Below, in pieces: positions 1 to 47,841 of a stretch of 47,841 bases of DNA; the first letter of the stretch is position 1, and each line of letters opens with the position of its first letter. The notes under the pieces are model-generated. The model had not been told where the DNA came from. It saw nothing but the letters and a program-made list of their open reading frames with translations, and did no database searches. The translations under genes and the position numbers were made by a program. The stretch comes from Sedimenticola hydrogenitrophicus (GTDB taxonomy: Bacteria; Pseudomonadota; Gammaproteobacteria; Chromatiales; Chromatiaceae), in NCBI RefSeq assembly GCF_025175675.1, contig NZ_JANIOA010000034.1, positions 1-47,841 on the forward strand. Direction: 5' to 3'.

Positions 1-217
1 ACGGCTATTGGAAGCCACACTTAGCGTGTAGGATGGGTGGAGGCGCGCACCCTTGTTGACGGCTGTTCGCGGTGGTTGGGTGCGCCGTAACCCATCTTCG
101 GATGCGGATGCAGGTATGCGATGGGTTGCGCGCCGGAGTGGGAGCCGGCGGAGAGTTCAGGGGGGCGCTCCACCCATCCTACGCCCGGATGCAGTCCGGC
201 CCGCTTATGGGTAAGGG
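1..217. repeat. Intergenic repeat of the GTAGGATGGGTGG / GTAACCCATC family
   Basis: No gene is seen here. The stretch carries GTAGGATGGGTGGAGG near 29-45 and GTAACCCATC near 87-96, with further fragments (CACCCATCCTACGC) near 172-185. The same words recur at about 4325-4505. This looks like a dispersed palindromic intergenic repeat, and reading frames across it are not convincing as genes. Confidence 0.5.
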
Positions 218-424
218 CTATTGCCGTTGCGTCTCCGCCTGCTCCAGCTTCGCCGCTTCCGCCGCCTGCGCCTTGCGCTCCTGTTTTTTCTGCTCCACCA
301 GCTCGATGTACTGCTTCGGGGTGAGGGTGGCGGCCCGCTCCGGGGACTCCTTCGGGGCGTAGTAGGCGTAGATGATGACGCCGATCAGCACCGCCACTAT
401 CAGAAGAAAGGGCTTCTGCTTCAT
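218..424 (-). CDS. Small single-pass membrane protein, function unknown
   Basis: A 68-residue protein with a short basic N-terminus (MKQK), one hydrophobic segment at about residues 5-23 and a charged, Glu/Lys/Gln/Ala-rich tail likely to form a helix or coiled coil. It is probably anchored in the inner membrane with a soluble C-terminus. The start at 424 is chosen because GGAGGA lies about six bases before it; an upstream in-frame ATG at 445 has no comparable ribosome site. It is followed on the same strand side by intergenic repeats and lies just downstream of the HAD phosphatase gene (474-1130), so the two may be cotranscribed. I do not recognise a family. Confidence 0.65.
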   Translation of the reverse strand: MKQKPFLLIVAVLIGVIIYAYYAPKESPERAATLTPKQYIELVEQKKQERKAQAAEAAKLEQAETQRQ

Positions 425-473
425 TTTTTCCTCCGAGCCGACCACACCAGATGGGCTGACTATAACACGCGGT

Positions 474-1130
474 TCATTCCCTCAGGGTGATAATGGGCCA
501 GCCGCGCTCGCGGGCATGCCGCGCCAGGGTTTCATCGGGATCGACCGCCACCGGGTGTTCCACCCGTTGCAGCAGGGGCAGGTCGTTGTGCGAGTCGCTG
601 TAGAAGCTGCTTCCGGCCAGGTCCAGCCGATGCCGCCCCAGCCACTGATTCAGCCGGGTCACCTTGCCCTCCCGGAAACAGGGGGTCCCGGCCACGTTAC
701 CGGTATAGCGGCCGTCGACCATCTCCGGTTCGGTGGCGATCAGGTGTTCAACGCCGAAGGCGGCGGCGATGGGCGCGGTCACGAAGGCATTGGTGGCGGT
801 GATGATCAGCAGGGTATCCCCGGCGGCCCGGTGCCGCTCCACCAGCGCCCGGGCGGCGGGCAGCAGGATGGGTTCGATCTTCTCCTGCATGAAGGCCTGG
901 TGCCACTGTTGCAACTGGGCCGGGGAGTGCTCGCTCAACGGTTTGAGGGAGAAGCGCAGAAACTCGAAGATATCCAGCCGTCCCTCTGTGTATTCCTGGT
1001 AGAAGCGGTCGTTCTCGCGCTCGTACCAGTCGCCATCCACAATACCCTGTTCCGCCAGGAAGACGCCCCAGAGGTGATCCGAATCGCCGTTGAGCAGGGT
1101 GTTGTCGAGATCGAATATGGCTAATGGCAA
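474..1130 (-). CDS. HAD-superfamily phosphatase, subclass IB (SerB-like)
   Basis: A 218-residue haloacid dehalogenase-like hydrolase. Motif I DLDNT (nucleophile D7, acid D9) is at the N-terminus, the motif II Thr lies in the IITATN stretch, the motif III Lys is in REGK, and motif IV is SDSHNDLPLL. These features fit the HAD-IB group, which includes phosphoserine phosphatase and related small-phosphate phosphatases; the substrate cannot be read from sequence. The apparent start is TTG (complement of 1128-1130) with GGAG about eight bases upstream. It is divergent from rppH-ptsP, a neighbourhood that recurs in gammaproteobacteria. Confidence 0.85.
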   Translation of the reverse strand: MPLAIFDLDNTLLNGDSDHLWGVFLAEQGIVDGDWYERENDRFYQEYTEGRLDIFEFLRFSLKPLSEHSPAQLQQWHQAFMQEKIEPILLPAARALVERHRAAGDTLLIITATNAFVTAPIAAAFGVEHLIATEPEMVDGRYTGNVAGTPCFREGKVTRLNQWLGRHRLDLAGSSFYSDSHNDLPLLQRVEHPVAVDPDETLARHARERGWPIITLRE

Positions 1131-1316
1131 GGTGGTGGCTCCGCTAAGAATGAGTCGCGCATTTTACCCCGGAAAGCGGCAGCGGAATCAATCCCTGCCC
1201 GGCCGGGAGAGAAAAACTGGCGGTTGCGGCCCTGCTGCCGCTCCCTGGTGGTTGCCGGAGTGTGGTGGAGTGTGGAACAATCAACTCAGTTTATTGATTC
1301 TTAAACAGGTTTTCCT

Positions 1317-1841
1317 TTGATTGATTCAGAAGGGTATAGACCTAACGTCGGCATTATACTGTGCAATAATCAGCGGCAACTTTTCTGGGGCAGACGGATA
1401 GGGCAGGATGCCTGGCAGTTCCCTCAGGGCGGTATCAACGAAGGCGAGACAGCCGAACAGGCGATGTTTCGCGAACTCGAGGAGGAGGTGGGGCTGCGTC
1501 GGCACCAGGTGGAGATCGTGGGTGTGACGACCGGCTGGCTCAAATACCGGTTACCGAAACGGTTTCTGCGCCACCACTGCAAACCGCTCTGCATCGGTCA
1601 GAAACAGCTCTGGTATCTGCTGCGGGTGCTGTGTGAAGAGACGGATTTCTGTCTGGATCACGCGCCCAAACCGGAATTTGACAGCTGGCGTTGGGTAAAA
1701 TATTGGCATCCTCTGCGTGAGGTCGTCTATTTCAAGCGCAAGGTCTATGTGCAGGCACTTGAGGAACTGGCACCCCTGCTGTTTCCTGAAGGTGCGCCCG
1801 CGCGCGCGCAGACCAACTTCCTGCGCCAGAACAGGCGATGA
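1317..1841 (+). CDS. rppH: RNA pyrophosphohydrolase RppH
   Basis: A 174-residue Nudix hydrolase. In the family it removes pyrophosphate from the 5' triphosphate end of mRNA, which triggers RNase E decay. The Nudix box spans residues 38-60 with the RELxEExGL core (R52, E53, E56, E57). The N-terminus [12 protein letters not shown] and the motifs WQFPQGGIN and PEFDSWRWV match the RppH pattern. The start codon is TTG, supported because the family begins exactly with this MID-x-x-GYRPNVG sequence. It is followed after three bases by ptsP, the usual pairing, so the two are probably one operon. The C-terminal about 15 residues extend beyond the Nudix fold and are basic. Confidence 0.96.
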
Positions 1842-1844
1842 CTG

Positions 1845-4112
1845 ATGATGCTTGAAGTGCTCCACCGGATTGTGCAGGAGGTCAACGCGGCGCCGGACCT
1901 GGGGGAGGCGCTGCGGCTGATCGTGCAGCGGGTGAGGCTGGCGATCAAGACCGACGTCTGTTCGGTCTATCTGACCGATTTCGATCGCCGTGAGCATGTG
2001 CTGCTGGCCACCGAGGGTCTGCGTCAGGAGGCGGTCGGCAAGGTCAGGCTGCCGATGCACCGCGGTCTGGTCGGCCTGGTCTGTGAGCGGGCCGAGCCGG
2101 TCAATCTGGACGACGCCACGGGTCATCCCCGCTATCTCTTTATCCATTCCACGGGTGAAACCGAATACCGGGGGTTTCTCGGTGTGCCCATTATCCAGAA
2201 CCGCAAGGTGCTGGGGGTGCTGGTGGTGCGCCAGGTGGAGTCGCGCAAATTCGGCGATGACGAAGTCACCTTCCTGTTCACCCTGGCGGCACAGCTGGCC
2301 GGCGCGATCACCCACGCCCGGGCCAGCGGCGAACTGACCCAGCTGCAGCCTACCCGCAGTCCGCTGAACCGCTATCTCAGTGGCCAGCCAAGTGCGCCCG
2401 GGGTGGCCACCGGCAGCGCCGTGGTGGCCTATCAGCTGGCGGATCTTGACGCAGTGCCGGATCGGACCACCAGCAACGCCCCCGCCGAGGTGGCCGCATT
2501 CAGGGAGGCGGTCGCCCTGACCCGGCAGGAGTTGCAACTGCTCAAGGTGCGGCTCTCGACCGAGCTGCCGGTGGAGGAGCAGGCGCTGTTCGATGCGCTG
2601 CTGCTGATGCTGGAGAGCGACACCCTGGTCAGCCAGACGGTGGAGCGCATCGAGCAGGGGCAGTGGGCGCAGAGTGCGCTGCGCAGTACCATCGAAACCC
2701 ACGCCCGGGTGTTCGACAACATGGATGACATCTACCTGCGGGAGCGCGCCTCGGACATCCGTGATCTCGGCCGGCGTGTCCTGACCCATCTGCAGATGGA
2801 TAAACCCCGGGAGATCACGTACCCGAAAAAAACCATCCTGGTGGGGGATGATATCAGTGCCGTGCAGCTGGCCGAGGTGCCGGCGGAACGGCTGGCCGGT
2901 ATCGTCTCCGCCAAGGGCTCCAGCTCCTCCCATGTGGCCATCCTGGCGCGTGCCATGGGGGTTCCCGCGGTGATGGGTGTGACCGATCTGCCGGTGGGGC
3001 GGCTGGAAGGGCTGGATATCATCATCGACGGCTACCGTGGGCGGGTCTATGTCTCGCCCGATCCGTCGGTCAGCGACGAGTATTCCCGCCTGGCCCGGGA
3101 GGATTCCGAGATCTCCAGGGAGCTGGAGGCGATGAAGGGGCTGAAGGCGGAGACCACGGACGGGGTCGTACTCCCGCTCCATCTCAATACCGGCCTGATA
3201 TCGGATGTGATGACCGTGGGGCTGGAGGAGTCCGAAGGGGTCGGCCTGCACCGCACCGAGCTGCTCTATATCGTGCGTGACCGTTTCCCCGGCGAGGAGG
3301 TCCAGTTCGAGAGCTATCAGCAGCTGCTGGCCGCGTTTGCCCCGCGCCCGGTGATCCTGCGCACCCTGGATATCGGCGGCGACAAGCCGCTGCCCTACTT
3401 CCCGTTTGCCGAATCGAACCCGTTCCTCGGCTGGCGCGGGGTGCGCATCTCGCTGGATCATCCGGAGATCTTCATGACCCAGATCCGCGCCATGATGCGG
3501 GCCAATATCGGCCTGAATAATCTGCGCATCATGTTGCCGATGATCAGCAAGGTCTCGGAAGTGGATGAGCTGCAGATGTTGATCCGGCGAGCCCACGATG
3601 AGCTGCTGGAAGAGGGTCGTGGGGTGGTGATGCCGCCGATCGGGGTGATGATCGAGGTGCCGGCGGCGGTCTACCAGATTGGCGAGATCGCACGCCGGGT
3701 CGATTTTCTCTCCGTGGGCACCAACGACCTGACCCAGTATCTGCTGGCGGTGGATCGCAACAACCCCCGCGTCGCCGCCATTTTTGACGACATGCATCCG
3801 GCGGTGTTGCAGGCGCTGGTGCAGATTGTCGAGGGGGCGGCCCTCTATCGCCGTCCGGTCAGCGTCTGTGGCGAACTGGCGGGCAATCCCCTGGCCGCGG
3901 TGTTGCTGCTCGGCATGGGCGTGGACAGCATCAGCATGAGCGCCGGCAGCCTGCTGAAGATCCGCTGGGTGATCCGCAGCTACAGCCGGGCCCGGGCCAA
4001 GAGCCTGCTGCAGGCGGCGCTGCGTATGACCGACGCCCGCCAGGTGCGTGAGCTAATGGAAAAATCCCTCGACGAGATGGGCCTGGGCGGATTGATCCGG
4101 CCGGGCAAATAA
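1845..4112 (+). CDS. ptsP: Phosphoenolpyruvate-protein phosphotransferase PtsP (enzyme I-Ntr)
   Basis: A 755-residue protein. An N-terminal GAF domain (about residues 1-155) is followed by the PEP-utilising enzyme I architecture: the N-terminal domain, the swivelling phospho-histidine domain with GSSSSHVAILAR (His363) and a TIM-barrel C-terminal domain with catalytic Cys675 in SVCGELAG. EI-Ntr passes phosphate from PEP to NPr and EIIA-Ntr, linking nitrogen and carbon status to potassium and regulatory functions. No NPr or EIIA gene is in this window. It is three bases downstream of rppH, so translation is probably coupled. The second ATG (1848) would give an N-terminus more like E. coli PtsP. 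Confidence 0.96.
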   Translation: MMLEVLHRIVQEVNAAPDLGEALRLIVQRVRLAIKTDVCSVYLTDFDRREHVLLATEGLRQEAVGKVRLPMHRGLVGLVCERAEPVNLDDATGHPRYLFIHSTGETEYRGFLGVPIIQNRKVLGVLVVRQVESRKFGDDEVTFLFTLAAQLAGAITHARASGELTQLQPTRSPLNRYLSGQPSAPGVATGSAVVAYQLADLDAVPDRTTSNAPAEVAAFREAVALTRQELQLLKVRLSTELPVEEQALFDALLLMLESDTLVSQTVERIEQGQWAQSALRSTIETHARVFDNMDDIYLRERASDIRDLGRRVLTHLQMDKPREITYPKKTILVGDDISAVQLAEVPAERLAGIVSAKGSSSSHVAILARAMGVPAVMGVTDLPVGRLEGLDIIIDGYRGRVYVSPDPSVSDEYSRLAREDSEISRELEAMKGLKAETTDGVVLPLHLNTGLISDVMTVGLEESEGVGLHRTELLYIVRDRFPGEEVQFESYQQLLAAFAPRPVILRTLDIGGDKPLPYFPFAESNPFLGWRGVRISLDHPEIFMTQIRAMMRANIGLNNLRIMLPMISKVSEVDELQMLIRRAHDELLEEGRGVVMPPIGVMIEVPAAVYQIGEIARRVDFLSVGTNDLTQYLLAVDRNNPRVAAIFDDMHPAVLQALVQIVEGAALYRRPVSVCGELAGNPLAAVLLLGMGVDSISMSAGSLLKIRWVIRSYSRARAKSLLQAALRMTDARQVRELMEKSLDEMGLGGLIRPGK

Positions 4113-4173
4113 CCACCCGGGACTCCCGGGAGCCCTCCGGCGCGAATACCGTTCAGGCGCGGTGCCCCGGCCA

Positions 4174-4316
4174 ATCGGCCCGGGGGCGGGCCTCCTACCG
4201 GACCAACTCCAATCCACGGACGACCCACCTGTAGGAGCGGCGCCTTGCCGCGATATCGGCCCGGGGGCGGGCCTCCTACAGGATTAACTCCAATCCACGG
4301 ATAATCCCACCAGTGG
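4174..4316. repeat. Two imperfect direct repeats, about 60 bp each, 81-bp period
   Basis: The units at 4174-4233 and 4255-4316 share ATCGGCCCGGGGGCGGG, CCTCCTAC and AACTCCAATCCACGGA. The spacer carries GTAGGAGCGGCGCCTTGCC, a palindromic type of intergenic repeat. They lie downstream of ptsP, where CCCGGGACTCCCGGG (about 4115-4130) could also form a short hairpin without a clear T-tract. Confidence 0.7.
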
Positions 4317-4324
4317 GAGAGATG

Positions 4325-4505
4325 TAGGATGGGTGGAGGAGGAACGACGTAACCCATCAAACAGACAAGGACGCCTCGCACATATCGCCCCGTGCGCATC
4401 GTAACCCACCATTTGGCGGTCAGGAATCGGTGGGTTACGCGGCGCCCGGGACGTTGCTGCGGTCGGGAAGAGTCGTGGTGGTGCGCCGCTAACCCACCCT
4501 ACTCG
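4325..4505. repeat. GTAGGATGGGTGG / GTAACCCACC palindromic repeat cluster
   Basis: Contains GTAGGATGGGTGGAGG, CGTAACCCATC, CGTAACCCACCATTTGG and its inverted partner CGGTGGGTTACGCGGCG, then GCGCCGCTAACCCACCCTAC. The words can pair into long hairpins. They match those at 29-185, so this is a dispersed family. No gene is seen between ptsP and the flavoprotein gene. Confidence 0.65.
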
Positions 4506-4532
4506 GCTACGAACTACCGCCAAACGGCGGAG

Positions 4533-5660
4533 TTACCGGTACTGCCGCAGGTACCACCACTCGAACAACCGTTTCAGCCAGTGAAACGCGCGCAGCTGCG
4601 GCAGGGTGATGTTGAAATTCGGGGTGCGCGCCACCAGGCTGCCGCTGGTCTGGCTGTCGACGATGCAGAACAGCTCCACCTTGAAGGTCCGCGCCGGTTG
4701 TCCTCCCTTGAGCTCCGTCAGCAGATTGGCCGCCGCGGCCTCCGCCTGCAGGTCGGCCATGTGCGCCTGTTTCGGCATCCACTCGGGGCCGGGATAGCTG
4801 CCGGAATCGCCGGCCACGTAGACCCGCTCCATGCCGATCACCCGACACTGGGCATCCGCCTGGATCAGGCCGCCTGGGGAGCGCGGCAGGTCGGTGTTGT
4901 CGAACCACTGGTTGCCGGTCATGCCGGGCATGAACAGGATCAGGTCGGCGTCGAATGCTCCCCCCTCGGTGATCACCTGGCGGTCGGTGAACTGTTTCAT
5001 CTTGTGGCCCAGGTGGGTGTCGATGCCGCGTTTCTTCATCTCCCGCAGCAGGCCGCGCACCGCCTTGGGTCCGAGGCGTTGGCCGGGCTGCGCCGCCGGG
5101 CTGAAGAAGACCAGCTTAAACCGCTCCCGGCGGCCCTCGCGGCGCAGCTGCCGGTCGATACCGAAGAGGAATTCGAACATGGGCCCGCCGCGCATGGCCG
5201 AGGGCTCCTTCGGGTTGCCGGCGAAGCCGACCGCGATGGTGCCACCCGGCAACGCCCGCAACCGGTCGCGGATCTCGATGGCCGCCGGGATCCCCTCGCA
5301 GGGGGTGATGGCGTGTTCGATGCCGGGCAGCTTCTTGATGAAACGTCCGCCGGAGCAGATGATCAGGCCGTCGTTTTCGATCGCGCCACGGTCGGTCAAC
5401 AGGGTGCGGCCCCCGGCTTCGATCCCGCTGGCCGAGCCCTGGTGGAAATTAACCCGCATGCGCCGGAAGAAGTTGCCCAGGTCGATGCGCAGATCCTCGG
5501 GCCGGCGCAGCCCGGAAGGGATCCAGATGGTGCCGGGCAGATAGGTGAACTCGGGGGCCGGCGCCACCAGGGTGATCTCGGCGGCCGGATCGGCGGCGCG
5601 CAGTTTCTGCACGGCGGTCAGGGCGGCGAAGCCGGCCCCGACAAGGGTGATTCTGTTCAT
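4533..5660 (-). CDS. FAD-dependent oxidoreductase, sulfide:quinone oxidoreductase-like
   Basis: A 375-residue flavoprotein of the pyridine nucleotide-disulfide/SQR-type superfamily. The N-terminal Rossmann motif VGAGFAALTAV binds FAD; a second FAD-contact region is VYVAGDSGSYPGPEWMPKQAH near residues 295-315. Cysteines lie in IICSGG, ITPCEGIP, DAQCRVIG and ELFCIVD, and I cannot place them confidently on the canonical SQR redox pair. The C-terminus (FHWLKRLFEWWYLRQYR) is amphipathic and aromatic/basic, consistent with monotopic membrane attachment as in SQR. It may pass electrons from sulfide or another reductant to quinone, but it could be a different FCSD/SQR-like enzyme. The start at 5660 has GAGGT upstream. 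It is monocistronic between repeat-rich gaps. Confidence 0.75.
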   Translation of the reverse strand: MNRITLVGAGFAALTAVQKLRAADPAAEITLVAPAPEFTYLPGTIWIPSGLRRPEDLRIDLGNFFRRMRVNFHQGSASGIEAGGRTLLTDRGAIENDGLIICSGGRFIKKLPGIEHAITPCEGIPAAIEIRDRLRALPGGTIAVGFAGNPKEPSAMRGGPMFEFLFGIDRQLRREGRRERFKLVFFSPAAQPGQRLGPKAVRGLLREMKKRGIDTHLGHKMKQFTDRQVITEGGAFDADLILFMPGMTGNQWFDNTDLPRSPGGLIQADAQCRVIGMERVYVAGDSGSYPGPEWMPKQAHMADLQAEAAAANLLTELKGGQPARTFKVELFCIVDSQTSGSLVARTPNFNITLPQLRAFHWLKRLFEWWYLRQYR

Positions 5661-5764
5661 CGCTATACCTCGGGGATCTTGTTATTGGCCGGGGGTGGCC
5701 CCGGTCGCTTTGGTGCCATTATATCGGTTTTGAGCGGGTCGTCTCCCTGGCATTGACAGCAGAT

Positions 5765-5850
5765 GTAGGGTGATGAGTGGTACAGGGATATACCGTTTTC
5801 GGGCATAAACCGGTAGGCGCATCCACCAATGTCACTGGGTGGATAACCCC
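5765..5850. repeat. GTAGGGTGG...CCACCAATG repeat interrupted by a GGGA-loop hairpin unit
   Basis: The repeat GTAGGGTG...ATAAACCGGTAGGCGCATCCACCAATG is split after GTAGGGTG by about 30 bp containing GGTACAGGGATATACC (5779-5794). Uninterrupted copies (5999-6046 and 15902-15936) show what the parent looks like. The hairpin stem has one mismatch and the loop is GGGA. The hairpin matches 11 of 12 positions of the CsrA SELEX consensus RUACARGGAUGU. Confidence 0.7.
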
Positions 5851-5869
5851 GTAGGGGCAGTTTCAGTTT

Positions 5870-5965
5870 TCGTTGATCTCTCGCCAAGACGCCAAGAACG
5901 CAAAGAAAACAAGGGTACGCCCTGCCTTTGCGTGCTTTGCGCCTCTGCGAGAATAATATTTCTGA
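5870..5965. repeat. Imperfect inverted repeat (CTCGCCAAGACGCCAAGAACGC type)
   Basis: CTCGCCAAGACGCCAAGAAC near 5880-5899 is followed about 35 bases later by CTTTGCGTGCTTTGCGCCTC, an approximate inverted partner. This is a common type of dispersed proteobacterial intergenic repeat. A GTAGGGTGGATAAGCC-type unit follows at 5999-6046. No gene is seen in 5661-6203. Confidence 0.5.
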
Positions 5966-6203
5966 TTATTCATCCGGTTCGGCCATGGTTTGCAGCCTCA
6001 TAGGGTGGATAAGCCGGTGGGCGCATCCACCAATGCCACTGGGTGGCAGTGTGCAGCCACGGTTGATTTCATCGGCAACGACTCCATATTGGGGCCATGG
6101 CTTTGACCGTGGGTATGGTATCTATCCGGGCAGTTGATCCGGGGGTGCGGTTTCCACTATTGTGCGTCTGCTACCCCGATCGACTACCCGGATTTACAGG
6201 CAA

Positions 6204-6280
6204 CCGATGAAAAACTGGCAGGAGAGACAATTTTCACGGCCGCAGGCCGCCCGCCAGGGTGCGGCATAGGGATGTGCCGC
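6204..6280 (+). promoter_or_regulatory. Repeated 5' leader with CsrA-like hairpin ahead of the ABC ATPase start
   Basis: The 80 bases ending at the start codon (6204-6283) match the leader of the CcoG-like gene (complement of 45712-45791) with only three differences. The last 20 bases before ATG, 6261-6280, form an 8-bp stem with GGGA loop. Two of the three differences fall in this stem and keep pairing (C-G to U-G, U-G to C-G). The loop AGGGA is the only good Shine-Dalgarno and is eight bases from ATG, so hairpin formation or CsrA binding could block translation. CsrA control is an inference. Confidence 0.6.
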
Positions 6281-7210
6281 ATGAATGCGCTCGACATCAG
6301 CGACCTGCGCAAGGTCTACAAAAACGGCTTTGAGGCCCTGAAGGGGATAGACGTCAGCGTTGCGGAGGGCGACTTCTTCGCCCTGCTGGGGCCGAACGGG
6401 GCCGGCAAGTCCACCGCCATCGGCATTATCAGTTCCCTGGTCAACAAGAGCTCCGGTCGGGTGGAGGTGTTCGGCCACGATCTGGACCGTGATCCCGAAG
6501 GGGTCAAGTCCTGTATCGGCCTGGTACCGCAGGAGTTCAACTTCAATATGTGGGAGCCGATCGGCGAGATCGTGGTCAATCAGGCCGGCTTCTACGGCAT
6601 CCCCCGCAAGGAGGCGTGGCAGCGCGCCGAGGAGAGCCTGCGCCAGCTGGACCTGTGGGACAAGCGCCTGCAGATGTCGCGCACCCTGTCGGGCGGCATG
6701 AAGCGCCGGCTGATGATCGCCCGGGCCCTGGTGCACCGGCCGAAACTGCTGATCCTGGATGAGCCGACCGCCGGGGTGGATATCGAGATCCGCCGCTCCA
6801 TGTGGGAGTTCATGAGCGAGCTGAACCGCCAGGGGACCACCATTATCCTCACCACCCATTATCTGGAGGAGGCGGAGAGCCTCTGTCGCAACATCGCCAT
6901 CATCAATCAGGGGCGTATCGTGGAGCACTCGCGCATGGACCAGCTGCTGCACCAGCTGCACACCGAGACCTTCGTGCTGAACCTGCGCGACCGCATCACG
7001 GAACTGCCGCAGCTGCAGGGGTTTGAACTGAAACGGCTGGATGAGCAGCGGGTCGAGGTGGCGGTGAGCAGCGGCCAGAGTATCAATCAGCTGTTTGAAC
7101 AGCTCTCCTCCCAGGGGCTCGGAGTCACCTCGCTGCGCAACAAGCAGAACCGCCTGGAACAGCTGTTCATGAACATGGTGGAGAGCGCGCGTAACGGGGC
7201 GCTCCAATGA
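6281..7210 (+). CDS. ABC-2 type exporter, ATP-binding subunit (YadG-like)
   Basis: A 309-residue ABC ATPase. Walker A is GPNGAGKST (residues 37-45), the signature SGGMKRR is near residue 138, Walker B LLILDEPTAG follows, and the switch His is in TTHYLEEAE. The C-terminal 80 residues form the extra domain seen in ABC-2 exporters. It overlaps the permease gene by four bases (ATGA), so the two are translationally coupled. The start at 6281 is preferred because the ABC fold begins at once; in-frame ATG 6272 lies inside the leader hairpin, and the upstream open frame is the repeated leader. The closest type is E. coli YadGH, whose substrate is unknown. Confidence 0.92.
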   Translation: MNALDISDLRKVYKNGFEALKGIDVSVAEGDFFALLGPNGAGKSTAIGIISSLVNKSSGRVEVFGHDLDRDPEGVKSCIGLVPQEFNFNMWEPIGEIVVNQAGFYGIPRKEAWQRAEESLRQLDLWDKRLQMSRTLSGGMKRRLMIARALVHRPKLLILDEPTAGVDIEIRRSMWEFMSELNRQGTTIILTTHYLEEAESLCRNIAIINQGRIVEHSRMDQLLHQLHTETFVLNLRDRITELPQLQGFELKRLDEQRVEVAVSSGQSINQLFEQLSSQGLGVTSLRNKQNRLEQLFMNMVESARNGALQ

Positions 7211-7983
7211 CCCGTTACAGCCGCTATTGGACCGCCTTTCGGACCATCTTTACCAAGGAGCTGCTGCGTTTTACCCGGATCTGGCTGCAGACCATCCTGC
7301 CGCCGGTGATCACCACGGTGCTCTATTACATCATCTTCGGCAACCTGATCGGCTCGCGCATCGGCGAGATGGACGGTTTCCGCTATATCGACTTCATCGT
7401 GCCCGGGCTGATCCTGATGGCGGTGATCACCAACTCCTACTCCAACGTGGTCTCCTCCTTCTTCAGCAGCAAGTTCCAGCGCCATGTGGAGGAGCTGATC
7501 ATCTCGCCGGTGCCCAACTGGGTGATCCTCGGCGGTTACGTGGCCGGTGGCGTGGCCCGCGGGGTGATGGTGGGGATTGCGGTCACCGCCGTGTCGCTGT
7601 TCTTCACCGATATCCAGGTGCAGAGCTATGGCTGGACCCTGGCGGTGTTCACCCTCACCGCGATCCTGTTCTCCCTGGCCGGCTTCATCAACGCGGTGTA
7701 TGCCAACAGTTTCGACGACATCTCCATCATCCCCACCTTCATCCTCACCCCGCTGACCTATCTGGGCGGCGTCTTCTACTCCATCAACATGCTGCCCCCG
7801 ATCTGGCAGCAAATCTCCCTGGCCAATCCCATACTCTATATGGTCAACGCCTTCCGCTATGGCCTGCTCGGGGTGTCGGATATCTCCATGGGGGTGGCCC
7901 TCGGCATCGTGTTCCTGTTTATCATTGCGCTCACCGGCTTCAGCCTCTATCTGCTCAACCGGGGCATCGGCATCAAGAGTTAG
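7207..7983 (+). CDS. ABC-2 type exporter, permease subunit (YadH-like)
   Basis: A 258-residue integral membrane protein of the ABC-2 family with about six membrane helices, including PPVITTVLYYIIFGNLIG, FIVPGLILMAVITNSYSNVV, GYVAGGVARGVMVGIAVTAV, LAVFTLTAILFSLAGFINAV and a final VFLFIIALTGFSLYLLNRG. Motifs TPLTYLGGVFYSINMLPP and LANPILYMVNAFRYG are characteristic of ABC-2 permeases. It begins inside the ATPase stop (ATGA overlap). Its stop codon overlaps the stop of the convergent histidine kinase gene by four bases. The substrate is unknown. Confidence 0.92.
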   Translation: MTRYSRYWTAFRTIFTKELLRFTRIWLQTILPPVITTVLYYIIFGNLIGSRIGEMDGFRYIDFIVPGLILMAVITNSYSNVVSSFFSSKFQRHVEELIISPVPNWVILGGYVAGGVARGVMVGIAVTAVSLFFTDIQVQSYGWTLAVFTLTAILFSLAGFINAVYANSFDDISIIPTFILTPLTYLGGVFYSINMLPPIWQQISLANPILYMVNAFRYGLLGVSDISMGVALGIVFLFIIALTGFSLYLLNRGIGIKS

Positions 7984-10100
7984 GAGTCTGTCGGGCTTGA
8001 CGGCAGCAGCAGGCTGAATTCCACCGCGGAGTGCGCATCCAGGGTACGTGCCTCGGCATGCCCGCCGTGAAACTCACTGATCAGCCGTACCAGATAGAGT
8101 CCCAGGCCCATGTGGGGTTCGCTGGCGCCGGTTTTACGTATGGAAACCATGGAGGCAAACAGCTCCCGCTCCATCCCCTCGGGGAGGGGCGGGCCGATGT
8201 TGCGGACGCTCAGCCGCACCAGGCGCCGCTCGGTTTTTTTCAATATCAGCCGGATGGCGCTGCCGGGTTGATGGAAATCGACCGCATTGCTGATCAATTT
8301 ATCCAGCGCCTGGCTGATCAGATCGGGGGCGCCGCGGATGATTACCGGTGCGTTGCAGCGGTCGAGTTCGAAAGTGACATCCGGAAAGGCGCTTCGATAC
8401 CCCTCCAGGGCCATCTCCAGCAGGGCGCCGAGATCGAACGGCGCCAGTTCCGTCTGCAGCAGCTGCTGTTCCAGCCGGGTCGCTTCACGCATGCGGTGCA
8501 GGATCAGCCCGAGCCGCTCGATCCCCTCCTGGGCGCGCAGCAGATAGCGTTCCCGGTCGCCCTCCGCCGGGTCGCTCTGGAGGTTTTCCAGGGAAGAGCG
8601 GACGATGGTCAGCGGGGTTCTGAACTCATGGGCAAGCCGCGAGGCCATCGCCTCCAGGTAACGGTTGTACTCCGCGAGCCGATTCAGCACACCCGAGAAG
8701 CTGCGGCTCAGATCACCGATTTCATCGGCCGATTGATCCGCTGACAGGGTGCCCTGAATCCTGCCGTCACTGGTAACCGCCGTTTCAATGCGCTGGTTGA
8801 GCCGGCGGATACGGGTGGTCAGCAGACTGGCAAAACCGAGAATGGCGAGCCCAACGAACAGAAACAGCAGCAGGGTGGTACCGGTGATCTGTTCCAGTGC
8901 CTGATTCTGCAGGCTCAGTATCCGGTTGGTGGTCTGTTCCACCAGCACGGCCCCGGCCACACCGGCGGATGACTGGATCGGCCAGGCGGCGGAGAGGATG
9001 ACCGCGCGCCCATCCGGCGTGTTCCTGCGTCGCGACTGTGGTTGGCCGGTCAGGGCGGCGTCGATCTCACGGCCCTGCAGGCGGGCGCTGCGGGTGAAGT
9101 CATCCTGGAAGTGCTCGCTGGGCTGATCCAGGATCAGGCGCATCAACGGCTGCAGCGGGGAGAAGCGCACCGGTTCATCGGCTTCGGTCACCGCCTCCGG
9201 GGGCTGCAGGCGCCCGCGCCGGGCCAACACCAGGCGCTGGTTGTTGACCACCCAGATACGGGCATTCTCGTGTTCCAGGCCGCCGATCAGGCGACCGATC
9301 TCCGGGTCCGGCCGCACCAGGCGGCCCAGTCGGGTGGGCTGGCCGTCGCCGGTGGAGCTGACCAGACGACGCGCCAGCGGTTGGGCCGGATCGTCCAGGT
9401 CCGCCACGGTGATGGCGATGCGCTCCCCCAGCAGGTAGCGGGGAATGCGCATTTCCAGGGTGTAGCCGCGCTCCGAGGTCTGCCACTCGCCCTGGATCCG
9501 GTCCTCGCGGCCGATCGGTTCGGCGCTGCTGCCGGCGGGGGCCGGCAGCCGGCGGGCGGTGACCCAGCCGGGGGCGGTCGAGGCCATACGGTAACGGCTG
9601 ACCCCGCCGTCCGCGGCGCCCAGGGTGATGTCGACATAATCGCCCTGGTCCAGCCGGACGCTGCCCGGTGGGTGGTGCAGCACCTGCTGGTCATTCACCC
9701 GGAGCAACAGATAGAGGTGACCGGCGTCCTCGCCCAGGATGCTTTCGAACAGCCACTCCCCCTCGGCCGGATAACGCTGCAGGTTGCCCAGATAGGGCAG
9801 CCAATCCTCGGTGTAGCCATCCAGCTGGATCGGCTGCTCCAGCCGGTTGACATACTGCAGGGGGGTGCCCGCGTCGGCAGTTTCGCCATCCCGGGTGGAG
9901 TTGATAATGGCGGGACTGTTGTGGAGGATGGCGGCTACCGCCTGGGCCGTGCCCAGCAGCATGGTCTCCTGGGTCTGACGCAGAAACCGTTCGGTCTCCT
10001 GGATATAGCGATACCCGGCCCAGGGAATGGCCAGCAGGGAGAGGGAGACCAGCAGCAGCTTGAAGCGGATGCTCTGGAAGAAACCGCGCCTGGGGGTCAT
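7980..10100 (-). CDS. pdsS: Sensor histidine kinase of the proteobacterial dedicated sortase system
   Basis: A 706-residue membrane kinase. An N-terminal transmembrane helix (about residues 14-32), a large periplasmic sensor region (about 35-390), a second helix (LLLFLFVGLAILGFASLL), HAMP, HisKA with RLAHEFRTPL (phospho-accepting H491) and HATPase (N box ISNAVDFH; G2 box MGLGLYLV). The sequence fits the kinase always found with class GN sortases in proteobacteria. It starts within the response regulator stop (ATGA). The last codons and stop lie in AGGAGTCTGTCGGGCTTGAC, identical at 19 of 20 bases to the terminus of the MITE at 11854-12017, so the C-terminus may have been created by a repeat end. 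Confidence 0.88.
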   Translation of the reverse strand: MTPRRGFFQSIRFKLLLVSLSLLAIPWAGYRYIQETERFLRQTQETMLLGTAQAVAAILHNSPAIINSTRDGETADAGTPLQYVNRLEQPIQLDGYTEDWLPYLGNLQRYPAEGEWLFESILGEDAGHLYLLLRVNDQQVLHHPPGSVRLDQGDYVDITLGAADGGVSRYRMASTAPGWVTARRLPAPAGSSAEPIGREDRIQGEWQTSERGYTLEMRIPRYLLGERIAITVADLDDPAQPLARRLVSSTGDGQPTRLGRLVRPDPEIGRLIGGLEHENARIWVVNNQRLVLARRGRLQPPEAVTEADEPVRFSPLQPLMRLILDQPSEHFQDDFTRSARLQGREIDAALTGQPQSRRRNTPDGRAVILSAAWPIQSSAGVAGAVLVEQTTNRILSLQNQALEQITGTTLLLFLFVGLAILGFASLLTTRIRRLNQRIETAVTSDGRIQGTLSADQSADEIGDLSRSFSGVLNRLAEYNRYLEAMASRLAHEFRTPLTIVRSSLENLQSDPAEGDRERYLLRAQEGIERLGLILHRMREATRLEQQLLQTELAPFDLGALLEMALEGYRSAFPDVTFELDRCNAPVIIRGAPDLISQALDKLISNAVDFHQPGSAIRLILKKTERRLVRLSVRNIGPPLPEGMERELFASMVSIRKTGASEPHMGLGLYLVRLISEFHGGHAEARTLDAHSAVEFSLLLPSSPTDS

Positions 10101-10807
10101 TCCGGAACGGGCGATGCGGTGCTGTTCCAGCGATAGCCGATGCCGTAGACGGTCTCGATGGCGTCGAAGTGGTGGTCACACTCCTCGAACTTGCGCCGGA
10201 TGCGTTTGATGTGGGTGCTGATGCTGGTGGCGTCCACCAGGATGTTGGCAGCATCCATCAGCTGATCCCGGCTGCGCACGTGGCCGGGGCGCTGGCTGAG
10301 CGCGTGCACGAACCAGAACTCGGTCAGGGTCAGGTCGATCGGGGTGCCCCGCCAGCTCACCTGCAGCCGGTCCAGATCCAGTCTCAGCTCGCCGCGCAAT
10401 AGCACCTTCTCCTCCCGGACCGGCTGCTGCAGCGCCTCCATGCGCCGGAACAGGGCCGAGATGCGCGCCGCCAGATGGGCCAGGCTGATCTCCTTGGTGA
10501 GGTAGTCGTCGGCGCCCAGGCGCAGGCCGGAGACAGTGTCCAGCTCACTGTCCCGGGCGGTGAGAAAGATGATCGGCAGGGTGGTGGAGCGGGCGCGCAG
10601 CTCACGACACAGGGTAAAGCCCCCCTCCATCTCGTCATTCAGGCCGATATCCAGGATCGCCAGGTCGGGCAGGCGCTGGCGGAAGGCGTCATTGGCCTCC
10701 TGGCGCGTGGCGTAACCCTTCACCTCGTAGCCGTGGCGGCGCAGCAGGTCGGCGTAGTTTTCCCGGATGGCGGGTTCGTCTTCAACAATGGCAATCAGTT
10801 TCTTCAT
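10097..10807 (-). CDS. pdsR: Response regulator of the proteobacterial dedicated sortase system
   Basis: A 236-residue OmpR/PhoB-type regulator. The receiver domain spans about residues 1-120 with acidic residues EDE near the N-terminus, phospho-acceptor D53 in LAILDIG, the Thr in FLTARD and Lys in LTKE. A winged-helix DNA-binding domain follows (about 135-225; SISTHIKRIRRKF recognition region, VYGIGYRW). It overlaps the kinase gene by four bases. With the kinase it presumably controls expression of the sortase, target and OmpA-like genes found 7-11 kb away on the plus strand. A near-palindromic target was not identified. Confidence 0.9.
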   Translation of the reverse strand: MKKLIAIVEDEPAIRENYADLLRRHGYEVKGYATRQEANDAFRQRLPDLAILDIGLNDEMEGGFTLCRELRARSTTLPIIFLTARDSELDTVSGLRLGADDYLTKEISLAHLAARISALFRRMEALQQPVREEKVLLRGELRLDLDRLQVSWRGTPIDLTLTEFWFVHALSQRPGHVRSRDQLMDAANILVDATSISTHIKRIRRKFEECDHHFDAIETVYGIGYRWNSTASPVPE

Positions 10808-10876
10808 GGTGTCCGGGGATGGCTTTTGCCGCTCACTCTACACCATATCCGGGCCGCTAATAAGTGGGTGCCTTCG

Positions 10877-11455
10877 CTACAGCTGTCGCTGCTCCCGCAG
10901 CGGAATCACCGGGGCCGGCTGACGATCCTGGTGGAAGCAGTGGTTGAGCAGGAAGTCGACGATCGCATCCGGCTGATTGAGATTCAGTACCGGGATGTGA
11001 CAGGGTGGGGTGGCGAGGCGGTCATCCGTGGCGATGGCGATGATATCGGGGTCGTCCGGGTAGAGCAGCCGTTTGCCGAGACTGGGACGGTGCAGCTCGA
11101 TCTTCGGAATATGCTCCTTTTTGAACCCCTCCACCAGGACCAAATCCAGGGTGGTGGGGTCCAGGGCCTTGAGCAGTTCGGCAAGGGTCGGCTCATCGGT
11201 TAGCCGTTCCGGCAGTTCGGTGATCAGGGCGATGCGGTTACGCGACGCCACTAGCATCTGTTCCGCCCCCGCCTTGCGCAGCCGGTAGCTGTCCTTCTCC
11301 CGGTGGTCGATTTCGAACCGGTGATGGGCGTGCTTGATGGCGCCGATGCGCAGCCCCTGGCGTTTCAACAGCGGCAGCAGTCGGGTCAGCAGGGTGGTTT
11401 TCCCGGTGCCACTGAAGGCGCTGAAACCTATGAGCGGGAGCGGGAATTCAATCAT
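10877..11455 (-). CDS. mobB: Molybdopterin-guanine dinucleotide biosynthesis protein MobB
   Basis: A 192-residue P-loop GTPase. Walker A is FSGTGKTTL (near residues 15-23); KHAHHRFEIDHREKDSYRLRKAG contains the family histidines and DxxGKDS-like region; LVLVEGFK is the Walker B-type segment. MobB assists MobA in attaching GMP to molybdopterin, giving the bis-MGD cofactor used by DMSO reductase-family enzymes such as the formate dehydrogenase in this window. AGGAGAG lies about nine bases before the start. It is separate from pdsR by 69 bases on the same strand. No mobA is seen here. Confidence 0.92.
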   Translation of the reverse strand: MIEFPLPLIGFSAFSGTGKTTLLTRLLPLLKRQGLRIGAIKHAHHRFEIDHREKDSYRLRKAGAEQMLVASRNRIALITELPERLTDEPTLAELLKALDPTTLDLVLVEGFKKEHIPKIELHRPSLGKRLLYPDDPDIIAIATDDRLATPPCHIPVLNLNQPDAIVDFLLNHCFHQDRQPAPVIPLREQRQL

Positions 11456-11690
11456 ACGTATTCTCTCCTGGCCGGTTTTCGCGGCGCCGTTCGATGGTTC
11501 GGCGGATGACCGCTTCTAACCATAAGAGCAATAACAGTGCCAATGGGTTTACCTGGGGTGGTTCGATTATTGCCTTGCATTCCCGCGGACCGATTGGAAG
11601 AAAATCCACAAAAGGGGCGGTTTGTCAGAGTGGATGGGCCTGTTTGGCCGGGGTGAGGAGGGGAAAGAGGGGGCTACGGCCCGCTACAAG

Positions 11691-11737
11691 GTCAATTTGT
11701 CTTGGTGCGCCAGCTGGCAATTGCGTCAAAATGTCCC
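11691..11737 (+). promoter_or_regulatory. Candidate enhancer sites upstream of the NtrC-type regulator
   Basis: GTCAATTTGTCTT (11691-11703) and GTCAAAATGTCCC (11725-11737) are two copies of a motif that also occurs upstream of the fdh operon (23899-23940) and the molybdate-type regulator (17813-17825). The pair is 34 bp apart. Relative to the candidate sigma-54 start at about 11845 they sit near -148 and -114, almost the same as at fdh. Binding by the NtrC-type regulator itself is inferred. Confidence 0.5.
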
Positions 11738-11819
11738 ATACTTCGTGAGCGCTACACGGATTTTTTGCAGTCGTTCAGGGTGAAACCTGACTGGCTCCCG
11801 GGATCGATATGGGCTGATC

Positions 11820-11833
11820 GGTCATCCGTATGC
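11820..11833 (+). promoter_or_regulatory. Weak candidate sigma-54 promoter for the NtrC-type regulator
   Basis: GG (11820-11821) and GC (11832-11833) are separated by exactly ten bases, and the -12 block is ATGCA, one change from TTGCA. The -24 block CGGTCATC is poor. The call rests mainly on its position downstream of the paired motif at 11691-11737. The predicted start (about 11845) would be nine bases before the MITE at 11854, putting that element in the mRNA leader. Confidence 0.35.
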
Positions 11834-11853
11834 AATAGAACGATGAGATGTCG

Positions 11854-12017
11854 AGGAGTCCGTCGGGCTTGACCGATCGTAGCGAGGGAAAGCCGGTTTG
11901 AGCCAGATTTTTCGATCTTTCGAGGCGAATAGTGGACCTATTTAACGAGAAAGATCGGGAAATATGGCCAAATCCGGCTTTTCCGCAGTAGATCAGCGTT
12001 AAGTCTGACGGACTCCT
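11854..12017. mobile_element. MITE-like element, family 3, copy A
   Basis: 164 bp bounded by inverted ends AGGAGTCCGTCGGGCTT and (complement) AGGAGTCCGTCAGACTTAA. It shares GATCGTAGCGAGGGAAAGCCGG, split here as ATCGTAGCGAGGG and AAAGCCGGTTTGAG, plus TCCGCAGTA..AGCGTTAAG with an inverted copy at 17527-17724. There is no transposase gene, so it would have to be moved in trans. It lies between the predicted promoter/enhancer and the coding region of the NtrC-type regulator. The rest of 11456-12090 shows no gene. Confidence 0.75.
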
Positions 12018-12090
12018 AGAGGACGCCCTGTTTTTTCTTATTCGATTATCAGAATCCAAAGGTAAGGTGGTGAAGGTGGGAGAGCATGTC

Positions 12091-13458
12091 ATGGATACCC
12101 TCGAGGTGGAATCAAGTACCCGCATGACCTCGGTATTGATTGTGGATGATGAGCCCGGGATACGCAGTTTCCTGCAGCGTGGCTTGCAGAAGTATTTTGG
12201 CCTGGTGGAGACCGCGGAGAGCGCCACCGCCGCCGAAATACTGCATGAGCGCTGTTATTTTGATCTGATCATTGCCGACATCCGCTTGCCGGGGCGTACC
12301 GGCGTCGAATGGGTGACCGAGTTGCGTGAGCAGGGGGCCGCAACCGGCGTGATCTTCATGACCGCCTACGCCGACCTGGAGACCGCCATCGCCGCGCTCC
12401 GCGCCGGCGCGGAGGATTTCATTATGAAGCCTTTTCGTATGGAGCAGATGATGGCCTCGGTGCAGCGCTACATGGATCGCCAGAAGATGCAGCGGGAGAA
12501 TTTTGTGCTGCGTCGCCAGGTGGATCACCTGTTTGACAAGTCGGGCATGGTGGGGGAGTGCGAACTGATCCGTAATCTCTGCCAGGTGATCAAGCGGGTG
12601 GCACCCATGCCGTCCACGGTACTGATCGAGGGCGAGTCCGGGACCGGCAAGGAACTGGCGGCCCGGGCCATCCACGAGTGGAGCGGCCGCCCCGGCAGTT
12701 TTGTGCCGGTGAATTGCGGGGCTATATCGGCGGAGTTGCTGGAGAGTGAGCTGTTCGGCCATATCAAGGGGGCCTTCACCGGGGCCCACCAGGCGCGCGA
12801 GGGGCTGTTCACTTACGCCAACGAGGGGACCCTGTTTCTGGATGAGATCGGCGAGATGCCGCTCTCCATGCAGGCGCATCTGTTGCGGGTGTTGGAAGAG
12901 CGCACGGTACGCCCGGTTGGTTCCAACAAGGAGGTGCCGGTGGCGGTGCGGATCATCGCGGCCACCAACCGCGATCTGAGTGAGCTGGTGCATAGCGGGG
13001 CGTTTCGTGAGGATCTCTTCTACCGGTTGAATGTGCTCTCGATCCGCATGCCGTCGCTACGGGAACGATTGGGAGATATTCCGGTGCTGACGGACCATTT
13101 CAGCCGCTCCCTGGCGGCTGAGCTGGGCGTCGAACCGCCGGTGTTTTCGCCCACCGACCTGGCCTGCCTGGGCAGCTACGACTGGCCGGGCAATGTGCGC
13201 GAGCTGAAAAATGTGATCGAGCGCTGCCTGCTGCTCAACAGTAGTCCGAGCCAGTGTCTGGGCAAATCACTGGCCGGCGGTGAAGCGGTCGCCGCGGCGG
13301 ACGCCGTCGGCGATCTGCAGCTGGAGAGCGTGGAGAAGCGGCATATCCTGCGGGTGCTGGAGAGCGAGGGGGGCAACAAATCCGCTGCTGCCCGGCTGCT
13401 GGGCATCTCCCGCAAGACCCTGGAGCGGAAAATCCAGGTCTGGGGGATGGTGGGGTAG
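12091..13458 (+). CDS. Sigma-54-dependent response regulator, NtrC family
   Basis: A 455-residue activator. The receiver domain (about residues 12-125) has D63 in LIIADIRLPG. The AAA+ domain has Walker A GESGTGKE (from residue 181), the sigma-54 contact loop GAFTGA (227-232) and Walker B LFLDEIGEM. A Fis-type helix-turn-helix ends the protein (NKSAAARLLGISRKTLERKI). The start at 12091 has GGGAGAG seven bases upstream; earlier GTG codons lack this. It is followed by a sensor kinase after a 198-bp gap holding a palindrome. Because the fdh operon and a molybdate-type regulator in this window have strong sigma-54 promoters, this protein is the obvious candidate activator, but that link is an inference. 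Confidence 0.93.
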   Translation: MDTLEVESSTRMTSVLIVDDEPGIRSFLQRGLQKYFGLVETAESATAAEILHERCYFDLIIADIRLPGRTGVEWVTELREQGAATGVIFMTAYADLETAIAALRAGAEDFIMKPFRMEQMMASVQRYMDRQKMQRENFVLRRQVDHLFDKSGMVGECELIRNLCQVIKRVAPMPSTVLIEGESGTGKELAARAIHEWSGRPGSFVPVNCGAISAELLESELFGHIKGAFTGAHQAREGLFTYANEGTLFLDEIGEMPLSMQAHLLRVLEERTVRPVGSNKEVPVAVRIIAATNRDLSELVHSGAFREDLFYRLNVLSIRMPSLRERLGDIPVLTDHFSRSLAAELGVEPPVFSPTDLACLGSYDWPGNVRELKNVIERCLLLNSSPSQCLGKSLAGGEAVAAADAVGDLQLESVEKRHILRVLESEGGNKSAAARLLGISRKTLERKIQVWGMVG

Positions 13459-13541
13459 AGCGCCTTTATTTTTCCCGAAATCAGGGATCAGATGGGAATG
13501 GCACTTAATTAGGTAGTCTATTCCCGTGAAAGTAAGTAGAT

Positions 13542-13620
13542 CGTCATCCCGGCGCAGGCCGGGATCCATATCCACCAATGGTGGTCGCTTCTCTGGATTC
13601 CGGCCTGCGCCGGAATGACG
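13542..13620. repeat. Palindromic repeat (CGTCATCCCGGCGCAGGCC type)
   Basis: CGTCATCCCGGCGCAGGCCG (from 13542) pairs with CGGCCTGCGCCGGAATGACG (ending 13620). The centre contains the perfect palindrome CCACCAATGGTGG (13572-13584). This is a widespread type of hairpin repeat. It separates the regulator from its partner kinase and may act as an mRNA-stabilising or attenuating structure within the operon. GGATCAGATGGGAA-like words flank it on both sides (about 13486-13499 and 13650-13663). Confidence 0.8.
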
Positions 13621-13656
13621 GGAGTTTTAAGCTTAACTAAGTAGCATTCGGATCAG

Positions 13657-15747
13657 ATGGGGAAACCGAATCTGTTTTTAAAAGTGATCGGGCGGATCCA
13701 GGGGACGCTGCGTTACAAGCTGCTGACCCTGGTGCTGTTCCCGATCGTGCTGATTATGCCGATTGCGCTGGCGCTGGCCATCTACTGGGGGGCCAGCACC
13801 ACCTACGCTCAGCTTTATCTCAAGGTGAACACGGACCTTTCGGTCTCCCATGATATTTTTCGCCGCATCCGCGAGGATTATCTGGCCCGGTTGGGACGCC
13901 TGACCGAATCCTACAGCTTTCGCACCGCCCTGGAGGCGCAACAGCTCGATGCGGTCCAGACCCAGCTGGCGGCACTGAAACGGTCGGCGGGATTTACCTA
14001 CCTGCGTCTGCTGGATCGTCAGGGCAACCTGTATGGGCGTCCGGCGGACGGCGCGGTGCCGGCAAAGTCGTCCCCGTCCCTGGTGGCGGCGCTGCGTGGC
14101 GAGCCCCGGGTGGCGGTGGAGATTTTCGACCAGGCCGAGCTGGAACGGATATCCCCTGCGCTGGCACGGCAGAACCGGCTGCCGCTGATCGACACCGACA
14201 AGGCCCGGCCCACGCGCAGAAACACCGAAGACCGGGCGATGATGATCCGCGCGCTACACCCGGTGGAGGATACGCAGGGCCGGCTGGTGGCGGTGGTGGA
14301 GGGGGCGGTCTCCCTGAACGGGAATTTCGCCTTTGTCGATACCATTCGTGACCTGGTGTATGGGCCCGGGAGCCTGCCGGAGGGGAGCATCGGCACGGTG
14401 ACCGTGTTTATCGATGATGTGCGCATCACTACCAATGTGCCGCTGCGTCCGGGAGAGCGGGCACTGGGTACCCGGGTCTCCAACGAGGTGCGTAGCCAGG
14501 TGCTGGACCGGGGTGAGGCGTGGATCGACAGCGCCTTCGTGGTCAACGACTGGTATCTCTCGGCCTATGAGCCGATCGAGGACGTGCACGGCCAACGGGT
14601 CGGCATGCTCTATGCCGGTTTTCTGGAGGAACCGTTCAGAACGGCGCTGTGGCGGGCGCTGGGAATGCTGGTGCTGCTGTTTCTGCTGCTGATGGGGATC
14701 TCCTCGCTGCTGGCGGTGGTGGGGGCCAAGTCGATATTCAAGCCGCTGGAGAAGATGAGCCAAGTGGTCCGGGCCACCCGCGCGGGGGGTGCGCGGCGGG
14801 TCGGTGCGCTCGCCTCGCGCGACGAGATCGGCGAGCTGGCGCGCGAGTTCGATGCGATGCTGGACCTGCTGGCGGAGCGCAGCCGGCAGATCCAGGCCTG
14901 GGCCGATCAGCTGGAACACAAGGTCGAAGAGCGAACCGCCGAACTGCAGAGCAAGAACCAGGACCTGCAACGCACCATCCGCGCCCTGCGGGAGACGCGC
15001 CAGCAGCTGGTGGTGGCGGAGAAGCTGGCGGCGCTGGGGGAGCTCACCGCCGGGGTGGCCCACGAGATCAACAACCCGGCCGCGGTGATGCTCGGCAATC
15101 TGGATCTGATCACAGCCGAGCTCGGACCGGCCATCAAACCGGTGGAGCAGGAGATCCGCCTGGTGATGGAGCAGATCTACCGGATCAAGGATATCGTCAA
15201 CAATCTGCTGCAGTATGCGCGGCCCGATGAGTATGCGGGTTACCTGACCCAGGTGGACGTCAACGGCGTGGTCGAGCACACCCTGGCACTGGTCAGGCAC
15301 CTGCGCAAGCAGCGGGAGTTCGTCATCAACCTGTCGTTGCAGGCGACAGGAAGCGTGGAGATCAACGAACAGGAGCTGCAGCAGGTCATTGTCAATCTGG
15401 TGGTGAATGCGGTCCATGCCCTTCCCGCCGGGGGCGGCGAGATCGAGATCAGCACCCGCGACTGGAAGGGGCAGGGGGTGGTCATCCGGGTCCGGGACAA
15501 CGGCATGGGGATGGATGACGAGGCGATCGGCCGGGTCTTCAATCCTTTTTTCAGCACCAAGCGCACGGGCGAGGGCAGCGGCCTCGGCCTCTCGGTCAGT
15601 TATGGCCTGATCCGGCGCTACGGCGGCAATATCACCGTCACATCGAAACCCGGGGAGGGCGCCTGCTTCTCCGTCTGGCTGTTGAGCGAGCCGGTCATGG
15701 CGACGGATGAAGAGACCATCGAGGAGCAGTTGCATGCCCTGCTCTAG
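13657..15747 (+). CDS. Sensor histidine kinase, partner of the NtrC-type regulator
   Basis: A 696-residue kinase. Transmembrane helix 1 (about residues 22-45), a periplasmic region of about 280 residues probably folded as a Cache-type sensor, transmembrane helix 2 (ALGMLVLLFLLLMGISSLLAVV), HAMP, a coiled coil (ELQSKNQDLQRTIRALRETRQQL), HisKA with AHEINNP (H469) and HATPase (NAVHALP; RDNGMGM; GSGLGLSVSYGLI). The HEINNP signature is typical of kinases paired with NtrC-family regulators, consistent with the preceding gene. The ligand is unknown. No clear ribosome site precedes 13657; an alternative start could lie a little downstream. Confidence 0.92.
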   Translation: MGKPNLFLKVIGRIQGTLRYKLLTLVLFPIVLIMPIALALAIYWGASTTYAQLYLKVNTDLSVSHDIFRRIREDYLARLGRLTESYSFRTALEAQQLDAVQTQLAALKRSAGFTYLRLLDRQGNLYGRPADGAVPAKSSPSLVAALRGEPRVAVEIFDQAELERISPALARQNRLPLIDTDKARPTRRNTEDRAMMIRALHPVEDTQGRLVAVVEGAVSLNGNFAFVDTIRDLVYGPGSLPEGSIGTVTVFIDDVRITTNVPLRPGERALGTRVSNEVRSQVLDRGEAWIDSAFVVNDWYLSAYEPIEDVHGQRVGMLYAGFLEEPFRTALWRALGMLVLLFLLLMGISSLLAVVGAKSIFKPLEKMSQVVRATRAGGARRVGALASRDEIGELAREFDAMLDLLAERSRQIQAWADQLEHKVEERTAELQSKNQDLQRTIRALRETRQQLVVAEKLAALGELTAGVAHEINNPAAVMLGNLDLITAELGPAIKPVEQEIRLVMEQIYRIKDIVNNLLQYARPDEYAGYLTQVDVNGVVEHTLALVRHLRKQREFVINLSLQATGSVEINEQELQQVIVNLVVNAVHALPAGGGEIEISTRDWKGQGVVIRVRDNGMGMDDEAIGRVFNPFFSTKRTGEGSGLGLSVSYGLIRRYGGNITVTSKPGEGACFSVWLLSEPVMATDEETIEEQLHALL

Positions 15748-15878
15748 GAGCCGGGCGAATCAATGCCGCGATAAGAGGCATCGCTTACCCCACCCTTCGA
15801 CCCCTCTCAAACAACGCTGAGCGGCTGCGGAAAGCCCGGAGAATCGGGCTCAAATTGGCGTTAAGCTATAGTTTTTAT

Positions 15879-16137
15879 GTAACTGCTCACGGGGTAAGGA
15901 TGTAGGGTGGATAAGCCGGTAGGCGCATCCGCCAATGCTCACGGGGTGATTGTCCTGCCTTGCCGGCCTCACGTGATGGCTTGTCTCCTCGAATCCGGCC
16001 CCATTTTCAGCGCCTGCCCAAACTCGCTTCGCTCAAACAAGGGCAGGCTTGAATCTGAGAATGGGGCCGGATTCGAGGTGCCATCAAGATCGGCCAACAA
16101 GGCAGGCCAATCACGTACAGACCGGGTGAGTAGTTAC
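15879..16137. mobile_element. Long-palindrome MITE-like element, family 2, copy 1, with a nested 41-bp unit
   Basis: Ends GTAACTGCTCAC (15879-15890) and GTGAGTAGTTAC (16126-16137) are inverted. The interior is itself palindromic: CGAATCCGGCCCCATT pairs with AATGGGGCCGGATTCG, and GCCTGCCC pairs with GGGCAGGC. A second copy is at 19018-19224. Near the left end, a GTAGGGTGGATAAGCC-type unit (15896-15936) is bracketed by the direct repeat GCTCACGGGGT (15885-15895, 15937-15947). Otherwise 15748-16250 has no gene. Confidence 0.75.
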
Positions 16138-16250
16138 GTTTTTATAGGATATTCGCCGTAATCCTCCCGTGGAGGGTAGGCGCGGGGTGGGGTGCCGGGA
16201 TATGATTCCGGCAGCGGATACCACGAAACCGATTGAACAAGGGTGGCGTA

Positions 16251-16499
16251 ATGGCAGATGAGCACGGTTTATTCATTGAGCAAGAGCTCGAGAAGCTGGA
16301 CAAGCAGCGTCGGGAGATACTGGATCAGCACACCCGGTTGCTGGAAAAGAATGCCTATCTGATCCAGTGGGGGCTGGTGGTCTCCGCCATGCTGGCCGAT
16401 GGCACTATCACGGTGGATGAGTGGAGTACCCGCTGTTTCCAGTACCTTGAAGGAGATCGTCTGGGCATCGCGTTGAAGGGGCTCAACGCTCCCGAATAA
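16251..16499 (+). CDS. Small hypothetical protein
   Basis: An 82-residue soluble protein. Residues 5-35 are charged and helical (IEQELEKLDKQRREILDQHTRLLEKN), a likely coiled coil, followed by a more hydrophobic stretch (YLIQWGLVVSAMLADGTITVDEW). The start at 16251 is preferred over a TTG at 16233, with GGGTGG upstream. It faces the convergent regulator gene across 23 bases. I do not recognise a family. Codon use looks like that of its neighbours, so I consider it real. Confidence 0.6.
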   Translation: MADEHGLFIEQELEKLDKQRREILDQHTRLLEKNAYLIQWGLVVSAMLADGTITVDEWSTRCFQYLEGDRLGIALKGLNAPE

Positions 16500-16522
16500 C
16501 GCTGCTTTCCTGCCCGGCCGGT

Positions 16523-17437
16523 CTACTCATCCCCCCAGACCAGATCACCGGCACCCTCCAGATCGTAGCCGTTCAATATATCCGCCATGGCCTGGCAAGG
16601 CTGGGATTTCAGCCGCGCCAGGAGATCCTGAAACAGCCGCCTGAACCAGATTGCCCGGGGCAGTGCCAGATCGAATGAAACCCAGCCGAAGGGGATGAAT
16701 TCCATGCCATATTCGGTTGCGGTGGCCCGGGTGCCGGGTGCGATATCGGCCCGCTGCATGGCAATCGCGGCGGCGGCTTGCCGCTCGGACAGCGCGGTAA
16801 GCGCCCCGTTCAACTGATCCTTGTTGATCCCGTAGTGACTCAACAGCTCCAGCAGGAAACGCTGCGCCCCCGACCCGGTCTGGCGCAGCACCCAACGGTG
16901 TCCGGGATTGAACAGCTGTTGCGGGTTATCGAGCCGCTCGGCAATCTCCCGACGCATCACCAGTCCCTGTTCCCGTTTGAAGGCGCGGATCAGCACCCAC
17001 TGGCGGTGCTGCGAGTACTGGCTCAGCAGTGCCGGATGGCGCACGTGACTCTCCGCCTCCGGTCCCCAGTGAATGCCGCTGGCGTCGACCCGGTTGGCCT
17101 GCAGCAGATCCAGCCCCAGCCGGGTGCTGGTGGGCGTATAGCTGATCAGGGCGTGAGCCCCCGTCTCCCGGGCGAACTCCTGGATCAGGTAGTAGAGCAG
17201 GGGGTCCTCGCCGCCGGAAATCACCAGGCGGTCGCTGAGCAGGCCGCCATGGGTGGAGTCCAGCATCCAGCGGTCCACCAGTTCGCGCGGAAACATCCAT
17301 TTGCCGGTAATCTTGGTGGCGGGGATACCGCCTTCATTGATCAGCGAGTAGATCTTTTTCTCATTCAGGTGCAGGTACTCGGCCACCTGTTTGACACTCA
17401 TGAATGCATCGTTGTGGGGTGACGTCAAGGCAGCCAT
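16523..17437 (-). CDS. Transcriptional regulator: excisionase-type HTH plus molybdate-binding-like (PBP) domain
   Basis: A 304-residue protein. The N-terminus (about residues 12-60: MSVKQVAEYLHLNEKKIYSL, GKWMFPRELVDRW) is an excisionase/MerR-like winged helix. The rest (about 70-290) resembles the periplasmic-binding-protein-like effector domain of PF12727 type, related to molybdate-binding proteins (ISGGEDPLLYYLIQEFA; RADIAPGTRATA). It probably senses molybdate, tungstate or a related ligand to control molybdoenzyme genes. The start at 17437 has AGGGA eight bases upstream and lies 31 bases after the predicted sigma-54 start; the ATG at 17458 leaves only a short leader and has no ribosome site. 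Ligand specificity cannot be read from sequence. Confidence 0.82.
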   Translation of the reverse strand: MAALTSPHNDAFMSVKQVAEYLHLNEKKIYSLINEGGIPATKITGKWMFPRELVDRWMLDSTHGGLLSDRLVISGGEDPLLYYLIQEFARETGAHALISYTPTSTRLGLDLLQANRVDASGIHWGPEAESHVRHPALLSQYSQHRQWVLIRAFKREQGLVMRREIAERLDNPQQLFNPGHRWVLRQTGSGAQRFLLELLSHYGINKDQLNGALTALSERQAAAAIAMQRADIAPGTRATATEYGMEFIPFGWVSFDLALPRAIWFRRLFQDLLARLKSQPCQAMADILNGYDLEGAGDLVWGDE

Positions 17438-17480
17438 CAATGAATTCCCTGTCTCCATGGGGTGAATGCTTCGAGATCAG

Positions 17481-17495
17481 GCAAATTTCGTACCG
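17481..17495 (-). promoter_or_regulatory. Sigma-54 promoter for the molybdate-type regulator
   Basis: On the minus strand CGGTACGAAATTTGC has GG and GC separated by ten bases, matching TGGYACG-N4-TTGC except for the first base. The core GGTACG-N4-TTGC is the same as at the fdh operon promoter (24018-24032). The predicted start of transcription is about 17469, 31 bases before the ATG at 17437. Confidence 0.7.
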
Positions 17496-17526
17496 CACTG
17501 CCCGGCACCACCCGGGGCGATTGTCT

Positions 17527-17724
17527 GGGAGTCTGTCGGACCTAATGCTGATTTACTGCGGAAAATCGGGATTGGGCCAGATTTTCGGCTCTTTTTCATT
17601 AAATGGGTCCACAAGTCCATCCTTGGGCCCGTAAACGGTGCATTCCCGCACCACTTCTCCCCTGTAAATATCGGTCTCAAACCGGCTTTCCCTCGCTACG
17701 ATCGGTCGAGCTCGACAGACTCCT
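17527..17724. mobile_element. MITE-like element, family 3, copy B, with a nested hairpin unit
   Basis: 198 bp, an inverted relative of 11854-12017. Ends are GGGAGTCTGTCGGACCTAA and (complement) AGGAGTCTGTCGAGCTCGAC. The middle carries CGTAAACGGTGCATTCCCGC (17630-17649), whose complement forms a GGTGC...GCACC hairpin related to the GGGA-loop family; this block is absent from copy A. The element sits between the sigma-54 promoter at 17481 and the upstream motif at 17813. Confidence 0.75.
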
Positions 17725-17781
17725 GGCGGCGGTCTGTTGCCCGTTTCCGCCCCATTCACGGAAAACCGTGTTGGGCAATTG

Positions 17782-17825
17782 GGCCGATTTGTACCAGTTG
17801 CCGGGGAGTGTTCGGACAAATTGCC
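17782..17825 (-). promoter_or_regulatory. Candidate enhancer sites upstream of the molybdate-type regulator
   Basis: The complement of 17813-17825 reads GGCAATTTGTCCG, a good match to the shared motif. A weaker partner, GCCGATTTGTACC, lies at 17783-17795 on the plus strand. Subtracting the 198-bp MITE, the sites lie near -152 and -121 relative to the predicted start at 17469, close to the spacing at fdh. The rest of 17826-18156 shows no gene. Confidence 0.4.
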
Positions 17826-18156
17826 ACATTTCCGCCCGATTCTGACAGCGGATTGCCCGTTCAACGAAACTCCTCTGCCACCCGGCTCCCGTTTAATGTC
17901 CGCAACACAACAGGCAACCGGCGCAAGTCAGGATGACTGCCTCACCAGGGAAGGTGCGCTGGACCATTGGGCCTGTCAATAAATAACTACTACGTCTTGC
18001 TGGTCTTTTCGTCCGCCTTCGGCGTTACGGCAAGACTTGCATAGAACGACTATGCGCGCCTTGCCGTGCCTTGAAGGCAAACGCCCCATCAGTTTAAAGA
18101 AAGCTCGGCGCAATCCGTAACAGTGATTTCTTTCCAGGCCCTAACAGGAGCAAGCG

Positions 18157-18906
18157 ATGAACCGAAGTGTACTTTTTTCCCTGCTGGCCGGCGTGATGCT
18201 GTCCGGCAACGCCCACGCCTATCAGTCGCCGGGATGGGCCGTGGACGGGGGCCTGGAGCAGTGGCGGGGTGGCGACGTGGCGGGTAGCGAAAACCGCTAC
18301 CCGGGGGAGTGGCAGGGGGGCGGGGTCGGAGCGGTTGCCGGTGCGCTGCTGGCCGGGCCGCCAGGCTTTATCGTCGGTGCCGTTGGCGGTGCGCTGGCGG
18401 GACGCAGTGCGGGACTGGAATCCGACCTGCACAGCGCGCGGCAGGAGCTGGCACGACTGGAGCGGCTGCACCAGGCTGAGGCCGGTCGCCAGCGCCAGCT
18501 CGAGGAACGGCTGGCATCGGCGGAGTGGCGAGGCAGGCAGCAACTGCAGGCCATCGCCGGTGGCTTTGTCTATCGTCTCTATTTCCGCACCGGGCAGAGT
18601 GTAATAGAAGCGGATGATCGACTCGCCCTGGAACGGCTGGTGGTGGCGTTGCAGACCCTCGCCGGGCTGAACATCGAGGTGCACGCCTATGCGGACCGTC
18701 GCGGAAGCGAAGAGGGCAACCGGGCACTCAGCCAGGCGCGCGCCCAGGCGGTGGTGGAACAGCTGCTCCGGCATGGCCTGGAGAGCGGACGTATTGTCCA
18801 TCAGGCGCACGGGGAAGCCGCGGCCCGCTATCCCGCCGCCGACCGGGAGGGGCTGGGTTATGACCGCCAGGTGGTGATCCGCTTCCGCGACGGTGCGGCG
18901 TCATGA
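18157..18906 (+). CDS. pdsO: OmpA-family protein of the dedicated sortase system
   Basis: A 249-residue exported protein. A signal peptide (MNRSVLFSLLAGVMLSGNAHA) is followed by a glycine-zipper segment (GAVAGALLAGPPGFIVGAVG, about residues 55-80) that probably inserts in the outer membrane, a coiled-coil stretch (about 85-130) and a C-terminal OmpA-like peptidoglycan-binding domain (about 140-245) with FRTGQSVIE and HAYADRRGSEEGNRALSQAR. AGGAG lies a few bases upstream of ATG. It is the first gene of the sortase-target-sortase block. It likely links the sortase product to peptidoglycan or outer membrane, an inference from context. Confidence 0.85.
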   Translation: MNRSVLFSLLAGVMLSGNAHAYQSPGWAVDGGLEQWRGGDVAGSENRYPGEWQGGGVGAVAGALLAGPPGFIVGAVGGALAGRSAGLESDLHSARQELARLERLHQAEAGRQRQLEERLASAEWRGRQQLQAIAGGFVYRLYFRTGQSVIEADDRLALERLVVALQTLAGLNIEVHAYADRRGSEEGNRALSQARAQAVVEQLLRHGLESGRIVHQAHGEAAARYPAADREGLGYDRQVVIRFRDGAAS

Positions 18907-19017
18907 ACCGCCGCATTCAACCCTTGAGCGAACAGTTTATCTACTGTTCCCCGGAGGCGATGAGCCGGGAACTGTACCGACTGTGCCCGGTCCCCGGGCC
19001 GGTTATGACCAACACGG

Positions 19018-19224
19018 GTAACTACTCACCCGGTCTGTATGCGATTGGCCTGCCTTGTTGGCCTCACACGATGGCTTATCTCCTCGAATCCAGCTCCTTT
19101 TTCAGCGCCTGCCCAAACTCGCGGCGCTCAAACAAGGGCAGGCTTGAATTTGAAAACGGGGCCGGATTCGAGGCGCCATCAAGATCGGCCAACAAGGCAG
19201 GCCAATCACCCCGTGAGAAGTTAC
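19018..19224. mobile_element. Long-palindrome MITE-like element, family 2, copy 2
   Basis: Inverted ends near GTAACTACTCACC (19018-) and GTGAGAAGTTACC (ending 19224). The interior matches 15948-16125: CCTCGAATCC...TTTTTCAGCGCCTGCCC and CAAACAAGGGCAGGCTTGAAT, then GGGGCCGGATTCGAGG. It lacks the 41-bp nested unit of copy 1. It lies between pdsO and the sortase target gene, splitting this operon. Confidence 0.75.
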
Positions 19225-19255
19225 CATCACGGAAAAAGAACCCAGGGGGAGCGTC

Positions 19256-21499
19256 ATGACAAGGCAAAAAACGATTAATTATCTGGGGCGGGATATGTGG
19301 TTCACCTCCCTGGCCTCGCTGCTGGCGGGTGTCGTCACGGCGCTGCTGCTGGGGCTGCTGGTGTTTATCTTCATCACCCCGGTGGAGGCGGCGGAGTCTC
19401 TCGTCGAAGCGCCATCGGCACCGCTCGGCCCGGACCAGGTGCGCCGCGGCAGTCTGCTGCTCAGGCTGGCCAGTGGCGGGGTGGCGGTGGATGCGCCGCT
19501 GCTGCATACCGATGTGCAGATGCAGGTCGGCGGCATGCTGGCGCGGGTGACGGTGCGCCAGCGCTTCCACAATCCCGGGACCGAATGGGTGGAGGGCACC
19601 TATGTGTTTCCCCTGCCCGAGGATGCGGCGGTCGACCGGATGCGCCTGCGCATCGGCGAGCGCCTGATCGAGGGCGAGATCCAGGAGAAGGAGGCGGCCC
19701 GGAAAACCTACGAGGCGGCCAAACGGTCGGGCCGCAAGGCCAGCCTGCTGAGCCAGGAGCGACCCAATATCTTTACCACCGTCGTGGCCAATATCGCGCC
19801 CGGTGAAATCGTGCAGGTGGAGATCGAGTATCAGCAGACGGTCGCCTACCGGCAGGGCGAGTTCCGGCTGCGCTTCCCGTTGGTGGTGGCGCCCCGCTAT
19901 ATTCCGGGTGAGGCGGTCGAGGCGGCCGAGGTGACGGCGTTTCAAGGCAGTGGTTGGGCCAGTGACACCGCGGCGGTGCCCGACGCCTCGCGGATCACGC
20001 CGCCGGTGGTGGATCCGCGGGAAGGCCCGGTCAACCCGGTGAGCATCGGCATCCGCCTCGATGCCGGCATGCCGCTGTCACGCCTGGAGAGTGTCTACCA
20101 CCCGATGCGGATCGAGAGCGATGCCCAGGCTATCCATCACCTGACCCTGCAGGCCGCGGAGGTGCCGGCGGACCGCGATTTTGAACTGCTCTGGGTGCCC
20201 GAGCCCGGCGATGCCCCGCGGGCGGCCCTGTTCAGTGAATCCTGGCAGGGCGACGAGTATGCGTTGCTGATGCTGATGCCGCCGGACCGGGTGAACTCCG
20301 CGGCACCCCGCATACCGCGGGAGGTGATCTATGTGATCGATACCTCGGGTTCGATGCACGGCGACTCCATCATCCAGGCCCGCGCCGCCCTCCAGCTGGC
20401 CCTGCAGCGGCTCGATCCGGCCGACCGGTTCAATGTGATCCAGTTCAATCACCGCACCGCGGCGCTGTTTCCCGGCGCGGTGGCTGCCGACCCCGGCAAC
20501 CTGCGGCTCGCCCGGCAGTATGTCGAGGGCCTGACGGCCGATGGCGGGACCGAGATGTTGCCGGCCCTGCAACTGGCGCTGGGACAGCAGGCCGCGGGCC
20601 CTAAGCAGGGGGTGTTGCGGCAGATTGTTTTTCTCACCGACGGCAGCGTGGGCAACGAGCAGGCGCTGTTCGGCCTGATTCACCGGCAGCTCGGCGACAG
20701 CCGGCTGTTCACGGTGGGGATCGGCTCGGCACCGAACAGCTTCTTCATGACCCGGGCGGCCCAATTCGGCCGCGGGACCTTCACCTATATCGGCAAGGTG
20801 GCGGAGGTGGCTGAAAAGATGGCGGCCCTGTTTGCCCGCCTGGAAACCCCGCGCCTGACCGACATCGAGATCCGCTGGCCGCAAGATCAGCCGGTGGAGA
20901 TGTGGCCGGCGCGGATACCCGATCTCTATCAGGGGGAGCCGGTCCTCGTGGTGCTGAAAATGGCGGCGCTGAAGATGGCGGCGCCGAAGATGGCTGGGGC
21001 CGAGCCGCGTCTGGAGCTGGCCGGCGATGCCGGCGGCACCCCCTGGCGGCAGCAGGCGACCCTGCGGGGCGGCGCGGCCCGCGCCGGGGTGCATCAGCTC
21101 TGGGCACGTCGCAAGATCGCCGATCTGATGGACCGGATGGCCCAGGGCGAGGCCGAGGCCGGGATACGCCAGGCGGTCCTGGATGTGGCGCTGCCGCATC
21201 GGCTGGTCAGCCGCTACACCAGTCTGGTGGCCGTGGACAAGACGCCGTCCAGGCCGGCTGACCAGGGGCTGAGCAGCAAGGCGCTGCCGACCGATCTGCC
21301 CCAGGGCTGGAGCGCGGCCAAGGTGTTCGGCAGTCTGCCGCAGACCGCAACGGCGTCGGAGTGGAATCTGCTGCTGGGCACGCTGCTGCTGATCGGCGGC
21401 CTGCTGATCTCCCGTTGGTCCACCCTCCGGGCCGGCTTGGCGCCCTGCATGGATAACGCCAGCGCCGATAACGCCAGCGCCGGCGGGAGGCGGGTATGA
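19256..21499 (+). CDS. Marine proteobacterial sortase target protein (VIT and VWA domains)
   Basis: A 747-residue exported protein. After an N-terminal hydrophobic signal (about residues 15-45) come a VIT domain (about 65-195) and a von Willebrand A domain with an intact MIDAS DTSGS (D362, S364, S366) and LTDGS. The C-terminus carries a sorting signal: LPQTA at 694-698, a hydrophobic helix (WNLLLGTLLLIGGLLISRW) and a basic tail. The class GN sortase is expected to cleave between Thr697 and Ala698. It is reminiscent of inter-alpha-trypsin inhibitor-type proteins. A short tandem (KMAALKMAAPKMAG) lies near residues 565-580. It overlaps the sortase gene by four bases. Confidence 0.94.
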   Translation: MTRQKTINYLGRDMWFTSLASLLAGVVTALLLGLLVFIFITPVEAAESLVEAPSAPLGPDQVRRGSLLLRLASGGVAVDAPLLHTDVQMQVGGMLARVTVRQRFHNPGTEWVEGTYVFPLPEDAAVDRMRLRIGERLIEGEIQEKEAARKTYEAAKRSGRKASLLSQERPNIFTTVVANIAPGEIVQVEIEYQQTVAYRQGEFRLRFPLVVAPRYIPGEAVEAAEVTAFQGSGWASDTAAVPDASRITPPVVDPREGPVNPVSIGIRLDAGMPLSRLESVYHPMRIESDAQAIHHLTLQAAEVPADRDFELLWVPEPGDAPRAALFSESWQGDEYALLMLMPPDRVNSAAPRIPREVIYVIDTSGSMHGDSIIQARAALQLALQRLDPADRFNVIQFNHRTAALFPGAVAADPGNLRLARQYVEGLTADGGTEMLPALQLALGQQAAGPKQGVLRQIVFLTDGSVGNEQALFGLIHRQLGDSRLFTVGIGSAPNSFFMTRAAQFGRGTFTYIGKVAEVAEKMAALFARLETPRLTDIEIRWPQDQPVEMWPARIPDLYQGEPVLVVLKMAALKMAAPKMAGAEPRLELAGDAGGTPWRQQATLRGGAARAGVHQLWARRKIADLMDRMAQGEAEAGIRQAVLDVALPHRLVSRYTSLVAVDKTPSRPADQGLSSKALPTDLPQGWSAAKVFGSLPQTATASEWNLLLGTLLLIGGLLISRWSTLRAGLAPCMDNASADNASAGGRRV

Positions 21500-22152
21500 A
21501 GTGGTGCCGGGTTGAATCCGGGGTCCGCCTGCGTCGGCTGCTGGCGGCGCTGTTGATCCTGGGCGGCAGTTGGCAGGTCGCCGCCGGCGGCTATATCCAG
21601 GCCAAGGCGTGGCTGGCCCAGTATCTGCTGCAGTCGGCCTGGCAGACCACCCGGGCGGGCGGCGAGCGGATACGCCCCTGGCCCTGGGCCGATACCTGGT
21701 CGCTGGCCCGGCTGCGGGTGCCGCGGCTGGCGGTCGATCAGGTGGTGCTGTCCGGCGCCAGCGGTCGCACCCTGGCCTTCGGTCCGGGTCATCTCCCGGG
21801 CACCGCCCTTCCCGGGCAGGCGGGGAACAGCGTGATCAGCGGGCATCGGGATACCCATTTCCGCTTTCTCCGCGATCTGCGGCCGGGCGACCGCCTGGAG
21901 CTGACTCCGGCGAATGGCGAAGGGCTGATGTATGCGGTCGTGAGCGCCGAAGTGCATGACCAGTCCGATCTCTGGCTGCTCGAACAGGGGCAGACCCTGC
22001 TGACGCTGATCACCTGTTACCCCTTTGATGCCCTGACCCCGGGCGGGCCGGAACGCTTTGTTATCCGTGCCATCCCGGTGCTGGGCGGCGGGGCGATTCC
22101 GCCGCCTCCGGCTGCCGCCACATCGACCGGTGGGCGCAGGGTCTATCTCTAA
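21496..22152 (+). CDS. Class GN sortase
   Basis: A 218-residue transpeptidase of the Gram-negative sortase class. An N-terminal anchor helix (about residues 14-32) precedes the sortase fold. Catalytic residues are His117 (SGHRDTHF), Cys174 (TLITCYPF) and Arg191 or Arg187 (ERFVIRA). It starts inside the stop of the target gene (ATGA overlap), so enzyme and substrate are translationally coupled, as typical for this one-substrate system. It should act at the periplasmic face of the inner membrane on the LPQTA signal of the neighbour. The acceptor nucleophile is unknown. Confidence 0.95.
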   Translation: MKWCRVESGVRLRRLLAALLILGGSWQVAAGGYIQAKAWLAQYLLQSAWQTTRAGGERIRPWPWADTWSLARLRVPRLAVDQVVLSGASGRTLAFGPGHLPGTALPGQAGNSVISGHRDTHFRFLRDLRPGDRLELTPANGEGLMYAVVSAEVHDQSDLWLLEQGQTLLTLITCYPFDALTPGGPERFVIRAIPVLGGGAIPPPPAAATSTGGRRVYL

Positions 22153-22324
22153 GGGCTCACGCAAAAATAAGTTTCGGTATTCGGTCGCAAATGGACCCCG
22201 CTGGCAGCGTTACGCTTTTTGCCAAGGGAACGGCCATTGCCTGCAAAGCATGCCTTGCCAGCGTGGCGCCCAGAGTAACCCGGCGACGCCCTCGGTACTG
22301 CGAAATTATTCATGCGCGAGCCCT
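22152..22324. mobile_element. MITE-like element, family 1, copy 1
   Basis: 173 bp with inverted ends AGGGCTCACGCAAAAATAAG and (complement) AGGGCTCGCGCATGAATAAT. The interior (TGGACCCCGCTGGC, TACGCTTTTTGCCAAGGGA, CATTGCCTGCAAAGC, GCCTTGCCAGCGTGGC, CGCCCTCGGTACT) recurs at 37180-37440. It starts at the last base of the sortase gene and fills the gap to the next gene. There is no coding capacity. Confidence 0.8.
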
Positions 22325-22354
22325 ACGGGCCTGGACGGGATGGCCGCCAGGGGC

Positions 22355-22633
22355 TCAGTCATGCCGCAGCGGTTTGGACTCCGGATGGGTATCGATAAAA
22401 TGTTTCAGCGCGTTTTGCAGCGCTTCCGCGTGAGCCAGGTTGTTGTTCTCCCGGGCGTGTTGAATATCATCCAGTATCATGCGTTTGATGACCACGGTCC
22501 CTTCCGGCAGATGGACCAGGTACTGGGCCATTTCGAGGGCAACAATTTCGGGGACATGTTCATGCTCGGCAATAGCCATGATCTCGTTCTCATCCAGTTC
22601 ACACAGGCCGAGGCAATCTTCAAGGGTCAACAT
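22355..22633 (-). CDS. Conserved-looking small protein, function unknown
   Basis: A 92-residue acidic, helical, soluble protein (CLGLCELDENEIMAIAEHEH; PEIVALEMAQYLVHLPEG; ARENNNLAHAEALQNALKHF). It lacks a signal peptide or membrane segment. Two cysteines (CLGLC, residues 7 and 11) and several histidines could bind a metal or cofactor, but this is not established. GGAGGG precedes the ATG by about eight bases. It lies downstream of moaA on the same strand (101-base gap) and may be cotranscribed with it. I do not recognise the family. Confidence 0.75.
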   Translation of the reverse strand: MLTLEDCLGLCELDENEIMAIAEHEHVPEIVALEMAQYLVHLPEGTVVIKRMILDDIQHARENNNLAHAEALQNALKHFIDTHPESKPLRHD

Positions 22634-22734
22634 GGTTCGATCCCTCCGATGGAATTTTCTCTCATCTATTACTATGGCAAAGGATAGCGGTCATTGGGTT
22701 GATCCAAATCACCGGATACGGCGATGTCCGGCGA

Positions 22735-23766
22735 TCAGCCACCAGTGGCGTTCATGTGTCTGAACAGCACCGGCCGGCTGGTGAGATCAAAGTCGTGACC
22801 TTTGGGTTTGATCTTCATGGATTCGTGTATCGCGGCGCGTAACGGCGCATCATCCAGCGGATGGGCACGCAGTACCCGACGCAGATCCATGGAGTGTTCC
22901 TGCCCCAGGCAGAGCAGCAGGCGGCCTTCGGCCGTCATGCGCACCCGGTTGCAGCTGTCGCAGAAGTTGTGGCTGTGGGGCGAGATGAAGCCGACCCGGG
23001 TCTCGCTGCCGTGGATCCGGTAATAACGCGACGGGCCGCCGGTGGTTTCGGTGGTCGGCAGCAGTGAGAACTGTTGTTGCAGATCCCGCAGGATCTGGTC
23101 GCTGGAGTAGTAGGCCTCGGCGCGGTCATGCTCGCTGATCACGCCCAGGGGCATCTCCTCGATGAAGCTGATGTCCATGCCGCGCGCCTGGCAGAACCGC
23201 ACCAGGTCGACCACCTCATCATGGTTGCGATGCTTGAGGATCACCGAGTTGATCTTGATGCGTCCGAAGCCGGCATCCAGCGCGGCATCGATACCGTCCA
23301 GAGTGCGTTGCAGTTCCCCGGTGCGGGTAATGGCGTGGAAGCGCTCCGGTTGCAGGGTATCCAGACTGATATTGATCCGGGTGACTCCGGCCGCCTTGAG
23401 GTCCCTGGCATATTTCGTCAACTGGGTACCGTTGGTAGTGAGGGTGAAATCACTCAGTCCCTGCAGCTGGCCCAGCGACCGGAACAGCTGAATAATGTTG
23501 CGCCGGGTCAGCGGTTCACCACCGGTGATGCGGATCTTGTTGACCCCCAGCTCGACGAATGTTTTGCCGATGCGGTAGAGCTCCTCCAGCGTCAGCAGCT
23601 GGGAGCGGGGTACAAACTCCATATCCTCCGACATACAGTAGACGCAGCGCAGATCGCACCGGTCGGTTACCGAAATCCGAAGATATTTAATCTCTCTGCC
23701 AAAACGGTCGATCAGCCGCTGCCGGTCTGCCGAACCGCTCTCGCTGAGCTGCTCTGATTTATACAT
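22735..23766 (-). CDS. moaA: GTP 3',8-cyclase MoaA
   Basis: A 343-residue radical SAM enzyme that converts GTP to 3',8-cyclo-GTP in molybdenum cofactor synthesis. The N-terminal cluster motif CDLRCVYC (CxxxCxxC, near residues 37-44), a C-terminal cluster region FCDSCNRVRMTAEGRLLLCLG and the terminal Gly-Gly needed for activity are all present. The start at 23766 follows AAGGAG by six bases; a GTG six bases earlier is less likely. It is divergent from the formate dehydrogenase operon, so cofactor synthesis and a user enzyme share the 306-base gap. Confidence 0.96.
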   Translation of the reverse strand: MYKSEQLSESGSADRQRLIDRFGREIKYLRISVTDRCDLRCVYCMSEDMEFVPRSQLLTLEELYRIGKTFVELGVNKIRITGGEPLTRRNIIQLFRSLGQLQGLSDFTLTTNGTQLTKYARDLKAAGVTRINISLDTLQPERFHAITRTGELQRTLDGIDAALDAGFGRIKINSVILKHRNHDEVVDLVRFCQARGMDISFIEEMPLGVISEHDRAEAYYSSDQILRDLQQQFSLLPTTETTGGPSRYYRIHGSETRVGFISPHSHNFCDSCNRVRMTAEGRLLLCLGQEHSMDLRRVLRAHPLDDAPLRAAIHESMKIKPKGHDFDLTSRPVLFRHMNATGG

Positions 23767-23898
23767 AGTCACTCCTTAGGCCAGAGTTTAGAGTCAGCAG
23801 TCCGCAAATACCATACTTATTTACTAGGGTTTTAGTTTCCCGGCGGCGGCGACGCTGATAGCCCGGTGGCAGCGGTGGTGAAGTGACCGCTAAATGGT

Positions 23899-23940
23899 GT
23901 CATTTGTCCCAATGATCATCACCTGCTGTGACATTTTGCC
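23899..23940 (+). promoter_or_regulatory. Candidate enhancer sites of the formate dehydrogenase operon
   Basis: GTCATTTGTCCC (23899-23910) and, on the minus strand, GGCAAAATGTCAC (complement of 23928-23940) are two copies of the motif shared with 11691-11737 and 17813-17825. Their starts are 29-31 bases apart, about three helical turns. They lie near -140 and -110 from the predicted sigma-54 start, a normal distance for an NtrC-type activator. Confidence 0.5.
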
Positions 23941-24017
23941 GCAACTTATGACGCGTTAAATTCCCTTTTTGTCGCTGGTCTGCCGTCACGTCGCTCCATA
24001 GCGGTCGCTGCAACCGC

Positions 24018-24032
24018 TGGTACGGTCCTTGC
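24018..24032 (+). promoter_or_regulatory. Sigma-54 promoter of the formate dehydrogenase operon
   Basis: TGGTACGGTCCTTGC matches the -24/-12 consensus TGGCACG-N4-TTGC with one change, with GG and GC exactly ten bases apart. The predicted start is about 24044, leaving a 29-base leader to the ATG at 24073. This also rules out the upstream ATG at 24034 as the start. Confidence 0.8.
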
Positions 24033-24072
24033 GATGCGGTTTCGAATGGTTGCTGCGAAGAGGCGATTTAGC

Positions 24073-24612
24073 ATGTCTGAAAAAGCCGTAGATGATCCGG
24101 GTGTGGCGGTCCCAACCGAATTCTCGCTTTCCGTGCTGATGCAGCGGTCGCCGTCGGACAGTCCCTGGCAGGATGAGCGCTGGGACGTGGTCGGTGTCAC
24201 GGCCGCCCGATGGGACCGGTCCGAGCCCCCGGGGGCGGTAACCCTGGTGCATGAGCAGGGCGAGATACGCCAGTACCGGCACAGCGGTTTCCGGCTGCGA
24301 CTGCATGTCGATGAGTGCGAGAGCTATTACCACAACCTCCGCGCCCCCGCCCCCCAATGCTTCGTCATTGCTGGAGAGGACGGGGAGGGCAGGCCTGTAC
24401 CCTTTCTGGTGAGTCTCAGTTTTGATGAGGCCAACGCCTATCAGGAGGGTGACGGGGTGGTCTACGCGGTGGCGATGCCGCCGGAGCTTTATCGTTGGTG
24501 TGAACTGTTTGTACTGGACCACTACGTACCGGAAAAGAAGAAAAAACGCCGCCTGACCGATTGGCGCAAGGCGGGCGATGATCTGGCGATAAAGGCAGCG
24601 CGCCATGAGTAG
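24073..24612 (+). CDS. DUF3305 domain protein, formate dehydrogenase accessory
   Basis: A 179-residue soluble protein without signal peptide. The central part (EFSLSVLMQRSPSDSPWQDERWDVVGV; FRLRLHVDECESYYHNL) fits DUF3305, known from formate dehydrogenase gene clusters. The C-terminus is very basic (PEKKKKRRLTDWRKAGDD). It begins 29 bases after the predicted sigma-54 start, with GAGG upstream, and overlaps the DUF3306 gene by eight bases. The role is unknown; conserved linkage suggests help in assembly of the enzyme. Confidence 0.85.
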   Translation: MSEKAVDDPGVAVPTEFSLSVLMQRSPSDSPWQDERWDVVGVTAARWDRSEPPGAVTLVHEQGEIRQYRHSGFRLRLHVDECESYYHNLRAPAPQCFVIAGEDGEGRPVPFLVSLSFDEANAYQEGDGVVYAVAMPPELYRWCELFVLDHYVPEKKKKRRLTDWRKAGDDLAIKAARHE

Positions 24613-25234
24613 CCGGGACAAGGAAGCGGTGGATGTTCAGCCGTCGGCTGCGCCGTTGGGTGCCCAGGCGTCGGACAATTTTGTCTCCCGCTGGTCGCGG
24701 CTGAAGCAGGCGGCCGCAGCACCACCTCAACCCGCCAGCGAGTCCGTCGCGGTGCCGGTGCCCGCGGAAGCCCGCGAGACGCCGCCCAGCGATGCCGACA
24801 TGCCGCCGCTGGAGTCACTGGATGAGACGTCCGATTACAGCGGATTCCTGTCGGAGAAGGTGAGCGAGACGTTGCGCCGGCAGGCGCTGCGAAAGCTGTT
24901 TCACAGCGAGCTCTTCAACGTCTGTGACGGCCTGGATGATTATGCCGGTGATTTCACCAGCTTCGCCCCACTGGGGGATATCGTCACCTCGGACATGCGC
25001 CATCAACTGGCCCTGGCGGAAGAGCGGCTGAAGGCCGCGCTGGCGCCAGAGTCGGAACCGGAATCGGAGGCCCCGCCCCCGGCCACGGCCGCCACCGGAG
25101 ATGAACCCGGGGATGAGACCGCCAGCGGGAATTCCCGGCAACGGGAGGCTATTGCGCCGGCCGACGCAAGCATGGATCCCGACGAGGGCTTGGGACTGAT
25201 TTCACGACCAATGGCAGGACAGCATGATGAATGA
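24605..25234 (+). CDS. DUF3306 domain protein, formate dehydrogenase accessory
   Basis: A 209-residue protein. The typical N-terminal FVSRWSRLKQAA motif is near residues 24-36. A central conserved region (about 70-145: DYSGFLSEKVSETLRRQALRK; DGLDDYAGDFTSF) is followed by a long acidic, Pro/Ala/Glu-rich low-complexity C-terminus. It overlaps the preceding gene by eight bases and the next by 11 bases, so translation is coupled. DUF3305 and DUF3306 proteins travel together in formate dehydrogenase operons; the biochemical role is not known. Confidence 0.85.
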   Translation: MSSRDKEAVDVQPSAAPLGAQASDNFVSRWSRLKQAAAAPPQPASESVAVPVPAEARETPPSDADMPPLESLDETSDYSGFLSEKVSETLRRQALRKLFHSELFNVCDGLDDYAGDFTSFAPLGDIVTSDMRHQLALAEERLKAALAPESEPESEAPPPATAATGDEPGDETASGNSRQREAIAPADASMDPDEGLGLISRPMAGQHDE

Positions 25235-26849
25235 GCGGATGACGGAGACGGGCGAAGTGCGCAACGGGCGTGCCCGCGAGGCGGCTCTGGAAGCGATCGG
25301 GCGCGTGACGCTGGAACCGACCGATCTGGTCGAGTACCAGTCGCGGGGGAGGGTGGTGATCATCGGCGGGGCCGAGGCGCTGGAGTTTGCCCCCCGGCTG
25401 GAGCCGCCACTGCGGGCCCAGGTGCTGCTGACCGCGGGCGAGGAGCTGCCCGGGGTGCCGGTGATCCCGTTGGCGGGAAGGACGCTGGACATCACCGGGC
25501 ATCTGGGGGCGTTCACGCTGCACCTGGGCGAGCCGGGCCGGCCCAATGCCGAGGTGCTGACGGCGGATCTGCTCCTCGACCTGGGGGAGGAACCGCAATT
25601 GCGCATGCCGATGAAGCCGCCGGGGTATCTTTGGAGCGCCAGCGACGAGCCGGCGCTGAGCCGTGCCCTCGACCAGCTCAGGGAGCTGGTGGGTACCTTC
25701 GACAAGCCGCGCTACTTCGGTTACGACGCCGCGATCTGTGCGCACGGGCGCTCCGGACAGATTGCCTGTACCCGCTGTATCGATGCCTGTCCGGCCGAGG
25801 CGATCAGTTCGCTGATCGAACAGGTGACCGTGGATGCCCACCGCTGTCAGGGGGGTGGCGTCTGTGCCACGGTCTGCCCCAGTGGCGCGATCCGTTACAG
25901 CTATCCCCGGCCGGCGGACACCCTGGAACAGATCCGCCTGCTGCTGCGTACTTATCGACAGGAGGGGGGGAGCCAGGCGGTGTTGGTTTTTGTCGCGGCT
26001 AGCGATGCCGAGCCGCCGCCACTGACGGCCAACCAGATCCCGCTACGGATCGAGGAGCTGGCCAGTGTCGGGCTGGAGGTCTGGCTGACCGCGCTGGCCT
26101 ATGGTGCCGAGTCGGTGCTGCTGCTCGACCAGGGGGGAATGCCGGCGGCGGTTGCCCAGGCGGTGAAGCAGCAGGTCACCACTGCCGGGGAGATCCTTGC
26201 CGCCCTGGGTTATCCGCCACACGCCATCCGCCTGGTCGGCGTGGCGGATCTGGCCGAAGCCGGCGAGACCGGGCGGCTCGGCATCGAGCCGGCCAACTTC
26301 GCCGCCAACGGCGGCAAGCGTCAGGTCGCCTATATGGCCATCGATCATCTGTTCGCACAGGCCGCCCGGGCCCGGCCAATGGCCAGCCTGACGGTGGGGG
26401 CGCCCTTCGGCACCGCCCAGGTGTCGGCGGAGGCCTGCACCCTCTGCCTGGCCTGTGTCGGCGCCTGCCCCGGCAAGGCGCTGCTGTCGGGTCAGGATGA
26501 GCCGCAGCTGCGTTTTATCGAGGCCAACTGTGTGCAATGCGGACTCTGTACCCGCACCTGCCCCGAGGATGCCATCTGGATCACCCCGCGGCTGCTGTTC
26601 AACCGTGAGGAGCGCAGCCGGGTACGCCTGCTGCATCAGGAGCCGCCGTTCTGCTGCACGGTGTGCGGCAAGCCCTTCGCCACCCACTCGGTGATCCAGA
26701 ACATGCTGCGCAAGCTGGAGGGGCACGCGATGTTCCAGGATGCCCGGGCGCGGCATCGTCTGACCATGTGTCAGGACTGCCGGGTGGTGGATATTGCCCA
26801 GGATCCGGAGGCTATGGACCAGGGGATAACCGGGAAATGGCTCCAGTAG
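25224..26849 (+). CDS. Multi-cluster 4Fe-4S protein of the formate dehydrogenase operon
   Basis: A 541-residue soluble protein with several cysteine clusters: CTRCIDACP and CQGGGVCATVCP (about residues 178-215), CTLCLACVGACP and CVQCGLCTRTCP (about 405-450), and C-terminal CCTVCGK and CQDC pairs that may form another metal site. No signal peptide, so it is cytoplasmic. The middle part (about 220-390) has no cluster and resembles a Rossmann-like region. It could transfer electrons or act in cluster/cofactor loading for FdhA. Its position with DUF3305/3306 and a TorD-like chaperone fits an accessory. The ATG at 25224 or 25227 may be used. Confidence 0.85.
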   Translation: MMNERMTETGEVRNGRAREAALEAIGRVTLEPTDLVEYQSRGRVVIIGGAEALEFAPRLEPPLRAQVLLTAGEELPGVPVIPLAGRTLDITGHLGAFTLHLGEPGRPNAEVLTADLLLDLGEEPQLRMPMKPPGYLWSASDEPALSRALDQLRELVGTFDKPRYFGYDAAICAHGRSGQIACTRCIDACPAEAISSLIEQVTVDAHRCQGGGVCATVCPSGAIRYSYPRPADTLEQIRLLLRTYRQEGGSQAVLVFVAASDAEPPPLTANQIPLRIEELASVGLEVWLTALAYGAESVLLLDQGGMPAAVAQAVKQQVTTAGEILAALGYPPHAIRLVGVADLAEAGETGRLGIEPANFAANGGKRQVAYMAIDHLFAQAARARPMASLTVGAPFGTAQVSAEACTLCLACVGACPGKALLSGQDEPQLRFIEANCVQCGLCTRTCPEDAIWITPRLLFNREERSRVRLLHQEPPFCCTVCGKPFATHSVIQNMLRKLEGHAMFQDARARHRLTMCQDCRVVDIAQDPEAMDQGITGKWLQ

Positions 26850-26943
26850 TCCCTAGGGCTTGGTTATTTCGCTCCCTAATGGTCGCTTTTTTACCGGGTC
26901 TGTTGGCCCGCCCATTGCTCATAGCTAAAACGAGGAAGATGTG

Positions 26944-27609
26944 ATGGCGAAACAGGTCGAGGCTATGCAGACAGAGTTACGCGAACAACAACCGTCCGCC
27001 CGGGTGGCCCCGCTGCCGGCGCATGAGGGCGCACTGAGCCGGGAACAGCAGTACCGCGCCGGCGCCTACGGTCTGTTGGCCTCGCTGCTGGCGCGGCCGC
27101 CGGATCAGGCGATGCTGGATTGGGTCGCCGGTTTCGCCGCGGTCGATCAGAACGGCGGCGAGATGGCCCTCTCCATGTCCATGTTGGGACTGGCCGCCAG
27201 CCGTTGTCGTCCGAAGGCGATCGAGGATGAATATCACGCCCTGTTTATCGGCCTGGGCCGGGGTGAACTGGTGCCCTACGGCTCCTGGTATCTCACCGGG
27301 TTTCTGATGGAGCGGCCGCTGGGGCGTCTGCGGGATGATCTGGCGGCACTGGGTTTGCAACGGGATCCCGCCGTGCACGAACCGGAAGATCACATGGCGG
27401 CACTCTGTGAGGTGATGCGGCTGCTGATCGGCGATGCCGTCGACCACGACCGCCAGTCACACTTCTTCAATGCGCATCTGGCCGGTTGGTCGAAGCGCTT
27501 TTTCAGCGACCTGAGCGAGGCCGGCTCGGCGGTGTTTTACCGCGCGGTGGGTCGCTTCGGCGTCGCCTATATGGAGCTGGAGAGCCGTTACCTGGCGATG
27601 CAGGTCTGA
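26944..27609 (+). CDS. TorD/DmsD-family molybdoenzyme chaperone
   Basis: A 221-residue all-helical chaperone of the TorD family. Motifs include EDEYHALFIGLGRGELVPYGS (about residues 92-115), EPEDHMAALCEVM (about 143) and FFNAHLAGWSKRF. Such proteins bind the twin-arginine leader of a molybdoenzyme and guide cofactor insertion before export; the partner here is surely the Tat-tagged FdhA or the small Tat protein downstream. The ATG at 26944 is seven bases after GAGGA, better than the GTG at 26941. A 94-base gap separates it from the preceding gene. Confidence 0.92.
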   Translation: MAKQVEAMQTELREQQPSARVAPLPAHEGALSREQQYRAGAYGLLASLLARPPDQAMLDWVAGFAAVDQNGGEMALSMSMLGLAASRCRPKAIEDEYHALFIGLGRGELVPYGSWYLTGFLMERPLGRLRDDLAALGLQRDPAVHEPEDHMAALCEVMRLLIGDAVDHDRQSHFFNAHLAGWSKRFFSDLSEAGSAVFYRAVGRFGVAYMELESRYLAMQV

Positions 27610-27647
27610 TGACCCCTCTATGTTTGCCCTTGGTGGGAGGAGATGTA

Positions 27648-27869
27648 ATGAAAAATGATCAGAAAAAGACCCTGAACAGCGACCGGCGGAACTTCATCCG
27701 CGGTTCGTTGGCGGTGGGTGTGGGTGTGGCTACAGCCGCGGTGATGCCGGGTGCGGTGGTGGCGGCCGATGCGGACGCCCCGGGGCAACCCCCAGGACAA
27801 CCCAAGGCGCAGCAGGGCTATCGCCTGACCGCGCACATCCTTGAATACTACAAATCCACGGCAAGCTGA
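27648..27869 (+). CDS. Formate dehydrogenase region Tat-target small protein
   Basis: A 73-residue protein with a twin-arginine signal (DRRNFIRGSLAVG, near residues 13-25), a hydrophobic core with Ala-rich cleavage region (AVVAADAD) and a short mature part ending HILEYYKSTAS. It matches the small Tat-targeted proteins regularly found ahead of formate dehydrogenase alpha subunits. GGAGGAGATGTA precedes the ATG. It may be an assembly partner or small subunit exported together with FdhA. Confidence 0.88.
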   Translation: MKNDQKKTLNSDRRNFIRGSLAVGVGVATAAVMPGAVVAADADAPGQPPGQPKAQQGYRLTAHILEYYKSTAS

Positions 27870-27900
27870 TCGGCAGCCACGGCCCATCAGGGGGAACGCT

Positions 27901-30795
27901 ATGAAACTGACAAAACGATCCGATCAGACCACGCCGCAACCGGTCGATAACAACCGCCGGGAGACAGCCTCCAGCGGCACTGCCATCAGTCGCCGGACCT
28001 TCCTGCGCAACTCCAGCCTGATGGCCGGCGGGGCGGTGCTCGCCGGCAGCTATACGCCCGGCATGATCAAGCGGGTGCAGGCCGAAACCGCCGACGCCGG
28101 GGCCGTCCAGCAGGTGAAGACCATCTGCACCCACTGCTCGGTCGGCTGCGGCATTCTGGCCGAAGTGCGCAACGGCGTCTGGACCGGCCAGGAGCCGGCC
28201 TTCGAACATCCGTTCAGTCATGGCTCGCACTGCGCCAAGGGCGCTTCGGTGCGCGAGCATGGGCATGGCGAGCGGCGTCTGAAGTACCCCACCAAACTGG
28301 TGGACGGCAAGTGGACGCGCATCAGCTGGGATCAGGCGATCAACGAGATCGGCGACAAGATGCTACAGATCCGCGAGAGCTCGGGGCCGGACTCGGTCTA
28401 CTGGCTCGGCTCCGCCAAGCACAACAATGAACAGGCCTACCTGTTCCGTAAATTCGCCGCCCTGTGGGGCACCAATAACGTCGATCATCAGGCCCGCATC
28501 TGTCACTCCACCACGGTCGCCGGTGTTGCCAACACCTGGGGCTACGGGGCGATGACCAACTCCTATAACGATATCCATTACTCCCAGGCGATCCTGCTGA
28601 TCGGCGGTAATCCGGCCGAGGCCCATCCGGTCTCCCTGCAGCACATTATGCGGGCGAAGGAGCGCAACAATGCGCCGTTGATCGTGGTCGATCCGCGTTT
28701 CACCCGCACCGCGGCCCATGCCGATCAGTATCTGCGGCTGCGCCCCGGAACCGACGTACCGCTGATCTGGGGCATGCTCTGGCACGTCTTCCAGAACGGC
28801 TGGGAAGACAAGGAGTATATCAACCAGCGGGTGTACGGCCTGGAAGAGGTGAAGCAAGAGGTGGCCAAATGGACGCCGGACGAGGTGGAGCGGGTGACCG
28901 GGGTGCCGGAACACCAAGTATATGCCGCGGTCAAGACCATGGCGGATAACCGCCCGGGCACCCTGATCTGGTGCATGGGAGGAACCCAGCACACCATCGG
29001 CAACAACAATACCCGCGCCTACTGCATCTTCCAACTGGCGCTGGGCAATGTGGGCGTCTCCGGTGGCGGCACCAATATCTTCCGCGGCCATGACAATGTG
29101 CAGGGGGCCACCGACCTCGGTGTGCTCTCCCATACCCTGCCGGGTTATTACGGGCTCGCCGAGGGTTCATGGAAACACTGGGCCAAGGTCTGGGATGTGG
29201 ATTTCGAGTGGCTCAAGGGGCGATTCGACCCGGCCAGCTACGAGCAGAGCAAGGGCAAGGATATCAGCACCATGAACACCAACGGCATCCCGGTTTCGCG
29301 CTGGATCGACGGGGTGCTGGAGGATAAGGCGAATATCGCGCAGAAGGACAATGTGAAGGCGATGGTGTTCTGGGGCCATGCCCCCAACAGCCAGACCCGT
29401 GGCAAGGAGATGAAGAGCGCCATGGAGAAGCTGGACATGCTGGTGATTGTCGATCCCTATCCCACGGTCTCCGCGGTGATGCACGATCGCACCGACGGCG
29501 TCTATCTGTTGCCGGCGGCGACCCAGTTTGAGACCTCGGGCTCGGTCACTGCCTCCAACCGCTCACTGCAGTGGCGTAACAAGGTGATTGAGCCGCTGTT
29601 CGAGGCGCTGCCCGATCAGACCATCATGTACAAGTTCGCCCGGAAGCTCGGTTTTGACGGCGAACTGGTGAAAAATATCCAGGTCAATGGCGAGGAGCCG
29701 CTGATCGAGGATATCACCCGCGAGTTCAACCGGGGCATGTGGACCATTGGCTATACCGGCCAGAGCCCGGAGCGTCTGAAGAAGCAGCAGGAGAACTGGG
29801 GCACCTTCAACTACGATACCCTGTTGGCGGAGGGCGGAGCCTGCGATGGCGAGTATTACGGACTGCCCTGGCCCTGCTGGGGAACCGCCGGGATGGGACA
29901 CCCGGGTACGCCCAACCTCTACGATACCAGCAAGACGGTGGCGGAGGGTGGTCTCACCTTCCGTGCCCGGTTCGGCGTGGAGCGCAACGGCGAGAGCCTG
30001 CTGGCCAATGGTTCCTACTCCAAGGGATCTGAAATCAAGGACGGTTATCCCGAGTTCACCGACAAGCTGCTGAAGAAGCTGGGCTGGTGGAACGACCTGA
30101 GCGCGGAGGAGCAGCAGCTGGCCGAGGGCAAGAACTGGAAGACCGACCTCTCGGGCGGCATCCAGCGGGTCGCCATCAAGCATGGCTGTGCGCCATTCGG
30201 CAACGCTAAGGCGCGTACCGTGGTCTGGACCTTCCCCGATCCGGTACCGATCCACCGCGAGCCGCTCTATACCAGCCGGCGCGATTTGGTGGAGAAGTAT
30301 CCCACCTATGAGGATCGCAAGTCGTTCTATCGCCTGCCGGTGCGCTATGCGTCGATTCAGGCCAAGGATTACTCCAAGGACTACCCGCTGATCCTCACTT
30401 CCGGCCGTCTGGTGGAGTACGAGGGCGGTGGCGACGAGACCCGCTCCAACCCCTGGCTGGCGGAGCTGCAGCAGGAGATGTTTGTGGAGATCAATCCGCG
30501 CGACGCCAACAACGCCGGGGTGCGGGATGGCGACGATGTCTGGGTAGAGGGTGCCGAGGGTGCCCGGCTCAGGGTGAAGGCCCAGGTCACCCGCCGGGTC
30601 GCCGCCGGTGTGGCCTTCCTGCCGTTCCACTTCGGTGGCCACTTTGAGGGCAAGGACCTGCGCTCCAAGTATCCCGAGGGGGCTGCCCCGTTCGTCCTGG
30701 GCGAGGCTGCCAACACGGCCATGACCTATGGCTATGATTCGGTGACCCAGATGCAGGAGACCAAGTGTAGCCTGTGCAAGATCAGCAAAGCGTAA
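27901..30795 (+). CDS. fdhA: Formate dehydrogenase, catalytic alpha subunit (Cys form)
   Basis: A 964-residue DMSO-reductase-family molybdoenzyme. The twin-arginine motif SRRTFLR is at residues 30-36 after an unusually long polar N-terminus. The 4Fe-4S site is C76-C79-C83-C111 (CTHCSVGCGI, CAKG). In ARICHST the metal ligand is Cys201, where many homologues have selenocysteine; the codon is TGT. The C-terminal domain binds the pterin (about 830-960). It oxidises formate to CO2 in the periplasm and passes electrons to FdhB. The start at 27901 follows GGGGGAACGCT; an upstream in-frame ATG at 27841 overlaps the previous gene and is less likely. Confidence 0.96.
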   Translation: MKLTKRSDQTTPQPVDNNRRETASSGTAISRRTFLRNSSLMAGGAVLAGSYTPGMIKRVQAETADAGAVQQVKTICTHCSVGCGILAEVRNGVWTGQEPAFEHPFSHGSHCAKGASVREHGHGERRLKYPTKLVDGKWTRISWDQAINEIGDKMLQIRESSGPDSVYWLGSAKHNNEQAYLFRKFAALWGTNNVDHQARICHSTTVAGVANTWGYGAMTNSYNDIHYSQAILLIGGNPAEAHPVSLQHIMRAKERNNAPLIVVDPRFTRTAAHADQYLRLRPGTDVPLIWGMLWHVFQNGWEDKEYINQRVYGLEEVKQEVAKWTPDEVERVTGVPEHQVYAAVKTMADNRPGTLIWCMGGTQHTIGNNNTRAYCIFQLALGNVGVSGGGTNIFRGHDNVQGATDLGVLSHTLPGYYGLAEGSWKHWAKVWDVDFEWLKGRFDPASYEQSKGKDISTMNTNGIPVSRWIDGVLEDKANIAQKDNVKAMVFWGHAPNSQTRGKEMKSAMEKLDMLVIVDPYPTVSAVMHDRTDGVYLLPAATQFETSGSVTASNRSLQWRNKVIEPLFEALPDQTIMYKFARKLGFDGELVKNIQVNGEEPLIEDITREFNRGMWTIGYTGQSPERLKKQQENWGTFNYDTLLAEGGACDGEYYGLPWPCWGTAGMGHPGTPNLYDTSKTVAEGGLTFRARFGVERNGESLLANGSYSKGSEIKDGYPEFTDKLLKKLGWWNDLSAEEQQLAEGKNWKTDLSGGIQRVAIKHGCAPFGNAKARTVVWTFPDPVPIHREPLYTSRRDLVEKYPTYEDRKSFYRLPVRYASIQAKDYSKDYPLILTSGRLVEYEGGGDETRSNPWLAELQQEMFVEINPRDANNAGVRDGDDVWVEGAEGARLRVKAQVTRRVAAGVAFLPFHFGGHFEGKDLRSKYPEGAAPFVLGEAANTAMTYGYDSVTQMQETKCSLCKISKA

Positions 30796-30811
30796 ACAAG
30801 AGGATAAAACG

Positions 30812-31441
30812 ATGGCTCGAATGAAATTCTATTGTGACGCTGAACGCTGCATCGAGTGCAACGCCTGTGTCACGGCCTGTAAAAACGAGAACGAGGTGCC
30901 GTGGGGGGTGAATCGCCGCCGCGTGGTGACCATCAAGGACGGCGAGCCGGGTGAACGCTCGCTCTCGGTGGCCTGTATGCACTGTTCGGACGCGCCCTGT
31001 ATCGCCGTCTGCCCGGTGGATTGCATCTACGATACGCTGGATGGCGTGGTGCTGCATAACAAGGACATCTGTATCGGCTGCGGTTACTGCTTCTACGCCT
31101 GTCCGTTCGGTGCTCCGCAGTTTCCCCAGGCCGGCGCGTTTGGTTCACGCGGTAAGATGGACAAGTGTACCTTCTGCGCCGGCGGGCCCGAGGAGGACCT
31201 CAGTGTCGAGGAGCATCGCAAATACGGCTCCAACCGGCTGGCCGAGGGCAAGCTGCCGCTGTGTGCCGAGATGTGTGCCACCAAGGCGCTGCTGGCCGGC
31301 GATGCCAATGTCATCTCCGACATCTACCGCGAGCGGATCATCAACCGTGGGGCCAGTGTGCTCAACCGGGGCGTCTCGTACCAGAATGCCGCCTTCCGCG
31401 CCTCACGCGGGATGGAGGGCAAGAGCAGCATGAAAAAATAG
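30812..31441 (+). CDS. fdhB: Formate dehydrogenase, iron-sulfur beta subunit
   Basis: A 209-residue ferredoxin-like subunit with four 4Fe-4S sites: CIECNACVTACK (residues 13-24), CMHCSDAPCIAVCP, CIGCGYCFYACP and CTFC with the distal CAEMC. No signal peptide; it would be exported with Tat-tagged FdhA. It carries electrons from the alpha subunit to the membrane cytochrome. Sixteen bases follow fdhA. The next operon gene starts 334 bases later, across a palindromic repeat. Confidence 0.95.
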   Translation: MARMKFYCDAERCIECNACVTACKNENEVPWGVNRRRVVTIKDGEPGERSLSVACMHCSDAPCIAVCPVDCIYDTLDGVVLHNKDICIGCGYCFYACPFGAPQFPQAGAFGSRGKMDKCTFCAGGPEEDLSVEEHRKYGSNRLAEGKLPLCAEMCATKALLAGDANVISDIYRERIINRGASVLNRGVSYQNAAFRASRGMEGKSSMKK

Positions 31442-31537
31442 GCTGTGTAGCGGTTAGGTGTTATCTGAGAGGCGGTGCTTTGGCGGGGGGGCTTTGCCAC
31501 ATCGCAGCGGAAGGGCTCGCCCTATCGCATCAGAACA

Positions 31538-31612
31538 GGGGTCGGAGTCAAATTTGATCAAGGAAACCGGGCGTTTTTCCAGACAATGTCCATCAAATTT
31601 GACTCCGACCCC
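31538..31612. repeat. REP-like palindrome within the fdh operon
   Basis: The 21 bases at 31538-31558 (GGGGTCGGAGTC...) are perfectly inverted at 31592-31612, with a 33-base loop. This GGGGTCGGAGTC/GACTCCGACCCC word is typical of repeats mobilised by REP-associated tyrosine transposases, none of which is in the window. It lies in the 334-bp gap 31442-31775 between fdhB and fdhC, where no gene is seen, and could limit read-through or protect upstream mRNA ends. Confidence 0.85.
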
Positions 31613-31775
31613 AATAGGGATTCCTTAAGTTAAGTGCCACTTGGGACAGAGCCAATAAATGGTCCAACCGGAAGCGGTCTTCCTGTGGCCAGCTCACTCA
31701 ATACGAGAAGGTTCGCTGTAGAGGCGTGGATTAGTGCAGGGTAGTGTTGCGGATCATGAGAGTCAGGAGAGTGTG

Positions 31776-32903
31776 ATGAGCAGGGCCAGAATCCCGTATA
31801 AAGTAATAACTGCGATCCAGGGCGGGGTGTTCATCCTGCTCTGCCTGATCGTGCTGTTGCCGATGCTGACCCCGACTACGGCACGGGCACAGACACAGAC
31901 ACAGACACAGACACAGACACAGACGAATGAAAGCGAAAGGGCCATACCGGTCCCCAATCCGAGTGCCGATTTGTGGCGCGAGGTGCGTCAGCGCGAGGGG
32001 ATAGTGGCGGGCCGGAGCCAGGTGGCCGGGGTGGACAGCGGGACCCTGATCAACCCCTATGGGGAGACCTGGCGCAACTTCCGCATGCAGCAGTTGATCC
32101 CCTACAGCGGTTATCTGCTGGCCGGGGTGCTGCTGTTGCTGACGCTGTTCTATTTCATCCGCGGCAAGATCAAGGTCAATGCCGGCCTGGGTGACAAGAA
32201 ACTGTTCCGTTATTCCCTCTATGAGCGGACCATCCACTGGTTCATCGCCTCGGTGTTCCTGTTCCTCGCCCTGACTGGCCTGATCCTGCTGTATGGCCGT
32301 CCGCTGCTGATCCCGCTGATGGGGCAGGAGGGGTTCTCCCTGCTCGCCTCCGCCAGCAAGGAGGGTCACAACCTGTTTGGCCCGGTGTTCGCGGTGGCGC
32401 TGCTGCTGATTTTTATCCGCTTTGTCCGGCGCAACATCTACCAGAAGGGTGATCTCACCTGGCTGCTGAAAGGGGGTGGCATTATCGGCAAGGGCCATGT
32501 GCCGTCCAATTTCTTCAACATGGGTGAGAAGAGCATGTTCTGGCTGCTGGCACTGGTGGGTGTGGTGATCGTCGGCTCCGGTCTGGTGCTGGTGTTTCCG
32601 GTATTCGGACAGGCGCGCATAACCATGGAGCTGGCCCACGTCTCCCACGCCGTCACCACCGTGCTGATGATCGCCGTGATTCTCGGGCACATCTATATCG
32701 GTTCGGTGGGCATGGAAGGGGCGCTGGATGGCATGACCACCGGTTACTGCGACTTGAACTGGGCGCGCGAGCACCATGCCCAGTGGGCCGAGCGCTGCGA
32801 GCAGGAGGGAGAGGTGGTGAGCGAGAGCGAGGTTTCGTCGCTGCGTGGCGAAGCGGCGGGCGGACCGGCCGTGCCAAACGGGATGCAGGAGTCCGGACGA
32901 TGA
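31776..32903 (+). CDS. fdhC: Formate dehydrogenase, cytochrome b gamma subunit
   Basis: A 375-residue membrane protein. A signal-like N-terminal helix (about residues 10-32) is followed by a Gln-Thr repeat (six CAGACA units, 31890-31925), a periplasmic segment, and a di-heme cytochrome b core of four helices: YSGYLLAGVLLLLTLFYFIRG, ERTIHWFIASVFLFLALTGL, LFGPVFAVALLLIFIRFVRR and SMFWLLALVGVVIVGSGLVL, with further hydrophobic sequence at HVSHAVTTVLMIAVILGHIY. It passes electrons to the quinone pool. AGGAG lies about six bases before ATG 31776. The stop overlaps the next start (ATGA). Confidence 0.93.
   Translation: MSRARIPYKVITAIQGGVFILLCLIVLLPMLTPTTARAQTQTQTQTQTQTNESERAIPVPNPSADLWREVRQREGIVAGRSQVAGVDSGTLINPYGETWRNFRMQQLIPYSGYLLAGVLLLLTLFYFIRGKIKVNAGLGDKKLFRYSLYERTIHWFIASVFLFLALTGLILLYGRPLLIPLMGQEGFSLLASASKEGHNLFGPVFAVALLLIFIRFVRRNIYQKGDLTWLLKGGGIIGKGHVPSNFFNMGEKSMFWLLALVGVVIVGSGLVLVFPVFGQARITMELAHVSHAVTTVLMIAVILGHIYIGSVGMEGALDGMTTGYCDLNWAREHHAQWAERCEQEGEVVSESEVSSLRGEAAGGPAVPNGMQESGR
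31890..31925 (+). repeat. Hexanucleotide tandem repeat (CAGACA)6 in fdhC
   Basis: Six CAGACA units (the last ends ACG) encode alternating Gln-Thr directly after the predicted signal peptide (ARA|QTQT). A six-base unit keeps the reading frame when the copy number changes, so length can vary without loss of the gene. Confidence 0.95.
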
Positions 32904-33541
32904 TCGGGCAGCTGATTGACGGACCGCTCTGGTACTTCTCCCTGGCGGTGTTCGGTGTCGGCATGCTGTATCGTCTCTACTCGATCCTGCGCGCCGGCGT
33001 GAAACCGGATCTGGCGACGCCCCGCGCCGGTGGGGGTGCCGGCGCCCTGCGCAACCTGTTCAGCCGCTTCGCCCCCCGCCGGGATGTGGCGACCCGCGGC
33101 CGGCTGACCCTGATCGCCGGTTACCTGTTTCACCTGGGGCTGTTCGCGCTGCTGTTCTTTGCCCAGCCCCATGTGGATTTTCTGGCCGAGCGGATCACCG
33201 GTTTCGGCTGGCCGGCACTCCCCTACTGGGCCTTTATCATCAGTGCCGAGCTGGCCCTTGTCGGCCTGCTGCTGCTGTGGTTGCACCGGCTGCTGCATCC
33301 GGTGACCCGTCTGCTCTCATCGGTGGACGACCATATCGGCACCGGGCTGGTGTTCCTGGTCATGCTGAGCGGCTGTCTGGCCCTGGCGCAGGCCTTCGAG
33401 CCGTTGCGTCTGCTGCATCTGTTCCTGGCCGAGCTGCTGCTGATCTATTTTCCGTTCAGCAGCCTGATGCACACCTTCACCTTTGTCTTCAGCCGGGGTT
33501 ATACCGGTGCCATGATGGGGCGCAAGGGCGTCAACGCCTGA
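32900..33541 (+). CDS. NarI/DsrM-like cytochrome b membrane subunit
   Basis: A 213-residue integral membrane protein with about five helices (LWYFSLAVFGVGMLYRLY; LIAGYLFHLGLFALLFFAQP; YWAFIISAELALVGLLLLWLH; GLVFLVMLSGCLALAQAF; LLHLFLAELLLIYFPFSSLMHTFTFVF). Histidines in helices 2, 3 and 5 could bind two b hemes as in NarI. It starts in the stop of fdhC and precedes the HdrD-like gene by 14 bases. The NarI-like/CCG-protein pair resembles DsrMK and HdrED quinone modules. It is probably a quinone-reactive site for the next protein. Confidence 0.85.
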   Translation: MIGQLIDGPLWYFSLAVFGVGMLYRLYSILRAGVKPDLATPRAGGGAGALRNLFSRFAPRRDVATRGRLTLIAGYLFHLGLFALLFFAQPHVDFLAERITGFGWPALPYWAFIISAELALVGLLLLWLHRLLHPVTRLLSSVDDHIGTGLVFLVMLSGCLALAQAFEPLRLLHLFLAELLLIYFPFSSLMHTFTFVFSRGYTGAMMGRKGVNA

Positions 33542-33555
33542 GCCAGGGAGAGACC

Positions 33556-34851
33556 ATGAGTCACGATTTCGCAAAGGGAGTGGCGGCGCTGGAGAGCCAG
33601 ATCGATTCGAGGATTGCCGCCTATTTCTCCTCCTGTGTCCACTGCGGCCTGTGCGCCGAGGCGTGCCTGTTCTATACCGAGACCCAGGATCCGCGCTACA
33701 CGCCGATCTACAAGCTGGAACCGATGCGCCGGCTATGGAAGGAGCAGCACACCTTCTGGGGCAAGTTCGCCATCAAGCTGGGATTGAGCAAGCCGCTGAG
33801 CGAACAGGATTTCGCCGACTGGGAAGAGCTGGTCTATGACAGTTGCACCCTGTGCGGGCGCTGTTCCATGGTCTGTCCGGTGGGCAACGATATCACCTAC
33901 ATGATCCGCAAGGAGCGGGAAGGCTTCGCGGCCGCCGGTTACACGCCGCCCGGGTTGCAGGAGGCGACACACCGGGCGCTCACCATCGGCAGCCCGATGG
34001 GGGTCACCCTGAAGACCCTGCAGGCGGCCTTGCGCCATGTCGAGCGGAATACCGGTCTGAAGATCCCCATGGACCGGCAGGGCGCCGACTACATGGCCCT
34101 GTTCTCCTCCATGGAGGTGGTGAACTTCCCGGAATATATCGAGAGCGTCGCCCGCATCTTCGACGCGGCCAGGCTCTCCTGGACTATCAGCAGCCAGGCC
34201 TTCGAGGCGACCAATAGCGGCATCCAGATCGGCAGCCGGGAGGCGGCCCGGGAGATCGTCGGTCGGGTGGTCGACGCCGCCGAGTCGCTCGGTGTCAAAT
34301 ACGTGATCAGCCCCGAGTGCGGACACGCCTATACCGCCATTCGCTGGGAGGGACCCAATCTGATCGGGCGTCCGTATAAGTTTGAGATTATTCATATCCT
34401 GGAGCTGCTGGATCAGTTGCAGCAGGAGGGGCGCCTCAAGCTCAGCGGACTCACGGAGACCCCGCTGACTTTCCACGACCCCTGTCAGATCGTGCGTCGC
34501 GGCGGGGTTATCGAGCCACCGCGGGATCTCCTGGGAAAGGTGGCCAGCGGCTTTGTCGAGATGGCCGATCACGGGGAGATGAACTGGTGCTGCGGCGGTG
34601 GCGGTGGCGTCAGTGCCAATGAGCGGGCCGAGGGTTTGCGCCTGAAGGTGTTTGATCGTAAACGGAAACAGCTCGAGGCGCTGGGGGTGAAGACCCTGGT
34701 TACCGCCTGCGCCAACTGCCGGATTGTCCTGGAAGAGGGCATTGAGGACCGTGATATGGATGTTGCGGTGATCGGCCTCACCGAACTGGTGGCCGAGCAC
34801 CTGGCCACCACGCCTGCCACCGCATCCGATGGGTCGGGGGCAGAGTCCTAG
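33556..34851 (+). CDS. HdrD/DsrK-like iron-sulfur protein (CCG domain)
   Basis: A 431-residue soluble or peripheral protein. Two 4Fe-4S motifs, CVHCGLCAEACL (about residues 27-38) and CTLCGRCSMVCP (about 97-108), precede a C-terminal region with two cysteine-rich CCG-like parts: ECGH and HDPCQ...WCCGGGGG...CANC (about residues 310-400). In HdrD, DsrK and GlpC this holds a catalytic or electron-relay cluster. There is no transporter-like or signal sequence. GGGAG lies upstream of ATG 33556. As the last gene of the formate operon with a NarI-like partner, it may link formate electrons to thiol/disulfide or quinone chemistry, which is an inference. Confidence 0.88.
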   Translation: MSHDFAKGVAALESQIDSRIAAYFSSCVHCGLCAEACLFYTETQDPRYTPIYKLEPMRRLWKEQHTFWGKFAIKLGLSKPLSEQDFADWEELVYDSCTLCGRCSMVCPVGNDITYMIRKEREGFAAAGYTPPGLQEATHRALTIGSPMGVTLKTLQAALRHVERNTGLKIPMDRQGADYMALFSSMEVVNFPEYIESVARIFDAARLSWTISSQAFEATNSGIQIGSREAAREIVGRVVDAAESLGVKYVISPECGHAYTAIRWEGPNLIGRPYKFEIIHILELLDQLQQEGRLKLSGLTETPLTFHDPCQIVRRGGVIEPPRDLLGKVASGFVEMADHGEMNWCCGGGGGVSANERAEGLRLKVFDRKRKQLEALGVKTLVTACANCRIVLEEGIEDRDMDVAVIGLTELVAEHLATTPATASDGSGAES

Positions 34852-34914
34852 TACTACTTCAATTTGATAATGTCTTTTGTAGGGCGGGTAAGCGACAGCG
34901 CATGCCATCCTCAG

Positions 34915-35032
34915 GTCCGTAAACGGTACATTGCATCCTCGGCTCCGTTATCGGTACATCCCTGTACCACTCCTCATGTACCACTCCTCACCGCGGCAAT
35001 GGTGGATGCGTCTACCGGCTTATCCACCCTAC
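34915..35032 (-). repeat. GGGA-loop hairpin unit joined to a GTAGGGTGG repeat
   Basis: On the minus strand the order is GTAGGGTGGATAAGCCGG..., then GAGGAGTGGTAC twice, then GGTACAGGGATGTACC (complement of 34953-34968), then CGATAACGGAGCCGAGGATG, CAATGTACCGTTTACGG. The hairpin contains GTACAGGGATGT, identical to the CsrA SELEX consensus RUACARGGAUGU. The rest of 34852-35076 shows no gene. Confidence 0.7.
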
Positions 35033-35076
35033 GAAACCTAAACCGTCCTACCCGGCAATAGCAAATTGAAAGACCG

Positions 35077-37080
<2,004 letters not shown>

Positions 37081-37179
37081 GGTGTGACAAATGTTGGGGT
37101 CCCGATTGACCAGGGCGTAGTGTACAACAGAAGCGCCGGGGGCATTCATCACGCTGAAACAATTAGCTGGGCTGATCCC

Positions 37180-37440
37180 TTAGGACCCGCGCAAGAATAA
37201 GTTCCTGTATTCGGTCGCCCCCTGGACCCCGCTGGCGGCGTGACGCTTTTTGCCAAGGGAGCGGCTTTGTCCATAGATGGACTTATGCCGCGGAGGCCAT
37301 GAGGAGTGGTACAGGGATGTACCGTTTACGGAGCCGAGGATGCAATGGCCGGGAGCGGCCATTGCCTGCAAAGCGTGCCTTGCCAGCGTGGCCCAGGAAC
37401 GCCCTCGGTACTACGGAATTATTCTTGCGCGGGCCCTTAG
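37180..37440. mobile_element. MITE-like element, family 1, copy 2, with a nested hairpin insertion
   Basis: 261 bp. Inverted ends are TTAGGACCCGCGCAAGAATAA and its partner read on the other strand, CTAAGGGCCCGCGCAAGAAT. It matches 22152-22324 but holds an additional block (37266-37350) flanked by the direct repeat GGGAGCGGC (37257-37265, 37351-37359). The block carries GGTACAGGGATGTACC (37308-37323), an exact CsrA consensus hairpin, followed by CGTTTACGGAGCCGAGGATG. No gene is seen in 37153-37552. Confidence 0.8.
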
Positions 37441-37552
37441 GGAAATACCCTATTGAAGTGGCAACTTTTAACCAGTTAATCTCGTCTGCCGTGCCGTTTC
37501 GGAAGATTCCCGGACACTATAACAACAAGGCGCGGTTCTGGAGGGAGGTGGA

Positions 37553-38308
37553 ATGATTTTTAAACAAGGAGCGATCAGGGTATTGTCCCTGCTGATGGCT
37601 GTCGGCTCTTCCGGGGTTCCCGCCGGAGGCATCGAAGAGGCGGCCCGCGAGGTGGAAAACGCCCTGCATCTGACCCCCGACAGGGAAAATGGCAGGAAGG
37701 TCTATATGATCTGTACCGTCTGCCACCGCCCGGAGGGCTGGGCCAGTCCGGATGGCATGTATCCCCAGATCGCTGGACAGCAGGCGAGCGTGTTGATCAA
37801 ACAGCTGGCGGATATCCGGGCGAGAAACCGCGACAATCCCACCATGTTGCCCTTCACCTCGCCAAGACTGCTGGGGGGCGCCCAGGAGATTGCCGATGTG
37901 GCGGCCTATATCGCCACGCTGCCGATGGAGACCAACAACGTGGCCGGTCCGGGATTTGAACTGGCGTTGGGTGAGGCGCTGTACAAGGAGGAGTGCGCCG
38001 AGTGTCACGGCCCGGCCGGTGAGGGTGATGCGAAAGACCATATTCCCCTGATCCAGGGGCAGAACTACAACTACCTGGTCCGCCAGTTCGACTGGATACG
38101 CTCCGGCAAGCGCCGCAATGCGGATTCGAAAATGGTCAAGCAGATCCGGCGTTTCACCCCACGCGAAGAGTTCGCGGTGCTGGACTATGTATCCAGGATC
38201 AGGCCGCCGCGGGAGAAACTGGCCACGCCCGGTTGGCAGAATCCGGATTTTCCCGATTATGCCCGCCAGCCCTGGCAGGAGCTGCCGGCCTATCAGGTGA
38301 TCCGTTAG
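37553..38308 (+). CDS. Diheme cytochrome c
   Basis: A 251-residue exported cytochrome with an N-terminal signal segment (about residues 1-23) and two c-type heme sites, CTVCH (near residue 54) and CAECH (near 147). Each heme domain has a distal Met candidate. The two-domain layout (QIAGQQASVLIKQLADIRARNR; IQGQNYNYLVRQFDWIRSGKRR) is like cytochrome c4. GGAGGGAGGTGG precedes ATG. It could carry electrons from the sulfide dehydrogenase convergent with it to a terminal oxidase, or from nitrogen oxide enzymes. Confidence 0.92.
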   Translation: MIFKQGAIRVLSLLMAVGSSGVPAGGIEEAAREVENALHLTPDRENGRKVYMICTVCHRPEGWASPDGMYPQIAGQQASVLIKQLADIRARNRDNPTMLPFTSPRLLGGAQEIADVAAYIATLPMETNNVAGPGFELALGEALYKEECAECHGPAGEGDAKDHIPLIQGQNYNYLVRQFDWIRSGKRRNADSKMVKQIRRFTPREEFAVLDYVSRIRPPREKLATPGWQNPDFPDYARQPWQELPAYQVIR

Positions 38309-38439
38309 CGGATGCCACCACCAGATTTACAGTTAACCGCGAATAAATTTACCACAATCCCCTCTGGTGGTTTGGTGGGTGCCAGAGGGGTGGGGTATTA
38401 CAGACCAATTAATTGACGCCGGGCATAATGGCTTGGCGC

Positions 38440-38745
38440 GACCCGGGAGAACCACGGATTCACACAGATAAACACAGATTCAGAATCCGATCTCCTATCC
38501 GTGTAAATCTGTGTCCATCCGTGGTTTCTTTTTAGCTTGGTAGGATGGGCACGCTTTTTGTGCCCACGCGGAAGGTGCGGCACGAGGCAAAAAGGTGGGC
38601 ACAGACTACGTGCCCACCCTACGCGACTACAGTTTTAGCCGCGAATGAACGCAAATAAGGTTACCAATGTAGGATGCCGGTGAGCTTGCGAACCGCATCT
38701 TTCGCGGTAAGGCTTGATGCGGTTCGTGCCTCACCGGCATCCTAC
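38440..38745. repeat. Three different palindromic intergenic repeats
   Basis: First, ACCACGGATT.ACACAGAT near 38452-38476 is inverted as GTGTAAATCTGTGTCC.ATCCGTGGTT near 38502-38526. Second, GTAGGATGGGCAC (38540-) pairs with GTGCCCACCCTAC (ending 38622). Third, GTAGGATGCCGGTGAG (38669-38684) pairs perfectly with CTCACCGGCATCCTAC (38730-38745), and the arms extend inward through GCGAACCGCATC / GATGCGGTTCG. No gene is seen in 38309-38760. Confidence 0.8.
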
Positions 38746-38768
38746 GTCACCGGTACCGGACAAAAAAA

Positions 38769-38791
38769 CGGGGCCTTGCGGCCCCGTTTTT
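38769..38791 (-). terminator. Bidirectional rho-independent terminator after fccB
   Basis: CGGGGCC (38769-38775) and GGCCCCG (38780-38786) form a 7-bp GC stem with a TTGC loop. There are seven A before and five T after it on the plus strand, so it works in both directions. It ends the fccAB transcript (minus strand) 20 bases after the fccB stop. Confidence 0.93.
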
Positions 38792-38810
38792 ACTGCTAAT
38801 GGCGCAACGA

Positions 38811-40106
38811 TCAGCCGAAGATATCGTGGGTGATGTTGTTGTACCAGCTGTGGGCGTAGGCCACCTCCCGCTTGAACACCTCCGGACTGGCATCGCCCGG
38901 GGTCAGGCCGCCGGAGACCGAGGCGATCTTCGAGCGGTCCTCGGTCAGACGGTAGACGGCCGCCACGGAGAAGGCGTAGTCCTTACCCGCAATGGAGTAG
39001 CAGGTGTTGACGTAGGAGGGCGTGCCGGGCTCCTGGCCATTCATCATGGCCACGATGGCGGCGGCGCAGACCTTGGCCTGGGAGTTTGCCGAGTAACCGG
39101 ACTTCGGCATGCCGGTGGCAATGCTGGCGTCGCCCAGTACATGGATGTTCGGATGAATCTTGGACTCGAAAGTCCCCAGGTCAACCGGACACCAGCCACC
39201 ATCGTTGGTCAGTCCCGCCGCGAAGGCGATGGCACCGGCCTTCTGCGCTGGAATCACGTTCAGCACATCGGCCTTGATCTCGTCACCAAAGGCGGTAACG
39301 ATGGAGTTGCTGGCGGCATTCACCTTGACCACGCCGGCCTCTTCCTGCTGGCCGTGCCACTCGATCATGGCATTGTCGCTCTGGTAGCCGTACATCTTTT
39401 TCCAGGCGCCGACGAACAGACCCTGCTTGGAGAACTTCGGCTTGGCATCAAAGATCAACACCTTCGATTTCGGCTTGTGCGCTTTCAGATACATGGCGAT
39501 CTGACTGGCACGTTCGTAGGGTCCCGGCGGGCAACGGAACGGATTGGGCGGCGCGGCGATCACCACGACCCCGCCATCCTTCATCGCCTCGAGTTGGTTG
39601 CGCAACAGGGCAGTCTGGGGACCGGCCTTCCAGGCGTGGGGGATTTTCTCGGCGACCTTTGCGTCATAGCCCTCGATCTTGTCCCATTGGAAATCGATGC
39701 CGGGCGCCACCACGCAACGGTCATAGCTATAGCTGCTGCCATCGGAGGTCTTGACCACGCGCGCCTTGGCATCGATACCGGTGACCTTGGCATGGACCAC
39801 CTTGACGCCATGCTTGCCCAGGCCGCTGTAGCCAAACTTGATGTCGTCCATGGAGCGGTCGCCACCCAGGACCTCGTTACTCATGTAACAGGTGTAGTAG
39901 TTGCTGTTGGCCTCGATCAGGGTGACATCCGTGGTGGGATCGGCCAGGCGGATGTATTTCGCGGCGGTGGCGCCGGCGCTGCCGCCACCGACCACAACCA
40001 CTTTCTTGGAGGCGCCCAGGGCGATATAGGGCACACCAATCATACCGGCCGCGGTTGCCGCGCCGGCAGTCTGAATAAATCCTCGACGTGTAATCTTCAT
40101 TTTCAT
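38811..40106 (-). CDS. fccB: Flavocytochrome c sulfide dehydrogenase, flavoprotein subunit
   Basis: A 431-residue Tat-exported flavoprotein ([16 protein letters not shown] at residues 7-8). FAD-binding motif [17 protein letters not shown] begins near residue 36. The redox-active cysteine pair is probably in NYYTCYMSN and the GGWCPVDL region; the FAD-attaching Cys in the NYYTC segment fits family structure. It oxidises sulfide to sulfur in the periplasm and passes electrons to the hemes of FccA. It lies 12 bases downstream of fccA, and ends at a clear terminator. AGGGGACAT precedes the start. Confidence 0.97.
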
Positions 40107-40118
40107 ATGTCCCCTATC

Positions 40119-40742
40119 TTATTTCTGCTGGCTGGCGTAGTAGTTGAGCAGGGCCATGACGCCGTCACTGCCCTCACGTTCCAGCATTTCGGATAGCTTT
40201 TTCTTCATTTTTTTGGTGGCTTCCCGGTCGCCAGCCTTGTAGTCGGCCAGGGTCCAGTTCACGTAGGGGGTCCACTGGCCCGCCAGCACGCCGGCATCAT
40301 CCTCGGGCGATTGGCCGCCTTCGGCATGACATTTTTCACAATACTTGTCGTGCAACTTGGCGCCTTTCGCAGCCAGGTCGGCGTCGAACGACTGCGTGGC
40401 TTTGGTGAAGGGTTTATCCGCGTAGAATTTGGCCATGGCCTTTATCTCGTCTTCGCTATAACCCTTGGCGATGCGGTTCATGATGGTGGAAGGGATTTCA
40501 CCGCTGGCGAAGCCGACCATGGTCTCCTCGAAATAGGTCGGGGAGAGTCCGGCGATGGTAGGTGCCGCCGGCCCCTGGCTGTTGCCACCGGTACCGTGAC
40601 AGCCAGCACAGGTGTTCGCCAGCATTGCCGCATCCGCGCCCATCATCATCTTTGGCTTTTCTTCGGCTGCGGTAGCTGAAAAGGCGGCGCCAACCGCGAG
40701 TCCAGCGACCAGTGCGGCCCTTGTAAAGGTTTTATACGCCAT
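40119..40742 (-). CDS. fccA: Flavocytochrome c sulfide dehydrogenase, diheme cytochrome subunit
   Basis: A 207-residue exported cytochrome with Sec signal (AALVAGLAVGAAFSATAAEEK). Heme-binding sites are CAGCH (near residue 45) and CEKCH (near 136). Methionine ligand candidates include those in MMNRIAKGY and LSEMLEREG-type segments. It receives electrons from the FccB flavin. AAAGGAGGT gives an optimal ribosome site for ATG 40742; a longer frame upstream lacks one. It lies 12 bases before fccB in one operon; the ankyrin and tetraheme genes lie upstream on the same strand. Confidence 0.96.
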   Translation of the reverse strand: MAYKTFTRAALVAGLAVGAAFSATAAEEKPKMMMGADAAMLANTCAGCHGTGGNSQGPAAPTIAGLSPTYFEETMVGFASGEIPSTIMNRIAKGYSEDEIKAMAKFYADKPFTKATQSFDADLAAKGAKLHDKYCEKCHAEGGQSPEDDAGVLAGQWTPYVNWTLADYKAGDREATKKMKKKLSEMLEREGSDGVMALLNYYASQQK

Positions 40743-40920
40743 GATACCTCCTTTGGTTTTCAGGCTTTTTTTCTCAATCATAGAGGTTAACTGCCTCTTT
40801 TTACGATGCTCGATCGCCAGTCTCCTGGTGACCTTGCATCACGGGTGCGACATGAATCGGATTTTCATGTCTGAATGTACCGGTAGGCCGGATACAAATT
40901 TATTATTACTCTCTGTCCGT

Positions 40921-41862
40921 TCAGGATCCATCGCTCAACAGCGAAATCACCTTTTGATTACGTTTCTTTTTGGCGATGTCCGCAGCGGTGCGGCCGCTCT
41001 TGTCCTGCAGTGTGACATCCGCGCCGTTGATCAGCAGCAGTTTGACCAGCTCCTCGTCCCGCAGGGTGGCCGCCTCCATCAGCGCGGTGATCCCTTCGTT
41101 GTCCGCCTTGTTGACATCCGCCTTGCGTCTGAGCAGCAGTTCAACCTCATCGAGCCGACCACGACCAACCGCCCATACCAGTGCAGTGGCACCGTCCTGA
41201 TCCTGGGCGTTGACGTTGGCGCCCTTCTCCAGCAGCGCCTCTATTACCGGCAGGTGCCCGTTGTCCGCCGCGATAATCAGCGCGGATCTGCCGTGCGCAT
41301 CCCGTGCCTCCAGGTCGGCGCCGCGTTCAATCAATCTGGCGGCGGTTTCCGCATGTCCCTTCTCCGCGGCATGCATCAGTGCGGTGCGTCCGTCATTGTC
41401 GCCCTGATTGGGGTTCGCCCCCTTATAGAGCAACTGCTCCACCATATCGGTCAGGCCGTAGCGTGCGGCTATGCTCAGTGAATCCCAACCGGCGCGAGTA
41501 CGTGCATTCAGGTCCGCGCCCCGTTCCAGCAGCATGGCGGTGAGTGCCGAGTGTCCGTTCTCCGCGGCGAAGGTCAGGGCGGTACAGCCGGCGGATGCCT
41601 TGGCATTCACATCGGCGCCTCGGGTCAACAGATAGGCGGTGGTCTCGAAATTGTCATTTTGGATCGCCATCATCAATGCGGTAACGCCGAACCGGTTGGC
41701 ACTGTTGACGTCCACTCCCTCGTTCAGCAGCCGGCTGACGGTTTCGGTGTCGCCGATACTCGCCGCCAGGCGGTATTCGCTCTCCTTGGTGCTATCGCCC
41801 GCAACCGCGGATGCGACACTGGCCAGGCTTATCAACAGGGCGAAGATCCAGTTCTGCTTCAT
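40921..41862 (-). CDS. Exported ankyrin-repeat protein
   Basis: A 313-residue protein with a Sec signal (MKQNWIFALLISLASVASAVAG) followed by about eight ankyrin repeats of 33 residues (GVTALMMAIQNDNFETTAYLL, GCTALTFAAENGHSALTAML, GRTALMHAAEKGHAETAARL and so on) covering nearly the whole mature protein. It is therefore periplasmic. It sits between a NapC/NirT-type cytochrome and fccA on the same strand. A role as scaffold or catalase/peroxide-related partner cannot be read from sequence. Its consistent repeat register indicates an intact gene. Confidence 0.92.
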   Translation of the reverse strand: MKQNWIFALLISLASVASAVAGDSTKESEYRLAASIGDTETVSRLLNEGVDVNSANRFGVTALMMAIQNDNFETTAYLLTRGADVNAKASAGCTALTFAAENGHSALTAMLLERGADLNARTRAGWDSLSIAARYGLTDMVEQLLYKGANPNQGDNDGRTALMHAAEKGHAETAARLIERGADLEARDAHGRSALIIAADNGHLPVIEALLEKGANVNAQDQDGATALVWAVGRGRLDEVELLLRRKADVNKADNEGITALMEAATLRDEELVKLLLINGADVTLQDKSGRTAADIAKKKRNQKVISLLSDGS

Positions 41863-41901
41863 GATCTTTACCGTCTCCCTTTTTTGAACCGCAAAAAATG
41901 A

Positions 41902-42474
41902 TCAACCCTTGTTATCGGTATTCTCTTCGGGTTCATCAGGTTCCGTATGGGCAATGCCTTTATGGCAGTCAATGCAGGTCAGCCCGTCGTCCACCGCCTT
42001 GGAGTGGCGTTTGCGCGCCATCCGGCTCTGCTCGCTGAGGTCCATCTGGTCAAAATCGTGGCAGCTGCGGCATTCGCGTGAATTGCTGGCCTTCATTCTG
42101 GCCCATACCCGGCTCGCCATATCCCAGCGCCGGGCTTCATACTTCTCCTGGGTATCGATGGTGCCCAGCAGTTCATGCACCACATCCTTGTAGGCCAGCA
42201 CCTTGGAGACAATCTTGGGGCCAAACTCCTTGGGCACATGGCAATCCGCGCAGGTGGCCCGGACACCGGAGGTGTTCTGGTAATGCACCGACTCCTTGTA
42301 CTCCTCGAAGTTGACTTTCATCGAGTGACATGAGGTGCAGAACTCCAATTCATTGGTTGAAGAGAGTCCGACGTTGAACAGTCCGGAAAAGAGCATGCCG
42401 GCCGAAAATACCAGCACAAGGATAAGGATGAACTTTTTCCTTGAGGTGCCTCCGCCCTGGGGACTACCAGTCAT
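41902..42474 (-). CDS. NapC/NirT-family tetraheme cytochrome c
   Basis: A 190-residue membrane-anchored cytochrome. One N-terminal helix (KKFILILVLVFSAGMLFSGLFNVGL) is followed by four heme sites: CTSCH, CADCH, CRSCH and CIDCH. Proteins of this type take electrons from quinol and pass them to periplasmic reductases; here no nitrate or nitrite reductase is nearby. Context with fccAB instead suggests electron exchange with the sulfide dehydrogenase or another periplasmic cytochrome. ATG 42474 has GAGGG about six bases upstream; the TTG at 42480 is less likely. Confidence 0.93.
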   Translation of the reverse strand: MTGSPQGGGTSRKKFILILVLVFSAGMLFSGLFNVGLSSTNELEFCTSCHSMKVNFEEYKESVHYQNTSGVRATCADCHVPKEFGPKIVSKVLAYKDVVHELLGTIDTQEKYEARRWDMASRVWARMKASNSRECRSCHDFDQMDLSEQSRMARKRHSKAVDDGLTCIDCHKGIAHTEPDEPEENTDNKG

Positions 42475-42868
42475 ACACAACCCTCAACATATTCATGATC
42501 TGAACTGGATTTATGGTGCATGCGGGAATAGGGCGGTAGGGACGGATAAAAAATGCTTATCCACATCACTCGGCCTGATTGAAAAATGCCTGCTCCCCCG
42601 CTTACTACGCCTCTCTTAAGTAGAGAGTTTCTTTTTATTATGCACAAAGATGGTACGGGATATCCGGGGTTTTTGCAAAGCAGCTAGCGGTTTTCCACTA
42701 TAGGGTCAGCGGGTAGCCGGGGCGTCGGGTGACTGACTGGTTGCTGGCATAACAAGTTGAATAATAAAGAAAAAAATCTGCATGATAATGGGAGTTAATG
42801 GGCTATTGATATTTACTGTGCTTGAATCAGAAAATTGAATGGAGATTTTGGCGTTGCCGGTGGCGTTT
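42475..42868. other. Gene-free, AT-richer interval between napC-type gene and norD
   Basis: About 394 bases without a supported gene. It separates the fcc block from the nor block, both on the minus strand, and should hold the promoter of the tetraheme/ankyrin/fcc genes. Short frames here lack ribosome sites and domain features. No palindromic repeat or clear FNR box was found; base composition is more AT-rich (about 42740-42850) than elsewhere. Confidence 0.4.
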
Positions 42869-44704
42869 TCAGGCGGTGAGCTTGGCATAGAGCAGGGGCA
42901 GTTCACGCGGCAGCTGCGAGGGTTTGTGGATGACCACATAACTGCCGGTCCCGAACAGGTGGGGAAGGTAATCGTTGGCCTGTGCGTCGATGGTGACACA
43001 GAAGGGTTGCAGCCCCAGTTGGCGCGCCTCGTGGATCGCACGCCGGGTGTCCTCGATTCCGTAGCGCCCCTCGTATTTGTCCAGATCGTTGGGCTTGCCG
43101 TCGGTAAGGATCAGCAGTAGGCGTCGTCCGGCCGGCTGCGCCTTGAGGAGCTCGCTGCTGTGGCGAATGGCGGCGCCCATGCGGGTATAGTAGCCGGGTT
43201 TGATGGCATCGATACGACCCCGGACGCTAGCGGAGTAATGTTCATCGAAGCTCTTCAGCTGATGCACCCGTACCGGGTCCCGCTTGCGCGAGGAGAAACC
43301 GTACATGGCGAAGCGGTCGCCGGTGGCCGCGAGGCTCTCGGCAAACAGGAACAGCGAGTCGCGTATCACGTCGATCACCCGGGCGTGATTATTCACCCAG
43401 GTATCGGTGGAGAGTGACAGGTCGGCCAGCAGCAGGCAGGCCAGATCGCGCGCCCCCACGCGCAGATCGCGGTACAGGCCGTCGCTGGCGGAGGTGTGGC
43501 CGGCGGCGCGGTCGCTGGCGTAGCGCAGATAGGCATCCAGGTCGATCTCGCAGCCATCCTGTTGCCCCCGGTGCCAGATGCGGGCCGGGGTCAGGTGCTG
43601 GAACTGGGCGCGCAGTTTCTTTGCCGTTCCGCGCAGGCGCTCCGGGAGTTCCCGGGGCTGGGCATCGGCCGCCATCATCGGCACTATGCGGCAGTGCTTC
43701 GGGATCAGTTTCTGCTTCTTGAAGTCCCACTCCGGGAGCAGGATGCCTTCACCCAGGACCCGGTCGTCGTTGGCCTCCGAGGGCAGGTCCAGATCAAAAC
43801 GCAGTTTGCCGGCCGATGCCTTGGCGTCACGGCTGACGCTCAGGTTATCCATATCCTTCAACGCCTCCGCGGCACTCTCCAGGTCGTCGTTATCCTCGGA
43901 GCCGCGGTCCATGTTCATGAACTCGCCCCAGGTGAAGATATTCTCCATGCGGATGGTGATCAGGCCCTGGTCCTCCTTCTCCGGTTTTTTGGCGCGTTCC
44001 GATTTGTGCCGTTGCATGTCCTCGATGTCCTTGGTTTCACCGCCGCCGCGCTCGCCCTCCTGGTCTCCCGCGCCGCCGGAGGAGGGGGCGGCGATGGGCG
44101 GAAAGGGGTGCAGCCAGAGGGGCACCGGTTGCGGCGGGCGTTTCGCCGCCGGCAGCCGGTCGACACTCCCGGGATGCAACAGTGCCTGGCGGATGGCCTG
44201 CTCCTGTGCCGCCTCGGCCGTGGGCAGCTTCTCCGGCGGCATGCGTTCGGCCAGGTGGGCGTCCACCAGCAGCCTGTAGCGTTTGCCGATGCCGGGGTAA
44301 TCATGCAGGGTCTTCAGGGTCAGGCGCTGGTTCTTGCCCAGCCACGCCTCCTCCTGCTGATGGTCCCCCACCGCCAGGGCGGCCAGCCAGGTGTAGAGAT
44401 AGTGATTGAGGCGTCTTTCCGGGAAGTAGTCTATGGAGACGGGAAGCCGTAATGACTGCGCATCCCGCCACGCCAGTTCAATGCGCTTGCTGCTGCCGGC
44501 GATGCGTTGCAGCAAGCCGCGACGCGCGCCATGCTCCGTGGCGTTGGCGGCCAGTACCTCCAGGCCGCCGTCGCCCCCGAGGGCGCGGAACATGATGCCG
44601 ACGGTCAGTTCGATCTCCTCCAGGTGCACGGCCGCCTCGGGATAGCGGGTATCCGCCATCCGGGTGATCATGCGATGCCAGAGTTCACCGACCTTCTCTT
44701 CCAT
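42869..44704 (-). CDS. norD: Nitric oxide reductase activation protein NorD
   Basis: A 611-residue cytoplasmic protein. The C-terminal von Willebrand A domain (about residues 420-610) has MIDAS residues in LADLSLSTD and LTDGKPND; the N-terminal two thirds are helical with an acidic, Lys-rich linker near 230-270. NorD works with NorQ, an AAA+ ATPase, in iron/heme centre assembly or activation of nitric oxide reductase. ATG 44704 has AGGAACAG upstream; the upstream open frame overlaps the preceding gene and is not needed. It is the last gene of the minus-strand operon. Confidence 0.93.
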   Translation of the reverse strand: MEEKVGELWHRMITRMADTRYPEAAVHLEEIELTVGIMFRALGGDGGLEVLAANATEHGARRGLLQRIAGSSKRIELAWRDAQSLRLPVSIDYFPERRLNHYLYTWLAALAVGDHQQEEAWLGKNQRLTLKTLHDYPGIGKRYRLLVDAHLAERMPPEKLPTAEAAQEQAIRQALLHPGSVDRLPAAKRPPQPVPLWLHPFPPIAAPSSGGAGDQEGERGGGETKDIEDMQRHKSERAKKPEKEDQGLITIRMENIFTWGEFMNMDRGSEDNDDLESAAEALKDMDNLSVSRDAKASAGKLRFDLDLPSEANDDRVLGEGILLPEWDFKKQKLIPKHCRIVPMMAADAQPRELPERLRGTAKKLRAQFQHLTPARIWHRGQQDGCEIDLDAYLRYASDRAAGHTSASDGLYRDLRVGARDLACLLLADLSLSTDTWVNNHARVIDVIRDSLFLFAESLAATGDRFAMYGFSSRKRDPVRVHQLKSFDEHYSASVRGRIDAIKPGYYTRMGAAIRHSSELLKAQPAGRRLLLILTDGKPNDLDKYEGRYGIEDTRRAIHEARQLGLQPFCVTIDAQANDYLPHLFGTGSYVVIHKPSQLPRELPLLYAKLTA

Positions 44705-44706
44705 GG

Positions 44707-45714
44707 TTACTGTTCCTGAAGGCCGGCCTGCAGGCCGGGAGGCGGTTGGCCGGTCGCCGCCGATGTGGCGTGCGGCGATTTCCTGCCGCCGGGATCGCGC
44801 CCGGTGACCACCGGCAGCGCCTCCAGGTCGGCCACCCATTTGAGCAGCCCGGGGCGGGTCTGCTGCGCCTGCACCTGGTTGCAGGCCGATATGCACTGGG
44901 CACATTCGGTGCAGGTGAACATCTTGCGTTTGATCGAGCGCGGCTTCAGCCGCATCGGGCAGACGTTGTCGCAGGCGTTGTTGCAGTCGGAACAGAGGCT
45001 GGCCCGCTTGCGGTCGAAGCCGACCACCATGGCCTTGTCGTTGGCCATCCAGGCCAGGCTCTGGAACAGGCCCACCGCACAGCCGAAACGGCAGAACAGG
45101 TGGCGGGCGAACATGAACTCGATAAACAGCAGCAGGGTACCGATGCCGAGGAAGCGCATCTGGTTGGGTGTCAGTGAGGCGCTCAGGAGATTGTGATAGA
45201 TCTCGAACGGCGGCAGCAGGTAGGTCAGCAGGGAGAGCGCCCAGAGAAAGGCGAAGAACAGGGCGGCCAGCACCGTCAGCGGCCAGAAGCGCCGGTCCGG
45301 CTTCTGCACGCTGCCGTTGGCCTGCAGTTCGGGCAGCGGGTTCTTTTCCCAGATACTCGGTTTGCCGCTGGCCCGCTGCATCAGCTTGTTGATGGTCTCC
45401 ACCACCGAGAAGTGGGGGCAGAGCCAGCCACAGTAGAGTCGACCATAGCGCCAGGCGGTCCAGATCAGGCCGCCACCGACCACGACAATCGGCAAAAAGC
45501 CGCGAAACACGAGATTAAAGGCCGCCTGCCCGGGGCCGATCTCACCGGCCATGAAGGCATCCAGTCCCAATGTCCAGTGTTGGCCCAGGAAGAAGAAATG
45601 GTACTGGGTCAGGTCGAAACGGAACAGGTCGAGGGGCGGGGCCAGCACAAACAGGGCGAAAAAACCGGCCTGAAACCAGAACCGGTAGTTCTGCAGTTTG
45701 GTGGCGCTTTTCAT
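44707..45714 (-). CDS. CcoG/NapH-like polyferredoxin membrane protein
   Basis: A 335-residue protein. Four or five membrane helices (FWFQAGFFALFVLAPPLDLF; FLPIVVVGGGLIWTAWRYGR; LTVLAALFFAFLWALSLLTYL; FLGIGTLLLFIEFMFARHLF) include the CGWLCPH and CRFGC motifs typical of NapH/CcoG/RdxA, followed by a soluble part with CSDCNNACDNVCP and CTECAQCISACN, two 4Fe-4S clusters. Between norQ and norD it may feed electrons for maturation of NO reductase. Its 80-base leader is almost identical to that of the ABC ATPase at 6281, including a CsrA-like hairpin immediately before ATG 45714. It ends two bases before norD. Confidence 0.9.
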   Translation of the reverse strand: MKSATKLQNYRFWFQAGFFALFVLAPPLDLFRFDLTQYHFFFLGQHWTLGLDAFMAGEIGPGQAAFNLVFRGFLPIVVVGGGLIWTAWRYGRLYCGWLCPHFSVVETINKLMQRASGKPSIWEKNPLPELQANGSVQKPDRRFWPLTVLAALFFAFLWALSLLTYLLPPFEIYHNLLSASLTPNQMRFLGIGTLLLFIEFMFARHLFCRFGCAVGLFQSLAWMANDKAMVVGFDRKRASLCSDCNNACDNVCPMRLKPRSIKRKMFTCTECAQCISACNQVQAQQTRPGLLKWVADLEALPVVTGRDPGGRKSPHATSAATGQPPPGLQAGLQEQ

Positions 45715-45791
45715 GCGGCACATCCCTGTGCCACACCCTGGCGGGCGGCCTGCGGCCGTGAAAATTGTCTCTCCTGCCATTTTTTCATCGG
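45715..45791 (-). promoter_or_regulatory. Repeated 5' leader with CsrA-like hairpin ahead of the CcoG-like gene
   Basis: This is the second copy of the leader at 6204-6280. The hairpin just before ATG (complement of 45715-45734) contains GGCACAGGGATGTGCC, an extended stem with GGGA loop and the ACAGGGATGT core of the CsrA consensus. The leader also reads in frame with the gene from an ATG at 45780, but the stem-preserving changes argue for an RNA role. Confidence 0.6.
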
Positions 45792-45818
45792 GTTCGTGGT
45801 CATCAGATTTATGGTCGA

Positions 45819-46649
45819 TCAGTTCCCAAAGGCGATATCGACCACCTCCATCAATGCCCGGGTGGTCTCGACATCATCGGTGAGCGGTTCCACCATGGCC
45901 GCCCGGCAGGCTTCAAGGGGGGCATAGCCACCGAGGATCAGGGTCGCGGTGTAGACCAGCAGGCGGGTGGAGGCGGCCTCCTCCAGGTCGTGGTCCTTGA
46001 GGGCGCGCAGGCTGTTGGCCAGGTTCACCAGCCGTTTGGCCATCATGGCATCGATACCGGTTTCCCCGATGATCACCTCCTGCTCCAGTTCGGCGCTGGG
46101 GAAATCGAAGCGGGCGGCGACAAAGCGCTGCCGGGTGCTCGGTTTCATGCCCTTGAGCAGGTTCTGATAGCCGGGGTTGTAGGAGACCACCAACATGAAT
46201 TCGGGCGGGGCGTGCAGTATCTCGCCGGTGCGCTCGATCGGCAGGATGCGCCGGTCATCCGTCAACGGGTGCAGCACCACCGTGGTGTCCTTGCGCGCCT
46301 CCACCACCTCGTCCAGGTAGCAGATGGCGCCCTCGCGAACGGCGCGGGTCAGGGGGCCGTCGCTCCAGTAGGTGCCGCTGTCGCCGATCAGGTGCCGGCC
46401 CACCAGATCGGCGGCGGTCAGGTCGTCATGGCAGGCCACGGTGTAGACCGGGCGGCCCAGGCGGGCGGCCATGTAGTTGATGAAGCGGGTCTTGCCGCAC
46501 CCGGTCGGTCCCTTGATCAGCATCGGTAGCTGGTGCTTGTAGGCGTGCTCGAACAGTTCCACCTCGTTGCCCTGCGGCTTGTAGAAGGGGGTGTCGAGTG
46601 CCACGGTCGGTTCTGCGGTCCGGGGCGCGGTCTGGGGCGCGTTGCTCAT
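45819..46649 (-). CDS. norQ: Nitric oxide reductase activation protein NorQ (AAA+ ATPase)
   Basis: A 276-residue MoxR/CbbQ-type AAA+ ATPase. Walker A GPTGCGKT (near residue 47), Walker B CYLDEVVEAR, sensor I in VVSYNPGYQ and an arginine-finger region STRQRF are present. With NorD it is needed to produce active nitric oxide reductase. It is downstream of norF and upstream of the polyferredoxin. No strong ribosome site is seen at 46649, but the N-terminus fits the family. Confidence 0.95.
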   Translation of the reverse strand: MSNAPQTAPRTAEPTVALDTPFYKPQGNEVELFEHAYKHQLPMLIKGPTGCGKTRFINYMAARLGRPVYTVACHDDLTAADLVGRHLIGDSGTYWSDGPLTRAVREGAICYLDEVVEARKDTTVVLHPLTDDRRILPIERTGEILHAPPEFMLVVSYNPGYQNLLKGMKPSTRQRFVAARFDFPSAELEQEVIIGETGIDAMMAKRLVNLANSLRALKDHDLEEAASTRLLVYTATLILGGYAPLEACRAAMVEPLTDDVETTRALMEVVDIAFGN

Positions 46650-46675
46650 GGGTAAATCCCGTAATCAATAAATGT

Positions 46676-46951
46676 TCAGTTGGATAAGATGAAGGCCGTG
46701 GTAATCAGGCTGCCGGGGATGATCAGCCAGACTGACACAGGCCAGCGCCACAGTCCACGCAGACCGCCCAGGCCCATAAAATAGGCGCCCACCAGATGGC
46801 CCTTGATCAGGGCGATGGCGAGCACGAACAGGGCGATGTTCAGGCCGCCCAGCCCATGCTCACCTATATAGAAGGTAATGAAGGTCAGGACCACCAGGAG
46901 GGAGAATACCCAGGTGCTGGGGCGCATGCCAAGAAAAGGTTTGGTGCTCAT
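46676..46951 (-). CDS. norF: NorF-like small membrane protein (cytochrome oxidase subunit IV type)
   Basis: A 91-residue protein with three helices: WVFSLLVVLTFITFYIGEH, NIALFVLAIALIKGHLVGAYFM and WPVSVWLIIPGSLITTAFIL. It resembles prokaryotic cytochrome c oxidase subunit IV (CtaF-type) and NorF, which accompanies NorE in nor clusters. GAGGAGC precedes ATG. It starts nine bases after norE. Confidence 0.85.
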   Translation of the reverse strand: MSTKPFLGMRPSTWVFSLLVVLTFITFYIGEHGLGGLNIALFVLAIALIKGHLVGAYFMGLGGLRGLWRWPVSVWLIIPGSLITTAFILSN

Positions 46952-46960
46952 GATAGCTCC

Positions 46961-47569
46961 TCAGCGCATGACGTAAACGAGTGGAAACAGGATCAGCCAC
47001 ACCAGATCGACCATATGCCAATACGAGGCGCCGGTCTCGACGCCGGTATGCTCCTGGGCACTGTAACCGCCCTGTTTTGCCTTGATGGCGACAGCGGCGA
47101 GTATCACCATCCCCATGATCACGTGCATGAAATGAAACACCGTGAGGGAGAGGTAGAACATATAGAAGGTATTGGTGCTGAGATTGATGCCCAGGGCGAA
47201 ATGGTGGCTGTATTCACCGATCTTGACAATAAGGAACACGGCCCCCATGCCTATGGCGGCGACCAGCCAGCGAACGCAGACCGCGCTGTGATTCTCCTTG
47301 ATCGCGGCGACGGCGCGTACCACGAAATAGGAGCTGGTGATCAGGGCCAGGGTATTGATCAGCGCCGCCTCGCGATCCAGATGGAGCTGGAATTCGTTGA
47401 ACAGGGCGACATTGTTCATCCGGGTGAAGGCATAGGCGCCGAAAAAGGCGGCAAATACCGAAAGCTCGGCCAGGATGAAGATCCAGATCGCCAGGTCCCC
47501 GGGGGGATAGCGATTGTCGTGATCAAGATTTTCCTGATCGAGGGTGAGTGCTTCTACTGCCTGGGTCAT
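46961..47569 (-). CDS. norE: NorE, cytochrome c oxidase subunit III-like protein
   Basis: A 202-residue membrane protein with about five helices of the heme-copper oxidase subunit III family (LAIWIFILAELSVFAAFFGAY; FYMFYLSLTVFHFMHVIMGM; SYWHMVDLVWLILFPLVYV). The motif GASYWHMVDLVW is diagnostic. In nor clusters NorE helps NO reductase function. It is the first gene of this minus-strand operon; norC and norB are not in the 47841-base window, though they may lie beyond its right end. Confidence 0.93.
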   Translation of the reverse strand: MTQAVEALTLDQENLDHDNRYPPGDLAIWIFILAELSVFAAFFGAYAFTRMNNVALFNEFQLHLDREAALINTLALITSSYFVVRAVAAIKENHSAVCVRWLVAAIGMGAVFLIVKIGEYSHHFALGINLSTNTFYMFYLSLTVFHFMHVIMGMVILAAVAIKAKQGGYSAQEHTGVETGASYWHMVDLVWLILFPLVYVMR

Positions 47570-47686
47570 CTGTCTGATTCCGTGGGATGATTCTTTCAGA
47601 CCCGTGAATGGGATTCATTAGGGCTTTTAAATCAGCGAGTTAATATCTATTGGTGAGTAAATTACCAGAAGGGTGGGGGTGGCGAA

Positions 47687-47700
47687 TTGATAAATGTTAA
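47687..47700 (-). promoter_or_regulatory. FNR/DNR-like box upstream of norE
   Basis: The minus strand reads TTAACATTTATCAA, eight of ten positions of TTGAT-N4-ATCAA; the right half-site is perfect. A TAATTT -10-like element lies about 30 bases downstream at the spacing expected of a class II site at -41.5. Control by an FNR or DNR-type regulator fits a nitric oxide-related operon. Only sequence match supports it. Confidence 0.45.
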
Positions 47701-47765
47701 ATATGGAAAAAAATATCCAACTATTTTAGTCAAGTAAGCGGGCCTGCCCGGATCCGGCACCCAAC

Positions 47766-47810
47766 CGCCCCAAGGGCAACCACAGGGGGTTGCCCCTACG
47801 GATTGTCGTG
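47766..47810. repeat. GGGCAACC hairpin repeat at the window edge
   Basis: GGGCAACCAC (47776-47785) is followed by GGGGGTTGCCC, forming a stem around ACAGG, with CTACGG after. This GTAGGGGCAACC word is a common dispersed repeat; a fragment CGTAGGGGCAG is at 5850-5860. The 272 bases upstream of norE otherwise hold no gene. Confidence 0.55.
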
Positions 47811-47841
47811 ACACCGGCGTGAACGGACCGGTCGCATCTGT

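Follow-up and report, generated by a model that had tools for sequence, protein, structure and literature searches.

The window, by which we mean the whole 47,841-nucleotide stretch of the Sedimenticola hydrogenitrophicus contig NZ_JANIOA010000034.1 that was analysed, contains two copies of a short repeat, here called type B, which is probably a mobile palindromic element of about 75 bases and the start-codon form of a wider family with four hairpins. We consider it probable that this element enters ATGA(A), rebuilds the start codon, and supplies a leader that keeps the following gene (gene 2) expressed by stop/start coupling. The element would often enter at the overlap of the stop (TGA) and the start (ATG) of two genes, perhaps as single-stranded DNA, and the ATGA at its right end would let the downstream gene begin with ATGA again. 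The leader would be translated by ribosomes that come from the upstream gene or are recruited by the Shine-Dalgarno sequence of the unit itself; these would open the last hairpin and then reinitiate at the ATG of the overlap. Expression of gene 2 would thus survive along a path from gene 1 through the leader peptide to gene 2, each step using a stop/start overlap. Copies that preserve this coupling would survive, while their hairpins would decay later and the leader frame would remain. From the sequences we infer that the leader is translated, that reinitiation takes place, that mobility involves the hairpins in their DNA form, and that the mover is an enzyme provided in trans. The start-codon form we read as being tolerated because translational coupling is preserved. 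A broader formulation is plausible but more tentative: type B might be a leader cistron that transposes. As a DNA-hairpin element homing on ATGA overlaps of stop and start, it would rebuild the start and insert a translated, frame-keeping mini-gene between coupled genes, could multiply there in tandem with the operon left intact, and might carry CsrA sites.

Two repeat kinds among six hairpins

Six GGA-loop hairpins had been reported in the preliminary description as related copies, and all of them were found at the reported positions and strands. They belong to two repeat kinds with different flanks instead. Type A comprises four of the hairpins, namely 34953-34968 (minus strand) and 37308-37323 (plus), which are recognised in the window and by further copies in the genome, and the diverged copies 5779-5794 (plus) and 17637-17652 (minus), which are recognised from the window sequence. 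The remaining two, 6261-6280 (plus) and 45715-45734 (minus), are type B. That the hairpins are repeats is beyond doubt. The published CsrA consensus, GTACAGGGATGT, is indeed present in the hairpins 34953-34968 and 37308-37323. Of the other copies, 5779-5794 and 45715-45734 have one mismatch each to this consensus and 6261-6280 has two, and the loop of the 17637 copy is GGGAA and not A-N-GGA-N. As a linear motif the consensus occurs in the window no more often than chance allows (11 matches with at most two mismatches versus a mean of 6.73 after shuffling, 11 or more being obtained in 6 of 100 shuffles). The hairpin form is found beyond chance. In 400 kb sampled from the genome, CANGGANG is placed on a stem of at least five pairs in 32 of its 329 occurrences, which is the highest share among the 64 middle triplets, and A-N-GGA-N ranks second of 256 loop types once the closing C-G pair is left free. 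Based on a simple gene caller 28 of these 32 hairpins are intergenic, and many are type-A copies. There were no Rfam matches at the gathering score in the window. At six loci, searched with E-values up to 1, the only matches on the element were sub-threshold ones in a copy that adjoins a tRNA gene (L128; BjrC1505 with 35.3 bits at a cut-off of 50, GcvB with 21.2 bits at a cut-off of 42).

Type A is a repeat dispersed through the genome; its core is GGAGTGGTACAGGGATGTACCGTTTACGGAGCCGAGGATG, and a single 101-base query retrieved 55 matching pieces from the genome. The hairpin at 37308-37323 is located inside a MITE-like element (37176-37443) whose 25-base terminal inverted repeats are 92% complementary. 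Among 43 copies, collected by a pattern fixing the rest of the stem and the A and GGA of the loop, the stem beside the loop is TA/TA in 38, TG/CA in four, and TG/TA in one, and both N positions of the loop are variable; the 17637 copy of the window shows that the core can change, too. With respect to genes predicted by the simple caller, 12 of the 43 copies are sense and nine antisense to co-directional genes, 13 are found between convergent and seven between divergent genes, and two at an edge. Because the type-A copies show no clear preference for the transcribed direction (12 sense versus 9 antisense), the general role as CsrA sponge that had been suggested for the stand-alone copies is unsupported. 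A sponge RNA of the CsrB/RsmZ type was rejected on the absence of a strand bias, 12 versus nine copies being too few to speak against a weak one. The distribution of type A is the pattern of a DNA repeat and not that of a transcribed regulator. A MITE-like copy in L052 (about 1501-1546; compared with L033-L035) does not have type A at its GGCCATGGATGGCC hairpin, as if type A had entered the loop of the GGA hairpin at a MITE site of this kind. Two other repeats were noticed in the window. A short palindromic repeat (ATAAGCCGGTGGGCGCATCCACC...), which we take to be REP-like, is present at 5805-5842, 6009-6046, and 15911-15948 and adjoins the type-A hairpin at 5779, and a direct repeat of 167 bases and 91% identity is found at 15948-16114 and 19043-19209.

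The type-B unit spans 78 bases, of which the hairpins at 6261 and 45715 represent only the last part, the preliminary description having overlooked the leader ORF, the ATGA ends, and the exact site of insertion. The two units of the window are 96% identical over 82 bases, and the mean column identity of 16 aligned units is 89%. The unit folds into four hairpins, the first with an AGGA loop, two small ones, and the last with the loop CAGGGATG, whose 3' arm extends into the final ATGA. ATGA is found at both ends, with the left end being GTGA or ATGC in two of the 16 aligned units. The first window unit extends from ATGA to ATGA at 6207-6284 on the plus strand (R1 match of 100.4 bits, supported by genome copies and the fold), and its hairpins are at about 6208-6236, 6237-6249, 6250-6259, and 6260-6281. 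Its 20-codon leader ORF (6207-6269) ends early at a TAG, 11 bases before the ATG of the gene, and not at the overlapping TGA. The last ATGA provides the start codon of an ABC transporter ATPase gene (6281-7210, plus; Pfam PF00005, 9.7e-31). The second unit, at 45711-45788 on the minus strand (R1 match of 100.9 bits), is spanned exactly by a 25-codon leader ORF whose TGA stop overlaps the downstream ATG (ATGA). Here, the last ATGA starts a gene for a ferredoxin-type protein (CcoG/NapH-like; 44707-45714, minus; Pfam PF12801, 8.4e-10), which matches TIGR02745 below its cut-off and has a longer in-frame start at 45780 that falls within the unit. In both units the last hairpin (6261-6280 and 45715-45734) has the loop AGGGAT, and the GGGA is located 8 bases before the ATG, so that the GGA does occupy the Shine-Dalgarno position, as had been proposed.

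In the 16-unit alignment 96.3% of the pair cells are standard and five pairs are changed on both sides. This number of double changes and the covariation score were reached in none of 500 shuffles, whereas the count of further pair types was reached in 399 of the 500. Thus, the paired stem changes that had been read as a sign of RNA pairing are real for type B and its relatives, and the type-A stem varies as well, but they do not prove pairing as RNA, a DNA hairpin being at least as likely. There is also a long type-B form (L017 at 1435-1560, L066, L080, L147, and L150) in which the loop of the last hairpin is enlarged by additional sequence immediately 5' of GGGATG. This additional sequence holds GGA-loop hairpins (e.g. 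CTGCATGGATGCAG) and leaves the frame intact. To judge from these long forms, new modules seem to land in the loops of GGA hairpins.

Insertion at start codons and the leader frame

Comparison of the genomes shows, at the level of sequence, that type B is an insertion at an exact point with the start codon restored, because relatives lack the unit at exactly this point. Two junctions demonstrate this, those of hemA-prfA and hypC-hypD (these names as well as ksgA and cca were assigned by recognition and are presumably correct). The hemA-prfA junction is filled with one unit in G006 and in G005 and with two in G002, versus a plain ATGA overlap without unit in six of the nine genomes of the genus, including this one. 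Between hypC and hypD a unit is found in G000 (the long variant) and G006, and among the 10 of 17 loci listed the junction is empty in G001, G002, G003, G005, G008, and in G014, which belongs to another genus. Both junctions are continuous apart from the unit, reading ...ATGA... when empty and ...ATGA-unit-ATGA... when filled. Excision or transposition of type B was not seen. The mobile repeat of the earlier proposal is supported.

Type B is present in all nine Sedimenticola genomes examined, with at least 91 covariance-model matches (E-values up to 0.01). This genome has at least 25, corresponding to 20 type-B units at 13 loci and five diverged relatives; like all our counts of element matches these are lower bounds, the first-look candidates that were scored numbering 150 in the searches of the genus and of this genome and 33 per genome in the search of 143 genomes. 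The exact type-B pattern was found in S. selenatireducens DSM 17993, S. hydrogenitrophicus SN1189, and one contig named as a Lysobacteraceae MAG. The MAG copy (L134, 495-572) precedes a gene closely resembling the Fic-family gene of this genome (L016), which has a leader unit of the same kind. This suggests that a Fic-type gene and its leader may have moved together, or that the MAG is misbinned.

Clustering before start codons, which had been put forward as a check, holds for type B in the covariance-model search of the genome. At 11 of the 13 loci type B ends directly at the start codon of a gene, compared to a share of 0.209 among non-genic ATGAA sites (p 1.7e-6), this background share being approximate because the gene calls of the 400-kb sample come from a simple in-house caller (77% coding). 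Without the locus L019 it is 11 of 12 (p 3e-7), and a 31-base type-B fragment before another gene (L024) was left out of the 13-locus count. Two loci are not on a gene start. One, on contig 122, is a three-unit array with nothing but a 19-codon frame behind it. The other is the truncated L019, from which an 83-codon and then a 5-codon frame, each with an ATGA overlap, lead to a 427-codon frame. All 11 genes behind type-B units begin with ATGAA, versus 49 of 308 genes in the 400-kb sample. These genes are unrelated to each other. According to the family search they encode an ABC ATPase, a ferredoxin-type protein, a response regulator with PAS domain, a phosphoribosyl-AMP cyclohydrolase, a SpoVR, a phosphoesterase, an RRM protein, a Fic protein, and one protein without family, and two more are, by sequence recognition, presumably hypD and a dihydrolipoyl acyltransferase gene. 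The preference for start codons could alternatively have arisen from selection among random insertions, or by gene conversion between copies.

The interior of type B is open in one frame, usually of 25 codons, which starts at the first ATG and is closed by the TGA of the last ATGA. In 41 of 44 arrays located at gene starts a single leader of 21 to 77 codons runs from the unit's own start to the NTGA overlap; these arrays were hand-picked from the match list, include one MAG copy, and only partly cover weak or contig-end matches among the 91. The overlap is ATGA in 40 of the 41 and GTGA in one, and in three of them it is formed with a second unit, which itself overlaps the gene. Adding L142 and L019, the frame is kept in 43 of 46 arrays, having survived deletions, tandem copies, and the insertion of a MITE. 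The three exceptions are the 6207 copy of the window (L002) with its early TAG, L013, which has lost its 5' part, and L138, where the first unit has lost its 5' part and the second is intact. In L142 (2032-2271; G006:C4) a MITE-like element splits the type-B unit before a SpoVR-like gene, but a 79-codon leader remains open through it, up to the ATGA at which the gene starts. In most tandem arrays the inner units have four additional bases and no stop, so that the whole array is one frame. At many loci the stop of the upstream gene is the TGA of the first ATGA, the upstream open frames having 119 to 500 codons. Exact insertion, restored start, and kept frame together would allow ribosomes to pass from gene 1 to gene 2.

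Of 27 type-B copies that were folded, ten have an energy z-score above -1 and eight do not have a GGA hairpin with a five-pair stem, and the leader frame is kept in all of these. In addition, for nine 78-base copies with three to 23 substitutions the single chances of an open frame are between 0.11 and 0.72 and their product is about 5e-5, for copies that were chosen by the analyst and are not all independent. Because hairpins are lost first while the frame stays, and given the nine-copy probability, the frame is constrained in the diverged copies and their GGA hairpins are not.

A constrained frame could also mean that the 25-residue product itself is selected, for attenuation or as a small functional peptide, and that the unit is a spreading peptide cassette. 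The frame kept in those 43 arrays and leader residues such as QFSRPQAARQGAAQG, which recur among arrays, are in line with this explanation. We nevertheless think it very unlikely, because the residues diverge even at one and the same site (before cca in G001, G004, G007, and G008), lengths range from 21 to 83 codons including tandem fusions, and there is a second kind of unit whose in-frame sequence differs. The leader peptide matches neither Pfam nor NCBIfam, and the recurring residues are a consequence of the hairpin DNA.

If type B is indeed a coupled mobile leader, it shows how important genes such as prfA, ksgA, and cca can survive the arrival of a mobile element at their most sensitive point, namely through a rebuilt start codon and preserved translational coupling. 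The operon pairs with and without coupled leader would be natural before/after pairs, in which the effect of the leader and of the GGA hairpins is measurable. It would further follow that hairpins resembling the CsrA consensus can be mobile-element structure in such genomes, and that annotated start codons near type-B units may be wrong.

The wider family and CsrA

With a family model including the diverged relatives, matches were obtained in at least 57 of 143 gammaproteobacterial genomes (E-values up to 1e-4), and at least 33 in this genome (E-values up to 0.05). In the family alignment, which was fitted to the model, 79 cells are changed on both sides and the covariation score is 0.535 compared to 0.150 after shuffling. 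The triloops of the middle part are C-GNA-G in 119 of 221 cases with all four N represented. C-GNA-G loops are unusually stable in DNA. G-T pairs account for 26 of 2063 cells in the family versus 20 of 392 pairs in 17 tRNAs. The family also has 31 A-C cells and 86 G-A or A-G cells, both including misregistered helices, and the G-T share alone can be compared with the tRNA control, because the ARAGORN brackets leave A-C mismatches unpaired. The rare G-T pairs and the C-GNA-G loops favour a DNA hairpin, although young copies would also show few G-T pairs.

Members of the family are found in various places. Two relatives are located within open frames of more than 200 codons inside genes (L155 and L157, the latter antisense within a gene that we take to be tnpB-like), one in a distantly related genus of another family occupies an ATGA start (L195), and others adjoin tRNA genes within partial copies of tRNA 3' ends. 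For example, in L221 (2111-2750; G156:C140) and L228 (G042:C107) partial tRNA 3' ends are arranged in tandem by an intact tRNA gene, and each partial copy has a family element in the T-loop (GGTTCGA-element-ATCC). Clusters of family elements on both strands are present in an apparent defence island and prophage (L216 and L219; G169 and G158), and in L219 three genes start within the left end of antisense elements. A phage origin of type B was dismissed because one type-B unit queried had no match among 50,697 phage records. The plasmid search gave one weak match, from one family relative.

CsrA and RsmE sites follow the rule of an A-N-GGA-N loop closed by C-G. This genome has a single csrA gene (one PF02599 match, E-value 3.2e-25). 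Type B could be a mobile CsrA-binding leader that persists through CsrA repression of the downstream gene, one dimer perhaps bridging the first and the last GGA hairpin in an iraD-like manner. The loops fit well. Of 80 distinct family copies 72 have GGA in the last loop and 75 have it in the first, most last loops are A-N-GGA-N closed by C-G, the type-B GGGA is at the Shine-Dalgarno position, and the longer unit variant (L017) adds GGA hairpins. There is also a precedent: in Escherichia coli, according to PMC5574718, CsrA represses a 27-codon ORF (ORF27) whose stop overlaps the start of iraD. The iraD leader resembles type B as a short ORF with GGA sites and a stop over the gene start (PMC5574718). 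However, it is a single resident leader and type B a multi-copy mobile unit, on which CsrA action is only possible.

We regard such a CsrA-maintained leader as unlikely. In the eight diverged copies of the 27 the GGA hairpins are gone, yet the frame is kept in every one, and only two of the 27 have a first GGA hairpin whose five-pair stem is uninterrupted, so that a strong second site is not general. Furthermore, the occurrence of the family does not track csrA. The gene was found in 120 of the 143 genomes of the class, and the family is present in seven of the 23 genomes without detected csrA versus 50 of the 120 with it (lower-bound counts; Fisher p 0.36), some of the seven assemblies being incomplete or contaminated. 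Among these csrA-negative bearers G046 is 100% complete and has a single match; G156 is 95% complete and has ten matches, and was scored negative because it does not appear among the csrA positives. G041, G102, and G132 are less than 90% complete, and G109 is 7% contaminated. The element family as a whole does not appear to depend on CsrA. Of the classic CsrA-type leader proposed in the preliminary description, the mobile repeat, the site-like loops, and the GGA over the Shine-Dalgarno sequence are supported; CsrA as the reason why the sites exist or are kept is unsupported. It is possible that CsrA acts on the GGA loops of young copies and represses the leader and thus the gene, as a side effect or a later use.

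The mover and comparison with known repeats

A Y1 transposase match was obtained for 43 of the 57 element-bearing versus 51 of the 86 other genomes (p 0.05). A motif scan revealed no type-B unit flanking the five Y1 matches of this genome. RAYT/IS605 seems an unlikely mover in view of this result and of the weak class-wide association. That type B is an ordinary REP/RAYT-type repeat which overlaps start codons by chance is quite improbable in our view, even though it is a short palindromic repeat and REPs are known, from PMC3733652, to overlap or lie inside ORFs and to provide stop codons by their GTAG ends. Type B ends in ATGA and no GTAG or CGTC tag was seen, its enrichment at start sites is left unaccounted for, 14 of the 57 bearers do not have a Y1 match, and the motif scan of L157-L161 placed just one family member close to a Y1 gene, the one inserted inside the tnpB-like gene of L157.

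The listings retrieved from the open-licence PubMed Central literature contained no account of an element rebuilding the start codon and bringing a coupled leader cistron. What is already known are small palindromic elements in coding sequence (RPE, REPs; PMC3733652) and, in related bacteria, repeats before start codons (TAACTGA; PMC4679880). For the TAACTGA direct repeats of Beggiatoaceae, which are located before start codons, it has been proposed that a post-transcriptional regulator binds them (PMC4679880). They share with type B the position directly 5' of start codons and the occurrence in sulfur-oxidising gammaproteobacteria. Unlike type B they are tandem 7-base repeats without GGA and with stops in three frames, which leave no leader ORF, and the passages of PMC4679880 consulted do not mention hairpins. 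The GTAG/CGTC-tagged REPs with their RAYT resemble type B as dispersed short palindromes that at times provide the stop codon for flanking ORFs (PMC3733652), but type B has ATGA ends, another set of hairpins, and no consistent Y1 transposase. The Rickettsia palindromic elements (RPE), finally, are small, palindromic, and dispersed, and some are placed in frame within protein genes (PMC3733652). This is paralleled not by type B itself but by its relatives L155 and L157 in the open frames of genes, and the CGTC tag of RPE is absent from type B. In contrast to RPE, type B is located on start codons, rebuilds them, and forms a separate tiny cistron with four hairpins carrying GGA and GNA loops.
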